DNA of 38,540 nt, from IMG/VR virus record IMGVR_UViG_3300021062_000034, positions 1 to 38,540 of that record; one strand, written 5' to 3'. Below are positions 1 to 38,540 of the stretch, piece after piece; within the stretch, counting starts at the first letter, position 1; the number at the start of each line of letters is the position of its first letter. Source of the stretch: a virus. The position numbers were made by a program, and so were the translations under genes. A model generated the notes under the pieces. It saw only the letters and a list, made by a program, of their open reading frames with translations, was not told where the DNA came from and did not search any database.

Positions 1-2
1 CC

Positions 3-518
3 GTCACAAGAGAGGGCCACGCTACACAGAAATCGATCGCCGAGCTGCAAGACCTTACCCAGCGGTATGGCTATGACAAAGCTTATGAGACTGCAGGACT
101 CGATAGAACCTCGAGAGAAGAGATTGCTCGAATGCAGGACGATACGGCGAAGCTCTCTATCTCTTCTCAAGAGAAGATCGCTCAGCAGAGAAATGAGCTC
201 GATAGAGCCTTACAAGAGGGCCGCATCACCTCCGAGGAGAAGATGGCGGCAGAGCGTAACCTCATCGATCAGCAGCTTCAGGAAGAGCGGCTCGCAGCAG
301 AGCAGGCGCTTCAGAAGGAGAGCCAGACCTGGCAGAGCGGAGAGAAGACCCTCGATAGGAAGTTTACGAAGAGGCAGAACGCCAAAGACCGACAGATCCA
401 ACGTGAGCAGATTAGGGCTCAGATGGCTAACCGAGGTGGCGGCGGCGGGGGCGGCGGGGAAGCTCCCCTCGACATAAATGCAATTATGGCGATGATGCAG
501 CTTTTAGGTGAGGAGTAA
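3..518 (+). CDS. C-terminal part of a coiled-coil virion protein (5' end outside the window)
   Basis: The frame is open from base 3 with no start, so this is the 3' part of a gene. It encodes about 171 residues rich in Gln, Glu, Lys and Arg that should form a long coiled coil, followed by an eight-Gly run and a hydrophobic tail (INAIMAMMQLLGEE). The style matches the gene leaving the right edge (37914), whose visible end has the similar stretches SMQDETQRY versus LQDLTQRYG and RMQDDT. I infer one gene cut by the linear representation. An internal ATG at 132 exists but has no clear ribosome site. It overlaps the next gene by one base (TAATG). It is probably an internal or neck virion protein; no family is recognised. 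Confidence 0.75.
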   Translation, partial: VTREGHATQKSIAELQDLTQRYGYDKAYETAGLDRTSREEIARMQDDTAKLSISSQEKIAQQRNELDRALQEGRITSEEKMAAERNLIDQQLQEERLAAEQALQKESQTWQSGEKTLDRKFTKRQNAKDRQIQREQIRAQMANRGGGGGGGGEAPLDINAIMAMMQLLGEE

Positions 519-1678
519 TGGCAGGCTACGCGGAGACCCTCGCATCAGTTCTCTACCCTGATACCTACTCTCAGAACCCATGGGTAATGGGCGGTCGAGC
601 CGTCATGCAGACGCAGATGCCGCAATTTGAAAACCCGTGGATGACGGGCCTTGCCCAGGCGCTTACAGGCTTAGCCGGCGGCGCCGTTATGGGCTACGGG
701 ATGCGGCAGGCCAGAGGCGATCAGATGGCTGCCACGGCAAAGGCTCTCGATTCTGGGCTTCTCGGAGAAGTCGATCCGAAGGTACGGGCAGCGCTTACCT
801 CGGGGGATGAGGCAAGCCAAAAACTCGGGATGGCTCTTCTTAGCGAAGAGATGGAGACAAAGCGAAGCTCCAGGGCCCTTGAAGCTGAGATAGAGAAACA
901 TCGGCGGCTTAAGGAAATAGAGCACCAGAATGCCTTAGAGCTCCAACGCCAGAAGGATGCGGCCGACGTAGCAGCTAAGAATGCAGAGAAGGCCGGTAAG
1001 CCCCTTGAGTATGACAAGGTTACCGAGCAGGCGCTTAAGGAGCTTAATGCCGTAAGCGAGAAGGGAAGAAAGCTCGAGCAGCTAGGCGGCACCCTCGAGC
1101 AGGCGGCAGGAGAGGCAGGATATACCGGCATAGGCGGCGACTACGTTTCGTCAGGTCTCCGGGCTCTGTCTCTCATTAGCGGCGACGCAGAGAAGGCGAC
1201 AAAAGCCCGCGGGATCCTCGAGGGGCTCCAATCTGAGATCGTATCAGCCTCAAGAGATGTAGGAGCGGGTGGTACGTCGGATCTCGAGTCCGGCATGTAC
1301 CTCCGTTCGGGCCCCCTTGCTTCTCGCTCAAAGGAAGAGAACCTCTTGCTCGCTCAGACGATGAAGGCCCGCGGCGCGAGAGAAAGAGCGTACGCAGACT
1401 TTCTCACAAAGCAGGCGCGACAAGGCGTAGACCTCTCGACCGCTAAGGAAAGATGGAAGACGTACGAGCAGAAATTTCCGCTTCTCGTTCCAGGGGATAG
1501 CGGGCTCTCGGTTAACTCTAAGGTGCCATCTATCGATGACTTCCTGCTGCAGGCGCAGCAGGGGGCTATACAGCCTCCCCCCGCGCCCGAAGCGCCTCAA
1601 CCTGCGGGCACAGCTCAGGCCCCTACAATCTCACCGGCTGACGCGATGGCCGAGCTTAAGAGGAGAGGGCTCCTCTAA
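518..1678 (+). CDS. Putative internal virion protein, 386 aa
   Basis: No family is recognised. The N-terminus (residues 1-70) is rich in Trp, Gly and Ala with a hydrophobic segment around residues 45-62 (LTGLAGGAVMGYGM). The middle (about 100-200) is a charged helical region likely to form a coiled coil, and the C-terminus is Pro/Gln-rich before a helical end. Start and stop overlap both neighbours as TAATG, which implies translational coupling. Its place between the coiled-coil protein and the transglycosylase gene fits an ejection-type virion protein of a podovirus. This role is inferred from context only. Confidence 0.7.
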   Translation: MAGYAETLASVLYPDTYSQNPWVMGGRAVMQTQMPQFENPWMTGLAQALTGLAGGAVMGYGMRQARGDQMAATAKALDSGLLGEVDPKVRAALTSGDEASQKLGMALLSEEMETKRSSRALEAEIEKHRRLKEIEHQNALELQRQKDAADVAAKNAEKAGKPLEYDKVTEQALKELNAVSEKGRKLEQLGGTLEQAAGEAGYTGIGGDYVSSGLRALSLISGDAEKATKARGILEGLQSEIVSASRDVGAGGTSDLESGMYLRSGPLASRSKEENLLLAQTMKARGARERAYADFLTKQARQGVDLSTAKERWKTYEQKFPLLVPGDSGLSVNSKVPSIDDFLLQAQQGAIQPPPAPEAPQPAGTAQAPTISPADAMAELKRRGLL

Positions 1679-3999
1679 TGGCAGACCTCTCGGGCATGTC
1701 GAATGAAGAGCTCTTCGCAATCGCGGGGATGACGCCTAAGGGCCCAAGTGCTCCAACTGCTGCGCCTACTCTATCTTCGATGTCGAATGATGAGCTCTTT
1801 AAGATCGCTGGTGTGGCGCCTAAGGCTCCAAGCTCAGGCGGCATCATGTCTGGGATCTCTAATTTCTTCTGGCCCGAAGGAAGCGGCTACGCACCTCCGA
1901 GCGGCATAGGAAACGCTCTCTCTAACTTTGCCTCAAACGTCGTAGACCCCGATGCGTGGCTTACTCGAGGAACAGGAGAGCGCATCTCAGCCAAGCAGGC
2001 GGTAACAGGCCCCCTTGTACGAGCGGCAGAGGCTGGAAGCTTTGGGCTAGGAGAAGAGGTCATAGCAGGCGGGAACGCCGTCCTAGATGACTTGGCAAGC
2101 GCTCTCACAGGTGGCCCGGCGGGTGACTATGATGCACGCCTACAAGAGGCACGAAACCTAAGTAAGGACTTCTCGGAAGCTTCTCCCGGCACGGCTCTGG
2201 CCATAGATCTTGCGATGATGGGCAAGGCTCCTCTTCCTAACGTCATGAGCTCCGCTAAAGGAGTAAAGGCTACTGCGGGTAATGTCGCCAAAGGTGCTGG
2301 CGTAGGCGCAGGAATGGGCGGTGCCTATGGTTTTGGCACTGGAGAAGGGGGCTTAGAGAATCGGCTTGAGAATGCGAAGTCAGGCGCCGCCTTCGGTGCC
2401 GCCTTTGGTGGCGCTGGGCAGGCAGTCTCCGAAGGTCTTCAAGGGGCCGGAAGCCACCTCTCTAAGATCGCAGGCGCTCTTGATGAGGGAGCTACGGGGC
2501 TAAAGGAAAAAGGACTAGGTGTTTCGTACGGCGATGTGAAGGGGGGCCTAGGGAGGAAGCAAGCTGTCTACCTTGATGATGCCGGGAACCCGACAACGCT
2601 CGACAAAGCAACGGACGTAACAAGCTCGGTGCAGCAGCGCCTACAAGCGCTCGAGGAGTCAGGCTTCTTTAAGAAGGCCCCTGATGAGCCGGGAGCGCTT
2701 GCAGCCTATACGCAAAAGTCGCGCATTGCTGCAGGCGACAAGGTACGAGACATGATCAAAAAAACCGATGAGGCCCTTGAGGGCCGGCCGGTCACACCTA
2801 GCTTCTCCAGGCTCGAGAAATTTTATAACTCGCTCAAAGAATCGGACCAGGTGAAGTACCAGAAGACTATCGGGGAGCTCTTTGACGATTTCGAGAAGAC
2901 CCCAGGTAGTGGCGTCTCTAAGGTGGTCACCTTCAAGCAGAGGCTTCAAGATGATGCAGGCTTTGAGGCCGCCAAAGACTCAAAGAAGGCGGAACTCTTT
3001 AAGGCTGCCTACATGGATCTAAAGGAAGCAGCCGAAGAGACTGTGGATAAGGTCTTCCCTCCGGGATCATTCAGGAAGGCTAATGAGGTCTATGGGGCCC
3101 ATGAAACCGTCTTGAAGACCCTTCCCGCTCGAGGGGCTAAGAACGCTCCTAATCTCGTCGAATACATTGGAAGGCCGGCGGGCTCTCTGCCTTTCTGGAT
3201 CGCAAGTTCCGTTCTTAATCCGGCTTTAGCTGCTAAACTTCTTCTCGCTCAGGCGGGCGGGCGGTACGTGGCGGCTAGCAAGCCCATGTCTGTAGCCCGA
3301 GGGATGGAAAAGGCGTCCGATCTCCTCGGAACGCCTGCAGGGGCAATCTCTAAGGCGGGGGAAAGCATCTCAGGTGCTGCGCCTCGAGTGGCGGGGGCAG
3401 GCGAATTCACTGACGAGCCGGAACAACCGAAAGACAACCTCAGCACCATATCAAATGCTCTTCTCGAACCTTCGCAACCTGTCAAAATGTCGGGAGAGCC
3501 TCTCGCAGAGGCGCTCAAGAATGTATCCGCACAAGGTTTCCCGATGGCGCCGAAGAGCAAGCCAGCCCAGACATCATCAAAGGTAGACGAGACCCTAGTT
3601 AAGGCTGTGATAGCGGCTGAGTCTTCGGGGAATCCAAAGGCGACAGGGCCTAAGACAAAGTATGGCGGCGCTAGGGCTCAAGGGCTCATGCAGCTTATGC
3701 CGGCGACAGGCAAAGAGCTCTTTAGAGAACTAAAGCTCGAGGGAGAGTACGACCCATACGACCCGGAGCTCAATAAGAAGCTAGGCACCTACTACCTCGA
3801 GAAGATGATGAGGCAATTCGGTGGCGACGTCCGCCTAGCTCTCGCAGCCTATAACTGGGGCCCGGGTAACCTCTCAAAGCACATCAAAGCTGTAGGCTCT
3901 AACGATTGGACCGTTCTCGCTCGGTCTCCCAAGGTTCCTAAAGAGACCCGAGACTACGTAACCAAGGTACTGAAAAAGAGAGAGGCGCTTTTAGCGTAA
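1678..3999 (+). CDS. Virion-associated lytic transglycosylase (SLT domain), 773 aa
   Basis: The C-terminal 140 residues are a soluble lytic transglycosylase (goose-lysozyme-like) domain. The catalytic glutamate is probably Glu648 in IAAESSGNP, followed by GLMQLMPATG (669-678) and AAYNWGPGN (723-731), the family's signature motifs. Such domains cleave peptidoglycan so that DNA can cross the wall during ejection. The N-terminus holds a duplicated motif (LSGMSNEELFAIAG and LSSMSNDELFKIAG, residues 4-42). The middle has Gly/Ala-rich segments, around residues 200-250 and 510-550, that could insert in membranes. The length is typical of podovirus internal ejection proteins rather than an endolysin. 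It overlaps the upstream stop as TAATG. Confidence 0.88.
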   Translation: MADLSGMSNEELFAIAGMTPKGPSAPTAAPTLSSMSNDELFKIAGVAPKAPSSGGIMSGISNFFWPEGSGYAPPSGIGNALSNFASNVVDPDAWLTRGTGERISAKQAVTGPLVRAAEAGSFGLGEEVIAGGNAVLDDLASALTGGPAGDYDARLQEARNLSKDFSEASPGTALAIDLAMMGKAPLPNVMSSAKGVKATAGNVAKGAGVGAGMGGAYGFGTGEGGLENRLENAKSGAAFGAAFGGAGQAVSEGLQGAGSHLSKIAGALDEGATGLKEKGLGVSYGDVKGGLGRKQAVYLDDAGNPTTLDKATDVTSSVQQRLQALEESGFFKKAPDEPGALAAYTQKSRIAAGDKVRDMIKKTDEALEGRPVTPSFSRLEKFYNSLKESDQVKYQKTIGELFDDFEKTPGSGVSKVVTFKQRLQDDAGFEAAKDSKKAELFKAAYMDLKEAAEETVDKVFPPGSFRKANEVYGAHETVLKTLPARGAKNAPNLVEYIGRPAGSLPFWIASSVLNPALAAKLLLAQAGGRYVAASKPMSVARGMEKASDLLGTPAGAISKAGESISGAAPRVAGAGEFTDEPEQPKDNLSTISNALLEPSQPVKMSGEPLAEALKNVSAQGFPMAPKSKPAQTSSKVDETLVKAVIAAESSGNPKATGPKTKYGGARAQGLMQLMPATGKELFRELKLEGEYDPYDPELNKKLGTYYLEKMMRQFGGDVRLALAAYNWGPGNLSKHIKAVGSNDWTVLARSPKVPKETRDYVTKVLKKREALLA

Positions 4000-4003
4000 C
4001 CGT

Positions 4004-4930
4004 ATGGCGTGGAATGGCTCGGGAACCTTTAGCCGTACGAATGGATACAATACAGGCGCTACGACGTGGGTACAGGATAGGAATGCCGCTGTCAAAATCA
4101 CAGCTGCCAGGCACGATACCCACGATCAGGACTTAGCAGCTGGGATCAACGCCTGCCTCACAAAGAACGGTGAAAACTCCCCAACAACCAACCTCCCCAT
4201 GGGAGGCTTCAAACATACTAACGTTGCTCAAGCCTCAGCACGTACCGAGTATGCTCGCGTAGACCAGGTACAGGATGGTGGTTTTCTGTGGGGCGGCACA
4301 TCAGGCGGAACCGCCAACGCTCAGACCATTTCTCTTACTCCTGCTGTGACCTCACAGACAGCCGGTAGGATCATCACCTTTATCCCAGGCAACACCAATA
4401 CGGGCGCCACAACGCTTGCCGTAAACGGGCTCGCTGCAGTGAATGTAAAATTCATGGGCTGGGATTGTGTAGGCGGAGAGCTTGTCTCAGGAGTCCCCGC
4501 ACAGGTTCTGTATACGGGGTCTATCTTTATCCTCCTCAATCACGGTGGAGGTGTGGCGTCCTACGCACCTACGGCTTCCTCTGCCATCACCTCGACCATG
4601 ACTCTAGGGTCTCACGCTATCGCGTACTTCTTCTATCAGCGCTTCGGGCTCTCGATGTGGTTTACAACGAGTTTCTCGTGCACCACGGGAGGCTCTGCGA
4701 GTGATGAGATCATGATCTCCCTACCTATCAGCGCTAGAGCCTCCATCACTCAAGAAATGTACGGACACGTGCGGCAGGGGTCTACCGACATAGCAGGCCG
4801 GGCAATCGTCTCCTCTTCGGACGTTACCAAGCTTCGATTAAAGCTCGGAGATGATGGCGTCTACAGTATCTCCGGCTCGCCGGCCACCACCTTGTACGCA
4901 CAGGGGTGGATCCTCTTGGCTACATCGTAA
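4004..4930 (+). CDS. Tail fibre or tail spike protein, 308 aa
   Basis: The N-terminus (MAWNGSGTFSRTNG, then WVQDRNAAVKITAARHDTHD) matches the virion-attachment segment found at the start of many podovirus and siphovirus tail fibres. A helical linker follows (ACLTKNGENSPTTNLPMGGFKHTNVA). The remainder is a Thr/Gly/Ser-rich beta region (about 95-308) likely to bind the host receptor. Placed just after the transglycosylase gene and before a probable glycosidase, it is the best receptor-binding candidate. The short length suggests a single small distal domain. The fibre assignment is good; the ligand is unknown. Confidence 0.82.
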   Translation: MAWNGSGTFSRTNGYNTGATTWVQDRNAAVKITAARHDTHDQDLAAGINACLTKNGENSPTTNLPMGGFKHTNVAQASARTEYARVDQVQDGGFLWGGTSGGTANAQTISLTPAVTSQTAGRIITFIPGNTNTGATTLAVNGLAAVNVKFMGWDCVGGELVSGVPAQVLYTGSIFILLNHGGGVASYAPTASSAITSTMTLGSHAIAYFFYQRFGLSMWFTTSFSCTTGGSASDEIMISLPISARASITQEMYGHVRQGSTDIAGRAIVSSSDVTKLRLKLGDDGVYSISGSPATTLYAQGWILLATS

Positions 4931-4938
4931 GGAAGGAC

Positions 4939-5220
4939 ATGGCGAGTGAAGAGCAGCAAGATGATATTAACCTCAAACACACCGAAGGGATTACGGAGGT
5001 GAGAACGCGAGTGCATAATCTCGCGAACGTCGTACAGGCCCACGGGACACAAATAAGGGTGATCGAAGTGGAGCTAGGACGCATAGACACCAAAGTCGGG
5101 CAGCTTGTGCAAGAGGTGAAGCAGATTAGGAATGCGCTTTACCTCATGGCAACCGCCATTGCTGCTAACGTGCCCCAGATGCAGGCGCTCTTAGACAAGC
5201 TAGCGGAGATCCTCAAATGA
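4939..5220 (+). CDS. Small coiled-coil protein, 93 aa
   Basis: A strong ribosome site (GGAAGG at 4931-4936) precedes ATG 4939, so I prefer it to the in-frame ATG at 4906 inside the fibre gene. Residues 12-62 have heptad-like spacing typical of a coiled coil. The C-terminus has a mildly hydrophobic stretch (ALYLMATAIAANV) but no convincing transmembrane helix. It overlaps the next gene as ATGA. A haemolysin-XhlA-like or holin-partner role is possible because it precedes a putative wall- or polysaccharide-degrading enzyme, but nothing in the sequence proves it. Confidence 0.72.
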   Translation: MASEEQQDDINLKHTEGITEVRTRVHNLANVVQAHGTQIRVIEVELGRIDTKVGQLVQEVKQIRNALYLMATAIAANVPQMQALLDKLAEILK

Positions 5221-6197
5221 GGTACGGGCTTGATTACCTTGCAGGCGCTCGATACTCGGATCTCATCCTCCGCGAGCATCCCGAAGGATGGGCTGCCGGC
5301 TTTTTCGCCAACACCTTCGGTAATGCGCTTCCGACAGTAGAGAGACTCCTAGCCACGGGGCGCTGCCCGCACGTGCGCATACAGCTTCTGTGGAGTGACT
5401 CGCATACGTTCGGAGATGGTGACATCCCGACGATACGGAGGCTCGCCAGGGCCTATCAGGCGCTTAAAGGGAAGTATCCTTCGGTTACCATAGAGCTCTC
5501 CCCCTTCTGCGAGCACAACCTACAGAACCCGGATAAGTATCTTGAGATCGTGAAAAACGAGGCCCCCGATTGCGTGCCTGTAAACGTTCCATGGCGGGGC
5601 GCTTTCTCTAAGCGCTTCAAGAACGAGATCCACGGGGACCACAGTAAGCCCCAGGGGGCCTATAACTACTCCCTAGACGGGATGAACGGCCCGGACGCGA
5701 ACATAACAGCGCTCAAGAACGCGCACGCGTCCGCAGATGTCTTCTTCTTCTGGGGCATACGGATGAACGGTAACTATCACATGGGGGCCAAGGTGGCGCG
5801 GCCGGATCGCAAGGGCTGGCCCGATTCGCGCTACATCGATTCGCTTATCGCTCTGCACAAAGACAAGGGGCAGACGAACCTCCCCCGAGGTTGGCTCTTT
5901 AAGTCTCATGCGGAGAACAAAGGAACCGGAGACCCTCGAGCAGAAAAGCCTGTGTGGGTAGTGCCAGTGAAAGCTCGAGCGATAGAGCTTAGAGCCGACA
6001 ATGGGCAGGTGATCGATTCTGCCAAGTACTATGGCCCGTTCGCAGACGGTCGGCACAGATACTACTGCTCGGACTGGGGCTTCCTTCTTGCTGAAAAAGC
6101 GAGACGCATTCACGGACATCCGAGGGCAAACGTCTTCGTGAACGGTAAGAGAATTGGTATAATTCATCCCAGTTTCAGAGAAGGAAGCTGGAGATGA
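5217..6197 (+). CDS. Putative glycoside-hydrolase-like (TIM-barrel-like) protein, 326 aa
   Basis: I do not recognise an exact family. The pattern of hydrophobic strands ending in acidic or aromatic residues is reminiscent of a TIM-barrel glycosidase: HVRIQLLWSDSHTFGD near residue 60, SVTIELSPFCEHN near 97, VPVNVPWRG near 122, GAYNYSLDGMNGPD near 145 and DVFFFWGIRMNGNYH near 170. A beta-rich C-terminal part (about 235-326) follows. The start overlaps the upstream stop as ATGA, with GGAG eight bases upstream. Coming after the fibre and coiled-coil genes, it could be a capsule or LPS depolymerase, or the missing endolysin. The call is structural guesswork; the gene itself is secure. Confidence 0.6.
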   Translation: MRYGLDYLAGARYSDLILREHPEGWAAGFFANTFGNALPTVERLLATGRCPHVRIQLLWSDSHTFGDGDIPTIRRLARAYQALKGKYPSVTIELSPFCEHNLQNPDKYLEIVKNEAPDCVPVNVPWRGAFSKRFKNEIHGDHSKPQGAYNYSLDGMNGPDANITALKNAHASADVFFFWGIRMNGNYHMGAKVARPDRKGWPDSRYIDSLIALHKDKGQTNLPRGWLFKSHAENKGTGDPRAEKPVWVVPVKARAIELRADNGQVIDSAKYYGPFADGRHRYYCSDWGFLLAEKARRIHGHPRANVFVNGKRIGIIHPSFREGSWR

Positions 6198-6200
6198 GAT

Positions 6201-6842
6201 ATGCCGAAAGGTGTGCATAAGGGGCACAAGCGCCTCGATCTCACCGGGCACGAATTCGGTAGGCTTACCGTGATTGGCCCGGACCCCGAACGAAAGTATC
6301 ATTGGTTGGCTCGGTGCGAGTGCGGCGTGATACTTCGTCCCAGTCTAGGAGATCTGCGGCGCAGCAAGAGGCCGCTTCGGCAATGCCAACCATGCGCGCA
6401 CGCTGCTCAGCGGAAGGAGCACACGCGAAAACACGAACCTGAGTACCGGACCTATTACAGCATGCTCCAGCGTTGCGGGAACCCAAAGCACGAAAGCTAT
6501 CGTAATTACGGCGGCGCAGGGATTGCGGTATGGGATGGTTGGAAGGGCCCGGGCGGATACGATGCGTTCCTCGCTCACATCGGCCGTATGCCTTTCAAAG
6601 GCGCGACTCTTGACCGTATCGACAACGGGAAAGGCTACGAGCCGGGGAATGTGCGATGGGCAACGGTGCGTCAGCAAATGCGGAACCGAAGTAATAACAT
6701 CCTCCTAACGCTAAACGGCAAAACCCAATGTCTCGCTGATTGGGCCGATGAGTTGGGACTGAATCGGTGCACGGTAAGGCATCGATACTGTAAAGGCTGG
6801 CCAGTAGAGCGCGTTCTGGGGCCCGTCGCACAAGGGGGGTAA
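6201..6842 (+). CDS. HNH homing endonuclease-like protein, 213 aa
   Basis: The opening segment LTGHEFGRLTVIG is typical of phage free-standing HNH endonucleases. A zinc-ribbon-like part follows (CEC at 39-41, CQPC at 62-65). The nuclease region has YYSMLQRCGNPKHESY, NYGGAGIAV and TLDRIDNGKGYEPGNVRW (residues 85-153), the usual layout of this class. A NUMOD-like helix-turn-helix lies near residues 168-200. Such enzymes nick or cut DNA and spread by homing, and some phages need one beside the terminase for packaging. Here it sits alone at the end of the late operon, next to the convergent junction, where an insertion would be tolerated. Confidence 0.85.
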   Translation: MPKGVHKGHKRLDLTGHEFGRLTVIGPDPERKYHWLARCECGVILRPSLGDLRRSKRPLRQCQPCAHAAQRKEHTRKHEPEYRTYYSMLQRCGNPKHESYRNYGGAGIAVWDGWKGPGGYDAFLAHIGRMPFKGATLDRIDNGKGYEPGNVRWATVRQQMRNRSNNILLTLNGKTQCLADWADELGLNRCTVRHRYCKGWPVERVLGPVAQGG

Positions 6843-6858
6843 ATAGGTATCTGGAAAC

Positions 6859-6877
6859 CGTTTCATCATAAAACGGG
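6859..6877. other. Hairpin in the convergent intergenic region
   Basis: The 187 bases between the rightward late operon and the leftward operon contain a perfect 6-bp stem (CCGTTT and AAACGG) with a 7-base loop, and a second short hairpin near 6925-6936 (GGAC, GTGC loop, GTCC). Neither is followed by a clean T-run, so terminator function in both directions is only plausible from position. Nothing else is evident in this gap. Confidence 0.35.
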
Positions 6878-7029
6878 CGCGTCTGATAGGAACGCTAAAA
6901 CGTGCCATTTAGGTGTGACGGTGGGACGTGCGTCCTGACGTGACTTCCTACGGCTTATCCTACAACCGTTCCTAAATACCCCCCAGGATCTTCAGGATAA
7001 ACCTACGGTAGAGGAGGGGAAGGGGTTAT

Positions 7030-7389
7030 CTAGGAATCAGGCTCCGCCTCGACCCCCATTTCCGCTTTGAGTAGGGCTAACTCGGCCCGCATAAGCTTAT
7101 GCCGCACGGACTGAATGTTAGAGAGTCCTAGCTTCTCTGCTATCTGCGGAAACGTAAGAGCGTCATGGAACCTCAGCTTTATGATGTTCCGATCCTGCCA
7201 TGGCAGCCTGTGCCACTCCTCCGATAGTAGCGTGAGGATGTGCTGCGTATACTTGCCGCTCTTACCGTGCCAATGCGCTTTATAGTGTCTGCCAGGCTTG
7301 AACGCCTCGCGCATCAAAGGCTGTCCACAATGGCGACAGGTCTTCATGCGACGCTCGTAGGCGGTTCCCATTCCGTCCGAGATTCCCAT
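7030..7389 (-). CDS. Zinc-finger / sigma-region-4-like DNA-binding protein, 119 aa
   Basis: The C-terminal half (RLPWQDRNIIKLRFHDALTF, then a helix-turn-helix with IAEKLGLSNIQSVRHKLMRA) resembles sigma-70 region 4, which contacts the -35 element. The N-terminal part has CRHCGQP and nearby histidines that could bind zinc. The open frame continues upstream to 7626, but that part shadows the neighbouring gene. I chose ATG 7389, four bases after the upstream stop; ATG 7371 and 7347 are alternatives. As the last gene of the leftward operon it could switch on late promoters, which is an inference. Confidence 0.72.
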   Translation of the reverse strand: MGISDGMGTAYERRMKTCRHCGQPLMREAFKPGRHYKAHWHGKSGKYTQHILTLLSEEWHRLPWQDRNIIKLRFHDALTFPQIAEKLGLSNIQSVRHKLMRAELALLKAEMGVEAEPDS

Positions 7390-7393
7390 GCGG

Positions 7394-7672
7394 TTAAAAG
7401 GGGATGTCTTGATCGTCAAAGCACTGCACGTTATCTGAGAGAGGCGGCGCCTGCTCTTCTCCTGCCGCCTGTGTCGTCTTCCAATCGAGGTACTGCTTAC
7501 AGACGTTGGCAAGCTTAGAGATATCGCTCTCAAAGAAGCGGTTCGTGCTCTTCCACTCTCCGGCCGGTGTCTTATAGCGCTTATCGATGGTGACGCTCTC
7601 GCCTTTCTCGTTAGCCCACACGGCAAGCTTTATGCCACCTTCTTTAATCTCGTGAATCGGCCTGTTACTCAT
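7394..7672 (-). CDS. Putative single-stranded-DNA-binding-like protein with acidic C-terminal tip, 92 aa
   Basis: The protein ends in CFDDQDIPF, very like the acidic, Phe-terminated tip by which bacterial SSB proteins recruit partners. The core (IKLAVWANEKGESVTIDKRY, then WKSTNRFFESDISKLANV) is beta-rich and resembles small phage or plasmid ssDNA-binding or PC4-like proteins. A strong ribosome site (AAAAGGAG) lies just upstream of ATG 7672. An in-frame ATG at 7741 overlaps the upstream stop as ATGA and would add 23 residues containing a Cys/His-rich motif (CRCGMHHKAWETC). It lies in an operon with RecT and a nuclease, so a recombination or replication role is likely. Confidence 0.68.
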   Translation of the reverse strand: MSNRPIHEIKEGGIKLAVWANEKGESVTIDKRYKTPAGEWKSTNRFFESDISKLANVCKQYLDWKTTQAAGEEQAPPLSDNVQCFDDQDIPF

Positions 7673-7737
7673 AGTCTCCTTTTTGTAGTTCCATGGGCAC
7701 GTCTCCCAGGCTTTGTGGTGCATCCCGCAGCGGCATC

Positions 7738-8127
7738 TCATTTCTTGAGCAGCAACTTGATAAGAATAGGCGTTGGGTCGCCTCCGAGGCGCGTGACTTC
7801 CTTAGCGAGCTCCTCCACTGCCTTAGCCAGAGCCCCCACGCCTACGCCATTCTCAGACGGCACGGGATAGTTCGGGGTAGCGGGCTCATATCTCGTGTAT
7901 TTCTTCCTTCGCTTTCGTGCAGGAGCCTCTGCCGATCCGTTTAGCTCCTGATACTTCCGGGTTCCCAGCTTTTTCAGCATCCCGGCATCTCTCTCCCAAT
8001 ACCATATGACGCTCGGGCTCTTTATCTTCAGAAGCTCAGCCACCTCTTTGCGCTTAAGCCCCTCTCTTCGGAAGGCTAACGCCTCCTCCTTCACGTCACT
8101 TGAGTATCTAACTCTCTGTCTGTCCAT
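7738..8127 (-). CDS. Helix-turn-helix DNA-binding protein, 129 aa
   Basis: Residues about 6-50 (VRYSSDVKEEALAFRREGLK, then KEVAELLKIKSPSVIWYWER) form a transposase- or terminase-small-like helix-turn-helix with a WYWER recognition helix. A basic patch follows (RKRRKKYTRYEP), then a short C-terminal helix. A GAGGAGG site eight bases before ATG 8127 supports this start. An in-frame ATG at 8148 overlaps the upstream stop as ATGA and is an alternative. Target sites are unknown. Confidence 0.7.
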   Translation of the reverse strand: MDRQRVRYSSDVKEEALAFRREGLKRKEVAELLKIKSPSVIWYWERDAGMLKKLGTRKYQELNGSAEAPARKRRKKYTRYEPATPNYPVPSENGVGVGALAKAVEELAKEVTRLGGDPTPILIKLLLKK

Positions 8128-8144
8128 GTCCGTTTCCTCCTCGG

Positions 8145-8348
8145 TCATAAAATCCCCTGGCTAATCCTTACGGCTCTACTCTTCTCTCTCTCTATCGTGA
8201 GTAAGATCTCTACAGCTTTCGATCGGTCACCTTCGACGATGGCAAGGATGTGATCCCAGAGCATGGCATCATGCATGTCCTTGTCAGGCGTCAGTAGTGC
8301 CAGCATTGCGGCATCGTAGAGGGTCATCTCTTTCTGTTCGGGGGGCAT
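8145..8348 (-). CDS. Small acidic helical protein, 67 aa
   Basis: No family is recognised. The protein is mainly helical (MTLYDAAMLALLTPD near the start; AVEILLTIEREKSRAV near the end) with no membrane segment or metal motif. It fills the gap between two genes with single-base spacing upstream and an ATGA overlap downstream, which supports it as a real gene. Confidence 0.6.
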   Translation of the reverse strand: MPPEQKEMTLYDAAMLALLTPDKDMHDAMLWDHILAIVEGDRSKAVEILLTIEREKSRAVRISQGIL

Positions 8349-8349
8349 G

Positions 8350-8523
8350 TCACTTAGCCTTTCTTTTCTTTGTGGCTTTCCGTGGGACTACGCGGACGAT
8401 GTGTACGATATCGCCATAGCCTTTGCAGGCGTCAGCCGCCTCTTTCCTCGTCGGGAACACCATCGACGGATCGCCGCTAGTGGTATACGCAACAACCCAC
8501 CACACAGTATCTTTATTCTTCAT
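8350..8523 (-). CDS. Small basic protein, 57 aa
   Basis: I read this frame directly: ATG at 8523 overlaps the upstream stop as ATGA and TGA lies at 8350-8352. The product starts MKNKDTVWWVVAYTTSGD, continues with FPTRKEAADACKGYGDIVHI and ends in a Lys/Arg-rich tail (VPRKATKKRKAK). It resembles small phage proteins with one beta-hairpin and one helix. The function is unknown; the tail may bind nucleic acid. Confidence 0.68.
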   Translation of the reverse strand: MKNKDTVWWVVAYTTSGDPSMVFPTRKEAADACKGYGDIVHIVRVVPRKATKKRKAK

Positions 8524-8723
8524 TGCAGTAGCTCCTCTCTCTTCTCTGCTGCTAGCGCTAGCACCTCAGCGGCTAAGACCTTGTACATATCCTCGAGCTC
8601 TCGGTTCTCCTGCCTGAGCCGTCGATTCTCTTTCTCGAGCCTATCGCACTCAGCGATCCAGCTGTCTCGCTCCATCATCCGTAGGTTTGCCATCACTTTC
8701 AGGCGCTCTAGCTCATCCATCAC
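8520..8723 (-). CDS. Short coiled-coil protein, 67 aa
   Basis: Almost the whole chain has heptad character (RLEKENRRLRQENRELEDMY in the middle), ending in an Ala/Leu-rich helix. It probably dimerises. ATGA overlaps join it to both neighbours. No family is recognised; it could be an antitoxin-like or regulatory coiled coil, but nothing indicates a partner. Confidence 0.62.
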   Translation of the reverse strand: MMDELERLKVMANLRMMERDSWIAECDRLEKENRRLRQENRELEDMYKVLAAEVLALAAEKREELLQ

Positions 8724-8935
8724 AGCTCCTTTATCTTCTCAATAGCTCTATCGATATCGGCGCACATCCATTGCTTAACTCTTTCGAGAGACTCGATCGT
8801 GGCCTCTTTGGTTAGTAGCCGCTTCTCCTCAATTCGGAAGCTCATTGCGCCTGCAGCTTCACAGCTGTACGGAGACAGCTGCATCCGAAGCTCCCGGCTG
8901 AGCACCTCCCATATTTTGTGCTTTTCCCTAGTCAT
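8720..8935 (-). CDS. Small hypothetical protein, 71 aa
   Basis: I chose ATG 8935, which has GGGA just upstream and overlaps the preceding gene by eight bases. The in-frame ATGs at 8944 and 8974 lie deeper in that gene. The product is helical (IWEVLSRELRMQLSPY at the start, ATIESLERVKQWMCADIDRA near the end) with a central MSFRIEEKRLL strand. No known family is recognised. Confidence 0.62.
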   Translation of the reverse strand: MTREKHKIWEVLSRELRMQLSPYSCEAAGAMSFRIEEKRLLTKEATIESLERVKQWMCADIDRAIEKIKEL

Positions 8936-9251
8936 CTTTCCCATCCCAAAGAAGGCCCCCAAACCGGCGGGCATATGGCCAATACGTGCAGATATCTTGT
9001 GCCAGCTTGCAGCGCTCCTCTGGTGTGCCTGCAGCCTTAGCGAGTAAGACCCAGCGGTAGAACAGATCCCAGTCTACTTCCGCTAGAGACTTCTCTCCTT
9101 TGCCTAGGTGCGCCTGGTGGAACTCCCAGTCATGCAGACTACAGCCCCTCTCAAAGACATGCCCCTCAGGCAGCGAGAGAAAGTAGTAGCCACACTGATC
9201 CGAATCGTCTTCAGGGAGTAGCCTACCGAGTAGGCGGGAAAACCAGCTCAT
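8928..9251 (-). CDS. Hypothetical protein with a CxLHDxxF motif, 107 aa
   Basis: ATG 9251 is preceded by GGGAG at a good distance and overlaps the upstream stop as ATGA. The N-terminus is amphipathic (MSWFSRLLGRLLPEDD). The centre has GCSLHDWEFHQ followed by an Asp/Tyr/Trp helix (VDWDLFYRWVLLA). A Cys-x-x-His-Asp pattern of this kind recalls the active-site helix of phospholipase-A2-like or DUF1353-like phage proteins, but the similarity is weak. No signal peptide is visible. Confidence 0.6.
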   Translation of the reverse strand: MSWFSRLLGRLLPEDDSDQCGYYFLSLPEGHVFERGCSLHDWEFHQAHLGKGEKSLAEVDWDLFYRWVLLAKAAGTPEERCKLAQDICTYWPYARRFGGLLWDGKDD

Positions 9252-9397
9252 GGTTTTTTCTCCCATGGCCAGCGCTCTTCAGCAGCCCTATGCACCAGAC
9301 TGAACATGAATAGGAGGAACGTGAAGATGGTTCCCAGGACAAGCGCCACTTTCGAGAGTGTGGGCCCTAGTAGCCAAATGAAGAACTGTTCGATCAT
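9248..9397 (-). CDS. Small membrane protein, 49 aa
   Basis: I read this frame directly: ATG 9397 and TGA 9248-9250 both overlap neighbours as ATGA. The product starts MIEQFFIWLLGPTLSKVALV and continues LGTIFTFLLFMFSLVH, giving one long or two short membrane segments, then a charged tail (RAAEERWPWEKKP). Size and topology would suit a holin-type or accessory lysis protein, or a host-membrane effector. No homologue is recognised. Confidence 0.7.
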   Translation of the reverse strand: MIEQFFIWLLGPTLSKVALVLGTIFTFLLFMFSLVHRAAEERWPWEKKP

Positions 9398-9606
9398 ACC
9401 TTCTCCCTCCGTGCGTTCCTGATCATGGCATGTGCCATCTTTAGCTCTGCCTCGAGCCTATTCGCTTTTGCTTCTATCTCCTCGAGACACCGAATGATGA
9501 TGAGGTGCTCAGAGTCTGCCCATGCCTTGCCGGCGGGGTACGCACGAACGAGCGCTAGCTTCAGAGCTAGGACAGAGGCCCTAATGTCCACTATCTGATC
9601 CTCCAT
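9394..9606 (-). CDS. Small helical protein, 70 aa
   Basis: The first in-frame ATG near the end of the upstream gene is 9606 (MEDQIVDIRASVLALKLA); the frame further upstream shadows that gene. The C-terminal half is a coiled-coil-like helix (CLEEIEAKANRLEAELKMAH). No strong ribosome site is seen, so coupling to the overlapping upstream gene is likely. The function is unknown. Confidence 0.55.
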   Translation of the reverse strand: MEDQIVDIRASVLALKLALVRAYPAGKAWADSEHLIIIRCLEEIEAKANRLEAELKMAHAMIRNARREKV

Positions 9607-10043
9607 ACGCGGTACGTGAGGTCTTCTCGCTCCCGTGTGCTGCCTTTCCAGCCTTTTGCACTCAATCCCCATAGTAGAGATTTGGCGAGCCTGTGACAGT
9701 CCACAACTACACTGCCACCAGGTTCCCACTCCGAGAGGACTGCTAGCCGAACCTCATCCCAGTTGGATGGCCAGCAACGGAAACGGCGCATAGCGGGATA
9801 GGGGATGTCATACCGGAGCTCGAGGTTAATGGGCGGGCCGAATACTCGCGGGGGCCTTGGTGGCGGCTCGTATACTACGTCTGTGTCGATAATCTCTTCG
9901 GGCACGGGTTTCGGCTTTGTACGGAGGAAGCGGTAGAGCTCCATCACTCCAGCGGCATAGGAGATGGCATCGATGTCCGGGCGCTTGTCTGCTGCCTCTA
10001 TCATCGGGTCTAGGTCTTCAATGGCAGGGAGCATTACGAGCAT
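9591..10043 (-). CDS. Hypothetical protein, 150 aa
   Basis: AAGGAG precedes ATG 10043. The N-terminus is acidic and helical (residues 1-40), a proline-rich stretch (VYEPPPRPPRVFGPP) lies near residues 57-72, and the C-terminal part mixes strands and tryptophans (WPSNWDEVRLAVLSEWEPGG). No catalytic motif or family is recognised. Confidence 0.6.
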   Translation of the reverse strand: MLVMLPAIEDLDPMIEAADKRPDIDAISYAAGVMELYRFLRTKPKPVPEEIIDTDVVYEPPPRPPRVFGPPINLELRYDIPYPAMRRFRCWPSNWDEVRLAVLSEWEPGGSVVVDCHRLAKSLLWGLSAKGWKGSTREREDLTYRVWRIR

Positions 10044-10292
10044 CTACTCCTTCCCCGGCTCCTCTGCGGCGGGCTCGCTACACGTCGCGGCGATCCGAGC
10101 TCTCAGCTCTCGCATCTCCACGACAACTTGATACGGCCGAAAAAGGTACTCGACTCCCACGAGAGCCCCGGTATCGGATTCGTGCGTTCGCAAGTCTGCG
10201 TTTCGGTGGAGCTCTAGGAATCTCTCCAGCTCCTTGAAGTACGCTTCCGGGCTACCCCACTCTCGGATCATTTCCTCTTCTGTTACGCTCAT
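10044..10292 (-). CDS. Hypothetical protein, 82 aa
   Basis: A GGAGGAGAGGGAGGG tract directly upstream of ATG 10292 fixes the start. The product is acidic and helical (EEEMIREWGSPEAYFKELER), with a strand-rich middle (GALVGVEYLFRPYQVVVEM) and a short acidic tail. No family is recognised. Confidence 0.6.
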   Translation of the reverse strand: MSVTEEEMIREWGSPEAYFKELERFLELHRNADLRTHESDTGALVGVEYLFRPYQVVVEMRELRARIAATCSEPAAEEPGKE

Positions 10293-10474
10293 CCCTCCCT
10301 CTCCTCCGTAGGCTCTTGCGGTATCGGTGGCCATCCGCAGCGCACCCACCTAGGGGACCCGTATTCAAAGCTCAAATACCAAACGCTCTCGTCATCACAG
10401 AGCACGTACGTGCCAGAGTTGATACTGTCGGCGTCTCCCGTGGTGTCGAAGGCTATCTGCACGATCTTTCTCAT
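10289..10474 (-). CDS. Small hypothetical protein, 61 aa
   Basis: GGAGGAGAC precedes ATG 10474. The product looks like a small beta-sheet protein (MRKIVQIAFDTTGD, TYVLCDDESVWYLSFEYG, WVRCGWPPIP), the pattern of small phage proteins that display a value-like fold. It overlaps the downstream start as ATGA. The function is unknown. Confidence 0.62.
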   Translation of the reverse strand: MRKIVQIAFDTTGDADSINSGTYVLCDDESVWYLSFEYGSPRWVRCGWPPIPQEPTEEREG

Positions 10475-10496
10475 GTCTCCTCCGTAGCAGGCGCGC
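10472..10496 (-). repeat. Intercistronic repeat A carrying a ribosome site (copy 1)
   Basis: Read on the minus strand, this junction is nearly identical to 10892-10917: a GCGCCT box, then CTACGGAGGAGACATG (copy 2 has CTACTAAGGAGGAGACATG). A diverged third copy lies at 10716-10734 and a shorter relative near 10302-10314. Each supplies the ribosome site of a downstream gene. Confidence 0.7.
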
Positions 10497-10697
10497 CTAC
10501 CGCACCGTTGGCGTCACGACGTAGGTCACGAACGTGTCGTGCCCGATTCGCTGCCCCTTCTCGGCCTGCATTCGGTACTTCTCAGCCTCGATGCGTTGGG
10601 CCTCTTCTTGGCACCCGACCATCCACGAGATGGCAAGCAGTACACTTCCAGCGAAGGCGGCGATGATTGCGAATGGAATGAAATCGTCTAGTCTCAT
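10497..10697 (-). CDS. Single-pass membrane protein, 66 aa
   Basis: After MRLDD comes a transmembrane helix (FIPFAIIAAFAGSVLLAISW, residues 6-25), then a charged helical region (EEAQRIEAEKYRMQAEK) and a hydrophobic C-terminus. AAGGAG lies five bases before ATG 10697. The layout, a short inner-membrane anchor plus a coiled domain, is that of an Rz-like spanin in miniature, but it is too short to span the periplasm. The function is unknown. Confidence 0.65.
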   Translation of the reverse strand: MRLDDFIPFAIIAAFAGSVLLAISWMVGCQEEAQRIEAEKYRMQAEKGQRIGHDTFVTYVVTPTVR

Positions 10698-10894
10698 AGG
10701 TCTCCTTGCTTGTTACTCTCCGTAGTAGGCGCGGCTATCTTCAGCTTCTCCAGCTCGTGCCAGTAAGCGCTGCCCTTCAACTGTACTTCGATGAGGTACT
10801 TACACTTCCGGCAGTAAAGACGCATGCGGCCGGGCTTGCTTGGTGGCACCTCTTTTAGTGGGGCTGTGCACTCGGTCTGTGATGGACGCTTCAT
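10694..10894 (-). CDS. Small zinc-ribbon-like protein, 66 aa
   Basis: The centre reads MRLYCRKCKYLIEVQLKGSA, a CxxC knuckle. An N-terminal Cys9 and a later His could complete a metal site. AAGGAGGAGAC precedes ATG 10894, and the gene overlaps the next start as ATGA. It may bind nucleic acid or a protein; no family is recognised. Confidence 0.62.
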   Translation of the reverse strand: MKRPSQTECTAPLKEVPPSKPGRMRLYCRKCKYLIEVQLKGSAYWHELEKLKIAAPTTESNKQGDL

Positions 10895-11328
10895 GTCTCC
10901 TCCTTAGTAGGCGCGGCGGGGGCTTCGAGCATGGCCAGCGCTTTCACCTCTCGCTGGTAATAGCTGTCTGGCATTTCCGGCCACCTGCTTCGGTCCATGC
11001 TGTGCTTAATGTCGGCTATCTTGACTGCTCGTGCGATCGGGTTCAGGCGGCACCTTTTGATGTAATCGAAATACGCCTCGCCATTGCTTCTTGTTATAGC
11101 CATCACGGCAAAGCCGACGTCATCACCGAATACCTCGGCTAGTCCGACGTAACGGAAGAGTGGAGAGTCCTCCAGGGTATCATGCAGGTAACCGACGATC
11201 TTGTGGGTCTCGTCTTCAAATTGGTTACCCACGTGTAGCACGTGCGCAAGGCGGGGCCTTCCTCCCTTGTCGTACTGGCCGTAGTGGGCAGCCGTCGCCA
11301 CCAGTATTGCGTGTTCAGATTTGTCCAT
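10891..11328 (-). CDS. SpoT/MESH1-like HD-domain phosphohydrolase, 145 aa
   Basis: The order of motifs matches the HD hydrolase domain of RelA/SpoT and small alarmone hydrolases: AAHYGQYDKGGRPRLAHVLHV (His15, His29), then GYLHDTLED (His49-Asp50, Glu53-Asp54) and VKIADIKHSM (Asp106), corresponding to the metal and substrate positions that remove pyrophosphate from (p)ppGpp. The length is about that of a bare HD domain, with no synthetase domain. Its operon also encodes a MazG-like enzyme, suggesting control of alarmone or nucleotide pools during infection. The fold assignment is strong; the substrate is inferred. Confidence 0.83.
   Translation of the reverse strand: MDKSEHAILVATAAHYGQYDKGGRPRLAHVLHVGNQFEDETHKIVGYLHDTLEDSPLFRYVGLAEVFGDDVGFAVMAITRSNGEAYFDYIKRCRLNPIARAVKIADIKHSMDRSRWPEMPDSYYQREVKALAMLEAPAAPTKEET
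10892..10917 (-). repeat. Intercistronic repeat A carrying a ribosome site (copy 2)
   Basis: This copy contains CCTACTAAGGAGGAGACATG on the minus strand. It encodes the last residues (APTKEET) of the HD protein and at the same time the ribosome site and start of the next gene. Confidence 0.7.
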
Positions 11329-11349
11329 AAGAAACCCAGAATTCCGACG

Positions 11350-11604
11350 TTACTTCCTCAACACTTCAAGTATCTCTGCCGCGTGCTCGCTCGCCTGAGT
11401 CGCGTGCTCCGGTGCCGCCATTGCGAGAAGGAGAAGCACCTGGCGCTCGGCTCGCTTGAGCTTCGCGGGGTCATCGCTCTTATGGCTCTGCTCGCAGGCG
11501 GCTTGCTCGAAGGGGAACTCGAATAGCTTGCCGCAGATATTGCACGCGAAGGGGTAGCTCTTCTCGAACTCCATAAATTCCGCCTTCGTCTCCTTCCGCT
11601 TCAT
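11350..11604 (-). CDS. C2H2-like zinc-finger protein, 84 aa
   Basis: Residues about 17-42 read YPFACNICGKLFEFPFEQAA followed by CEQSH. The CxxC and Cys/His spacing looks like a C2H2-type finger of phage origin. A basic and Leu/Ala-rich helical tail follows. GGAAGGAG precedes ATG 11604. It probably binds DNA or RNA; the target is unknown. Confidence 0.7.
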   Translation of the reverse strand: MKRKETKAEFMEFEKSYPFACNICGKLFEFPFEQAACEQSHKSDDPAKLKRAERQVLLLLAMAAPEHATQASEHAAEILEVLRK

Positions 11605-11610
11605 GTGCTC

Positions 11611-11622
11611 CTTCCGAAACTA
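11611..11622 (-). repeat. Intercistronic repeat B (copies at 11611-11622 and 11794-11805)
   Basis: The 12-mer TAGTTTCGGAAG (minus strand) occurs exactly at both places. In each case TAG is the stop codon of the upstream frame, and a ribosome site and ATG follow. Confidence 0.7.
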
Positions 11623-11784
11623 GTAATCCAATTTCATCCACGTGAAGACCGCTAAGCCCAAGCCGATGGATCCGGCCGTCCGTGTCCCATGTGGCCAACC
11701 GACGAGGCATCGGCCTGGCATGCAGCAGAATCGCCATCGACCGACGTGCAGTCGGAAGCCTCGCTTTGTTCGTTCGATCCTCAT
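11620..11784 (-). CDS. Small basic protein, 54 aa
   Basis: I read this frame directly. ATG 11784 is preceded by GAGGTGAG and the stop is TAG 11620-11622. The product is Arg-, Trp- and Cys-rich at the start (MRIERTKRGFRLHVGRWRFC) and hydrophobic at the end (AGSIGLGLAVFTWMKLDY). The WRFCC and PGRC cysteines might bind metal. No family is recognised. Confidence 0.58.
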   Translation of the reverse strand: MRIERTKRGFRLHVGRWRFCCMPGRCLVGWPHGTRTAGSIGLGLAVFTWMKLDY

Positions 11785-11802
11785 CTCACCTCGCTTCCGA
11801 AA

Positions 11803-11913
11803 CTAAAAAAGTAGGGGAGCGGCTCGCCGGACGGGTTTCGGTTCAAGTGCGCTGCTCGTCAGCCCGCTGCGGCCCCATCTCCCCGTGTTGCTATAGCCTG
11901 TGCCGCTCCCCAT
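11803..11913 (-). CDS. Possible tiny protein, 36 aa
   Basis: The frame runs from ATG 11913 (CGGAG nine bases upstream) to TAG 11803-11805. The product (MGSGTGYSNTGRWGRSGLTS at the start) is low in complexity. Support comes from the stop lying in intercistronic repeat B, as in the next gene. Against it, the frame coincides with a strong inverted repeat, so the segment may instead be structured RNA. Confidence 0.35.
   Translation of the reverse strand: MGSGTGYSNTGRWGRSGLTSSALEPKPVRRAAPLLF
11804..11911 (-). other. 10-bp inverted repeat plus T-run: structured RNA or long-loop terminator
   Basis: GGGGAGCGGC (11814-11823) and its perfect complement GCCGCTCCCC (11902-11911) enclose 78 bases. On the minus strand the second arm is followed by TAC and six Ts. 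This could be a rho-independent terminator with a folded loop, or a small RNA element inside the leftward operon. I tested it as a tRNA and found no T-loop in the right place. Confidence 0.45.
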
Positions 11914-11943
11914 AAGTTTGTTCTCCGTTCCGATTCCCGTTAG

Positions 11944-12216
11944 CTATCTCTTTAACCGTTCGCGAAGCCTGTCCAACTTGTACGCGATAGCCTCTTGAAC
12001 CTCGTGACGTCGGCTGAGGGCGATCTGCGTGACTGTAATGAGCACGTCCGCTATCTCCTCGGCCACGTTGCCGGGGCGACCACGATTCGTCTTCGCAATT
12101 GCCTGGGTCAGTTCAGCCATCTCCTCGATCGCCATCAGCTCTTGCGCGGGATATCCCCACTTGTGGAGCGCCTCCAGCAGTACCGACTCGTCAATCTCAA
12201 ATAGTTCTCCGCTCAC
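11944..12216 (-). CDS. MazG-like NTP pyrophosphohydrolase, 90 aa
   Basis: The MazG / all-alpha NTP-PPase metal motif is present: EEMAE (Glu31, Glu32, Glu35) and EEIAD (Glu53, Glu54, Asp57), within a helical chain of the usual size for a single-domain enzyme. Members hydrolyse (d)NTPs to monophosphate plus pyrophosphate, and some affect ppGpp levels. I chose GTG 12216, which overlaps the upstream stop as GTGA and follows AAGGAGG. The upstream ATG at 12264 would add a stretch shadowing the neighbouring gene. It shares the operon with the HD hydrolase. Confidence 0.82.
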   Translation of the reverse strand: MSGELFEIDESVLLEALHKWGYPAQELMAIEEMAELTQAIAKTNRGRPGNVAEEIADVLITVTQIALSRRHEVQEAIAYKLDRLRERLKR

Positions 12217-12518
12217 TCCCCCTCCTTCGTCGCTTTCTCGCCTCGTGTGTATCGCGGGTTCCAATGGACGGCCCCCGCCTCCTGCTCGCGTTTGCCACGT
12301 ACGTCCCGACTTCGGACAAACGTCACAAGCATTTCGAATCCAAATTTTTGCGCGACAGCAGGGCTAATGCGGCGACGCCCCTTCACGATGTCAGAAAGGT
12401 ACTGAGCCGATATCCCGTGCACTTCAGCCAGTTCCTTAGCGGAACCACGGAGGCGGATCGCCTCGCGGATCCGTTCCAAGACTTCCTGCTCTTTGAAGAT
12501 TTCTATCTCGTCGTTCAT
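12213..12518 (-). CDS. XRE-type helix-turn-helix regulator, 101 aa
   Basis: Residues about 13-60 carry a Cro/CI-like helix-turn-helix (GSAKELAEVHGISAQYLSDI then VKGRRRISPAVAQKFG), which resembles HigA-type or phage regulators. AGGAGG precedes ATG 12518, which overlaps the upstream stop as ATGA. The tail after residue 80 (KREQEAG) begins at a 19-base repeat shared with the neighbouring gene junction, so the last 19 or so residues may be a recombination add-on. No toxin partner is evident next to it. Confidence 0.78.
   Translation of the reverse strand: MNDEIEIFKEQEVLERIREAIRLRGSAKELAEVHGISAQYLSDIVKGRRRISPAVAQKFGFEMLVTFVRSRDVRGKREQEAGAVHWNPRYTRGEKATKEGE
12272..12290 (-). repeat. 19-bp exact repeat C, copy inside the XRE gene
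   Basis: CGCGAGCAGGAGGCGGGGG (minus strand) is identical at 12272-12290 and 12520-12538. Here it lies in frame within the XRE gene and encodes REQEAG. Confidence 0.75.
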
Positions 12519-12988
12519 TCCCCCGCCTCCTGCTCGCGCTTGGACTGCTGCGCTGCATGGTCTGCGAACCGCCGCTCGATGTTCCTCTTGAGCCAGTGAG
12601 TAATCGCGATTGTATCCTCGGCATTCTGCCCCAACATGGCTGGCGACTCCGCAATCGTCGTGTCGAGCTCTTCGAAAACCATGTCCCTGGCCGCGTTCTC
12701 CCCCTCCCGCCGTGCGCCTTCGAGCTGCTGGGTCAACTGCACCACATCGTCTATGCAAAGCTTGTAGTGCCCCTGCACAGCTACCCACGCCTCGTGGTAG
12801 ATGTCGCGCTCCCTCCGCAGCTCCGCTACCTCTGTCGTCAGCACATTCCGATCGTGCTCTCGATTGGCCACCACGGTACGCAGGTGAGCCACCTCTGCCT
12901 CAAGGGCGGCGACGTGGGCACGGATGGCGTCTTCCGGTCTACCAACCACAAAAGTCATGCCCCATTCGTAGGTATCTTCCTCTATCAT
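12515..12988 (-). CDS. Coiled-coil protein, 157 aa
   Basis: ATG 12988 follows GGGAGG with good spacing. The chain has an acidic beta-like start (EEDTYEWGMTFVVGRPED), a long coiled coil (about residues 20-100, with AALEAEVAHLRTVVANREHD), and a helical C-terminus. The open frame upstream to 13084 shadows the next gene. No family is recognised. Confidence 0.65.
   Translation of the reverse strand: MIEEDTYEWGMTFVVGRPEDAIRAHVAALEAEVAHLRTVVANREHDRNVLTTEVAELRRERDIYHEAWVAVQGHYKLCIDDVVQLTQQLEGARREGENAARDMVFEELDTTIAESPAMLGQNAEDTIAITHWLKRNIERRFADHAAQQSKREQEAGE
12520..12538 (-). repeat. 19-bp exact repeat C, copy at a gene junction
   Basis: This is the second copy of the 19-mer. Here it encodes the C-terminal REQEAG of the coiled-coil protein and supplies the AGGAGG ribosome site for ATG 12518. 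Confidence 0.75.
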
Positions 12989-13128
12989 CGGAACCTCCCG
13001 TTGGCGTTCGTATTCCCCCACCACATGAGAAAGAATGCGGCGGCGACAGCCCACCCATTCCACGCGGTGGCTTGTCCAACACACACCAGTGTACCGAGCT
13101 CCGTTACGGCTCTTATCCTATGCTTCAT
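12985..13128 (-). CDS. Single-helix membrane peptide, 47 aa
   Basis: I read this frame directly: ATG 13128 and TGA 12985-12987 overlap both neighbours as ATGA. A basic start (MKHRIRAVTE) leads into a hydrophobic region (LGTLVCVGQATAWNGWAVAA, then AFFLMWWGN) with one clear membrane segment. The function is unknown. Confidence 0.65.
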   Translation of the reverse strand: MKHRIRAVTELGTLVCVGQATAWNGWAVAAAFFLMWWGNTNANGRFR

Positions 13129-13427
13129 ACGTCCTCCCCTATGGCTTCCGAGAGGATGCGGCGGAGGTCATCAAGAGTGACGGCATCTTCCGAGTCATCG
13201 TTCACAGGCACAGAACATCGCAACCCCATCGCCCTCTCCATCACATGCCGCGCTAGGTGGCGGTGTGCGTCGGCAGCAAACTTCCGTAGAAAGCCCACAA
13301 TGTCAGCCGCTGGGATAACGAGCCGCGTGGGATCGTCCGTGTAGTTCACGCCGGGGATCTCCTCGATCCATCCCGCGAGCAGCTCCTCTATCATCTCGCA
13401 CTTCTCCGGCCGGTCAGTCGTCACCAT
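13125..13427 (-). CDS. Hypothetical protein, 100 aa
   Basis: The product is soluble and helical with no recognised motif (CEMIEELLAGWIEEIPGVNY near the start, VTLDDLRRILSEAIGEDV at the end). ATG 13427 lies inside the end of the tiny upstream gene; ATG 13394 (MIEELLAG) is an alternative. It overlaps the next gene as ATGA. Confidence 0.6.
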   Translation of the reverse strand: MVTTDRPEKCEMIEELLAGWIEEIPGVNYTDDPTRLVIPAADIVGFLRKFAADAHRHLARHVMERAMGLRCSVPVNDDSEDAVTLDDLRRILSEAIGEDV

Positions 13428-13498
13428 TCCCCCTTTTGCGCCATGTACGCGAGTATGAGCACGCCAATTGCTCCGCCTATCAACAGCTCCGCTATCAC
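13421..13498 (-). CDS. 25-residue transmembrane peptide
   Basis: GTG 13498 overlaps the upstream stop as GTGA and follows AGGAGAAGG. TGA lies at 13421-13423. The product is essentially one membrane helix (IAELLIGGAIGVLILAYMAQ) with a short charged end (KGEW). Position, coupling and clean hydrophobicity argue for a real tiny gene, but a frame this short could be chance. Confidence 0.5.
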   Translation of the reverse strand: MIAELLIGGAIGVLILAYMAQKGEW

Positions 13499-13728
13499 CT
13501 GTCCTTCTCCTCTATCCCCAGGAGGTCGGCGAGGGCATGCAGAGAGATGACCTCATAGAGCCCCGTATACCCCTCGTCAGCGTTAGGGTTTCTCTCGTAG
13601 TGGGACTTCTCCTTCGCCTTCTCCCACACGCGGCGGCGCTCCATCTCCACAGCTCGACGTAGATACACCCGGTCTTCATCCTCGAAGTTGCTGATGTACG
13701 CCTCCGGCTCCTTGTCCGCGCTACTCAT
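13495..13728 (-). CDS. Charged hypothetical protein, 77 aa
   Basis: The protein is acidic at the start, with an Arg/Glu-rich helix in the middle (VYLRRAVEMERRRVWEKAKE). The C-terminus (YEVISLHALADLLGIEE) resembles a short helix-turn-helix or dimerisation helix. It overlaps the upstream gene by eight bases. No family is recognised. Confidence 0.62.
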   Translation of the reverse strand: MSSADKEPEAYISNFEDEDRVYLRRAVEMERRRVWEKAKEKSHYERNPNADEGYTGLYEVISLHALADLLGIEEKDR

Positions 13729-13924
13729 CTAGGTACCTCATAGCTATAAACATATTCCCTCTGTGCTCTGCCTCGTCTATCCGAGATACCTCACGCAAAT
13801 ACCGGCACGGCTCACAGATGTGCCAGGTGATGCGCTCAGTTCCAGCGGTCACCGTTTTCACGTGCACGGGGTCTCTGCATTTCGGACAGCTCGCTAAGTC
13901 TTGTGCATTCGTCTTCGATTTCAT
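13721..13924 (-). CDS. Zinc-ribbon protein, 67 aa
   Basis: Two knuckles, CPKC (residues 13-16) and CEPC (residues 37-40), flank a strand pair (HVKTVTAGTERITWHI), giving a classical four-cysteine zinc ribbon. CAGGAGGA abuts ATG 13924. Its first 89 bases are shared in another frame with the preceding membrane-protein gene. Confidence 0.7.
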   Translation of the reverse strand: MKSKTNAQDLASCPKCRDPVHVKTVTAGTERITWHICEPCRYLREVSRIDEAEHRGNMFIAMRYLDE

Positions 13925-14015
13925 TCCTCCTGATGGTTCCTCCCCAGATGAGCCCAAAGAGAAAGCCGGACGAAAAGACAAGAGAGACCCCTACTATCAG
14001 TTGTAGCCAGCTCAT
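13836..14015 (-). CDS. Membrane-anchored small protein, 59 aa, overlapping the zinc-ribbon gene
   Basis: I read this frame directly. ATG 14015 overlaps the upstream stop as ATGA, and TGA lies at 13836-13838. Residues 4-25 are a membrane helix (LQLIVGVSLVFSSGFLFGLI). The rest is charged (IEDECTRLSELSEMQRPRAR). The last 89 bases are read in a second frame by the zinc-ribbon gene, an unusually long overlap in this genome. Confidence 0.6.
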   Translation of the reverse strand: MSWLQLIVGVSLVFSSGFLFGLIWGGTIRRNEIEDECTRLSELSEMQRPRARENGDRWN

Positions 14016-14248
14016 ACCTTGTCGCCTCCTCTCTCTATGTAGGCCAAGAAACGCTCGCAGATCTCTTTGTGCCTTCGCACTCTCTGCTCAAACGCCTCAT
14101 CGGTTTCGTCCTTGCCTTTGCCGAAGCTTGGCCCGTTCTTAATCCGATACATGAGCTCGGAGGTGACTTCCTTAAGCCGGTCCTCGAAGGTCGATTCCGT
14201 AAAGACCACGCGCCGCCTCTTCAATATGTAATCGTCTTCAACGCTCAT
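14012..14248 (-). CDS. Hypothetical helical protein, 78 aa
   Basis: ATG 14248 overlaps the upstream stop as ATGA. The product starts MSVEDDYILKRRRVVFTEST and continues with charged helices (EDRLKEVTSELMYRIKNG, AFEQRVRRHKEICERFLAYI). No membrane segment or catalytic motif is visible. Confidence 0.62.
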   Translation of the reverse strand: MSVEDDYILKRRRVVFTESTFEDRLKEVTSELMYRIKNGPSFGKGKDETDEAFEQRVRRHKEICERFLAYIERGGDKV

Positions 14249-14697
14249 TGCTTTTTCCCTTTGCGAGCCAGCTGCTGCGCTTGATAGTCCTTCTCGTACT
14301 GAAGGCGCTCGGTCTCTATCTCTGCCTCTTCCCATTCAGTAGGGGAGAGCTCGAGCTTGAGAGGCGGTATCTCAGGTGTGCCCATAAAGCTGTACTGACA
14401 CGCAGAGCCAACCCATACGCACTCAGCGGTGTAGGCGGTCTTTTGCGCGAGCCACCCACCTCCGATAAAGAAGGTGCCGCAACCTAAGACCATCCAGGTG
14501 GTACGCATCCAGCGCCAGAGCCCCCGGAAGAATGCGGTAACCCCTCTGCCGGCTGCTGTGTGAGTAGCTGCTTTCTTCGAGAGGAACTCTAAAAGCTTCC
14601 AACCGAGGAGAATGCCGACCGCTATGAGAATGCCTGTGATGAGTAGGTCTACTGTGGGACCTATCCCCGCCATGAAGGTGTCTAAAGTCGCTTTCAT
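14245..14697 (-). CDS. Membrane protein with two helices and a charged C-terminal tail, 150 aa
   Basis: Helix 1 spans about residues 16-36 (VDLLITGILIAVGILLGWKL) and helix 2 about residues 66-86 (TTWMVLGCGTFFIGGGWLAQ). A soluble charged tail (ELSPTEWEEAEIETERLQYE) and a basic end follow. Two cysteines lie between helix 2 and the tail. The next gene upstream encodes a one-helix protein and the one beyond it a lipoprotein, so this trio could be a membrane or lysis module. No family is recognised. Confidence 0.65.
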   Translation of the reverse strand: MKATLDTFMAGIGPTVDLLITGILIAVGILLGWKLLEFLSKKAATHTAAGRGVTAFFRGLWRWMRTTWMVLGCGTFFIGGGWLAQKTAYTAECVWVGSACQYSFMGTPEIPPLKLELSPTEWEEAEIETERLQYEKDYQAQQLARKGKKQ

Positions 14698-14861
14698 CGT
14701 CCGTCGCTCCCTAGAATCTCAGCTCTGTATTGGAAGAACTGATGCCACCTCTCTAGCTCTCCTTCCGGGGCCCCCCACATACGGAGGAGCCCCATAAGGA
14801 CAAGAGCCGAGACGGCACAGATCCATACCCATGTGATCACGTCGTCTCTTTCGTCCCTCAT
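14694..14861 (-). CDS. Single-pass membrane protein, 55 aa
   Basis: ATG 14861 overlaps the lipoprotein stop as ATGA. A charged start (MRDERDDV) precedes a membrane helix (ITWVWICAVSALVLMGLLRM, residues 9-28) and an acidic, aromatic tail (ELERWHQFFQYRAEILG). It overlaps the downstream two-helix membrane gene, consistent with coupled expression. Confidence 0.66.
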   Translation of the reverse strand: MRDERDDVITWVWICAVSALVLMGLLRMWGAPEGELERWHQFFQYRAEILGSDGR

Positions 14862-15097
14862 TGCTTCTCGGTCCCTCCTGTTGCCTGTGCGAACCATCCT
14901 TTTACGAGGTCACACGTTCTACAGCGCTTAGTGACTTCCTTTTCGTACTGCACGCGGTGAGCGAAGTACTCTTTGGGGTCTTGTACTCCGATATCGTTAT
15001 CCCCCAGGGCCCGCATACCATCAGGGGTACCTACTTCCATTCGTCCCACGCAGCCGGACAAGACAACCAAAAGACAACCAATCAAAAACCGTCGCAT
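14858..15097 (-). CDS. Small lipoprotein, 79 aa
   Basis: The N-terminus MRRFLIGCLLVVLSGCVG is a lipoprotein signal with lipobox LSGC, so the mature protein should begin at Cys16 and be anchored in a membrane facing the periplasm. The mature part is acidic then basic and has a CRTC pair (residues 59-62). It lacks the proline richness of most Rz1 spanins. The location next to two membrane-protein genes suggests a lysis or superinfection-exclusion role, which is inference. Confidence 0.75.
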   Translation of the reverse strand: MRRFLIGCLLVVLSGCVGRMEVGTPDGMRALGDNDIGVQDPKEYFAHRVQYEKEVTKRCRTCDLVKGWFAQATGGTEKQ

Positions 15098-15110
15098 AAC
15101 CTTTCTCCCG

Positions 15111-15353
15111 TTAGTTCATTTCGTTAAACGCCTTCTTCTTTTCACGTCGAACAACCTCTCGGATCGAGAGAATGTACTCCTTCACTAGGGTTTCCTCGTA
15201 CATCAGAACCATATGGAGGGCTTCTCGAGTCGCCTTCCGCTCGAGGTACTTCCTACTTCGATCCGAGATCTTTTTTTTGCTCTGTGCCTCGTCTAGCCGG
15301 CCGATTACGTAGCCGACGACGTAGAGTTCTTGGCAGCGCTTTAGCTTTGGCAT
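15111..15353 (-). CDS. Basic helical protein, 80 aa
   Basis: The product is Lys/Arg-rich and helical throughout (YVVGYVIGRLDEAQSKKKIS, REALHMVLMYEETLVKEYIL). No motif is recognised. It overlaps the end of the nuclease gene by 13 bases. It could be a partner or modulator of that nuclease, judging only from the overlap. Confidence 0.62.
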   Translation of the reverse strand: MPKLKRCQELYVVGYVIGRLDEAQSKKKISDRSRKYLERKATREALHMVLMYEETLVKEYILSIREVVRREKKKAFNEMN

Positions 15354-15709
15354 GGCTTAACCTTTAGGTAATCGCAGATTTCAGTGATTGCAGCCTCGGC
15401 CGAGTAGCAGACAGAGACGCAGTAACCCACACTCGATAACCTCTCGAGCCACCACCTTTGCTTGCCGCTTACGGTGTTCTTCCCGTACTTCATCTCGATA
15501 TAGAGGCCGGGATGTCTCTTCGTCGGCCAGGGCAGACAGAGATCGGGAACACCTGCTTTGACACCTTCTCTCTGTAGCCTCTTTGCCGTGATGACATGCC
15601 TCTTCCCACCGTTCGGGATTGCAAAAAGCAGCTCTAATGCGGGATGGAGGTTTCTGTTCCACGTTGCCCACTCGATAACCTTGCATTGCTCTGTATGCTC
15701 AGAAGACAT
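15341..15709 (-). CDS. VRR-NUC-family nuclease, 122 aa
   Basis: The motif series fits the single-domain phage VRR-NUC nucleases of the PD-(D/E)XK superfamily: EHTEQCKVIEWA at the start, LLFAIPNGGKR, GVKAGVPDLCLPWP (catalytic Asp), YIEMKYG (the ExK element), and QRWWLERLSSVGYCVSVCYS. Such proteins can cut Holliday junctions or other structured DNA. ATG 15709 is the likely start; ATG 15727 would add six residues. With RecT in the same operon, a recombination-repair role is likely. Confidence 0.85.
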   Translation of the reverse strand: MSSEHTEQCKVIEWATWNRNLHPALELLFAIPNGGKRHVITAKRLQREGVKAGVPDLCLPWPTKRHPGLYIEMKYGKNTVSGKQRWWLERLSSVGYCVSVCYSAEAAITEICDYLKVKPCQS

Positions 15710-16349
15710 CGCCGCCTGATTCCTCATACCTCTTAGCTTCTTCGAAGAGCTCTTCCCTCATGGCGTGCACTCTCTCTGCGTAAACGCTATTGCGAGTAGA
15801 GCCGGGTGAGGGGACTGTGCCTTCGGTGAGCTTTGCTGCCTTTAGGCGTTTGGTGACGTAGGTGCCGCCAAGGATAGACACCGCGTACTCCATCTTCGGC
15901 ATCCATTGGCCGTCTCTGTGGACACAGTGATCGCGTTTTCTGAAATCAACACAGCCTGCGATGAGTACAGGGACTAGCCCCAGCTCTCGCGCCTTGAGAA
16001 TCCGGCCCCAAAGAGCTCCGTGGTACTCCTCGAGAGAGCCGTACTCTTCGATTATGCGCGTGGTGGTTGTCGTCTGAGAGAGCGGGTCTTTTATCTGCTG
16101 TACCGTGAGGTAATGCGGCGGCTCGAATTTGCCGGTGATGGCTAGCTCACAGTTAGGGAGAAGCAGAGCCCCTTGCCCGTTAAACTTATAGGCGTCCTCA
16201 TAGATGCGGCACCTGAGAGCAAGATCTTCAGTGATAAACACGAACTCGTAGAACGGATGCCCGTTCATGGTGTTTCGTCTGTCGTTTATGAGGTCAATGG
16301 AGCGCTCGAGCTGGCCCCTAAACTTTCGTGTTTCTAGCTGCTGCCGCAT
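15699..16349 (-). CDS. Hypothetical protein in the exonuclease position beside RecT, 216 aa
   Basis: No family is recognised. The protein is mixed alpha/beta: a basic helical start, then ITEDLALRCRIYEDAYKFNG, GALLLPNCELAITGKFEPPH, and a hydrophobic strand (LGLVPVLIAGCVDFRKRDHC). Genes next to recT usually encode a 5'-3' exonuclease of the RecE or YqaJ type, but I see no clear D...ExK signature. It may be a divergent nuclease or an accessory protein. A terminator separates it from recT. Confidence 0.62.
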   Translation of the reverse strand: MRQQLETRKFRGQLERSIDLINDRRNTMNGHPFYEFVFITEDLALRCRIYEDAYKFNGQGALLLPNCELAITGKFEPPHYLTVQQIKDPLSQTTTTTRIIEEYGSLEEYHGALWGRILKARELGLVPVLIAGCVDFRKRDHCVHRDGQWMPKMEYAVSILGGTYVTKRLKAAKLTEGTVPSPGSTRNSVYAERVHAMREELFEEAKRYEESGGDVF

Positions 16350-16359
16350 AAATCCTCTT

Positions 16360-16389
16360 AAAAAAAGGCCCCGGACTGCGCCTCCGGGG
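16360..16389 (-). terminator. Rho-independent terminator after recT
   Basis: On the minus strand CCCCGGA (16383-16389) pairs with TCCGGGG (16369-16375) across a 7-base loop, followed by CC and seven Ts. It lies between recT and the next leftward gene. Readthrough would set the expression of the 30 or so genes downstream, unless an internal promoter or antitermination exists. Confidence 0.85.
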
Positions 16390-16413
16390 TGTAGGCGTCT
16401 CGCGTATCGCTTT

Positions 16414-17346
16414 CTACGCGGTAGGGTTCTCCGTCACTCCAGCTGTGGTGCCTGTTGTGGCGGCAGAGGTCAGTTGCTCATAGGCTTTGGCGTAAGCCTC
16501 AATCGCTACTTGATCGGTTATGTGGAGCTTGTCTCTGTACTTTGAGAGCGCGAGGTGAAACCAAGCGGGGTTCTCTTGTGCCACCGCGTAAAGAGTCTTC
16601 CCCAGGTAGAGAGCCTTCTCGCTCTGGATCTTGTAGAGCCCCAACTCATCCCAGTCTTCAGCCGCTATGAGCTCATTCACACGAACGAGGCTCATGGACT
16701 CTTGGCCAAACTTGGCCGGCAAGTCGTCTTCCTCGAGGGAGAGCCCCCGCTTCGGTGCAGGTCGTGCCTCGGGAGGTGTTACGTCGATACTCACAGGCGT
16801 CTGTGTGCGACGTGGGGCAGGGGCACCGGAGTACTCTGCTGGCATCTCCTCTTGCGTGTAGAGCCCATTCAGCTCTTGCGGGAAGGCTTTGCGGAGAGCA
16901 ATCGACTCAGCGACCTTGGCGAGCATCATCCGAGGCTTCTGCTGCCAGATGGGAGAGGTTCCCGCATACTCACTCATGTAGGCGGTTCCGATAGACGGAA
17001 ACCGACGATCCTTTCTCCATGCCTTGGCAGTGGCAGAGATAAGCTTCCCCTTCTCGTCAGTCTCAAAGGTCACCTCTTCCATCCCGTCATAAGCCGGGTG
17101 GTTATTGGCGATGGTGTAGAAGCCATTGATACCGGTCATCATCTGCACGCGGTCTCGTGCCTTGATAAACCAGATCTCTTTCTTGAAGGGGTTAAGGCGC
17201 GTGCTCTTACAGAACTCGATGAACATCGCGAATTCTGCATCTGTTGCGCCGTGGGCAACGGTAGTGCGGATGGTGTTTAGAACCTCTTTGCTCGAGAGGT
17301 CTAAGCTTGGTGCGGACGTGGTGACATTGCTAGGTAAATTAGACAT
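16414..17346 (-). CDS. recT: RecT/Bet-family single-strand annealing recombinase, 310 aa
   Basis: The N-terminal half carries the RecT/Red-beta family core: HGATDAEFAMFIEFCKSTRL, NPFKKEIWFIKARD, VQMMTGINGFYTIANNHPAY and ARMMLAKVAESIALRKAFP-like segments (about residues 35-165). A Pro/Arg-rich linker (about 170-205) and a helical C-terminus follow. These proteins anneal complementary single strands at phage replication forks. The C-terminal tail is Ala/Thr-rich and acidic. It is the second gene of the leftward operon and is followed by a strong terminator. Confidence 0.93.
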   Translation of the reverse strand: MSNLPSNVTTSAPSLDLSSKEVLNTIRTTVAHGATDAEFAMFIEFCKSTRLNPFKKEIWFIKARDRVQMMTGINGFYTIANNHPAYDGMEEVTFETDEKGKLISATAKAWRKDRRFPSIGTAYMSEYAGTSPIWQQKPRMMLAKVAESIALRKAFPQELNGLYTQEEMPAEYSGAPAPRRTQTPVSIDVTPPEARPAPKRGLSLEEDDLPAKFGQESMSLVRVNELIAAEDWDELGLYKIQSEKALYLGKTLYAVAQENPAWFHLALSKYRDKLHITDQVAIEAYAKAYEQLTSAATTGTTAGVTENPTA

Positions 17347-17403
17347 ACAAGTATCCTCGAAGTCAGAAGATAGATTAGTCGCGCGGCTTCCAGCGGGAAG
17401 CGT

Positions 17404-17643
17404 TTAGTGCGATTCGTCTGAGTTAGCTGGAAGGTCTTGCGGGAGCTCTTCCACGAGGTGTTCCGACTTGCGCTGGATAGCCTTGATAGCTAGCCGCAAG
17501 CCTTGTATGCGTCCGAGCGTTTCAGCCCGAAGCTTAATATCGTCCAAGGTCTTTTCGTCACAGACCTCGAGCCAGATACAATGTTGTGAGATGCGTGATT
17601 GAAGTTCCTGCTCGAGAGTGAGCAGTACGAGAATTGTTTCCAC
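17404..17643 (-). CDS. First gene of the leftward operon, small helical protein, 79 aa
   Basis: The start is GTG 17643 with AGGAG eight bases upstream. The product is helical (TLEQELQSRISQHCIWLEVC, RIQGLRLAIKAIQRKSEHLV) with an acidic tail. As the promoter-proximal gene of the early operon it could be an antiterminator or host-takeover protein, but no family is recognised. Confidence 0.65.
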   Translation of the reverse strand: METILVLLTLEQELQSRISQHCIWLEVCDEKTLDDIKLRAETLGRIQGLRLAIKAIQRKSEHLVEELPQDLPANSDESH

Positions 17644-17712
17644 AGTTGATAGCTCCTAAAACATTTCGCCTTCCGGGGAGTCAACCCGTACGGCAATATG
17701 ATGGTCATTACT

Positions 17713-17738
17713 GACTACATCATCTAGATATAGTAGTC
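17713..17738. promoter_or_regulatory. Dyad-symmetric candidate operator with -10-like box between divergent operons
   Basis: GACTAC (17713-17718) and GTAGTC (17733-17738) are perfect inverted arms around 14 bases. The rightward -10-like hexamer TATAGT overlaps the right half, so a protein bound here would block the promoter for the gene at 17776. The 132 bases between the divergent genes are otherwise AT-leaning. A TTGACT-like box for the leftward operon lies at 17679-17684 but lacks a good -10. Confidence 0.45.
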
Positions 17739-17775
17739 GCGTAAAAAGATTCCGCAGACAATAGAAAAACGCATC

Positions 17776-18006
17776 GTGAGTAAAGAAAAAGTAGAAACGA
17801 TTTTTGAGAGAGCTCGTAAAGAGTTGGGACTAAAGCGCGACGAGTTCCGAACGTTGATTGAGATGAGCAAAGACCGCTACGAGAAAAGAGCGAAGGTCTT
17901 AGAGTATGTCTCGGTACAGGATCTGGTGCGCCTCTTTAAGGTGTGGGGCATCTCTGGTGACAGATTCATGCAGGAGCTCGAGAAGGGAGCAACAGTCGTA
18001 GAGTGA
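17776..18006 (+). CDS. Small helix-turn-helix-like regulator, 76 aa
   Basis: The start is GTG 17776. The product (VETIFERARKELGLKRDEFR, LIEMSKDRYEKRAKVLEYVS, VQDLVRLFKVWGISGD) has the helix pattern of a short Cro/XRE-type DNA-binding protein, where LGLKRDEFRTLIEMSKDRYEK would be the turn and recognition region. It is transcribed divergently from the leftward operon and sits beside a dyad operator, the usual place of a phage switch regulator. The fold assignment is moderate and the role is inferred. Confidence 0.65.
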   Translation: MSKEKVETIFERARKELGLKRDEFRTLIEMSKDRYEKRAKVLEYVSVQDLVRLFKVWGISGDRFMQELEKGATVVE

Positions 18007-18423
18007 CTACGCTTCACACGCGTTACCTTCCCAGTTCACCTCGAGCACGCGATCATTCTGAATCGTGAATCGCGTTGTACACCAATTGTGAATGCCTATA
18101 GTCCCTGCAGGCACCATCTGTGTGCTTGTTCCTGTGTAGGTGCCGAACGCGGCGCCGCGCGGCCCGTACGCATTCATGGAGCCATTATGTACGGTGGTAG
18201 AGGGAAGCATCATCGGAACGGCATTCGTCCAACTCTTTCTGTACTCCCATATGAGCTTGCCTTCGGTCGGCTGATAGATTGCAAGCGGCTGTCCCCAGCG
18301 CTCGAGAAGATGCGCCGAAGTCTGTCCGGGCCATGTCAGCATGTTTCTTCTGTAGCCTGCCTGAGTAGCGCAGGAAGTGAGGATGAAAAGGAGAGAAAGG
18401 AAAAGGTTTCGGCTACTCATCAT
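18007..18423 (-). CDS. Lipoprotein moron, 138 aa
   Basis: The N-terminus MMSSRNLFLSLLFILTSC is a lipoprotein signal peptide with lipobox LTSC. The mature part has WPGQTSAHLLERWGQPLAIY and a C-terminal CTTRFTIQNDRVLEVNWEGN motif found in bacterial surface lipoproteins (a Cys...GN-Cys ending). I chose ATG 18423; the longer frame begins at TTG 18432. It is a lone leftward gene between two rightward genes, a typical moron arrangement. It might alter the lysogen's envelope or exclude other phages. Confidence 0.72.
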   Translation of the reverse strand: MMSSRNLFLSLLFILTSCATQAGYRRNMLTWPGQTSAHLLERWGQPLAIYQPTEGKLIWEYRKSWTNAVPMMLPSTTVHNGSMNAYGPRGAAFGTYTGTSTQMVPAGTIGIHNWCTTRFTIQNDRVLEVNWEGNACEA

Positions 18424-18442
18424 ACCTGTCAAGTAGTATGAT
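18419..18442. promoter_or_regulatory. Perfect 7-bp dyad at the start of the lipoprotein gene
   Basis: ATCATAC (18419-18425) and GTATGAT (18436-18442) are perfect complements around 10 bases. The element covers the lipoprotein start region and is about 170 bases upstream of the replication gene. A 24-bp dyad of this shape fits a dimeric regulator. The remaining bases to 18611 hold no evident gene; GACTAGTC near 18560 is another small palindrome. Confidence 0.42.
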
Positions 18443-18611
18443 GCCGAACTGTAGTCAAAGCAAAACCGCAGCGTGTTTTAGGAGTGGCCCCCCGTGGAAG
18501 GAAAAGCCAGCTTCTGCCGCTGCGGCTTGCTCCGGTATCCACATTAACGTCAGAGGGTGACTAGTCCTCTCAAGCCTTGCGGCCATTAACGCTTCAACAC
18601 CTAGAGCATAG

Positions 18612-19841
18612 ATGATGCGTCAGAACCACACAACAGAAATATTTAATGAGTTCACAGAGTTACAATCACGGTTTATTGGTACGGAGCTGGACGAATTAGA
18701 ACGGAATTTCTGTCGTGATTCCGATACCTTACAAAACCTTTTTAGAACTAGAAGGAACTATACCTGCCTACAAGTAGCCGATATCATTAAGCTTTCAGCT
18801 GCCTTAAAGACTGACTCCGCAAAGCTACGTAGAACTAGGTTCGCCCTCATAGAAGCTAACCACAGACGCTCATGCGCCGGCAGTAAACTCACGCTCAGAT
18901 CGAGTGAACTCTTTGCGCTTACGGGGCTTCGGTGTTCCCGCTCAGAGCTCCGAGAGCTCGTAAGACAGTCGAGGGTGAATATCCCCGAAGAGCAGATGGC
19001 TGCTGTATACGAGCGCTATAACCTTCGTCCCTTCGCTGTGCGCTCTATCCCGCGCCGCATCATCCGGTACATGGCGAGGAAAGCCACCAAAGCTGAGACG
19101 GGAGTTCTCCTCTGTCTCTACCTCCGTCACATGAAGACGGGGGCCGAGCGTTCCCGCTGTTCCTACCGAATCATTCATGAGCTGACAGGGCTCTCAAGTC
19201 GCTCCATCTCGAAAGCGATGCAACGTCTCAAAGAGCTGGGACTCATCTTGAAGATCAAAGAAGGCCGGAAAGTAACTCAGTGGTGTGGGGCTCAGTACTG
19301 TCTTGTGAAGCCGGAACGCGCACTCGAGAAGGAACCTCCTGATGTCACTTCTCACTGGAAGACGGTACGAGGCATCAGGAAGAAAAAGGAGTGGGGTTAC
19401 AAGAAACAAGGTTTAGGAGCATCACTTTCACGCTATCAAGACCCCTCTTTTTTTGATTCCAGTTCCCCAGAAGTAAAGCGCCTAGTACACATACCCTATT
19501 TTACTAAAAATAGAGTAGTAGAGGTAGGAAGAACAGCAAGGCCCGTGCCAACTCCACCTACTCCGCCACCATATCTACCCCCTACGCACTCCCCGCATAC
19601 GCATTTTAGTCCCCAGAAAAAGACAGATAAGGAGATTCAGGAGGGGAGAGCACGGGCTCTCGAGCATGAAACCGAAGCCAGAAGGCAGAGGCTTCTGCAG
19701 CAGGCAGAGAGGCTCAAGTCATCATCGGTACCAGAAGTACCAGCATCGAAAACATGGAAGCCTCTTGAGGGTGATGCTCTTGAGGCAAGGAAGAAGTTAC
19801 TAGAGGAACAGCTACGAATGATGAGAGAGAAGGGCCTTTAG
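18612..19841 (+). CDS. Putative replication initiation protein with winged helix, 409 aa
   Basis: A winged helix-turn-helix lies near residues 170-215 (CSYRIIHELTGLSSRSISKA, MQRLKELGLILKIKEG), preceded by a basic helical N-terminal region. A Lys/Arg-rich segment, a proline-rich linker (VPTPPTPPPYLPPTHSPHTH, about 315-335) and a coiled-coil C-terminus follow. The architecture and position beside the regulator recall lambda O-type initiators, but no close family is recognised. The two in-frame ATGs at 18612 and 18615 lack a strong ribosome site. No helicase or polymerase gene accompanies it, so host enzymes would be recruited. Confidence 0.62.
   Translation: MMRQNHTTEIFNEFTELQSRFIGTELDELERNFCRDSDTLQNLFRTRRNYTCLQVADIIKLSAALKTDSAKLRRTRFALIEANHRRSCAGSKLTLRSSELFALTGLRCSRSELRELVRQSRVNIPEEQMAAVYERYNLRPFAVRSIPRRIIRYMARKATKAETGVLLCLYLRHMKTGAERSRCSYRIIHELTGLSSRSISKAMQRLKELGLILKIKEGRKVTQWCGAQYCLVKPERALEKEPPDVTSHWKTVRGIRKKKEWGYKKQGLGASLSRYQDPSFFDSSSPEVKRLVHIPYFTKNRVVEVGRTARPVPTPPTPPPYLPPTHSPHTHFSPQKKTDKEIQEGRARALEHETEARRQRLLQQAERLKSSSVPEVPASKTWKPLEGDALEARKKLLEEQLRMMREKGL
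19496..19513. other. AT-rich dyad inside the replication gene, candidate origin element
   Basis: CTATTTT and AAAATAG form a perfect 7-bp dyad with a 4-base loop in a locally AT-rich stretch (about 19440-19520). It lies where the protein changes from its DNA-binding part to the proline-rich linker. In lambda-type phages the origin sits inside the initiator gene at such a place. There is no clear set of iterons, so this is a guess. Confidence 0.35.
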
Positions 19842-20183
19842 GTGGAAGAGTTACAGGCCCAAAGTACTGTCGCCAATTCCACACGCTTTGGATTCTCCAA
19901 AGACCCCGAAAGAAAGTTACTAGCCGCTGTCCTCATAAGAGCGGTTCTAGATTACACGCAGTTCCTAGCTGAGACGAAAAAGGCGCACACGCAGCGCTCG
20001 GCCGGCGCCTGGATCTACTCGGATGAGGAATACGAGCCAGGTCAAACCCGGTATACCTTCCTCTACGTCTGTGAGCACCTAGACCTGTGCCCAGCGACTA
20101 CAAGAAGAGCGATAGAGGACATGAAGGAGTACAGAGAGGCTAACGGGCGCGTGCGGAAGGCTGCGAGGATAAAAAGAGGTTAG
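19842..20183 (+). CDS. Conserved small phage protein after the replication gene, 113 aa
   Basis: It starts at GTG 19842 immediately after the upstream stop, with AGGTGG overlapping. The chain has the pattern AAVLIRAVLDYTQFL, SAGAWIYSDEEYEPGQTRYT and FLYVCEHLDLCPATTRRAIE, which I recognise as a recurrent small protein of phages and prophages (a WI-SD ... F-x-x-VCE-x-LGL pattern). The last part looks like a helix-turn-helix. Its function is not known. Its 3' end overlaps the convergent gene by 44 bases. Confidence 0.7.
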   Translation: MEELQAQSTVANSTRFGFSKDPERKLLAAVLIRAVLDYTQFLAETKKAHTQRSAGAWIYSDEEYEPGQTRYTFLYVCEHLDLCPATTRRAIEDMKEYREANGRVRKAARIKRG

Positions 20184-20394
20184 GGGTAGGCTTCCCTAGC
20201 TTATAGCGGTCAGCCTCTCGCCACTCAGACCCGTGGAGGTACTCCCTCACTACGAGACCCTTCTCCGAGATCCAGATCCGAAGAGTCTCCGTCTGCCGCT
20301 TCAGCATCATGACACGGCCATACCTGTCGCAGGTCTTTGTGATGGTCGGAAGGTCAAAGAGCTCGTGGCCGGGTCTGCAGATGTAGTCAGTCAT
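20140..20394 (-). CDS. Hypothetical protein, 84 aa
   Basis: ATG 20394 overlaps the upstream stop as ATGA. The product is beta-rich (YICRPGHELFDLPTITKTCD, MMLKRQTETLRIWISEKGLV) with a Ser/Arg tail. The tail overlaps the convergent rightward gene by 44 bases, which is unusual here and may mean the real C-terminus is poorly conserved. No family is recognised. Confidence 0.58.
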   Translation of the reverse strand: MTDYICRPGHELFDLPTITKTCDRYGRVMMLKRQTETLRIWISEKGLVVREYLHGSEWREADRYKLGKPTPNLFLSSQPSARAR

Positions 20395-20618
20395 CTCTTC
20401 CTCTTGGCGTTACGCATAGCCTTCTTGAGTTCTCTCTGCGCATAACGCATATCAGCTAGCTCTGCTTTGTAGCGCTTCGTACGCTCGTAGGTGGGGTCTG
20501 AGTTAGCTATGTAATATTTATGGGATTCGATATCGCCTTCTAGAGACTCTAGGGCTATCGCGAGGGCATCGATGGGGATCGGAATTTGCTCCGTGACTCG
20601 TGAGGGAACGTCACTCAT
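20391..20618 (-). CDS. Basic helical protein, 75 aa
   Basis: ATG 20618 overlaps the DUF551 gene stop as ATGA. A short N-terminal part precedes two helices (ALAIALESLEGDIESHKYYI, KRYKAELADMRYAQRELKKA) and a very basic end (MRNAKRKR). It may bind nucleic acid. No family is recognised. Confidence 0.6.
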   Translation of the reverse strand: MSDVPSRVTEQIPIPIDALAIALESLEGDIESHKYYIANSDPTYERTKRYKAELADMRYAQRELKKAMRNAKRKR

Positions 20619-20992
20619 TTCGGTAGCTCCGGTGGCAACATCCAGTGGGTAATGTGAGAGTTGCCGCGCATCCAACCTTTGGCCGGGCTATACCACTCCG
20701 TCTCAACATGCGGCCACGGATCCATCTCGGTGTGCCAGGTTACGATGTAGTGACCTTCCCTCTCCGGCAACCTCTCCTCCACCGGAATCCAGCGGGGAAG
20801 CTGTGACTCCAGATGCGCCATGTAAGCCCGAACGTCGGCGCGTAGCTTCTCGGTCTCCTCTTCGTCAATCCGAGGTTCCCATTGCTCGTGGGTGTAGAGC
20901 TCGCCCAGCGCTGCCTCCGCCCTCTCTTTCAGCTGCTCATACGCCACGCTATCTGTATCCATGTCGAGGCGTCCGAATCGTTCTTCAGTCAT
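20615..20992 (-). CDS. DUF551-domain protein, 125 aa
   Basis: The C-terminal half has the DUF551 signature: WIPVEERLPEREGHYIV, VETEWYSPAKGWMR and ITHWMLPPELPK (residues about 67-125). The N-terminal 60 residues are a helical extension. DUF551 proteins are common in enterobacterial phages and prophages and have no known function. It is the second gene after a predicted leftward promoter. Confidence 0.82.
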   Translation of the reverse strand: MTEERFGRLDMDTDSVAYEQLKERAEAALGELYTHEQWEPRIDEEETEKLRADVRAYMAHLESQLPRWIPVEERLPEREGHYIVTWHTEMDPWPHVETEWYSPAKGWMRGNSHITHWMLPPELPK

Positions 20993-20994
20993 GG

Positions 20995-21174
20995 TTACTT
21001 GTGGACCTCCCGAAGAATGCGCTCAGCCACCTTCATGAGGGCTGCCTCGATGTCAGCGGCAAGGCGGCTCTTACGGGCGTCTGCCCCTTCTTCTATCTCT
21101 TTACATACGGCTTTCGCGATGATGTCGGCAGCCTGCCGGACGGCAGCTTGTACGGATGTGGGATCGTGGCTCAT
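20995..21174 (-). CDS. Small helical protein, 59 aa
   Basis: I read this frame directly. ATG 21174 follows AGGAG with eight-base spacing, and TAA lies at 20995-20997. The product (SVQAAVRQAADIIAKAVCKE, DIEAALMKVAERILREVH) is a two-helix chain. It is the promoter-proximal gene of the short leftward group at 20.1-21.2 kb. The function is unknown. Confidence 0.68.
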   Translation of the reverse strand: MSHDPTSVQAAVRQAADIIAKAVCKEIEEGADARKSRLAADIEAALMKVAERILREVHK

Positions 21175-21201
21175 GGTCAGGTCTCCTAGTAGTCGAGCCC
21201 G

Positions 21202-21230
21202 AGTATACCATAAGGCGAAATGATTTCTGT
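21202..21230 (-). promoter_or_regulatory. Candidate extended -10 promoter for the 20.1-21.2 kb operon
   Basis: On the minus strand TGGTATACT (TG plus TATACT) is a good extended -10, about 28 bases upstream of ATG 21174. The -35 position reads ACAGAA, far from consensus. The tandem dyads just upstream could supply activator binding. Confidence 0.45.
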
Positions 21231-21233
21231 AGA

Positions 21234-21275
21234 GACTTGGGGTATACCAACTACTGACTTGGGGTATCCCAACTA
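21234..21275. repeat. Two tandem 20-bp repeats with internal dyads
   Basis: GACTTGGGGTATACCAACTA (21234-21253) is repeated with one difference (GGTATCCCAA) at 21256-21275, spaced 22 bp centre to centre. Each contains a TTGG...CCAA dyad. The second copy includes the integrase stop codon. Candidates are Int/Xis arm sites or operator/activator sites for the adjoining promoter. Confidence 0.7.
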
Positions 21276-22328
21276 GTGGAAGCGAAGTTTTTTCGAAGGC
21301 CCCCTGTCTACCTCGTACCGTCTCTTGTCATAGAGCTCCACCATGGTGATGCTCCTGTGCCTCGAGAACTCCTGCACCTCCCGGTGAGGGACGCCGTCTT
21401 CTAGGAGCTTCGTAATGCTCGAAGCTCTGGCACTGTGGGGGGTAAACTCCGGGCCTAGCCCTATAGCGTCACACGCCTGCCGGAAGACCTGGTAGACAGC
21501 TCCGGGCTTCATAGCGCGTTCGGTAGACTTCAAGCCCCCACGGCCTGAGTACTCATTAAAGAGAGGATGACTCTTCTTAGCCCCCTCCGCGTGCCGCTGT
21601 GCCATGAGGGCACGGAGATGCTCTACCGCCCACTCGGGCACGGCTTGCCGCTTATCCTCTTTCCCCTTAGTGCCCCTCAGGAACACGAACCACGTACCGG
21701 CAGGGGTTGTGCCTATGTCTCCGAGTAGCAGGTTCACCGCTTCTCCACGCCTAAGCCCCCCGCCAAAGAGAAGCGCAAGTAACGCACGGTTTCTGATAGC
21801 CTTTGGCGAACTGTCTCCCCACTCGAGGAGCTCCTTCACACGATGAAAAGGCACCATCTCTGTCGGCCTTTTTGTACCGTCTGTCTGCCTTGGAGGTTTA
21901 ACGAGAAGGGGATCAAAGGGATTCACCCCCTCAAAGAGCTTATGGGCTATCAGTACCGCGTACGCACGCCTCAGACACATGCAGTACTTCTTGACGGTAG
22001 CAGCTGAAAGCGTTGCTACGACTCCTTCCCCTTTTAGAGCCCTGGGTGTCTCGCCTATCCGCTTCTTCAGTTCATTGACGTAGGCAAGGCTCTCAACCCC
22101 TGTCACACGTTTTAAGCGATCAGCGCCGGCTGTGGTGCCGGGTGTTACCTGAACAAACCTCATCCAATCGAGCATGATGCCGATATAGGTCCGTTTTGTG
22201 GTGGGAGCTTGAGAGTCTAGCCATGCAGACCACGCGAGCCATACGGTATGAAACTTCCTCGTGCGTGGTGCGTACACTGCAAAGACCCCCCAAAGAGTTG
22301 GCAGGTTCTTGCACATGCGCGGAGTCAT
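21273..22328 (-). CDS. int: Tyrosine recombinase / integrase, 351 aa
   Basis: The catalytic set of the lambda-integrase family is visible: Arg193 in GGGLRRGE, a lysine in RGTKGKEDKRQAVP (221-223), HSAR (His298, Arg301), His324 in FSRHRSI, and the nucleophile Tyr333 in VELYDKRR. A SAM-like core-binding domain (about residues 27-135, WLAWSAWLDSQAPTTKRTYI) precedes it. The extreme N-terminus (MTPRMCKNLPTLW) is unusual and ATG 22316 is an alternative. It would integrate the genome or resolve multimers. It is transcribed away from the late operon and ends inside the tandem repeats. Confidence 0.92.
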   Translation of the reverse strand: MTPRMCKNLPTLWGVFAVYAPRTRKFHTVWLAWSAWLDSQAPTTKRTYIGIMLDWMRFVQVTPGTTAGADRLKRVTGVESLAYVNELKKRIGETPRALKGEGVVATLSAATVKKYCMCLRRAYAVLIAHKLFEGVNPFDPLLVKPPRQTDGTKRPTEMVPFHRVKELLEWGDSSPKAIRNRALLALLFGGGLRRGEAVNLLLGDIGTTPAGTWFVFLRGTKGKEDKRQAVPEWAVEHLRALMAQRHAEGAKKSHPLFNEYSGRGGLKSTERAMKPGAVYQVFRQACDAIGLGPEFTPHSARASSITKLLEDGVPHREVQEFSRHRSITMVELYDKRRYEVDRGPSKKLRFH

Positions 22329-22494
22329 TAAAAGGCAGGAAGGGCCTGAGTTTTCTTGGGTACTTCGGACTTCGGGAAGGTTTGTTTACGAAACCATACA
22401 AAGAGAGCGCAACCGAGCGGTTTAATAGTGCGGTACAGTCCGTAAGAGGTTCATCTTGTTCGCTCCCGAAAAAAACATGATGGGGATCAGATAG

Positions 22495-22508
22495 CGTATT
22501 CCCGCCCG
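22495..22508 (+). repeat. 14-bp repeat CGTATTCCCGCCCG, copy 1
   Basis: The 14-mer occurs exactly here and at 30211-30224, both in short intergenic gaps on the rightward strand just before a gene. The 196-base gap between the integrase and the holin-like gene holds nothing else I can name; a promoter for the late operon should lie here. Confidence 0.6.
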
Positions 22509-22524
22509 GTATAGGGCCCGTATC

Positions 22525-22749
22525 ATGGTGGGTATGGGCTTTCTCGCAACGAAATCACTTTTCTCGTCTGTCACCTTCTGGGGAGTTTTTACGCTCCTTG
22601 TGACAGTACTCGAGCAAGCTCTTGAGGTGCTCCAAGCTATCCCACCTGAGCTACTCCCCAAGGAAGCGCAACTCGTCTTGACGCTCCTTGGGGCTCTTCT
22701 TGCTGCAGTGGGACGGCTGAGGGCTAAGACTAAACTTACTTTGTTTTAA
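22525..22749 (+). CDS. Holin-like small membrane protein, 74 aa
   Basis: Two hydrophobic helices (SVTFWGVFTLLVTVLEQALE and AQLVLTLLGALLAAVGRLRA) are separated by a short loop (AIPPELLPKE), and a basic tail closes the chain. The final GALLAAVGRLRAK matches the usual end of a common family of short phage holin-like proteins. It would form lesions in the inner membrane to start lysis. It is the first gene of the rightward operon, upstream of terminase. ATG 22534 is an alternative start. Confidence 0.72.
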   Translation: MVGMGFLATKSLFSSVTFWGVFTLLVTVLEQALEVLQAIPPELLPKEAQLVLTLLGALLAAVGRLRAKTKLTLF

Positions 22750-22766
22750 CCCACAGAACAGGGCGC

Positions 22767-23108
22767 GTGAGGTTCCAGAAAGGTCAGTCCGGTAATCCAG
22801 GCGGAAGACCAAAGGCAGAGAAAGAAGTGAAGCTTCTCGCTCTAAAAGCCTGCCCGGAGGTCATCACGATCCTCATCAACATCGTTAAGAACGCAGAAGA
22901 CGACAGGGCCCGCATCGCTGCTGCTAAGGAGCTCCTAGACCGAGGCATCGGCAAGGCTGTTCAAGCTATCGAGGTTACCGGTGCAGACGGTGGGCCTCTC
23001 ACGACTAAGCACGTAGACGGGCCTCCGCAGGAAACCTATGAGCAATGGACAATCCGAAAGCAGCGAGAGCGAGAGGCAGAAGCTTCTAAGGCGACTGGGC
23101 CTCATTAG
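22767..23108 (+). CDS. DUF5681-type protein, possible small terminase subunit, 113 aa
   Basis: The GTG start at 22767 gives MRFQKGQSGNPGGRPKAEKE, the hallmark of DUF5681 proteins. A helical middle (ARIAAAKELLDRGIGKAVQA) and a charged tail follow. These proteins are often found just before terminase genes in phages and are considered DNA-binding or small-terminase-like. Its last 71 bases overlap the next gene in another frame. Confidence 0.75.
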   Translation: MRFQKGQSGNPGGRPKAEKEVKLLALKACPEVITILINIVKNAEDDRARIAAAKELLDRGIGKAVQAIEVTGADGGPLTTKHVDGPPQETYEQWTIRKQREREAEASKATGPH

Positions 23109-23394
23109 TCAGCCGGGGCTGCGCTTTCATCTCTACTCTAAACACTTCTCGTTCACTGTGAGTGAAGAGCAGGTGGCAAACCTCTCTGACGAGGAGTTCC
23201 GAATTCTCCTCATTGGGAACCTCAGAAACCTCCATGGGCGGATGTGCAAGGTGTTGCAGGAGGGGCTAGACGTTCTCGAGGATGCGTCTCCGGTCCTCCC
23301 CGAAGCTCCCGAGAGAAGTGACTTCGACGAGAAGAGATTTAACGAGGCGCTCGAGCGGTACGTACAGTTTCGGGATACGGGTAGTGAGTCATGA
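23038..23394 (+). CDS. Hypothetical protein, 118 aa
   Basis: ATG 23038 has AGGAAA nearby and lies 71 bases inside the previous gene, so the first 24 residues (MSNGQSESSESERQKLLRRL) are in overlap. The rest contains VSEEQVANLSDEEFRILLIG and a helical acidic C-terminus. No family is recognised. It overlaps the next gene as ATGA. Confidence 0.6.
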   Translation: MSNGQSESSESERQKLLRRLGLISQPGLRFHLYSKHFSFTVSEEQVANLSDEEFRILLIGNLRNLHGRMCKVLQEGLDVLEDASPVLPEAPERSDFDEKRFNEALERYVQFRDTGSES

Positions 23395-23579
23395 GCTACG
23401 AAGAAGAGAAGAAGATAGAGGAAGCTAAGCGGAAAGCACAGGAAGAGTTTGAGCAGCTCGAGCGCTTCAGAAAGACCGTAGCCGAGAAGTTCGGAGATAA
23501 AGACCCCTACTGCACCTGCAAGCGCTGCCCCTGCTGCGGGAAGCCTGAGCGCACTCAACCGTGGAAGGGCATTCTCTAA
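23391..23579 (+). CDS. Small zinc-binding protein, 62 aa
   Basis: A charged coiled-coil-like N-terminus (EEEKKIEEAKRKAQEEFEQL) is followed by a Cys cluster (YCTCKRCPCCGKPERTQPW, residues 40-58), likely a zinc knuckle. The start overlaps the upstream stop as ATGA and the stop overlaps the next start as TAATG. Confidence 0.66.
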   Translation: MSYEEEKKIEEAKRKAQEEFEQLERFRKTVAEKFGDKDPYCTCKRCPCCGKPERTQPWKGIL

Positions 23580-23884
23580 TGCTGGACGCTCCTGCCGATC
23601 CCCAGAAGCTTTATAAGCGCATCAAAGGTGAGCTCCTAGCAGAGCTCATGGGCACGCCTGAGTGGGACGAACTAGGCGACGACCTAGAAAGGCGCATCGC
23701 TCACATCCGAGTACTAGCCGAGAACAAGATGATGAGGCTTGGCTACGTTCCAAGGACCTTCATCTTCCGTGCTACGTGCAAGGTGTGCGGGCCTATCCCT
23801 TTAGACTTCGAGGTGGTCTCTGAGATGGAGAGCTGCCCATGGTGCCGGATAGGCGGGAAGCCTGAGACGTTCTGCCTCAAATAA
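23579..23884 (+). CDS. Small zinc-ribbon protein before terminase, 101 aa
   Basis: ATG 23579 overlaps the upstream TAA. The N-terminal part is helical (PQKLYKRIKGELLAELMG) and the C-terminal part holds CKVCGPIPLDFEVVSEMESC followed by PWC, a four-cysteine zinc ribbon. It may assist packaging or bind DNA; no family is recognised. Confidence 0.64.
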   Translation: MLDAPADPQKLYKRIKGELLAELMGTPEWDELGDDLERRIAHIRVLAENKMMRLGYVPRTFIFRATCKVCGPIPLDFEVVSEMESCPWCRIGGKPETFCLK

Positions 23885-23887
23885 AAA

Positions 23888-23911
23888 GCCCCCGGCAGAA
23901 CTACCGAGGGC
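23888..23911 (-). terminator. Hairpin with T-run on the minus strand
   Basis: GCCCCCGG and CCGAGGGC form an 8-bp stem with one mismatch and an 8-base loop. On the minus strand it is followed by five Ts. On the rightward strand there is no T-run, so it would stop antisense transcription rather than the late operon. Confidence 0.5.
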
Positions 23912-23915
23912 CCAA

Positions 23916-23969
23916 CGGAAAGAAGGAATCGAACAGACACCACTAGGGTAGCCGCTCCCTTACTTTCCG
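23916..23969. other. Bulged 11-bp hairpin upstream of terminase, tRNA-like on the minus strand
   Basis: CGGAAAGAAGG (23916-23926) pairs with CCTT-A-CTTTCCG (23958-23969) with a single bulge. The minus strand contains GTTCGATTCC, like a tRNA T-loop, and an AGGG/CCCT arm after TA as in a D-arm. The anticodon arm and T-stem are missing. It may be a tRNA relic, an attachment-site fragment, or a leader structure. AAGGT-GTA-ACCTT (23971-23983), holding the terminase ribosome site, can also pair. Confidence 0.45.
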
Positions 23970-23982
23970 CAAGGTGTAACCT

Positions 23983-25377
23983 TTGTTCGCATGGTCTCCA
24001 CAACCTGGGCCCCAATCTGAGGCGATAGCTGCCACCTGGTGCGATGAGCTCTTCTTCGGAGGTGCCAGAGGTGGTGGCAAATCCGACTACCTTCTAGGCG
24101 ACTACCTACAGGACGTAGAGCGGTACGGCCGTCACTGGCAAGGAATTCTATTCCGCAAATCGTACCCTGAACTCTCAGGCATAATCGAACGGGCGCGTGC
24201 CCTCTATACGCAGACAAATGCCCAGTGGAAGGAGGCGTCTCACGAATGGCACTGGCCCAATGGGGCAAAGCTTAGGTTTCGTCACCTCGAGAGAGACGTA
24301 GACGCAGACAAGTACCAGGGGCACCAATACTCGTGGATAGGGTTTGATGAGCTTCCTAACTGGGCATCACCTGGCGGATACGACAAGCTTAAAGCCTGTA
24401 GGCGCTGGGCGGACATGGAGATCCCCACTAAACGGGTACGCTCTACCGGTAATCCAGGTGGCGCAGGTCACCAGTGGGTTAAGTCACGATTCATAGACCC
24501 TGCCCCTAGAGGCTATGAGCCCATCTTTGATGAGCGCACGAAATGGCGACGGATGTTCATCCCGTCTCGCGTCAAAGACAACCTTATTCTCCTCATGAAC
24601 GATCCGGGCTACGTGGATTCCCTCCGTGGTGTCGGCTCTGAGCTATTAGTCCGCGCCTGGTTAGAAGGTGACTGGTCAGCGATAGTCGGCGCCTACTTTG
24701 ATTGCTTCTCCCTCGAGCGCCACGTGATAGCGCCTCGTGAGCTTCCAAAGCATTGGACGCGGTTCCGTGCCTTTGACTGGGGAAGTGCTAAGCCTTTCTG
24801 CTGCCTCTGGCTCGCGGTCTCTGACGGCACGGTAGCAGAGCACCCGGCAGGACAAGTCATAGTCTATAAGGAGCTCTACGGCTCTTCGGCGCCGAACGTG
24901 GGGGTTAAATGGACATTCTCCCAGGTGGCGGAGGCTATCCGTGAGAGAGACGGACACGAGAACATCACGTACTCAGTAGCAGACCCCGCCATGTTCAAAC
25001 AGGACGGCGGGCCTTCGATGGCTGAGGAATTCCGAAAACATGGCGTTCTTTTTCGGCCGGCGGATAACGAACGCATTGCCGGTTGGGTACAGGTCAGGCA
25101 GCGCCTTCAGGGACACGATGAAATCCCTATGGTGCAAATGTTTTCAACTGTTACAAATCTTATAAGGACACTCCCCGCGCTCCAACACGACGAGGTTAAG
25201 CCTGAAGACGTGGATACGGACGGGGAGGACCACGCAGCGGACGCACTCCGTTACGGGCTCATGAGTCGCCCGTATACGCAGCCAGCCCCCGAAGCAGGGA
25301 AACCATTACGAGGCGTTGAAAACGCAACCCTAGATGAGCTTTGGAAGAGCTCCCCTCGTAAGGCTAAGAGGCTTTGA
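23983..25377 (+). CDS. terL: Terminase large subunit, 464 aa
   Basis: The start is TTG 23983, supported by AAGGTG. The ATPase domain has Walker A GGARGGGKS (residues 26-34) and Walker B ending in Asp122-Glu123 (WIGFDE). The C-terminal RNase-H-like nuclease has Asp265 (RAFDWGS), Asp334 (SVADPAM) and Asp416/Asp420 (GEDHAADALRYG). It pumps DNA into the prohead and cuts concatemers; the circular-permutation evidence of this window fits headful cutting. The length is normal. It overlaps the portal gene by one base. Confidence 0.95.
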   Translation: MFAWSPQPGPQSEAIAATWCDELFFGGARGGGKSDYLLGDYLQDVERYGRHWQGILFRKSYPELSGIIERARALYTQTNAQWKEASHEWHWPNGAKLRFRHLERDVDADKYQGHQYSWIGFDELPNWASPGGYDKLKACRRWADMEIPTKRVRSTGNPGGAGHQWVKSRFIDPAPRGYEPIFDERTKWRRMFIPSRVKDNLILLMNDPGYVDSLRGVGSELLVRAWLEGDWSAIVGAYFDCFSLERHVIAPRELPKHWTRFRAFDWGSAKPFCCLWLAVSDGTVAEHPAGQVIVYKELYGSSAPNVGVKWTFSQVAEAIRERDGHENITYSVADPAMFKQDGGPSMAEEFRKHGVLFRPADNERIAGWVQVRQRLQGHDEIPMVQMFSTVTNLIRTLPALQHDEVKPEDVDTDGEDHAADALRYGLMSRPYTQPAPEAGKPLRGVENATLDELWKSSPRKAKRL

Positions 25378-27641
25378 TGGCTGAAGCACCTACAAAAAAC
25401 CAAGCGGCGCGCGTTAGAGCAAAGCTCCAGACCATAAAGAGGGATCAAAAAGCCTTTGACCATTGGGAGCAGGATGCTAAGCGCATTACCCGCAGGTACC
25501 GAGGCGAATCACAAGACGCTCTCACTCCTACTGACGACAAAGAGAACCGCTACAACATCTTCTGGAGTAATCTCCAAACGCTTCTCCCCTCTCTCTACGC
25601 TCGTACGCCTGTCCCTCAGGCTGAAAGGCGCTTTAAGGACAAAGACGAACTAGCGAGGATAGCTGCCGAGATAATCGAGCGGGCTACGAGGTTTCAGTTA
25701 GAAGACCATGACTTTGATGCAGCCGTGTCTGCTGCAGTCTTAGACCTCTGTCTTCTGGGGCGCGGTGTTTGCCGTGTCAGGTACGTGCCTAAGTTTGAAG
25801 GTGAGCAGAAGGTAGAAGAGAACGTCTACGCTGAGTATGTCTACTGGAAGGACTTTTCCCACAGCTCTGCCCGCTCATGGGATGAGGTACAAGAGGTCAG
25901 GTTTCGTATCTACCTCACGCGCGCAGATGCAGAAGCGCAGCTCGGTAAAGAGATAGCCGATAAACTTATCTATAAGTATTGCGGTGTAGGGCTAGAGGAG
26001 GAGGAGAACTCCAAACAGGTAGAAGGGGGTGATAGCTGGAAGAAGGCCCAGATATGGGAGGTCTGGAATAAGAAGTCTAAGACCGTCTGTTGGCTCTCGG
26101 AAGACGTTCCAGATATCTACCTGCGCGAGATACAAGACCCTTTACAGCTTAAAGGCTTCTTCCCGATGCCTAAGCCGCTTTATGGGTCTCTCACGAATGA
26201 TTCGCTCGTACCCGTTCCAGACTTTAAGCAGTATTCAGCACTTGCAAACCTCTTAGACAAGACCATCGCCAGAGAGCAGGCGCTTGTAGAGGATCTACGC
26301 GTTGCAGGCGTCTATGACGCAGCGTGTGACGATATTCAGAGGCTTTTAGAGACAGGTGGAAACCGTCTTATCCCGGTAAAGAACTGGGCAGCCTTTGGCT
26401 CTCAAGGTGGCTTTGATGGTGCTGTGCAATTCTGGCCCATCACTCAGGTAGTAGAAGCGCTCCAGGTTATTCATGCCGAGAAAGAGCAGATAAAGAACGA
26501 TATCTACGAGGTCACCGGCTGGGCAGACATCATGCGTGGGGCTAGTGACCCTAATGAGACTGCAGCCGCTCAGCAGATTAAAGGACGGTTTGCCTCGATA
26601 CGCCTCACGCGACGGCAAATGGACGTTCAACGCTTCGTCAAAGACCTTGTAGCACTCACAGCCGAAATACAATCGGAGCTCTTTGAGCCTTCAACGTTTC
26701 TCGCCATGACGGGCGATGAGTTTATCCCCGAACCTCAGATACCGCCTCAGGTAGACCCGGCAACCGGGCAGCCTATCCCGCAAGATCCGCAGATGGTAGC
26801 GCAACTCGTAGCGCAGCAGAAGCAGAAGATCTACCTAGCTGCCGTAGAGCTCCTCCGTAATGACCCAATGCGGCGCTTTAAGATCGATATCGAGACTGAT
26901 TCCACGCTCGCCATAGATGATGCGCTTGACCAGCAGAAGCGCAGCGACTTTATGCAGTCCATCACGGGCTTTCTTCAGGTTATGGGCAAACTGGGGCAAG
27001 AGCTTCCGTCGTATGTACCGGCAATGGGAGAAATGCTTCTCTTTGTCGCTCGCACATACAAGGCAGGCAGGAACCTAGAGAGCGAGCTCGAGAACGCCAT
27101 TGAAGAGACAAAGGCGCAGCTTGAGGCTGCTAAGAACGCTCCGCCACCGCCTGATCCGAAGCAGCAAGAGCTTGAAGCGAAGATCCAGCTAGAGACCATG
27201 AAGGCTCAGAGCGCTCAACAGACTGCCGCACTCAAGGCCGACCTCGAGGCTAAGCTAGCTAACCTTGAGCACGCGGCAGCCATTCGCGAGCTCGAGTTCA
27301 AGATGATTGTCGATGCCAAGAAGGAAGAGGCGCAAGCCAAAGCCGACATGGCAATCGAAGCCATAAGAGCCCAGGTGCAGGCGCTTGAGGCTAAAGCTAG
27401 TGCACCTGCCAAGGGTAGCGGCTCTGGGCTTCGGGTGAATGTCGCTAGGAATAAGCGGCGCGTTGTGGCGCTTCCTCCTGATGGCACGGGGGCTAAGAGG
27501 TTTCAGATAGAAGACATAATCGAGGAGCTCGCTCCGGGGACAGTGGGACTAGATGCCGCGCCACCAAAGAACATTACAGCGCACAAGGCAGACGGGCAGG
27601 GTGGACATGTGTTCTCAATCGATGAAGGGGAAGTGAGTTAA
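25377..27641 (+). CDS. Portal protein, 754 aa
   Basis: The size and sequence style of a P22-like portal are evident: a charged helical start (KNQAARVRAKLQTIKRDQKA), the TDDKENRYNIFWSNLQTLLP motif with SLYARTPVPQ, a mixed core, ALVEDLRVAGVYDAACDDIQ, ASDPNETAAAQQIKGRFAS and RLTRRQMDVQRFVKDLVALT. A long C-terminal coiled coil (about residues 560-690) would form the portal barrel. ATG 25377 overlaps the terminase stop as TGATG. It forms the dodecameric head vertex through which DNA enters and leaves. Confidence 0.9.
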   Translation: MAEAPTKNQAARVRAKLQTIKRDQKAFDHWEQDAKRITRRYRGESQDALTPTDDKENRYNIFWSNLQTLLPSLYARTPVPQAERRFKDKDELARIAAEIIERATRFQLEDHDFDAAVSAAVLDLCLLGRGVCRVRYVPKFEGEQKVEENVYAEYVYWKDFSHSSARSWDEVQEVRFRIYLTRADAEAQLGKEIADKLIYKYCGVGLEEEENSKQVEGGDSWKKAQIWEVWNKKSKTVCWLSEDVPDIYLREIQDPLQLKGFFPMPKPLYGSLTNDSLVPVPDFKQYSALANLLDKTIAREQALVEDLRVAGVYDAACDDIQRLLETGGNRLIPVKNWAAFGSQGGFDGAVQFWPITQVVEALQVIHAEKEQIKNDIYEVTGWADIMRGASDPNETAAAQQIKGRFASIRLTRRQMDVQRFVKDLVALTAEIQSELFEPSTFLAMTGDEFIPEPQIPPQVDPATGQPIPQDPQMVAQLVAQQKQKIYLAAVELLRNDPMRRFKIDIETDSTLAIDDALDQQKRSDFMQSITGFLQVMGKLGQELPSYVPAMGEMLLFVARTYKAGRNLESELENAIEETKAQLEAAKNAPPPPDPKQQELEAKIQLETMKAQSAQQTAALKADLEAKLANLEHAAAIRELEFKMIVDAKKEEAQAKADMAIEAIRAQVQALEAKASAPAKGSGSGLRVNVARNKRRVVALPPDGTGAKRFQIEDIIEELAPGTVGLDAAPPKNITAHKADGQGGHVFSIDEGEVS

Positions 27642-27644
27642 GCT

Positions 27645-28082
27645 ATGGCAACGTATACAGGTACCACAAACATATTCAACAGCTGGGTAGAGTACATGGC
27701 GGAAGCCGCCAATACGGCGTCTGACACCTTCAAGATGCTTCTGACGACGAGCTCTTGGACTCCGAACCAGGCAAACCACTCCGTCCTTACAGACGTAACA
27801 AACGAGCTCTCCGGGAACGGCTACGCTCGGTACACCCACACGGTGACAAGTAACCGGTCGGCTGCAGTCCTTACCTTTGACCTCGACAACGCGGTCTTTA
27901 CGGCTTCCGGTGGTTCGCTCGTGGCTAGGTACTGGTGCATATTCGATGACACGGTGGCTAACGACCCGCTTGTAGCGTACGGGCTTATCGATAATACGCC
28001 GGCTGATGTCACAACCACGGACGGCAATACGCTTACTGTCACCATCAACGCTTCGGGACTCTTTACCGTAACAAGGAGCTAA
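27645..28082 (+). CDS. Virion surface beta-sandwich protein, 145 aa
   Basis: The chain resembles a recurrent phage structural family: FKMLLTTSSWTPNQANHSVL, ELSGNGYARYTHTVTSNRS, AVLTFDLDNAVFTASGGSLV, then YWCIFDDTVANDPLVAYGLI, with strands alternating and a TLTVTINASGLFTVTRS end. It is probably an exposed head or tail decoration. It follows the portal gene and starts a run of three similar surface genes. Confidence 0.7.
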   Translation: MATYTGTTNIFNSWVEYMAEAANTASDTFKMLLTTSSWTPNQANHSVLTDVTNELSGNGYARYTHTVTSNRSAAVLTFDLDNAVFTASGGSLVARYWCIFDDTVANDPLVAYGLIDNTPADVTTTDGNTLTVTINASGLFTVTRS

Positions 28083-28083
28083 C

Positions 28084-28590
28084 GTGGCGTCAGGGGATCC
28101 GGTCGTCAAAGTTCTAAGGGCCATGCCTCCGGCTTCAAGCTACGCGACTTTTGACGTAAGGCCCGGAGGTTCTACACCTGCAGAAGGTGTCGAGGTCTTA
28201 GACTTTGACGGCACGTCTATCGAGTACATGGATTTCCTCTGTCGGCTCGAGGGCTATGACGGCGGGGGCCTTACCTTTACGCTTCCCTGGTCTGCAACGA
28301 GTGCCACCTCCGGCTCTGTGAGATGGGGCATAGCGATTAGGTCCATGGTCGATGACGCTGAAGACGTCGATGCTGCTCACACCTACGACTATAACGAGGT
28401 GACAGACACTACAGCCTCCGCAACGGGAGAGCTCTCGTATCCTGTCATTACCTTCACTGACGGTGCTGACATGGATTCATGGGCAGAGGGAGAGCTTGCC
28501 ATAGTCCGTGTAAGACGAGACCCGACAAACGCAGCGGACGATATCGCGTCAGACGCTGAGCTCTGGGGGCTATTCGGCAAAGAGACCTAA
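28084..28590 (+). CDS. Virion surface beta-sandwich protein, 168 aa
   Basis: It starts at GTG 28084. A beta-rich chain (VRPGGSTPAEGVEVLDFDGT, IEYMDFLCRLEGYDGGGLTF, SVRWGIAIRSMVDDAEDVD, GELAIVRVRRDPTNAADD) looks like a jelly-roll or fibre-base structural protein seen in several phages and metaviromes. No catalytic motif is present. It is probably a capsid or tail surface component. Confidence 0.68.
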   Translation: MASGDPVVKVLRAMPPASSYATFDVRPGGSTPAEGVEVLDFDGTSIEYMDFLCRLEGYDGGGLTFTLPWSATSATSGSVRWGIAIRSMVDDAEDVDAAHTYDYNEVTDTTASATGELSYPVITFTDGADMDSWAEGELAIVRVRRDPTNAADDIASDAELWGLFGKET

Positions 28591-28593
28591 CGT

Positions 28594-30210
28594 GTGGCAA
28601 CATTATTCACATCCGCCAGCTCTCAGATCCTTGCCCGCGCAGGCGCTAGTATTACTAGCTACAATGGTTCTGATGGCTTTGCGGTCTCTGCCCTTGTAAA
28701 ACCCGCTGCTATTGGCGTTAGGCAGGGCGTCTGGGGAGCTGGGGTCTCCGGCTCTGCGAACAACTTCTTTCGTCTAGACATAACAGCGGGCGGCAACGCT
28801 CAGGCCCGTGCGCGTGACGGCTCAGGCGTCTCTGATTCGTCGTCTACCGGCACGCTGTCTGCCGGCACCATCTATCAGATGGGGTACCAGGGGACGTCTG
28901 CCACCTCGAGGCAGGCGGTTCTTGAAGGCGTCCTAGCCACAGCGAGCACCACGAGCCGAATACCCGCAGGCATTAACCGTACAACCGTAGGCGGTGTTCC
29001 CGATTCGGGAACCGCTGCCTACATGAATGGCACTATCTACTACGTTGCCGAGTGGGCAAAGACCCTCACGCAGTCCCAGTGGGACATGTTGGCCGATAGG
29101 ATTCATCCGCTCGAGGTAGCCCCTGAGTACCTCCTCTCCGTCTGGCTCCTAAACGGGCGATCGACTGAGATAGATATCGTCGGAGTCTGTGAGCTTACGC
29201 CTACCAACTCTCCGACTAAGGCCGATAACGACGGGTTTCTGAGGTCCTATAAGCCCATCTACGGGTGGGGGATGGCGAGCGCGGCGCCGGTAGGTGAGGA
29301 CAATACGTCTGAACTCCCAGTCGCTGCCGTTACCGTAGAAGCCCTTGCCCCCACGGCCACAACAACCGAGCGCCACATCTCGAATGTGCCGGTATCCGCT
29401 GTCACCGTAGCCGGTCTTGCCCCTACTGCCACTAAGACCGAGAACAGAAACTCTACGCTGCCGGTAGCGGCGGTGACTGTTGCGGCCCTAGCGCCTACTG
29501 CAACCACAACCGAGAAGCATATCTCAAACCTCCCGCTTGCAACTGTGGCGGTAGCGGGCCTTGCACCCACAGCGACAGTCGCAACCAACCATACGGTGAA
29601 CATTCCGGTGGCCGCGGTGACCGTAGCAGCCCTTGCCGTCACAGCCTCAACCACCGAGCACCACATAAGCGCGCTGCCTCTCGCTGCGGTTACTCTGCAA
29701 GCGTACCCGGTCACCGCTGAAGCTACCGGGGTCTCGGATTCAACCGATACGCATGATGGGCACTACCACATACCGGTTCCCGCTCGGCCTAAGCGCACCA
29801 AGCTCATTCGCAGGCGGAAAAAGATTCTTAGGAAGCTAAGGCGCGAGGTCAAAGAGGAGACCAAGGAACTCATTTCCGCACTAGAGCGGGAAGACGTTAC
29901 CGACATCCGCGCTCAGCTTGAGGGCTTACAAGCAGAGCTCAGAGAGCTTGTTCTTGCAGAGACCAGGCGTGCTCTCGCACTCGAGGAAGAGGCGTTCTTA
30001 CGTGACCTCGAGCGGCAGGAACGTGAGAAAGAGGAAGCCGCTCAAAGAGAAGCCGAGCGCCTTGCACTCGAAGCGCATTACCGAGGCTTACGAGAGATGC
30101 TTGAAGGCATTCGTCTCGAGGCCGAGCGCATCCATGACTTGGGTATTGAGGATGCGTTACAGGCGCTTTTACTCGCGCTCGATGAAGAGGACGAATACGA
30201 GTTCAATTAA
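28594..30210 (+). CDS. LamG-like adhesin-type virion protein with six tandem repeats and coiled-coil tail, 538 aa
   Basis: It starts at GTG 28594. Residues about 1-225 form a concanavalin/LamG-like domain (GFAVSALVKPAAIGVRQGVW, FFRLDITAGGNAQARARDGS, MNGTIYYVAEWAKTLTQSQW). Residues 241-384 are six 24-residue repeats with consensus LPVAAVTVAALAPTATTTE, probably a beta-solenoid or stalk. A His/Asp/Thr linker then leads into a strongly basic (RPKRTKLIRRRKKILRKLRR) and then Glu-rich coiled coil (about 400-538). It probably decorates the virion and binds glycans or host surfaces. Confidence 0.75.
   Translation: MATLFTSASSQILARAGASITSYNGSDGFAVSALVKPAAIGVRQGVWGAGVSGSANNFFRLDITAGGNAQARARDGSGVSDSSSTGTLSAGTIYQMGYQGTSATSRQAVLEGVLATASTTSRIPAGINRTTVGGVPDSGTAAYMNGTIYYVAEWAKTLTQSQWDMLADRIHPLEVAPEYLLSVWLLNGRSTEIDIVGVCELTPTNSPTKADNDGFLRSYKPIYGWGMASAAPVGEDNTSELPVAAVTVEALAPTATTTERHISNVPVSAVTVAGLAPTATKTENRNSTLPVAAVTVAALAPTATTTEKHISNLPLATVAVAGLAPTATVATNHTVNIPVAAVTVAALAVTASTTEHHISALPLAAVTLQAYPVTAEATGVSDSTDTHDGHYHIPVPARPKRTKLIRRRKKILRKLRREVKEETKELISALEREDVTDIRAQLEGLQAELRELVLAETRRALALEEEAFLRDLERQEREKEEAAQREAERLALEAHYRGLREMLEGIRLEAERIHDLGIEDALQALLLALDEEDEYEFN
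29314..29745 (+). repeat. Six tandem 72-bp coding repeats
   Basis: Units start at 29314, 29386, 29458, 29530, 29602 and 29674. They are in frame and diverged at DNA level but clear in protein (VAAVTVAALAPTATTTE core, then a variable H/N-rich spacer). The last unit is degenerate at its end. Confidence 0.9.
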
Positions 30211-30224
30211 CGTATTCCCGCCCG
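30211..30224 (+). repeat. 14-bp repeat CGTATTCCCGCCCG, copy 2
   Basis: This exact copy of 22495-22508 begins right after the stop of the LamG-like gene. The 43-base gap before ATG 30254 contains it. Confidence 0.6.
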
Positions 30225-30253
30225 AAATGGTTTCTCTACACTCAAGAGTGACC

Positions 30254-30550
30254 ATGGCGAGAGGGTATTTTAGGTACAACCACGAAACCGGAAAGGTAGA
30301 GGAGTTGGAGGCAGAAGCTCCTATAACGCCTCGTCTCGAGGTTATTACCGATTCCCTTCCCCCGGGGGGCCTTAAACATCCCATCACCGGAAAGTACATG
30401 GATTCTAAATCCGAGTTCCGAAAGGTCACCAAAGCCTTTGGATGCGAAGAGCTCGGAAACGAAAAGCCCAGAGACCGGCGCCAAATGAAGGTGCCAGGGC
30501 TAAAGCAGGATATTCGCGAGGCGATAGAGCGTAGTGCTTCAAGACGATGA
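30254..30550 (+). CDS. Conserved small phage protein before the scaffold, 98 aa
   Basis: ATG 30254 gives MARGYFRYNHETGKVEELE. Then come VITDSLPPGGLKHPITGKYM and DSKSEFRKVTKAFGCEELGN, a pattern I recognise from small proteins located between portal and scaffold in podoviruses. The C-terminal helix is basic. The role is unknown, possibly head assembly. It overlaps the scaffold start by 17 bases. The frame upstream of 30254 shadows the LamG gene. Confidence 0.7.
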   Translation: MARGYFRYNHETGKVEELEAEAPITPRLEVITDSLPPGGLKHPITGKYMDSKSEFRKVTKAFGCEELGNEKPRDRRQMKVPGLKQDIREAIERSASRR

Positions 30551-31625
30551 CACCACCGAAGAGGTGGTAGAAGAGACCATAGAAGAAGTAGAGATTCCCG
30601 AAGATTCGGAATCAGACATTCGAGCCTCCATCAGAGAGGCGATGAAACAACACCTAGGCGCAGGTGAGGAAGAAGAAGCGCCCCGTAGCGACAGAGCCAG
30701 AGACGACAAAGGCCGGTTCGCTCCTAAAGTAGAGACCTCCGACCAAAGCCCTGCTGTAAAGGTAGCTGAAGCCCCCAAAGGGCCCATCAGCCCGCCTCAC
30801 AGCTGGACGGACGAGAAGAAAGCCCTTTTCCTTTCGCTTCCCCCCGCCGCACAGGAGTACATCCTGCAGCGGGAAACCGAAGTGACACAGGGTCTATCTC
30901 GACAGGGCAGAGAACTGAGCGAGGTCAAGCGACGAGCCGAACAGTATGACTCATTGCTAGGAGCCCATCAGGAGTTATTTGACAGAAACCGTGTAAGCCC
31001 AGTTGAAGGCGTTCAACAGCTTCTCATGGCGCAGCAGGCTCTTGATGACAATCCGGCGGAAGCACTGAAGATCATAGGTCAGTCGTACGGCCTCAAAGTG
31101 GAGATCGCTCAAGGCGATGACTCCCCGTACAATCAGACAGGATACCTAAGCCCAGTCCTACAGAAGATTAATACCCTCGAAGCACGGCTAGCCCGCCAGG
31201 AAGAGGAGCGTCAGGCACATCAGGCGCGACTTAAAGAAGAACGGCAAGCTCACGCGATAGGGGAAGTCCAATCTTTTGCAGCCGAAGTCGATTCCAACGG
31301 CACACCTCTTAGACCGTACATACAAGAGGTAGCCGATGACATGCTCTTCCACATTGCACATCTCAAGGCAGAAAAGCCTGAGCTCTCCAATCGTCAAGTC
31401 CTCCATGAGGCTTACGAGCGAGCGCTCTGGGCTAATCCTACGACAAGAGAAAAGGCACTTTCGGCAGAGCGGTCACGACTTGAGGCGCAGGAAAGAGCAA
31501 AGAGAAGCAAGCTTGCCGGAAGCTCCGTAAAGAGCTCTCCCGATTCTGCAAGCCTTGCCCCTTCGGTACCTGACGACATACGAGGAGCCATCCGCCTAGC
31601 GATCTCGCAGAACGCGAATCGCTAG
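30534..31625 (+). CDS. Head scaffolding protein, 363 aa
   Basis: It starts at GTG 30534. The chain is acidic at the N-terminus (EEVVEETIEEVEIPEDSESD), has a SWTDEKKALFLSLPPAAQEY motif near residue 90 typical of podovirus scaffolds, and is otherwise highly charged and helical (LEARLARQEEERQAHQARLK), with a short helical C-terminus. It directly precedes the capsid gene. It guides prohead assembly and then leaves. Confidence 0.85.
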   Translation: MLQDDDTTEEVVEETIEEVEIPEDSESDIRASIREAMKQHLGAGEEEEAPRSDRARDDKGRFAPKVETSDQSPAVKVAEAPKGPISPPHSWTDEKKALFLSLPPAAQEYILQRETEVTQGLSRQGRELSEVKRRAEQYDSLLGAHQELFDRNRVSPVEGVQQLLMAQQALDDNPAEALKIIGQSYGLKVEIAQGDDSPYNQTGYLSPVLQKINTLEARLARQEEERQAHQARLKEERQAHAIGEVQSFAAEVDSNGTPLRPYIQEVADDMLFHIAHLKAEKPELSNRQVLHEAYERALWANPTTREKALSAERSRLEAQERAKRSKLAGSSVKSSPDSASLAPSVPDDIRGAIRLAISQNANR

Positions 31626-31632
31626 AGGATAA

Positions 31633-32598
31633 ATGGCAAACAGCAACTATAACGAGATTGCAGCTACGACAATCGAGCTGCGCTCAAAGAAGCTTGCCGA
31701 CAACGTGACGCAGAATACTGCGCTTCTGTTTCGGCTCAAAGAGAAGGGACGTATCCGGCCGTGGAGCGGTGGAAGGAAGATAGTAGAAGAACTCTACTAC
31801 GCTGAAAACTCCACCTTCCAATGGTACAACGGATACGACCAGGTAAACGTATCCCCGTCTGACGTCATTTCGGCGGCTGAGTATTCACTCAAACAGTGTG
31901 CGGTAGCTGTGACCATCTCCGGTGAGGAGATGCTGCAGAATACCGGTGAGGAGGCTTTCATAGACCTTCTCGAGGCACGGATTGAGAATGCTGAAGCCAC
32001 GATGACCAATAAGATGTCGGTTGGCGTCTACTCCGACGGTACCGGTGATGGTGGAAAGCAGCTCGGTGGGCTTCAGCTCATCGTCGCTGACACCAATACC
32101 AATACCGTAGGTGGTATCTCTGGAAGCACCTATAGCTTCTGGAGGAACAACGTCTACGACTTCTCGGATCTGAGCATCACTCCGAGCTCGACCACGATTC
32201 AAGCTGCTATGAACAGCATGTGGCTTGATTGCGTGAGAGGCACGGATAGGCCGGATCTCATCGTCGCTGACGATACGTACTTCGGCTACTACTGGGCGTC
32301 GCTCCAGTCCATTCAGCGCATCACTGATGCGAAGCTTGGACAAGCGGGCTTCCAGACGCTGAAGTTCATGGATGCCGATGTCGTTTACGACGGCGGCTAC
32401 GGTGGAGACTGCCCGTCTTCACACATGTACTTCCTCAATACGAAGCACCTGTCGCTTCGACCCCACAAGGATCGGAACATGAAGCAGATTGGCGGCGACC
32501 GCGCTCCTGTAAACCAGGATGCGATCGTCAAGCTCATCGGCTGGGCGGGGGCACTCACGTGCCGATGCCGGTTCCTTCAAGGCGTAATTAAGGCGTAA
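31633..32598 (+). CDS. Major capsid protein (HK97-like fold), 321 aa
   Basis: The length, position after the scaffold and sequence style agree with a podovirus-type coat protein: ELRSKKLADNVTQNTALLFR, KIVEELYYAENSTFQWYNGY, AAEYSLKQCAVAVTISGEEM, GTDRPDLIVADDTYFGYYWA, FMDADVVYDGGYGGDCPSSH and FLNTKHLSLRPHKDRNMKQI. No signal peptide or protease domain is present. It forms the icosahedral head shell. Confidence 0.9.
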   Translation: MANSNYNEIAATTIELRSKKLADNVTQNTALLFRLKEKGRIRPWSGGRKIVEELYYAENSTFQWYNGYDQVNVSPSDVISAAEYSLKQCAVAVTISGEEMLQNTGEEAFIDLLEARIENAEATMTNKMSVGVYSDGTGDGGKQLGGLQLIVADTNTNTVGGISGSTYSFWRNNVYDFSDLSITPSSTTIQAAMNSMWLDCVRGTDRPDLIVADDTYFGYYWASLQSIQRITDAKLGQAGFQTLKFMDADVVYDGGYGGDCPSSHMYFLNTKHLSLRPHKDRNMKQIGGDRAPVNQDAIVKLIGWAGALTCRCRFLQGVIKA

Positions 32599-32611
32599 GG
32601 AGGAAATAAAA

Positions 32612-33109
32612 ATGGCTGATTGGACTATTACGACTCCCGAACTGGGGATTCAACCGATAGCTGACACCTCGACTACGAAGCGGCATCCGCTTGGGAAGAG
32701 AGTGAAAGCTCGCCACGAAACCTATGGAGAAGGCGAATTCGTCTACCTCAAGGGTGTGGCAAGCACTGTTGTCGGAAGCTGGGCAACGATCAACATGGAT
32801 GATGGTACTACGGCTCTGCTCGCGGCTAACGCGATAGGGCCCGTAGGCGTCTCCATGTCGGCAAACGTCGCCGATCAATACGGATGGTACCAAGTGTACG
32901 GCAAGGCTGTTGGTAAGGTGCTTGCCGGGTACGTAGATAACGCGCTCGTCTGGGCAACGGCTACGGCCGGTAGCGTAGATGATGCCGTAGTAGATGGGGA
33001 TATGGTGCACCTTGCAAAGGGTGCCTCCGCTATCGATACACCGTCTACGGGTCTCGCCGAATTCGAGATCCACTATCCGTATACGGATGACATCACGACT
33101 AACGACTAA
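32612..33109 (+). CDS. Head decoration-like protein, 165 aa
   Basis: AAGGAGGAAA precedes ATG 32612. The product is beta-rich (HETYGEGEFVYLKGVASTVV, GSWATINMDDGTTALLAANA, VGVSMSANVADQYGWYQVYG) and resembles small head proteins that follow capsid genes in podoviruses. It is followed by a strong terminator, so capsid and decoration genes form the end of a transcription unit. Confidence 0.72.
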   Translation: MADWTITTPELGIQPIADTSTTKRHPLGKRVKARHETYGEGEFVYLKGVASTVVGSWATINMDDGTTALLAANAIGPVGVSMSANVADQYGWYQVYGKAVGKVLAGYVDNALVWATATAGSVDDAVVDGDMVHLAKGASAIDTPSTGLAEFEIHYPYTDDITTND

Positions 33110-33113
33110 CCGT

Positions 33114-33143
33114 AAGGGGGCGCCTGTATGGGCCCCCTTTTTT
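33114..33143 (+). terminator. Rho-independent terminator after the capsid genes
   Basis: GGGGGC and GCCCCC (with flanking AA/TT) form a stem around a 10-base loop and are followed by six Ts. It lies between the decoration gene and the tail genes, so it would reduce but not abolish downstream transcription. Confidence 0.9.
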
Positions 33144-33153
33144 AAGTAAACCA

Positions 33154-33810
33154 ATGATTAGTGATCAATTCGACTGGGATCAGTCTCTTCTTAATGGCGC
33201 TAGAGCCAGTGTGCCGCACGTAGCAGGCACAAAACTTGTCGCCTTCAAGTGGGTATCAGAGCAGGACAAGGTAAAGACCAAAGAAACCGGTGTCGCTTCG
33301 TTTAAGCGAGTCCTTAGAGCCACCATATGGAACCCAGGTAGCACGGATAATGTCTTTCATGATGTGAAGCTCAGAAGCTTAGAGCCCCTGCAGGTAGACC
33401 CGTCTGATAAGCTCATGCAGGATCCGCATCTAAGGCCAGCGCTCCTTCGCTTCGTAGAGAATGCGAGTCTACCGCCTGAAGGGACACCTCTTGAGACCTG
33501 GCCCCTTATGACAGTCGATATGGTGGATACGCTCAAATCTCGGCGCATCTTCACCATCGAACACCTAGCCCTTCTGGCTGGCAATGACAGCGCTCTGAGA
33601 GAGCTTGCAATCCCTAACGCTCGTGAGCTTGCAGCGCAGGCAAAGGCACGCCTTGAGGTGGCAAAAGACGAAGCCGCTGCCGCTAAGCTTGCGGCTGAAA
33701 ACCAGGCGATGAGGGAAGAGATGGATGTCCTTAGGCGCCAGCTCTCAGAGCTCAAAACGGCACTCGATCAGGTAGTTCCTGAGACTACGAGGAGAAAGGG
33801 GAAACAGTGA
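33154..33810 (+). CDS. Hypothetical structural or assembly protein with coiled-coil tail, 218 aa
   Basis: An N-terminal beta-rich part (LVAFKWVSEQDKVKTKETGV) is followed by a Pro/Leu segment and a helix-hairpin-like region (DTLKSRRIFTIEHLALLAGN). The C-terminus is a long Ala/Glu/Lys coiled coil (about 150-210, AKDEAAAAKLAAENQAMREE). It lies between capsid and adaptor genes. No family is recognised; it may be a head-completion or internal protein. Confidence 0.66.
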   Translation: MISDQFDWDQSLLNGARASVPHVAGTKLVAFKWVSEQDKVKTKETGVASFKRVLRATIWNPGSTDNVFHDVKLRSLEPLQVDPSDKLMQDPHLRPALLRFVENASLPPEGTPLETWPLMTVDMVDTLKSRRIFTIEHLALLAGNDSALRELAIPNARELAAQAKARLEVAKDEAAAAKLAAENQAMREEMDVLRRQLSELKTALDQVVPETTRRKGKQ

Positions 33811-34667
33811 CCATTTTAAGCCTTATCCAAGAAGCTTCACGGGAACTAAAGATCAATGTTCCCACCTCTGTCATAGGCAGTACTGATGATAACGTCGTCA
33901 ACCTCCTAGCCTTTGCAGAGAAGGAGGGGAAACACCTCCGAAAAAGCTACCCTTGGGTAAGGCTCACAAAGGAATACCCCTTTACTACCTCAAATGGTGT
34001 CGCGTCCTACGCCATGCCAGGGGACATAGACTACGAACAGTTCCAAACCCACTGGGACCGCACTAACAGCTGGCCCCTTCGTGGGCCCCTAACCCCTCAG
34101 GCGTGGCAGGATAGGGTATCGGGTATCAATACGGTCTCCCCGCGTAGTGGTTTCCGCATCAAGGGCTATGCAGACCAAACCATCTTCATAGAGCCCACAC
34201 CTACCGACACTCGAACTCTCGTCTTTGAGTATCAGACAAAGAGCTGGATCCGTCCCGTTACGTGGACTGCCTCCACAGCCTTCGATGCCAACTCGTACTG
34301 CTTCTACAACGGCAATATTTACTCTACGACTGCAGGAGGGACTACGGGTGCAACGGCTCCTACGCACACCTCGAGCTCTGCTTCTGATGGTGGTGTGACG
34401 TGGGTCTATGTCTCGAGCGGCTACGAGACCTTCACCGCTGATACCGATGTCTGCCACATAGACGAAGAGATCATTAAAAGCGGAATCATTTGGCGCTGGA
34501 AGAGAGAGAACGGCTTTGAGTGGGAATCCTACCGGAAAGAACACGAAGCAGCTGTAAAACTCGCATACTCAAGTCAGAAGTCTGCGCCTATTCTGTCACT
34601 GACAGGTAACCGAGTGACGTATCTTCTCGGCCCCTGGAGTCTGCCGGATACAGGATACGGCTCATGA
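33807..34667 (+). CDS. Head-to-tail adaptor (tail tube A-like) with inserted carbohydrate-binding-like module, 286 aa
   Basis: The N-terminal helical part (SLIQEASRELKINVPTSVIG, LLAFAEKEGKHLRKSYPWVR) and C-terminal part (EEIIKSGIIWRWKRENGFEW, EHEAAVKLAYSSQKSAPILS) match podovirus head-tail adaptor proteins. An insertion at about residues 150-206 (ASTAFDANSYCFYNGNIYST, DGGVTWVYVSSG) looks like a CBM5/12-type module, often placed in phage structural proteins. It should form the first tail ring below the portal. Confidence 0.8.
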   Translation: MTILSLIQEASRELKINVPTSVIGSTDDNVVNLLAFAEKEGKHLRKSYPWVRLTKEYPFTTSNGVASYAMPGDIDYEQFQTHWDRTNSWPLRGPLTPQAWQDRVSGINTVSPRSGFRIKGYADQTIFIEPTPTDTRTLVFEYQTKSWIRPVTWTASTAFDANSYCFYNGNIYSTTAGGTTGATAPTHTSSSASDGGVTWVYVSSGYETFTADTDVCHIDEEIIKSGIIWRWKRENGFEWESYRKEHEAAVKLAYSSQKSAPILSLTGNRVTYLLGPWSLPDTGYGS

Positions 34668-36418
34668 CAAAGGAACAAGAAGCACAGCTCGCAGTCCTTC
34701 TCTCGACTAGAGAAGGCCAAAGAATGTGGCAGATAATCCAGACCATCCGCGCCATGCGCGAACAGCGTGAGGCGAAAGAGCAGGCAGAGGAAGATAGAGC
34801 CGATGCGAAAAAGGCGCAAAAACGTGCTCCGTATCAGCAGGCTGCAGGCATTCTAGGCGGTACTGCCGGAACTATCGGCGGCATGTACGTTGCTAACTCG
34901 ATGGCTGCAGGAGGTGCTGCTGCTGGTGGTGCTGCGGCAGCTGGCGGCGGGGCTGCTGCTACAGGTGCAGGCACAGCTGCAGCAACGGGCGCAGGAGCTG
35001 CAACAGGAGCGGGAGTAGCAGCCGGCGGAGCTGCGGCAGGTGGAGCGGCGGCTGGTGGCGCTGCCGCAGGCGGAACAGGTGCTTTTGCGGGCTCAACTGC
35101 GGGAGCCTCTTCTACTGCGGGAGCTTCGGGCGCAGGGTACGGCGCCTATATGTGGCCCCTTGCTGTTGCGATCACGGCGTATAACTCGTGGAAGAACTAC
35201 GAGGCAGCAAAGAAGGCTTCCGGTGGCGGGAACATGACCGACGAGGAAATGGCGAGCATCCATTCTCCGTACCGGGGCGCCGCAGAAAAGTACCTAGGGA
35301 AAGACGTAGTGGGGCCCATCTCAAAGCTTGTGGATATCGGGCCCAATGCACTCATCACCAAGGCGCTTTTCGGCTCTGGCAAACATGATGATCAGATCCT
35401 TCGGGACAGGGTGCGTAAGAACCTCAAGAAAAGTGACTTTATCGGAGAGGATTTCGTCTACACGAACCCTGACGGCTCTACCTTCGACATGGGAAGAGAC
35501 GGGGGGTACAGGGACGAGAAGGGGCTTCGTAACTTCGAGATTGCCCCTGAAGACTATAAAGGCACCACACAAGAGGCTGTGGGCTTTCTTAATCCCCTTG
35601 CTGAGATAGTCACAGGCGGAAACGACAAGCTCCGCTCTGATACTGCCGGCATGTTCGCAAAGGCTGCGCTCTCAGGGGCAGGAGATGACGTAGAGAAGGC
35701 GCGGCAGAATGCTTTAGCCATGTACCAGAAGGCAGGGGTCGATAGAGACACAGCGCTCGCCGCTCTCGATCAGCTCGTAAAGGATGGTGGGATAACCGAA
35801 GAGGAAGCAGCAGCCTATAGAAACGGCGTGAACGCTGTATTCGGAGGGGCAGCACCTGCTCAGCCGGCGCAACAGCAGCAACAGGCTAAACCTCCTGCGC
35901 CTCCTCCTCCGGTAGCGGGACCAGCTGCAGAGCCCCCGAGAGCTCCGGCAGCTACGCCAACTTCACAACCTATGAATTTCACAAAACAGGGAGAGCCCGC
36001 CATGCAGAGACTGCCGTCCCAACAACCTATCGATCCGCGCCTTCAACAGGGCATGACTCCGCAGCAGCTTGATCCCGGGCGCATCCAGGGACGAGGAGGC
36101 TACCTCCCTCCGCAGGCGCAGATGAGACCAGGGGAGACCACGCAGGGAGGCTTGTCACAGCTAGGCAACACCTCTAACTACACCCCGAGCACTCCGCAAA
36201 TCACGCAGCTCCCTCAAGCTAACCCGGGGAACGTTGATCCCGGAATGTATAAGCCTGTCCCAAAGCTTCCGGCTACGGGACAGATGGGCCTTATGGCGCT
36301 TGGCGCTCAGAATAAGCCTCAGTCTGTAAACCCGCAGGACTTGGAACAGCTGCAGCAGCTGGTACAGCAGCAGAAGAAGCCTCTTCCTTTCTGGATGAAT
36401 AAGGCAACGAGGTACTAA
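34664..36418 (+). CDS. Gly/Ala-rich internal or ejection-type virion protein, 584 aa
   Basis: A charged helical start (REQREAKEQAEEDRADAKKA) precedes a 75-residue Gly/Ala tract (about residues 80-160, with AGGAAAGGAAAGGAAAGG), a likely membrane-inserting glycine zipper. Then comes a Trp/Tyr-containing segment and a folded part (DFIGEDFVYTNPDGSTFDMG), an EF-hand-unlike helical stretch, and a Pro/Gln-rich C-terminal third with QQQQQ runs. The composition fits a protein that leaves the head with DNA and forms a channel. The exact family is not identified. Confidence 0.72.
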   Translation: MTKEQEAQLAVLLSTREGQRMWQIIQTIRAMREQREAKEQAEEDRADAKKAQKRAPYQQAAGILGGTAGTIGGMYVANSMAAGGAAAGGAAAAGGGAAATGAGTAAATGAGAATGAGVAAGGAAAGGAAAGGAAAGGTGAFAGSTAGASSTAGASGAGYGAYMWPLAVAITAYNSWKNYEAAKKASGGGNMTDEEMASIHSPYRGAAEKYLGKDVVGPISKLVDIGPNALITKALFGSGKHDDQILRDRVRKNLKKSDFIGEDFVYTNPDGSTFDMGRDGGYRDEKGLRNFEIAPEDYKGTTQEAVGFLNPLAEIVTGGNDKLRSDTAGMFAKAALSGAGDDVEKARQNALAMYQKAGVDRDTALAALDQLVKDGGITEEEAAAYRNGVNAVFGGAAPAQPAQQQQQAKPPAPPPPVAGPAAEPPRAPAATPTSQPMNFTKQGEPAMQRLPSQQPIDPRLQQGMTPQQLDPGRIQGRGGYLPPQAQMRPGETTQGGLSQLGNTSNYTPSTPQITQLPQANPGNVDPGMYKPVPKLPATGQMGLMALGAQNKPQSVNPQDLEQLQQLVQQQKKPLPFWMNKATRY

Positions 36419-36419
36419 G

Positions 36420-37913
36420 ATGCCCGCGCTCTCTACGACGGTAGTAGCTCCAACAGGCGGATGGAATACGAGAGACCCTCTCGAGCTCATGCCTGAGAGT
36501 GACGCTATCGATCTCGTGAATATCTTTCCTGAGACAACGCACGTCCGCGTTCGGAAAGGCTTTACGACAGAGCAGGGGACTAACGGTAACTCAGTCCCTC
36601 AAAGCCTCATGGAGTTCATAGGCTCTGACGGGACTAGGCGCCTTCTCTCGGCACAAGGTGGTGGGCTCACCTATGCTTCGGGAGGTGTCGTCACCCAAGC
36701 GAAGGCAGCCGGCACCTTCACGAGTAACAAGTGGCAACACATCAACTTCAATAACAGGCTTATCTTCGTTAACGGAGTAGACCAGCCCCAGCAATTTGAC
36801 GGCACTACCGTCTCAGACGCCACCTACACAGGCATCTCAGATGATAACTCTCTTGTGCACGTCTCAGCCTACAAAAAGAGGCTCTACTTTATCCCGTCAG
36901 GTTCTCAGAGCGTTTGGTACGGGGCGGTGGATGAGATTACAGGAGCTCTCACAGAAGAGAATGTTTCCGGGAATCTGAGGCTCGGCGGCGCGCTCATGTA
37001 CGGAGGTGCTGTCTCTGCGGATACCGGAAGCGGACTAGCCGATCTCTTTGTTCTCGTCTCAGAAGCAGGAGAGCTCTTAGTGTATCAGGGCTCTTACCCG
37101 GGAGATGCCGGATGGAGCCTTGCAGCCCGCTTCTACATAGCGCCACCTGTCGGCAGAAGGGCTTTTACCAATTATGAAAGTGATCTCCTTATTCTCACTA
37201 CTGAAGGCGTTGTTTCGGTTGCTCGCCTACTTCAGCAAGGTCAGCAGGCGGTAAAGCTCACCGACAAGATCCAACAGGCGTTCGCTGATGCGTATCAATC
37301 CTACAGCTCAAACTTCGGGTGGCAGATCCAATGGTTTCCGCTGGGACACATGCTCCTTATCAATATCCCCACAGCCGATGGCGTCTCGTCACTTCAGTAC
37401 GTGATGAATACGCTCACTGGTGCCTGGTGTAAGTTTGAAGGCATCAACACATCCGTCCTCGGTCTCTATCAGAATAACCTCGTATTCGCTGGCGTAGACG
37501 GAACCATCTACCGCGCCGAAAGCGGCTACTCAGATAACGGACAAGATATCAGCTGGGAAATAAAATCGGCGTTTAACTACTTCAGTAACAGAGCCAGCAT
37601 AAAACATTTCAAGCAACTAAAACCCCACCTCATCACGGATACTAACTTTACCTTTAGGCTCGGCCTTGATGTCGATTTCAAAGACAACGCCATCACGACT
37701 ACTGCGAGTGCAGCGGGCACAGGTGGTGAAGACTGGGATGATGCGGACTGGGACTCTGACAGCTGGGATGCTGGAAGCTCTTCACCTGCCAAATGGTGGG
37801 GAGTGGGGAACGTCGGGAAGTGTGCCGCGTGGAAGATGTCAGGAGACGTCAATAGTTACTCCTTCTCGCTCGCATCCATAGGGGTAATATATGAGCCAGG
37901 GGGGCTTTTCTAA
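36420..37913 (+). CDS. Tail hub-like / stabilisation protein, 497 aa
   Basis: A beta-propeller-like chain has short repeats of hydrophobic strands (RRLLSAQGGGLTYASGGVVT, NRLIFVNGVDQPQQFDGTTV, KRLYFIPSGSQSVWYGAVDE, NNLVFAGVDGTIYRAESGYS). It starts PTGGWNTRDPLELMPESDAI, a pattern seen in P22 gp10-like and related podovirus tail proteins. The C-terminal domain has an acidic Trp/Asp cluster (EDWDDADWDSDSWDAGSS) that could bind calcium. Placed after the adaptor, it probably forms the lower tail ring. Confidence 0.75.
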   Translation: MPALSTTVVAPTGGWNTRDPLELMPESDAIDLVNIFPETTHVRVRKGFTTEQGTNGNSVPQSLMEFIGSDGTRRLLSAQGGGLTYASGGVVTQAKAAGTFTSNKWQHINFNNRLIFVNGVDQPQQFDGTTVSDATYTGISDDNSLVHVSAYKKRLYFIPSGSQSVWYGAVDEITGALTEENVSGNLRLGGALMYGGAVSADTGSGLADLFVLVSEAGELLVYQGSYPGDAGWSLAARFYIAPPVGRRAFTNYESDLLILTTEGVVSVARLLQQGQQAVKLTDKIQQAFADAYQSYSSNFGWQIQWFPLGHMLLINIPTADGVSSLQYVMNTLTGAWCKFEGINTSVLGLYQNNLVFAGVDGTIYRAESGYSDNGQDISWEIKSAFNYFSNRASIKHFKQLKPHLITDTNFTFRLGLDVDFKDNAITTTASAAGTGGEDWDDADWDSDSWDAGSSSPAKWWGVGNVGKCAAWKMSGDVNSYSFSLASIGVIYEPGGLF

Positions 37914-38540
37914 ATGGCAGGCATGTTTGCGGTAGCACAGCAGGGAAAGACTAACGCGGCAGGTCTTCAGCCGTCTCCCTTTGCCATTAATCAGCCTAAG
38001 GCCGCAAAGGTGCACGAAACCCCTTTCGGTCAGCAGCTGCAGCAGCAAGCTACGGGCCTTTTCGCTGCCGGTCAGAACGCCATGGCGCAAACGCACAACT
38101 ACGATGCCGCGCCAAAGCTTTTGGGCTCTCAAGACCTCCTGCAAGAGAGGCAGCGCATAGAGAGTGCTGTCCGTGCTAACGCTGAAAGAAACCTCGGAAG
38201 ACGCTACGAAGAGGAAGAAGCAGCATTCAGGCAGAGCCTTGCTAATAGGGGCCTAGATAGCGGCTCTGTCCGGTACAACAAAGAGCTCGAGGCTTTCAGA
38301 CGCAGTAAGGATGATGCGTATAGGGAAGCTGACTTTGCTGCCATGCGTGAAGGTGGCGCCGAGATGGATAGGGCCTTTACCCAAAGCCTTCAGGCTCGCC
38401 AGCAGGCTATCGGGGAGACGGAAGCGCTCAGGGATAGACCCTTTAAGGAGATGGCAGCGCTTCTCAATCCGACACTCGAGATGTACGGGCTTGAGACACA
38501 GAAGGGGATCGCCTCTATGCAGGATGAGACCCAACGTTAC
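37914..38540 (+). CDS. N-terminal part of the coiled-coil virion protein (3' end outside the window)
   Basis: The ATG directly follows the upstream stop (TAA ATG). The visible 209 residues have a Gln-rich start (HETPFGQQLQQQATGLFAAG), a helical charged centre (RRYEEEEAAFRQSLANRGLD) and more coiled coil to the edge. RQSLANRGLDSGS with the following acidic and basic helices is typical of podovirus internal or neck proteins. It is probably the same gene as the partial frame at 3-518. Confidence 0.78.
   Translation, partial: MAGMFAVAQQGKTNAAGLQPSPFAINQPKAAKVHETPFGQQLQQQATGLFAAGQNAMAQTHNYDAAPKLLGSQDLLQERQRIESAVRANAERNLGRRYEEEEAAFRQSLANRGLDSGSVRYNKELEAFRRSKDDAYREADFAAMREGGAEMDRAFTQSLQARQQAIGETEALRDRPFKEMAALLNPTLEMYGLETQKGIASMQDETQRY

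Follow-up and report, generated by a model that had tools for sequence, protein, structure and literature searches.

A LamG-like protein with a repeat stalk and a charged helical C-terminus, encoded between portal and scaffold genes of an Mx8-like phage: a candidate head fibre

Head-borne adhesins have so far been characterised in few phages. Fibres or spikes on the head of RcGTA bind the host capsule (PMC7296036), and head adhesins are also carried by phi29, T4 and N4 (PMC7602432). The RcGTA spike consists of a beta-rich base (Rcc01079) and a separate head fibre (Rcc01080), an N-terminal Leu-rich peptide of the fibre being held in the pentameric jelly-roll base, and its target is the polysaccharide capsule of the host. 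The head fibre of phi29, gp8.5, is a helical coiled coil (PMC7602432) that is thought to aid adsorption, while Ig-like head decoration proteins of the Hoc, pb10 and gp17 type help in binding cells or glycans and contribute little to capsid stabilisation (PMC7602432).

We analysed a virus record of 38,540 bases (hereafter the window) from an uncultivated short-tailed phage. The portal (phrog_12082), the major head protein (phrog_9953) and the genes after them resemble those of Mx8-like phages, the major head protein being 49-53% identical to those of Bradyrhizobium phage ppBjS10J-1, Myxococcus phage Mx8 and Stenotrophomonas phage BUCT555. In these three phages the interval between portal and major head protein contains only small genes and a gene in the scaffold position. 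In the window, the interval also holds the genes that we term g145, g168 and T538, which lie downstream of the portal and upstream of a small gene, the likely scaffold gene and the gene for the major head protein (Table 1).

Table 1. Features of the window discussed in the text; residue numbers refer to T538.
Feature	Position	Strand	Basis
Separate fibre-like virion protein, 308 aa	4004..4930	+	phrog_13989 virion structural protein, E 2.1e-10
Portal protein	25374..27641	+	phrog_12082, E 3.7e-172
g145, phrog_644-like, occasional cassette partner	27645..28082	+	phrog_644, E 1.1e-22; present also in L091, L094 and EBPR siphovirus 2
g168, 168-aa jelly-roll/CBM-like protein, usual partner of LamG gene	28084..28590	+	AlphaFold (pLDDT 88), Foldseek, co-occurrence
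T538, target ORF, 538 aa, GTG start	28594..30210	+	ORF list and sequence
Divergent LamG/ConA-like domain, residues ~2-187	28597..29154	+	Weak Pfam match, AlphaFold/Foldseek, profile of relatives
Stalk, six 24-residue repeats, residues 241-384, e.g. LPVAAVTVAALAPTATTTEKHISN	29314..29745	+	Exact spacing, shuffle test; low-confidence single-chain model
Linker with DTHDGHY motif and start of basic stretch, residues 385-401	29746..29796	+	Sequence
Charged helical C-terminus, residues 402-532, proposed virion anchor	29797..30189	+	AlphaFold helices; weak slot-profile match
Small conserved gene between slot and scaffold	30254..30550	+	Found again upstream of scaffold in relatives
Likely scaffold protein	30534..31625	+	Directly upstream of major head protein; recurs in relatives
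Major head protein	31633..32598	+	phrog_9953, E 1.2e-115

With two beta-rich neighbours (g145 and g168) next to a fibre-like protein, this arrangement is reminiscent of the RcGTA spike. However, the anchor that we propose for T538 is C-terminal, whereas that of the RcGTA fibre is at the N-terminus. T538 shares with the head-borne phi29 gp8.5 an elongated form and long helices, but no LamG domain or 24-residue beta repeats have been described for gp8.5, and no sequence match between the two was found. The Hoc, pb10 and gp17 type differs in having Ig-like domains, whereas T538 has a LamG domain and repeats that, at 24 residues, are too short for Ig folds. The N-terminal fold of T538 is, on the other hand, that of the LamG/ConA-like proteins of uncultured Caudovirales (PF13385), of which BFVD contains many phage examples.

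An earlier, sequence-only reading of this gene had described a LamG/concanavalin-like domain, six 24-residue repeats and a charged coiled coil, and the order LamG, repeats, charged helical end was confirmed. The first of these elements is below threshold in Pfam when T538 is used alone, the Laminin_G_3 score (PF13385) being 17.5 bits against a gathering cut-off of 27.6, while SO2946-like_C gave an E value of 2.4e-5. Nevertheless, the fold model and a profile of its relatives agree on the assignment. The AlphaFold model is mostly confident over residues ~12-187 and has a LamG jelly-roll fold; its nearest solved folds in Foldseek are sialidase/CBM40 modules, pentraxins and LamG domains. A joint profile of the relatives matches solved structures of the LamG/pentraxin type (E 1.5e-14 and 8.7e-10), and the relatives in L088, L090, L091, L094, L113 and L120 pass the PF13385 cut-off, scoring far above T538. 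The modelled fold suggests that T538 may bind glycans. These relatives were reached via the neighbour g168 and via an alignment of the LamG domain; direct searches with T538 returned none from viral contigs, nor from 50,697 phage records when hits up to E 10 were allowed.

The six repeats were borne out in full. They start at residues 241, 265, 289, 313, 337 and 361, a spacing of exactly 24, and the autocorrelation of T538 reaches 2.46 at period 24 and 2.85 at period 48, far above the maximum of 0.69 obtained over lags 5-49 in 1000 shuffles, so that the repeats are not due to chance. Modelled as a single chain, the stalk is unreliable (pLDDT below 50). The suggestion that repeat number varies and tunes length held in its first half. 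Stalk length and type differ between lineages: the relatives in L086, L088, L092 and L098 have no repeats, against the six of T538, while that in L091 has 10 of about 22 residues and that in L094 has 11 of the same 24-residue kind; in L090 repeats of period 23 are interrupted by the contig end, and the stalk in L089 is Ser-rich. However, the repeats of T538, which are 29-92% identical to one another in protein, are only 36-71% identical in DNA, and a recent expansion was rejected on these values. They are old and diverged, and there is thus no sign of tuning by recent gain or loss; the variation in stalk length recorded here is between lineages.

Beyond the linker, AlphaFold predicts helices at residues 402-430, 435-515 and 519-532, and D, E, K and R make up 67 of the final 143 residues. 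We looked for a clean heptad pattern in this region and did not see one, so that what stands of the third element is a long charged helix, a coiled coil being only likely.

When g168 was used as query, 18 viral loci were recovered. With an eleven-sequence LamG profile, g168 was seen to be followed immediately by a LamG-like protein in almost every locus fetched; the match is built in for the eleven loci that supplied the seeds, and it is weak for L095 and L099. A further scan with the LamG alignment added loci, many of them with a g168-like gene just upstream. The LamG gene therefore travels with its upstream neighbour across many other viral contigs. A search of 84,980 bacterial and archaeal genomes with g168 yielded a single locus (L126), on a contig of a Myxococcales MAG; here too a LamG gene lies directly downstream of the g168 relative, and Myxococcus is likewise the host of Mx8. 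The fold of g168 itself is jelly-roll/CBM-like. We considered whether it might be a pentameric jelly-roll base like that of RcGTA, but neither profile search nor fold supported this: no base protein of the RcGTA type was returned by the g168 profile search or was present among the 50 best Foldseek matches. Near the LamG cassette, by eye, are glycosyltransferase-like ORFs in two loci (L089:13528-16504 and L091:2624-4479).

In Mx8-like relatives, the slot between portal and scaffold repeatedly holds exchangeable, beta-rich, adhesin-like proteins. L006, L007, L009, L021, L025, L030, L047, L063, L065 and L113 carry a short slot protein ahead of the small conserved gene and the scaffold. These proteins have a layout of a short segment of beta structure or repeats, a motif of the Gly/Tyr or DTHDG type, a basic stretch and charged helices, and their terminus is usually acidic and leucine-rich. 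In 53 Mx8-like loci the portal and the major head protein are encoded on the same contig. A slot protein is present in 5 of the 6 in which these genes are more than 5.2 kb apart and in 1 of the 43 (L009) in which they are less than 3.9 kb apart; as slot proteins were picked by eye, these counts are descriptive. In L113, where the portal matches phrog_12082 and the head protein phrog_9953, g168, the LamG protein and a helical slot protein with three repeats are encoded separately between the two. In L114, the head gene, whose product is of a different type, is preceded by genes for a slot-like protein, a g168-like protein and a LamG protein. A LamG domain, repeat stalk and helical C-terminus joined in a single gene in this slot were not seen in the other loci read. 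L063:2775-6404 encodes two slot proteins with similar repeats of ~22 residues and helical-looking C-termini, and between them a gene that by eye is g145-like.

L113 has the LamG protein and the repeat/helical protein as separate genes, and the window has one gene; T538 appears to be a LamG-stalk gene fused to a slot-type repeat/helical protein. When ten slot proteins, with T538 excluded, were built into a profile, T538 was the top non-member among 8,215 ORFs, at a weak E value of 0.0096 (the next was at 1.0), and none of 500 shuffles reached its score. With leave-one-out profiles, the E value of T538 ranged from 0.005 to noise, and true members were also marginal. T538 was missed by an initial profile built from seven sequences, pairwise blastp with its C-terminus gave nothing credible, and hhalign aligned only ten columns with slot proteins. 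The C-terminal match is weak and in part compositional, and the link of T538 to the slot proteins draws jointly on position, on layout and on the weak signal in sequence. It is quite possible, if on balance doubtful, that the resemblance is wholly compositional, T538 being a LamG-stalk protein whose helical tail is unrelated, as the low scores, the instability on leaving members out and the short hhalign alignment would suggest. Against this are the shared genomic slot, the rank of T538 among all ORFs searched, the shuffles, and a DTHDG or DTHDN motif in the slot proteins of L030 and L065. This alternative bears on the fusion only, and is compatible with a location on either head or tail.

The sequence-only reading had also placed T538 in the head cluster apart from the fibre, and had proposed from this position a capsid-borne adhesin. 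The placement was correct: T538 is encoded with the head genes, with the portal upstream and the major head protein downstream, and a fibre-like gene lies elsewhere in the window. The proposal itself is plausible, but the argument from position is weakened by the mixed settings of the cassette, which lies in head modules of some phages and tail modules of others, so that position alone is no proof of a capsid location. What favours an adhesin on the capsid is the head-module gene together with the adhesin-like slot and the slot-like C-terminus.

Our preferred reading, which we hold with moderate confidence, is that T538 acts as an adhesin on the virion surface, most likely as a head fibre, with a helical C-terminal anchor and the lectin-like N-terminal domain presented outwards. 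This reading rests on the LamG fold with sugar-binding modules as structural neighbours, the pairing of g168 with LamG genes, the recurrence of the slot and the rank of T538 in the slot-profile search, and the head adhesins of RcGTA, phi29, T4 and N4 are precedents for it. The helical C-terminus would attach T538 to the capsid, or assemble it there, possibly as an oligomer, while the beta repeats would keep the LamG domain away from the surface. The latter, probably with the jelly-roll g168, would touch a surface glycan, allowing reversible pre-adsorption before the tail fibre engages. As to origin, the fusion would be of a mobile LamG-stalk gene with a short protein, repeat/helical in layout, that is native to the portal-scaffold slot of Mx8-like phages. 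The lack of an insert of the T538 type in Mx8, BUCT555 and ppBjS10J-1 counts against a head fibre, as does the fact that known fibres are usually anchored by their N-termini. In its favour, the LamG relatives found in tail contexts in L088, L094 and L098 are without a helical C-terminus.

An alternative that we regard as unlikely is that T538, g145 and g168 form a tail-associated receptor-binding complex, whose genes are merely located in the head cluster. The cassette does occur in tail-gene regions: tape-measure genes lie upstream of it in L088, L093 and L098, and in L094 it is in an apparent tail region, as judged from gene order only. In EBPR siphovirus 2, genes resembling g145 and g168 come next after one with annotated similarity to a tail protein, and g145-like genes are found in tail regions of Gordonia and Caulobacter phages. 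However, the window has its separate fibre-like gene, the helical C-terminus of T538 resembles head-slot proteins, and in L089, L091, L102, L113, L114 and L120 the LamG gene has head or connector genes as its neighbours. No characterised tail-fibre homologue of T538 was found, the homologues in tail-gene regions being uncharacterised, and no characterised head-fibre homologue was found by sequence among PDB chains or in the phage records searched. Much less probable still is that the C-terminus is a scaffold-linked assembly or recruitment tag, T538 a minor or internal head-morphogenesis protein and its LamG domain structural and not sugar-binding: the small conserved gene and the scaffold do come immediately after the slot proteins, and charged helices are common in scaffold-interacting segments, but swappable beta-rich heads and long variable stalks suit exposed adhesins better, and many Mx8-like phages have no slot protein, which would thus be dispensable for assembly.

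An exchangeable head-fibre slot would be a more interesting claim than T538 itself. We suggest tentatively, and with less conviction than we attach to the head fibre, that Mx8-like podoviruses keep a dedicated adhesin-exchange slot between portal and scaffold, in which interchangeable heads and stalks, separate or fused, are attached to the capsid through a helical C-terminal module that they have in common. If this is true, a slot with a common anchor would explain how short-tailed phages alter first contact with the host while leaving the tail fibre untouched, and gene order would allow head fibres to be predicted in uncultivated phages.

Some other features of the window were recorded. ORFs are cut by both of its ends (1-518 and 37914-38540), no terminal direct repeat of more than 10 bases was found there and the joined ends keep no single frame; the record is not closed, though it may be nearly complete. 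An ORF at 21273-22328 on the minus strand looks, by eye, like a tyrosine recombinase/integrase, and would point to a temperate phage. Finally, a protein of 584 aa with a long, low-complexity stretch rich in Ala and Gly is encoded at 34664-36418; among the loci fetched by then, phmmer placed its relatives in L006 and L021 only.
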